A DNA stretch of 10,393 nt, taken from positions 1 through 10,393 of the forward strand of contig JASFBI010000029.1 in the NCBI GenBank assembly GCA_030149595.1. The letters run 5' to 3'. The position numbers and the translations under genes are program-made. The notes below the pieces were generated by a model. That model saw only the letters and a list, made by a program, of their open reading frames with translations, was not told where the DNA came from and made no database searches. The stretch comes from Desulfobacterales bacterium. Its GTDB lineage: Bacteria > Desulfobacterota > Desulfobacteria > Desulfobacterales > DAOWNP01. Position 1 is the stretch's first letter. The number at the start of each line of letters is the position of its first letter. Below, one piece after another: positions 1 to 10,393 of this stretch.

Positions 1-9
1 GCAATTGTA

Positions 10-909
10 ATGAATTTTACCCTAAAATATATTCTAAAACCAATTCAAACACACATGAAAATAAAACCGTCATCCATGCGTTTTGTAAAAAAACTCATTG
101 ACATGGGTTCATGTATCATGGCGAAAGTTCCGGATTTTATTTCCATAAAAAAAGTCAATGCCTTTGGAACATCTGCCGAGTGGATTATCCCCAAAGATAT
201 TGCAGACAACAACAAGGTTTTACTATATATGCACGGGGGCGGTTATTTTTTTAGCTCTCCATTATCCCACCGGCCTATTACATGGAGGTTATCCAGCAAA
301 GCTTCTGTCAAAGTTTTAAGCATTGATTATCGTCTGTTACCTGACCACACCATGTGTGAGTGCTGGGAAGATGCCATTAGAAGTTACAAATGGTTATTAG
401 ACGAAGGATATAAACCTGAAAATATCGTTATTGCAGGGGATTCAGCCGGAGCAGGCCTGGCTCTCTCTACACTGTTTCAAATCAAAAAAAGCCACCTGCC
501 TCAACCGGCTGCTGCTGTATGTATTTCTCCTTTTGCAGATATTAGTGGCAGCAGCACAACACTTAAAACCAATGCCCGAAATGATCACATGTTCCATGTG
601 AATGCCGTACACAGTCTCCAGGCATTTTTAAGAGAGTCCTGTGACCCAAAAAACGCTATGATTTCACCTGTTTTTGGCGATTATGAAAATCTGCCCCCTC
701 TTTTCATTCAGGTATCTGATACTGAAATGTTCTATGGAGATTCAATCAGTATAAGAGAAAAAGCTGAAAAGGCAGGGATTGAGGTTAAGTTTAGTGTATG
801 GCACAACATGCCCCATGTATTTACCATCTTAGCCAACTTTGTTCCTGAAAGTAAAGAAGCTATCTCTGAAATAGCCTCTTTTGTTATGGATAAACTGAAA
901 ATAAATTAA
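10..909 (+). CDS. alpha/beta hydrolase, hormone-sensitive-lipase (HSL) type esterase
   Basis: Predicted serine esterase/lipase of the alpha/beta-hydrolase fold; in this family the enzyme hydrolyses carboxyl esters of short to medium acyl chains. The oxyanion-hole motif HGGGY lies at residues 75-79. The nucleophile elbow GDSAG lies at 143-147, with Ser145 as nucleophile. The likely acid is Asp237 (VSDTEM) and the likely catalytic His is His269 (MPHVF). The length of 299 aa is normal for the HSL family, so the gene looks complete and intact. The ATG at 10 is the assumed start, but the frame stays open to the window edge and too little upstream sequence is visible to judge a ribosome binding site. 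Met16 and Met23 are alternatives. There is no obvious signal peptide, so it is probably cytoplasmic. It is convergent with the GTPase gene downstream and shows no operon partner here. Substrate cannot be inferred. Confidence 0.9.
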   Translation: MNFTLKYILKPIQTHMKIKPSSMRFVKKLIDMGSCIMAKVPDFISIKKVNAFGTSAEWIIPKDIADNNKVLLYMHGGGYFFSSPLSHRPITWRLSSKASVKVLSIDYRLLPDHTMCECWEDAIRSYKWLLDEGYKPENIVIAGDSAGAGLALSTLFQIKKSHLPQPAAAVCISPFADISGSSTTLKTNARNDHMFHVNAVHSLQAFLRESCDPKNAMISPVFGDYENLPPLFIQVSDTEMFYGDSISIREKAEKAGIEVKFSVWHNMPHVFTILANFVPESKEAISEIASFVMDKLKIN

Positions 910-1053
910 AGAATGTAAAATTAATACGTCTCTTTCATGATTTGTTGTGGATAAAACTAAATAAAAAACCCAGACCAACAGGATATTGTAAACGTTAGCT
1001 TTAAATATATAAACAGCCTGTTAAAAAAACACAGAAACTTATTTTTTTAAAAA

Positions 1054-1090
1054 AAAGGAGTATATAATGGAGTATGCAAACAGAACCTGA
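1054..1090 (+). other. orphan strong Shine-Dalgarno site with a 7-codon mini-ORF
   Basis: The near-perfect ribosome binding site AAAGGAG (1054-1060) is followed after 6 nt by ATG at 1067, but that frame closes after 7 codons (TGA at 1088-1090). A second ATG at 1074 opens a 25-codon frame ending at 1151 (starts MQTEPEAKLIQYF). Its spacing from the SD is about 13 nt, which is too long. This could be the start of a decayed gene, a tiny peptide gene, or chance in A-rich DNA. Nothing else is recognisable in the 287-nt gap 910-1196. Confidence 0.25.
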
Positions 1091-1167
1091 AGCAAAATTA
1101 ATTCAATATTTCCAAATTGCTTTTATAATAAATATTAATAAGTTATCTTGAACTTGAAGAAATTTTA

Positions 1168-1184
1168 ATTCTGTAACACAGAAT
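1168..1184 (-). terminator. possible weak terminator hairpin after the GTPase gene
   Basis: A perfect inverted repeat (ATTCTGT, 3-nt loop, ACAGAAT) lies 12 nt beyond the stop codon of the GTPase gene. On the minus strand it is followed by TAAAATTTC, which is T-rich but not a continuous U tract, and the stem has only two G/C pairs. It is a candidate for 3' end formation rather than a canonical intrinsic terminator. Confidence 0.3.
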
Positions 1185-1196
1185 GCAAAGTATAAA

Positions 1197-2630
1197 TTAA
1201 GAATTTTCAATCAATCCATGCTTTTTGTCACTTTGGGAGATGTTTTGTAATATCTCACACAACATCTCCTTCAGTAAATTACGATCCGAATCTTTTTTCA
1301 AACTGTCATTACTGCAGACAGAGGAATAAAACCGCTGAAAGTCCCCTCTCTTTTTATTATCCCATTCAGCTGTGAAACCAGCCTTTGCAGCTCCTTTAGT
1401 AAAGGACTCAACAGATGAATAATCACGGCGTCCATGTGTCCAGTTAATAATGTATGAATAGAAAATCAATGCACGATCAACAAGGATATAAATAAACGGA
1501 ATGTTATCCATGGGTCCAATTTGAATCTGGTATCCACCAAGGTTAAGCCCCATCACCTTAGCTCTAATTAAACGTTTTCCTCCCCCAAGTGCAGTCCACC
1601 CAGCACATAGCAGCCCGCCTGCAGCGGTCAAAATACCAAATGTCAAGCCTGCTGCTGCAAGGTCTAATGCAGCACCAACAGTGCCTCCTGTCATAGCAGC
1701 GAGAGTAACAAGCTGCTTTTGGGTCAATCCTAAAACCTGCGATGTCCTTTTGCTAAACAGATCGCAACTCAAAATAGAACAGGCAGGAAGGGGAAAGTTA
1801 AAAATATTATGTTTAAAAAGCTTTCTGATTTTTTGATGAGCCCTTTTTTCTATCTTTTCAATACCTCTGTTATACTCCTTTTCCATCCCATGTTTCAGCT
1901 TTTTTTCATTACTCTTTTTTGTATAATCTTTGGTAATAGAATACTCCAGACACTCCTCCAATAAATCGCAAATAATTTCAGCAGTCTGACTATTACGCTG
2001 TTTCCAGTCCTTTTCAAAGGCTGATATCACCGTATCTATAACTTCTCCCCAATCCTGATCAATTCCCTTCAGATTTTTAAGCAGTTTAATCCTCTCTGCA
2101 TAAACGGCCTTATTGGCATTAAAAATCCGAATCGCATTAAAACTTTTGCGAAATTCCCTCTTCCACTCTTCCAGATATACAGTTTCATCCTCTTTGCAGT
2201 TGATAATCGCCATACGTGGACGACCGGTCAGGCGAAGAATCTCCATCTCCGCAAGATCCATTTTCCGAACAGGTCTTGATCCGTCTACCACATAAATGAT
2301 CCCTGCTCCCCTGTTAATCGGTTCAAGAAGTATTACATCATCTCTGAAATCCGGCTTTTCTGCATGGGTTTCAAAATAACTATGAAGTATGCCATCATCA
2401 GCTTCCTGGTAATTTTTCATCCAGGCCAGCGTTTTTCTCGGGTTTTGAAAACCAGGAGTATCTATAAAACGGATAATCTCCTGCCCGTCAATAACAACCG
2501 GAAAAGTTTGACACTCAACAGTCTCTCCAGGATAAGATGAAACCCTTACACTGTCATCTTCTGACAGTGTAGATACTACCGCAGATTTGCCTTCATTGGG
2601 ATGACCTACAATGGCAAATTCAGGAATCAT
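1197..2630 (-). CDS. TrmE/Era-like GTPase with C-terminal DUF3482 region
   Basis: P-loop GTPase of the translation-factor (TrmE-Era-like) group fused to a region matching DUF3482, a family of unknown function. Numbering from the ATG at 2630 (477 aa): G1/Walker A GHPNEGKS 9-16; G2-like PGET with Thr37; G3 DTPG 57-60; G4 region NCKED 144-148, which departs from NKxD. A charged helical stretch (about 235-275) follows. A Gly/Ala-rich hydrophobic segment (about 307-350) could insert in or lie on the membrane. The family-like stretch with VDRAL and HGRRD is at about 384-403. I chose the ATG at 2630 because GGAG lies 6 nt upstream and it starts 1 nt after the upstream stop codon. An ATG at 2642 (GAGGAG 10 nt upstream) and a TTG at 2651 are alternatives. 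It is translationally coupled to the DUF2868 membrane protein, so the two probably form a complex. Cellular role unknown. Confidence 0.88.
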   Translation of the reverse strand: MIPEFAIVGHPNEGKSAVVSTLSEDDSVRVSSYPGETVECQTFPVVIDGQEIIRFIDTPGFQNPRKTLAWMKNYQEADDGILHSYFETHAEKPDFRDDVILLEPINRGAGIIYVVDGSRPVRKMDLAEMEILRLTGRPRMAIINCKEDETVYLEEWKREFRKSFNAIRIFNANKAVYAERIKLLKNLKGIDQDWGEVIDTVISAFEKDWKQRNSQTAEIICDLLEECLEYSITKDYTKKSNEKKLKHGMEKEYNRGIEKIEKRAHQKIRKLFKHNIFNFPLPACSILSCDLFSKRTSQVLGLTQKQLVTLAAMTGGTVGAALDLAAAGLTFGILTAAGGLLCAGWTALGGGKRLIRAKVMGLNLGGYQIQIGPMDNIPFIYILVDRALIFYSYIINWTHGRRDYSSVESFTKGAAKAGFTAEWDNKKRGDFQRFYSSVCSNDSLKKDSDRNLLKEMLCEILQNISQSDKKHGLIENS

Positions 2631-2631
2631 A

Positions 2632-4239
2632 TTACTCTCCATTGGGTACAAGCTCCTCTATCCCTATGTAGGAATCTCCCAGAGCATTTAGTTTCTGTCT
2701 CCATACTGTTAAGTCTTGTTCTTTCACAGAAGTAAAGACAATGCCCTGTCTGGGCAGCCCGATAAGACCCACCCAGATCATTGAGCTCTTACCCAAAGCC
2801 TTTCTCAAATCACGGATAAAGAGCAGACTTTCTCTTATGGGTGGCTGCCATGCTTCCTGGAGAATTAACAGATTTGTCAGAAGACCCTCCTTATTCATAT
2901 TGGAAAGCTCATGGATAATCCGATTATCCTCCTCCTCCCCTGCATCAAGTCTAAACTTTAGTTGAACTGGATGCCCAAAGATTTTTAAAATAACACTTTC
3001 AAGCTCATCATCTGTGAATGCCTCAAAAATATCATCAGGAACAAGTACAACTATACCTTTTACTTTTAAAACATCCAGCTTGCCTTCTGGTATATCTTCG
3101 ACAGATGTTTTTACACTGTCCCCTTGATGAAAGTTCCCGGAATCTACAAAATTTCCTTCTGTACTAATTAGAGGTGTTCTCATTCTGTTTAGAAGTTTTC
3201 CACAGCTTTTGTGTCTAAAACAAATTTTTGAAAGCACTTTTTTCTGAACAACAATTCCAGCAGCAAGAAGTATCAATCTCGGCAGCAAACCATAAGTCAG
3301 GACAGCAAAACATAAAAAAGGCCACCACGAAACCAGGTCATTGGTTGAAAGATGATATATACCATCTTTTAAAACCATATGACTCCCCTGGATCTGGTCA
3401 AAAGTTGGGTGGCCAAAATCAGCCTTTACCATCCATGCCCAGGGAAGAGAAACAACCTGAACCAGTTTAAATACAGTCTGATCACTTACTTGTACTGTAG
3501 ACTGCCATCCAAAAGCAATATCTGATATTAATACCCTTATAAAGGTGGTCCCCAGAACCCCCAAATTAAACCCGATTCCAAAGATCTGAATTAAAATAAA
3601 TACAGGCCAGTAAAATAGTGAACCGTAGACCTGCCCCTTTCCCCTGATCATACCCATAACTGTCTCAAACCCTGCACGATCTGATACATCAAGATTTTTT
3701 AGTGTATGATGTTTTATTTTTATGATCACTCTGGTCATAAACCCGCTGACCAGAGTGTAGATTATAGAAATCCGAAATGGACATTTTACCACTTTACGGA
3801 CAAGAAATATCACAAGAAGAAACAAAACAGCAAAAAATTGTGCGAAAACAAAAAACATGAGATAGTATGAGACATTAAGAAGCTCCATGCCCCGGTAGTT
3901 CAGAAACGATACAGTCATACCATAGCCTGATAAAAGACCCAAAATCAAAAGGCAGAATCCCATAATACGGCATACCCCATGAAAGGTCTCTCCCGGCAAC
4001 AAAGCACCTGTGGCTCTGTCCTTTTTTTTTATTTTTCTTATCTGTTCCAGCCACACACGGATAGATTTTTTGGGAGTTAAAACGCCATCTTTTTCAAGAG
4101 GTAAAATTTTATTTAAATAGATACCCCTGTCCCTTTTCAACAGGACTTGCCGGGTAGATTCAGACTCCATACCTACATCACTATAAAGAAAATATTCCAA
4201 ATCAATTATATCTTTAATAAGCCAGGTAGTTTTTTTCAT
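2632..4239 (-). CDS. DUF2868 family multi-pass membrane protein
   Basis: Membrane protein of 535 aa that I assign to DUF2868, a family of unknown function usually encoded directly before a GTPase/DUF3482 gene, as here. The N-terminal ~85 residues are hydrophilic. Hydrophobic segments lie at about 91-113, 124-147, 211-240 (possibly two passes) and 303-331. Between the last two is the motif FGWQST (243-248), which I recall as typical of the family. The C-terminal ~200 residues are soluble and include a predicted alpha/beta segment (VKGIVVLVPDDIF) and an acidic stretch (DAGEEED). The start ATG at 4239 has only a weak SD (AAGAA). No convincing promoter is seen in the 222-nt gap upstream (4240-4461), which also follows the mla cluster, so read-through from that cluster is possible. 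Base use looks somewhat less AT-biased than in the mla genes, but I did not compute this. A membrane anchor or partner for the GTPase is the most natural inferred role. Confidence 0.85.
   Translation of the reverse strand: MKKTTWLIKDIIDLEYFLYSDVGMESESTRQVLLKRDRGIYLNKILPLEKDGVLTPKKSIRVWLEQIRKIKKKDRATGALLPGETFHGVCRIMGFCLLILGLLSGYGMTVSFLNYRGMELLNVSYYLMFFVFAQFFAVLFLLVIFLVRKVVKCPFRISIIYTLVSGFMTRVIIKIKHHTLKNLDVSDRAGFETVMGMIRGKGQVYGSLFYWPVFILIQIFGIGFNLGVLGTTFIRVLISDIAFGWQSTVQVSDQTVFKLVQVVSLPWAWMVKADFGHPTFDQIQGSHMVLKDGIYHLSTNDLVSWWPFLCFAVLTYGLLPRLILLAAGIVVQKKVLSKICFRHKSCGKLLNRMRTPLISTEGNFVDSGNFHQGDSVKTSVEDIPEGKLDVLKVKGIVVLVPDDIFEAFTDDELESVILKIFGHPVQLKFRLDAGEEEDNRIIHELSNMNKEGLLTNLLILQEAWQPPIRESLLFIRDLRKALGKSSMIWVGLIGLPRQGIVFTSVKEQDLTVWRQKLNALGDSYIGIEELVPNGE
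2637..2640 (-). promoter_or_regulatory. Shine-Dalgarno site deciding the GTPase start
   Basis: GGAG, 6 nt before the ATG at 2630, lies inside the last codons of the upstream DUF2868 gene, whose TAA (2634-2632) sits between the SD and the ATG. This is the arrangement expected for termination-reinitiation coupling of the two genes. A second SD-like GAGGAG at 2653-2658 could serve the ATG at 2642. Confidence 0.55.
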
Positions 4240-4461
4240 AATAATTCTTAGCAGTTAATCTATTCCCATATGATCTTAAGGAAGTCTTTTTGTTTTTTTT
4301 CTTTAACTATCCTGTACCCGAACAAAAACTGTCTTTTTCACCAATCTCTGTGTCAGATCTATGTATAAGAAAATTTGATATTTTCTGAGCTGTTGCTTCA
4401 AAAGCTTTAAAATTTTATAAGCGAACAACAGTAAATAAAATTAAAACAGGGTACAATTTTT

Positions 4462-5457
4462 TCAACTACTGCAGTAGTAAACTCTTTTATTTTTACGATT
4501 ATCACTTAATATCCGCCCTTTAAATTCAAGGTGATCAAGAGTAAGTCTTATCCAGCCTTCAGCCATTTTATATTTTATCCAGCCCTGACCTTTATATATT
4601 TTTTTGACAATATCACCCACAGATAATGATTTTTGTCTGGAGTACTTAATCACGCTATATACCTGAAGAGTTCTTAATTCTCTCCATCGAATAATCTGTT
4701 TAATTCTTTGCTTGGGCTTTAACACAGGACTTCCATGGGCTGTTAATATTATTTTAAGCCCTGGCAAATTTTTCATATACAAAAGAGATGATAAATATTT
4801 TGTCAGTGAAGACCTTGGAGGCCCAAGCCAGGTAGTGATTGATCTTAATATATTATCACCTGCAAATAAAACTCCGGTTTCCTGATTATATAAACTGATG
4901 TGATCATCACAATGACCCGGAGATGGAAAAACTTTCCAGATTTTATTATTAATACTTATATAGGAATCATCATCTATCATAACATCAGCCTGTTTTAAAA
5001 ATCTGGTGCCATAATTTTTTTCATATAAAACTTCTACTGCAGGTTTGAGCATATTAATCAAGCCATGTTTATAACTCTTAGATTCATCACTGCTTAAAGT
5101 CTCTTCGTATGATTTTCTATACTCTTTTTTTGAAGTAATCAATCTTGACATTGCAGGTGTAAGCAAGACAGATGCTTTCAATTTTTTTTTCAGTTCATAA
5201 AGCCCTGAAAAATGATCAGGATGGGAATGGCTTACCAAAATTTGCGAAATATCAGTTCCCATAGAATGTTTTCGGCAATATGCTCTTATTTTTGATATCT
5301 CCTTCATCAAAAAATTAACAGACCGCCTGTCCCCATAGCCTGCATCAAAAATCATCCCATTGTTTCCGGGTATTATATAGATATTTACCGGAGGTTTTAA
5401 AACACTTATTCCTCCGGTACAGGTAACCATAAAAATCCCTTTGCATATCTGCTGCAT
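4462..5457 (-). CDS. MBL-fold metallo-hydrolase (LACTB2-like), last gene of the mla cluster
   Basis: Metallo-beta-lactamase-fold hydrolase of 331 aa. The zinc-binding signature HSHPDH is at 77-82. Further ligands are His182 (PGHCDDH), Asp201 (FAGDN) and His241 (TAHGSP), so the dinuclear metal site looks complete. The C-terminal ~60-70 residues (about 265-325) resemble the winged-helix tail found in LACTB2-type and related MBL proteins. There is no signal peptide, so a cytoplasmic location is likely. The ATG at 5457 begins 3 nt after the mlaA stop, with AAAGAG a few nt upstream, so it is almost certainly in the same transcript as mlaA. The MBL fold covers ester, thioester and phosphodiester hydrolysis, so the substrate cannot be read from the sequence. 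The operon context makes a role in lipid or envelope metabolism possible, as an inference only. Confidence 0.88.
   Translation of the reverse strand: MQQICKGIFMVTCTGGISVLKPPVNIYIIPGNNGMIFDAGYGDRRSVNFLMKEISKIRAYCRKHSMGTDISQILVSHSHPDHFSGLYELKKKLKASVLLTPAMSRLITSKKEYRKSYEETLSSDESKSYKHGLINMLKPAVEVLYEKNYGTRFLKQADVMIDDDSYISINNKIWKVFPSPGHCDDHISLYNQETGVLFAGDNILRSITTWLGPPRSSLTKYLSSLLYMKNLPGLKIILTAHGSPVLKPKQRIKQIIRWRELRTLQVYSVIKYSRQKSLSVGDIVKKIYKGQGWIKYKMAEGWIRLTLDHLEFKGRILSDNRKNKRVYYCSS
4465..4478. repeat. 14-nt perfect palindrome at the 3' end of the MBL-fold gene
   Basis: ACTACTGCAGTAGT is perfectly self-complementary and covers the last codons before the TGA stop of the MBL-fold gene. It is not followed by a T tract on the minus strand, so it is not a standard terminator. 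It might still stabilise the 3' end of the operon mRNA, or be chance arising from TAC TAC TGC AGT AGT codons. Confidence 0.3.
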
Positions 5458-5460
5458 AAT

Positions 5461-6273
5461 TTACTCTTTATTTCTCTTATCTCTATATTGAACATATGCA
5501 CTGCGAATAGCTTCATATGGTTCAAATGATGACTCTATTAAAGATTCATAATCATCCATTTTAAAGGCTGCCTCATTTAAAAAATACAGACCGGATACAC
5601 CTGCTCTAACTTTTGCAGAATCTGCATATAATACTGGATCAAGGAACATATCAAAAACAGAACCTATAGAGTCCCGCAGTGATGAAGGTCCAAAAAATGG
5701 CCAGACAATATAAAAACCATTACCCATACCATATACAGCAAGGGTTTGTTTCATATTTTCATCATTGATTACAAGCCTCGGATCTTTTTTTGCAGGATCT
5801 AAAAAACCTAAAACCCCTGCTGTCGTATTTAACAAAAAACGTCCAATTTCATTTCCTGCTGAAACAGGTTTTGCCTGTAAAAAGCATGAAACAATCCTTA
5901 CAGGAGCTGACAGATTAGTAAAAAAATTTCTGACAGATTGCCTTGCAGCATTCGGCACAACTGCCTTATATCCTCTGCATACAGGCTTTACCACCCAAAA
6001 AAAAAGTTTATCATTGAAAACAAATATAGTCTTATTATAATAGTATAATGGATCATAGATATATACTGTATTATCCTCTTCTTCCTCTTCCTCATCTAAA
6101 AAATCAAGATTTTCATCTAAAAACTCATCTTCAATCTCTTCCGTATCTACATTTATAACAGTTGGAACTTCAGGCTCTTTTTGAAACCCGCCATTTTTTT
6201 TTACATTTGAAACATGGGTGCATGAGATCATAAACAGACAAAAAACAACTGTTATAAAATTTGTAACCTTCAA
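5461..6273 (-). CDS. mlaA: MlaA (VacJ) family outer-membrane lipoprotein
   Basis: MlaA sits in the outer membrane and removes mislocalised phospholipids from the outer leaflet, handing them to MlaC. The 270-aa product has a lipoprotein signal peptide with the lipobox MISC (Cys18; Met at -3 is unusual). A long acidic linker (about 42-67, including a run of six Glu) follows. The MlaA domain starts with YDPLYYYNKTIFVFND (73-88), and family features continue through NFFTNLSAPV (116-125), GRFLLNTTAGVLGFLDPA (144-161) and WPFFGPSSLRD (191-201). The start codon is TTG at 6273: AGGA lies 8 nt upstream, an in-frame TAA lies 21 nt upstream, and the next Met is inside the signal peptide. The protein is slightly longer than E. 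coli MlaA because of the linker. A gap of 184 nt separates it from mlaC, and the MBL-fold gene follows after 3 nt. Confidence 0.95.
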   Translation of the reverse strand: MKVTNFITVVFCLFMISCTHVSNVKKNGGFQKEPEVPTVINVDTEEIEDEFLDENLDFLDEEEEEEDNTVYIYDPLYYYNKTIFVFNDKLFFWVVKPVCRGYKAVVPNAARQSVRNFFTNLSAPVRIVSCFLQAKPVSAGNEIGRFLLNTTAGVLGFLDPAKKDPRLVINDENMKQTLAVYGMGNGFYIVWPFFGPSSLRDSIGSVFDMFLDPVLYADSAKVRAGVSGLYFLNEAAFKMDDYESLIESSFEPYEAIRSAYVQYRDKRNKE

Positions 6274-6456
6274 AGGGAATATCCTGTTCTTTTAATTTTT
6301 TATATGAAACTCTGTCCAACAAACCGTAATCATGAGAGTTTCTATTTTTGTTGTGACAGATAAATCTGCCTGAAAAATCCAGATCAGCCTCATGGCTGTT
6401 ATTAAAATAAAACCCTGCTATCCAAAAAAAAGAATAAAACTACAAATCTTTTTCAT
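6170..6456 (-). pseudogene. possible decayed or frameshifted secreted-protein ORF between mlaC and mlaA
   Basis: One nucleotide after the mlaC stop, an ATG at 6456 opens MKKICSFILFFG and then hits TAG. A run of eight T residues (complement of 6424-6431) precedes that stop. Re-reading one base there (a -1 slip, or one lost T) opens a 95-codon frame down to a TGA at 6170, inside mlaA. The joined reading begins as a convincing signal peptide (Lys-Lys, hydrophobic core, then NNSHEA before DLDFSGRF), as in exported or barrel proteins. The remainder is not recognisable and overlaps the mlaA start by about 100 nt. Most likely it is the N-terminal remnant of a lost gene. Slippage, sequencing error and chance remain possible. 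It would explain the unusually wide mlaC-mlaA gap. Confidence 0.35.
6282..6285 (-). promoter_or_regulatory. Shine-Dalgarno site for the TTG start of mlaA
   Basis: AGGA lies 8 nt before the TTG at 6273. The upstream frame holds a TAA and no ATG or GTG between it and the TTG, which supports a TTG start. Confidence 0.5.
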
Positions 6457-6457
6457 A

Positions 6458-7081
6458 CTATTTTTCAGCTTCTTTTTTATCAAAAACATCTTCTACTCTC
6501 TTTTTTTTCAATCTTTCTATTAACTGAGCAGGAGACTCTTTAAAAAGAATCTTGTTAAACTGGGTTCTATAATTTTTAACCAGGCTGACACCTTCAATAT
6601 TAACATCATAAATTCTCCACTTTTTTTTGCGTAAAATCATGCGATAATTTATATCAACCACAGTTGAATTTCTTGGAATTACAGTTTTTACAATTGCTTT
6701 GGACGCACTCAGTTTTTCCTGACTTAAATATTGAACAACCTCTCCTTTATAAGCATCCTTGATTTTATCATAGTAAGTGGATGATAAAAAATCAGCAAAA
6801 ACCATAGAGAACTCCTTGCGCTCTTTTGGTAAAAAACGCCTCCAGTTTCTTGCTAAAACTCTTTTTGAGACCTCAGTAAAATCAAACACTCTTTTAGATA
6901 TTTTAATTACTTTTTTTTTATATATCTGATCTTTGTCAGGATTTTTTTTAAAATCAGGCTCTTCAAAAACACTTACTATTTCATTAATAGGACCTTTAAG
7001 AGCATCCATGGGCATCTGTTCGGCCATTACAAAAGAGCAATAAAAAAGACAGGTAAATAATAAAATTATAACCTTTTTCAT
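6458..7081 (-). CDS. mlaC: MlaC family periplasmic phospholipid-binding protein
   Basis: MlaC carries phospholipid between MlaA at the outer membrane and the MlaFED complex at the inner membrane. The 207-aa product has a clear Sec signal peptide (MKKVIILLF...) with probable cleavage after Ala20 (VMA|EQ). The mature part follows the family pattern: an N-terminal helix with PINEIVSVF, then FDFTEVSKRVLARNWRRFLPKERKEF (about 66-91), YYDKIKDAY, the beta-sheet core with IPRNSTVVDINYRM, and KKWRIYDVNIEGVSLVKNYRTQF near 153-175. Length matches E. coli MlaC (about 211 aa). The ATG at 7081 has a strong SD (GGGGGAG, 8 nt away). It lies 43 nt after mlaD. Known regions are intact and I see nothing degenerate. 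Confidence 0.95.
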   Translation of the reverse strand: MKKVIILLFTCLFYCSFVMAEQMPMDALKGPINEIVSVFEEPDFKKNPDKDQIYKKKVIKISKRVFDFTEVSKRVLARNWRRFLPKERKEFSMVFADFLSSTYYDKIKDAYKGEVVQYLSQEKLSASKAIVKTVIPRNSTVVDINYRMILRKKKWRIYDVNIEGVSLVKNYRTQFNKILFKESPAQLIERLKKKRVEDVFDKKEAEK

Positions 7082-7124
7082 TATTTTATCTCCCCCATAA
7101 AAAATATTCTAAAATCAATTATTA

Positions 7125-7571
7125 TCATAGACTTCCAAAAACATACTTGCTTATCAACTCTTCAATATCTATGGAAGACTCTGTTTCTGTTATTAAATCC
7201 CCATTTTTCAAGATATCATCTGAGCCTCCTGGAATAAGCTGAATATATTTATCACCTATAAGCCCTGATGTTTTAACAGATGCTATAACATCATCAGTTA
7301 AAACAAATTGCTTTTCTATATCCATTTCAACCAAAGCAATCTGAAGTTCCTGACTCAAAATAATGGAGCTGACCTTACCTACTGCCACTCCTGCTATTTC
7401 AACATAAGCACCGTTTTTTAAACCGGCAACTGATTCAAACCTGGCGGTTACTGTATAATAATCATCACTAAATATCTCAATCCTGCCAAGCTTTATTGTA
7501 AGATACCCAACACATAAGACTCCAATAAAAACAAAGATACCCACCGCCATTTCTATCGACGACTTTTTCAT
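7125..7571 (-). CDS. mlaD: MlaD family MCE-domain protein
   Basis: Inner-membrane-anchored MCE protein that forms a hexameric ring on the periplasmic side of the MlaFE transporter and passes phospholipid through its pore. The 148 aa comprise a single N-terminal membrane segment (about 7-27), then one MCE domain (about 38-117) with the family stretches FESVAGLKNGAYVEIAGVAVGKV and SVKTSGLIGDKYIQLIPGG, then a short C-terminal tail ending ELISKYVFG. It is shorter than E. coli MlaD (about 183 aa), with most of the C-terminal tail missing. The ATG at 7571 has a near-perfect SD (GGAGGG), so translation is probably strong, in keeping with a six-copy subunit. It lies 77 nt after mlaF with no other gene in the gap. 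Confidence 0.95.
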   Translation of the reverse strand: MKKSSIEMAVGIFVFIGVLCVGYLTIKLGRIEIFSDDYYTVTARFESVAGLKNGAYVEIAGVAVGKVSSIILSQELQIALVEMDIEKQFVLTDDVIASVKTSGLIGDKYIQLIPGGSDDILKNGDLITETESSIDIEELISKYVFGSL

Positions 7572-7648
7572 AATCCCTCCAAAAAAAAATAATATAACAA
7601 TCAGGAACTACTCAATCAAAACATTTTACCGGCAAACTGCTGCAAAGT

Positions 7649-8860
7649 TCAACAAAGATTAAATTGACTGTCCATATTTTCCCAGCCAACACCGCCTTCA
7701 ATAATTTCATCTATAATCATTCCTGAATTAATCTCAATAACTTTACCGCTCATCTGGAGACAAAAACCATAATCCGGCAAAATATTTTTTACACCAGATT
7801 CTGAAAATATTTTTACAAGCTTTGAAAAAACCTTTTTAGCCTCTTTTATATTAGTATGTGCAAGAATCAACAACACAGAATCCTTTGAATTCCGGCAACT
7901 GCAATCATTTATACGTAAATACTTTTCCACCTGAACAGAAATATGTTTTAAGGCTGTCTGACCGGCTGTATAACCAAAATTACTATTTATTTCATCAAAG
8001 TTTTTTACTGTAAACATAATTAAAGAAAAGGGTATACCATGCCGGTCTAACCTCTTTTTTTCCTCATGAATACGCTTGTTTCCTATGGAATGCCCGACCA
8101 GACCTGTCATTCCATCAGGTTTTTTCTGACTTCCTGTAATAAAATCCAGTATCTGTTCATCTTCACTTTTTAAAATTTCTTTATAACTTCCCTGGAAAAT
8201 AATTTTACCGGAATCAAGCATAATAATTCTCTGGGAAATATAAAAAACATCAGGAATCTCATGGCTTACCAGTACACCTGTAAAACCAAGTCTTGTCTGA
8301 TAATCGGAAATCATACTATGAACTGAATTTCTTCTTATGGGATCTAAACCTGTAGTTGGTTCATCAAATAATATAATTTCAGGATCTGTTACCAAAGCCC
8401 TTGCCAGTGCTACTCTTTTTTTCATTCCACCTGAAAGCTGTGCAGGATATTTATCATCAATTCCATAGAGATCCAACTGATTCATTCTTTCTCTGACCTT
8501 CTGTTTTATTTTATTTTTTGGAATTTTTGATTTTTCAACCAAAGGAAGAGAAATATTTTCAATAACAGTCATTGAATCAAAAAGTGCTGTTGATTGAAAC
8601 ATATAGCTGATCTTATTTTTTATTTTTGAAATTTCTGCCTTTTTCATTTTTTTAATGGATTTTCCCTGAAACAGTATATCTCCTCCATCAGGTATCATCA
8701 ACCCGATAATATGCTTTAATAAAACACTTTTACCTATCCCGCTTTTTCCAATTATACTTGTTATTTCACCTGGATAGATATTAAACGTCACACCCTTTAA
8801 AACTTCGTTATTATCAAACCCTTTATATATATCTACAAACTCAATCAACGGTGCCAGCAT
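7649..8860 (-). CDS. mlaF: MlaF ABC ATPase fused to a degenerate GGDEF-like domain
   Basis: ATPase of the Mla phospholipid transporter, 403 aa against about 269 in E. coli. ABC domain: Walker A GKSGIGKS 38-45, Q-loop Gln89, signature LSGGM 142-146, Walker B ILFDEP 163-168 with Glu167, H-loop His200. All motifs look active. From about 248 a second domain follows the GGDEF pattern: DGMTGL at 249-254, a FSLIMFTVKNFDEIN stretch at 278-292, and RNSKDSVLLIL at 323-333. Catalytic positions are lost (Thr284 for the first metal Asp, SKDSV at 325-329 for GGDEF, Gln301 for a substrate-binding Asp). RIND at 316-319 matches the RxxD inhibitory-site motif, 9 residues before the degenerate signature as in PleD. 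So it is probably not a cyclase but possibly a c-di-GMP receptor. The C-terminal third of the GGDEF fold is poorly conserved. The ATG at 8860 has AGGA 5 nt upstream, overlapping the mlaE stop. The frame is continuous, so the fusion is not an artefact of the start choice. Confidence 0.93.
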   Translation of the reverse strand: MLAPLIEFVDIYKGFDNNEVLKGVTFNIYPGEITSIIGKSGIGKSVLLKHIIGLMIPDGGDILFQGKSIKKMKKAEISKIKNKISYMFQSTALFDSMTVIENISLPLVEKSKIPKNKIKQKVRERMNQLDLYGIDDKYPAQLSGGMKKRVALARALVTDPEIILFDEPTTGLDPIRRNSVHSMISDYQTRLGFTGVLVSHEIPDVFYISQRIIMLDSGKIIFQGSYKEILKSEDEQILDFITGSQKKPDGMTGLVGHSIGNKRIHEEKKRLDRHGIPFSLIMFTVKNFDEINSNFGYTAGQTALKHISVQVEKYLRINDCSCRNSKDSVLLILAHTNIKEAKKVFSKLVKIFSESGVKNILPDYGFCLQMSGKVIEINSGMIIDEIIEGGVGWENMDSQFNLC

Positions 8861-8867
8861 TTTATTC

Positions 8868-9671
8868 CTATATTAAAAAAGAGGTTAATACATAATCCAC
8901 CACAAGGATAAAAACAGAAGACAAAACAACAGCTGATGTTGTTGCAGTACTGACTCCCTTTGCTCCAAATCCATCAGAGCTTTTATGAACATAAAAACCT
9001 TTGTAACAACTTATCACAGTGAGAATTATCCCAAAAACAAAAGCCTTATAAAAACCTCCTGTTACATCACAAAGCATTACATTTGACTCCATGCGTGAAA
9101 AAAAAATACCGGAACTAACACCCAGTAAAACCGATCCTGTCAAATACCCCCCTAAAATTCCCATAACATCAAACAGTGCTGTCAATAGAGGCATACTAAG
9201 CATAGCTGCTGCAAGCTTGGGACTTACAAGAAAACGAATGGGATCTATATCCATTGTCTCCAAGGCATCAATTTGTTCTGAAATCCTCATTATGCCAATC
9301 TCAGCGGCTATGGCTGACCCGGCTCTCCCCACAACCATTATAGCCGCAAGAACAGGCCCAAGCTCCCTTATTATAGACAGGGCTACAACAGCACCAAGCG
9401 TCCCCTCTGCTCCAAATTTAACCAGAGAATAATAACCCTGCAATCCTAAAACCATGCCTGTAAAAGTCCCTGTAAGCCCGACAATAACAACAGACTTTAC
9501 CCCTATAAAATATATTTGATTAACTATTTTAGAAATTTGTAGAGGAAAAGAAAAAATATGCACAAAAGCTTTATAAAAAAACACAAAAACAGCCCCAGCT
9601 TCTCTTATAAGGGATATTACAAATCGTCCTGTCATAGAAATATAAGTAAAAACATCAGTATTTATTCTCAA
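8868..9671 (-). CDS. mlaE: MlaE family ABC permease
   Basis: Integral inner-membrane permease of the Mla phospholipid transporter; two copies pair with MlaF and hold the MlaD ring. The 267 aa match the family length. An amphipathic N-terminal helix (about 25-50) is followed by about five hydrophobic segments. The conserved core IRELGPVLAA (101-110), VGRAGSAIAAEIG (114-126) and ISEQIDALETM (130-140) contains the cytoplasmic coupling helix that contacts MlaF. The start is TTG at 9671: AAGG lies 8 nt upstream, the upstream frame reaches a TAA without any ATG or GTG, and the next Met (residue 13) has no SD. It is first in the cluster, with mlaF starting 7 nt after its stop. Sequence is normal for the family. 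Confidence 0.95.
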   Translation of the reverse strand: MRINTDVFTYISMTGRFVISLIREAGAVFVFFYKAFVHIFSFPLQISKIVNQIYFIGVKSVVIVGLTGTFTGMVLGLQGYYSLVKFGAEGTLGAVVALSIIRELGPVLAAIMVVGRAGSAIAAEIGIMRISEQIDALETMDIDPIRFLVSPKLAAAMLSMPLLTALFDVMGILGGYLTGSVLLGVSSGIFFSRMESNVMLCDVTGGFYKAFVFGIILTVISCYKGFYVHKSSDGFGAKGVSTATTSAVVLSSVFILVVDYVLTSFLI

Positions 9672-9679
9672 GTGCCATA

Positions 9680-9683
9680 CCTT
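9680..9683 (-). promoter_or_regulatory. Shine-Dalgarno site for the TTG start of mlaE
   Basis: AAGG lies 8 nt before the TTG at 9671. It decides the start because no ATG or GTG occurs between the in-frame upstream stop and this TTG. Confidence 0.45.
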
Positions 9684-9753
9684 AATATAATGTATTAACG
9701 TTATGAATATTTAATGCCTCAATGGAAACTGTATTTTCTATGTTTAGTTATAT

Positions 9754-9759
9754 ATTATA
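9754..9759 (-). promoter_or_regulatory. candidate -10 box for the mla operon
   Basis: A perfect TATAAT on the minus strand would place the transcription start near 9747 and give a 5' leader of about 75 nt before mlaE. No good -35 hexamer is found 16-18 nt upstream, so this is only a weak candidate in AT-rich DNA. Confidence 0.3.
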
Positions 9760-9803
9760 AGTTCCCACTGATTCAGACATTATTTTAGAAGTGCAAACAA
9801 ATA

Positions 9804-9832
9804 TTGACTGAAATGATTTTATTATTTATTAT
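9804..9832 (+). promoter_or_regulatory. sigma-70-type promoter for the J-domain-like gene
   Basis: The -35 box TTGACT (9804-9809) and the -10 box TATTAT (9827-9832) each match consensus at five of six positions and are separated by exactly 17 nt. Predicted transcription start is near 9839, about 40 nt before the ATG at 9879. The surrounding region is very AT-rich, which raises the chance of a random -10 match, but the -35 box and spacing are specific. Confidence 0.55.
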
Positions 9833-9878
9833 TATTTTATTCTATTTATTGTAATTATTCAAATGATAAAATAAAAAA

Positions 9879-10295
9879 ATGGCTCATCTAATTAAAAGAA
9901 TTTATAAATTAATACAAACAAATACTGATTTTTACAAAAACAAAACCCCTCTTTTCAATAAAACAGAAAACAAAACCTCCTCTTTTTATAAAGAAAAAAA
10001 AGAGGATTATAAAAACATTTTTTCCGAAAATAAAAAAGAGCCTGTTAACAATGTTTTTCTTCCTGACAGTATTATAGCTGATCTTAATATCTTTGGACTA
10101 TCTCCTCCGGTTACAATGGAAACAATAAAAAAAGCACGAAACAGGGAAATTAAAAAATATCACAGCGATAAATTTTTACATGATCAACAAAAACTAATAG
10201 TCTCAAAGCAGATCATGCAGATCTATAATGCAGCTTTTAGCCGCCTCTCTATTTATTTTGATAAAAATAGCCACCAGACTGCTGCAAAACATTAA
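9879..10295 (+). CDS. small protein with C-terminal J-like domain (HSD variant)
   Basis: 138-aa protein. The N-terminal ~60 residues are Lys/Asn/Thr-rich, low in complexity and probably disordered. The C-terminal part (about 66-127) resembles a DnaJ J-domain: LNIFGLSPPVTMETIKKA fits helix I and the start of helix II, REIKKYHSDKF (89-99) fits the end of helix II plus the loop, and a helix III-like QIMQIYNAAFSRL (111-123) follows. The HPD tripeptide needed to stimulate DnaK reads His95-Ser96-Asp97, so Hsp70 activation may be weak or absent. There is no Gly/Phe or zinc-finger region. The start ATG at 9879 has no clear SD, but a good promoter lies about 45 nt upstream. It is transcribed divergently from the mla operon. 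Expression is likely; function is unknown. A J-like protein of unknown partner is the safest label. Confidence 0.7.
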   Translation: MAHLIKRIYKLIQTNTDFYKNKTPLFNKTENKTSSFYKEKKEDYKNIFSENKKEPVNNVFLPDSIIADLNIFGLSPPVTMETIKKARNREIKKYHSDKFLHDQQKLIVSKQIMQIYNAAFSRLSIYFDKNSHQTAAKH

Positions 10296-10319
10296 TTTGT
10301 CTAATTTTGTAACAGTCTG
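10275..10319 (+). repeat. inverted repeat spanning the stop of the J-like gene
   Basis: CAGACTG (10275-10281) and CAGTCTG (10313-10319) are exact reverse complements. Inside them CAAA/TTTG and ATTA/TAAT can pair further, giving a long imperfect stem-loop across the stop codon at 10293-10295. It is not followed by a T run (ACGATAAAAATC), so it is not a canonical intrinsic terminator, but it may mark the 3' end of the transcript. The remaining 74 nt to the window edge show no gene. Confidence 0.35.
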
Positions 10320-10393
10320 ACGATAAAAATCACTTTTCTAAGTACCTGAGCAAAAATAAACATAGCTTCTATCAAGCTAACTTATTAATATTT

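Follow-up and report, generated by a model that had tools for sequence, protein, structure and literature searches.

Post-translational control of the outer-membrane lipid transporter Mla is suspected, in E. coli, to lie with MlaB and with the tail of the ATPase MlaF. The locus analysed here raises the question of what it means for that tail to be a domain of a nucleotide-signalling fold. The window, that is, the whole stretch of 10,393 nt analysed from a Desulfobacterales bacterium (assembly GCA_030149595.1, contig JASFBI010000029.1), carries at 7649..8860 on the minus strand a gene whose product, referred to here as the window protein, joins a MlaF ATPase to a GGDEF-fold domain. Is this domain still an enzyme, is it a receptor for c-di-GMP, or has it become a working part of the ATPase itself?

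A GGDEF-fold tail on the MlaF ATPase

The window protein (403 aa) is read from a single uninterrupted ATG frame. Its ATPase part (residues 1-240; 8141..8860, minus strand) matches ABC_tran over residues 21-170 (1.7e-36), and it is followed by a degenerate GGDEF-fold domain (residues 249-403; 7652..8116, minus strand) that PF00990 matches at residues 249-352 (2.7e-13) with 50.4 bits against a cut-off of 23.8, which places the tail within the GGDEF fold. The in-frame passage from an ABC ATPase into a domain with the GGDEF order of motifs, as described in the sequence-only reading, is confirmed by the one frame and by both Pfam domains. Compared with solved structures, the tail finds its matches in diguanylate cyclases, 3ign being the best (1.7e-9) and PleD reaching 8e-5, and it weakly matches the ammonium transporter-GGDEF structures 8qpf and 8qj3. 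Window residues 249-348 align with residues 292-391 of the PleD chains 9g85 and 2wb4 or 291-390 of 1w25 and 9g86, and the aligned ranges, equal in length on both sides, agree with the ungapped offset of 43 proposed earlier. The fold looks complete, judging from four other fusion members scanned, in which the PF00990 match runs from model position 2 or 3 to 147-150 of 161; in member L079 the model scores 74.8 bits.

The ATPase part looks intact. The Walker A glycines G38, G41 and G43, the signature S143-G-G-M146 and the switch His200 are invariant in 120 homologues, and K44 and S45 are kept in at least 90% of them. Residues 3-245 of the window protein correspond to 6-248 in E. coli MlaF (6xbd). 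The best NCBIfam model is the MlaF equivalog NF008809 (1.2e-56), whose cut-off of 441 bits the protein does not reach (192 bits). The protein is assigned to MlaF as an Mla-type ABC ATPase with the SGGM signature, encoded in one operon with mlaE, D and C. The operon lies on the minus strand in the order mlaE-mlaF-mlaD-mlaC-mlaA and comprises the permease gene mlaE (8868..9671; PF02405, 1.8e-79), separated from mlaF by a gap of 7 bases, a short mlaD with a single MCE domain (7125..7571; PF02470, 6.6e-21; TIGR04430 above cut-off), mlaC (6458..7081; PF05494, 4.7e-39) and the lipoprotein gene mlaA (5461..6273; PF04333, 6.6e-64). The nearest named relative of the window protein comes from a Desulfobacteraceae metagenome bin, with 88% identity in the tail.

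The residues at the PleD-equivalent positions are all as read earlier from the sequence: Thr284, Asn292, Gln301, Arg316, Asp319, Ser325-Lys-Asp-Ser-Val329 and Lys347. Thr284 stands in the place of PleD D327, which we take to be a metal ligand, Gln301 in that of D344, presumably guanine-binding, and the alignment puts SKDSV (residues 325-329; 7874..7888, minus strand), where the family consensus is GLNKI, at the position that we take to be occupied by GGEEF in PleD. The earlier claim that the catalytic and metal-binding positions are lost is correct for the equivalents of D327, D344, the second glycine (G369) and E371, all of which are replaced; it fails for E370, the third letter of GGDEF, with which Asp327 of the window protein aligns, so that an acid is retained at one of the two metal-ligand positions. 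The GG(D/E)EF motif occurs in none of 216 aligned fusion rows (repeat fetches of the same genes included) and in none of the 78 fusions found in a sample of the order. The window protein thus lacks both this motif and the metal and guanine ligands of an active diguanylate cyclase, and by these standard residues its tail is enzymatically dead. Chance is ruled out as the source of the pattern by its recurrence in the 216 rows. Moreover, among the 120 nearest homologues the GGDEF positions settle on the consensus GLNKI, which differs from plain drift; the window lineage is without this and other family hallmarks, namely Cys321, Cys345 and Gly373.

A sample of 194 genomes from the order, the window's genome and its congener among them, yields the fusion in 74, as 78 matches at E 1e-38 or better to a tail profile that was built from 30 group A members and favours that group. 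All of these matches except two lie in frames of at least 380 aa (76/78), and the remaining two reach contig ends. A homology search with the tail alone, which needs shared five-letter words, returned only 2 proteins; a full-length search scored the 8000 candidates sharing most words, and the best 120 of these all combine ABC and GGDEF domains in 402-414 aa. The fusions fall into two groups defined by Asp319, so that its presence in 89 of 89 representatives of group A and 0 of 14 of group B, and its lack of change on the tree, hold by construction; the 120 nearest homologues and the 78 order-sample fusions are free tests of this residue. Group B fusions occur in further families of the phylum, and there too the GGDEF positions are lost. 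Within the one order the fusion is found in about thirty family-level groups, and it also occurs outside that order; a literature search limited to titles and the openings of abstracts found no description of a fusion between MlaF, or an ABC ATPase, and GGDEF. In these relatives of sulfate-reducing bacteria it is a widespread protein architecture, apparently of single origin, that we did not find described.

On a tree built by a quick method from 77 rows of the ATPase part only, one branch with an SH-aLRT support of 100 separates 29 unfused from 48 fused rows (33 of group A, 15 of group B). Group B forms one clade (98) on this tree, independently of how the groups were defined, and it apparently lies inside group A, in a placing without firm support. 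The simplest history to be drawn from this one gene tree is a single fusion event, with an RxxD motif probably present from the beginning.

The place of the tail and its proposed role

The position of the domain on the ATPase offers a hint of its role. The GGDEF fold is known to pair. While the 29 unfused MlaF proteins examined end 3-34 residues past the ATPase, in fused MlaF proteins the GGDEF domain follows directly; the alignment with E. coli MlaF reaches residue 248 of its 269, and the GGDEF match of the window protein starts at 249. Since the alignment stops there and the fused ATPases continue directly into the domain, the only counterpart of the C-terminal extension of E. coli MlaF is the GGDEF domain. 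According to the passages available of the study of that extension (PMC7367683), its roughly 25 residues clasp the neighbouring MlaF, its truncation abolishes MlaF function, and a GCN4 dimerisation domain put in its place largely restores function. Dimerisation or regulation is therefore the likeliest role of the tail, because a fold that pairs stands where a pairing device is needed; we infer that the tail dimerises, on the strength of what GGDEF domains do in general and not of these particular sequences, and that it affects the ATPase.

The main reading, to which we give a probability of about one half, is that an old GGDEF fusion serves as a dead C-terminal dimerisation or regulatory module of MlaF, to which c-di-GMP perhaps binds in members with RxxD. 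A GGDEF domain would have been joined once, long ago, to the end of MlaF, where the E. coli protein has its dimerising extension, would have lost cyclase activity and would have been kept as a module that pairs two ATPase subunits. Such pairing could set the assembly or the ATPase activity of the MlaFED complex, and the tail would then take over the function of the E. coli extension, and perhaps that of MlaB as well. Where a member, such as the window protein, has RxxD together with a basic amino acid at 347, the I-site may be a binding place for c-di-GMP, which could then cross-link the paired tails or shift them; this would make lipid transport responsive to c-di-GMP; in members without these residues, the module would have to work without c-di-GMP. 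Given that the window lineage has lost several hallmarks, features of the family at large may not hold for the window protein.

It is worth setting this architecture beside known systems. The E. coli MlaFEDB complex has the same kind of ATPase, the partners mlaE, D, C and A, and a MlaF whose C terminus serves for pairing; in contrast, the fusion has a GGDEF fold in place of the tail of about 25 residues, and the surroundings of its operon yielded no STAS gene. OpuCA is an ABC ATPase with C-terminal CBS domains that answer to c-di-AMP, and thus likewise has a regulatory domain fused behind the ATPase. MetN shares this layout, as passages of one paper state (PMC7367683). The present fusion differs from both in that its tail is a GGDEF fold and sits on a lipid transporter. 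In the ammonium transporter-GGDEF proteins (8qpf, 8qj3) the same fold is fused to a transport protein; in that fusion the transporter presumably drives a cyclase that is active, whereas the tail here is a dead domain and is joined to an ATPase. A nucleotide-signalling fold was placed at the C terminus of MlaF, apparently once, and kept, and control of lipid transport through this C terminus, with or without c-di-GMP, is thereby made directly testable.

The further suggestion that the GGDEF domain replaces MlaB finds no real support. A STAS (MlaB-type) match was found near the fused operon in none of 46 genomes (nearness was judged by eye, and some operons lie near contig ends), but such matches are also missing near 16 of 18 unfused operons, and in the other two genomes the STAS match lies about 1 kb from mlaE. 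These two loci (L139 in G264 and L140 in G229) belong to one family and combine an unfused MlaF with STAS about 1 kb from mlaE, as in E. coli. The window MlaF shows neither the E. coli-type C-terminal extension nor the MlaB partner that goes with it. MlaB is sparsely distributed in diderms, as far as the passages available of a Veillonella paper go (PMC10665443).

The I-site, the cysteines and competing explanations

The strongest competitor is that the dead tail is a c-di-GMP receptor whose main function is to gate the MlaF ATPase through the I-site, and we regard it as possible and on balance doubtful. The window protein has RIND at residues 316-319 (7904..7915, minus strand), an RxxD motif at the exact I-site position of the PleD alignment, as had been recognised earlier. 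In an I-site of the PleD type, RxxD is complemented by a basic residue at the position of 347, and 79 of the 89 representatives of group A have Lys or Arg there, more often with Arg316 (67/72) than without it (12/17; Fisher p 0.02 in these 89). The window protein and its congener L105 share Arg316, as do 107 of the 120 nearest homologues. The host also has a c-di-GMP network, with 6 other GGDEF matches and 7 PilZ matches in the same genome (74% complete). There is precedent as well for a dead GGDEF domain acting as a receptor, in line with what had been said, in that BcsE and PelD bind c-di-GMP via RxxD, according to passages of one paper (PMC7439463). Most group A members resemble these two proteins in having a dead GGDEF domain with RxxD; they differ in that the domain sits on an ABC ATPase and in that RxxD is not a family-wide feature.

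It is the behaviour of the motif across the family that speaks against the receptor as a general function. The expectation that RxxD would be conserved among fused orthologues is borne out for Asp319, present in all of the 120 nearest homologues and in 78 of the 78 order-sample fusions, and fails for Arg316, which is kept in only 51 of the 78 (27 have lost it, with Tyr in 14) and is absent in group B. There, all 14 representatives are without Arg316 and RxxD, with local sequences such as GGFSTR or AARFG. In the order sample, Cys321 ranks first and Asp319 second in conservation among 163 tail positions, and Arg316 42nd; among the 89 group A representatives (less than 75% identity), 72 have this arginine, which there comes 61st. 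On the tree Arg316 changes at least 11 times, as against twice for Arg323 and four times for Cys321. Further, the order sample shows no association of Arg316 with a basic 347 (p 0.56). Among the loci fetched, all 16 GGDEF domains with intact motifs have RxxD, a set that is small and biased to close matches of the GGDEF profile; RxxD is for this reason probably an inherited default state. The earlier idea that RxxD had been specially kept while the rest of the domain drifted is not supported, in view of the loss of Arg316 in the order sample and in group B, the default status of the motif and the GLNKI consensus. In our reading, the arginine of RxxD is slowly being lost, and the aspartate, which belongs to a D-x-C-x-R turn, would be held for another reason. 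The slow loss of Arg316 lowers the receptor reading for the family and leaves c-di-GMP gating of lipid transport possible in the members that bear RxxD, the window protein included. A version for much of the order, in which paired dead GGDEF tails would bind c-di-GMP at their I-sites, lock the ATPase pair and switch Mla transport with the sessile or motile state, is a tentative proposal with the odds clearly against it.

The conserved cysteines suggest another device, a redox or metal switch formed by Cys 321, 345, 367 and 403 that would set MlaF activity in these anaerobes. Cys321 is found in 74 and Cys345 in 66 of the 78 order-sample members. Cys367 (7760..7762, minus strand) is kept in both groups (76/89 of A, 13/14 of B; 61/78 in the order sample), as is Cys403 (7652..7654, minus strand), the last residue of the protein (74/89 of A, 14/14 of B; 43/78). 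The latter two go together, with a Fisher p of 0.0009 in the 89 group A representatives; for the order sample the value is 2.9e-6, or 2.5e-8 when Cys400 is accepted in place of 403. All these values ignore relatedness; 16 of 17 order members without Cys367 are also without Cys403. A test of cysteine co-evolution on independent pairs found only 1-4 pairs and has no power. The window protein keeps Cys367 and Cys403 but has neither Cys321 nor Cys345, and no known metal motif is recognised, all of which makes such a switch unlikely. In some members in which Cys403 is missing, for instance L106, L182 and L189, a cysteine stands at position 400.

Could the tail instead be a passive remnant, a functionless fused domain that persists only since its loss would unfold the protein? 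The loss of catalysis would fit such a history, and so would the drift of Arg316 and, within the window lineage, of the GGDEF positions. Against it, dN/dS between the window protein and that of congener L105 is 0.139 for residues 241-403 and 0.147 for residues 1-240, so that purifying selection constrains the tail no less than the ATPase, and does so even in a lineage that has lost several hallmarks. Moreover, residues of the family are held across the order (Asp319 in 78, Cys321 in 74 and Arg323 in 73 of 78), and no unfused row falls inside the fused clade of 48, although a lost tail is conceivable among the 120 order genomes without a match. A mere remnant is accordingly very improbable.

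An active diguanylate cyclase driven by the transporter, for which the GGDEF fold, the Asp at the third motif position (15 of the 78 order-sample fusions, window and congener counted) and the name diguanylate cyclase on some database records could be invoked, can practically be dismissed, given that GG(D/E)EF occurs in none of the fusions examined, that the equivalents of D327, G369, E371 and D344 are replaced and that the C-terminal stretch, which in PleD bears a phosphate-binding Lys/Arg, looks shortened. The finding corrects records that call such fusion proteins diguanylate cyclase, as on those of Desulfonema ishimotonii and a Thermodesulfatator.

Related loci and neighbouring genes

Several observations on related loci may be added. 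One genome (L103, G324) has two fusions: its mlaE-F-D-C-A operon includes a MlaF fusion of group B, and a MlaF fusion of group A follows immediately downstream in the same orientation. In the phylum, many unfused MlaF genes (L160-L162, L164-L167, L171 and L176) adjoin a long MlaD, with stop-to-stop frames of 322-642 aa; unlike these, the fusions are found with a short MlaD.

In the window itself, a gene of the metallo-beta-lactamase fold (4462-5457) lies directly behind mlaA, and among 40 fused loci annotated, which differ in reach, it recurs only in the congener L105. Further along (1197-4239, minus strand), DUF2868 and DUF3482/GTPase genes, neither with a known function, overlap by 20 bases. 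On the plus strand at 9879-10295 lies an ORF of 138 aa without a Pfam match; it has a counterpart in congener L105, and by eye its C-terminal half resembles a J domain, with HSD in place of HPD.
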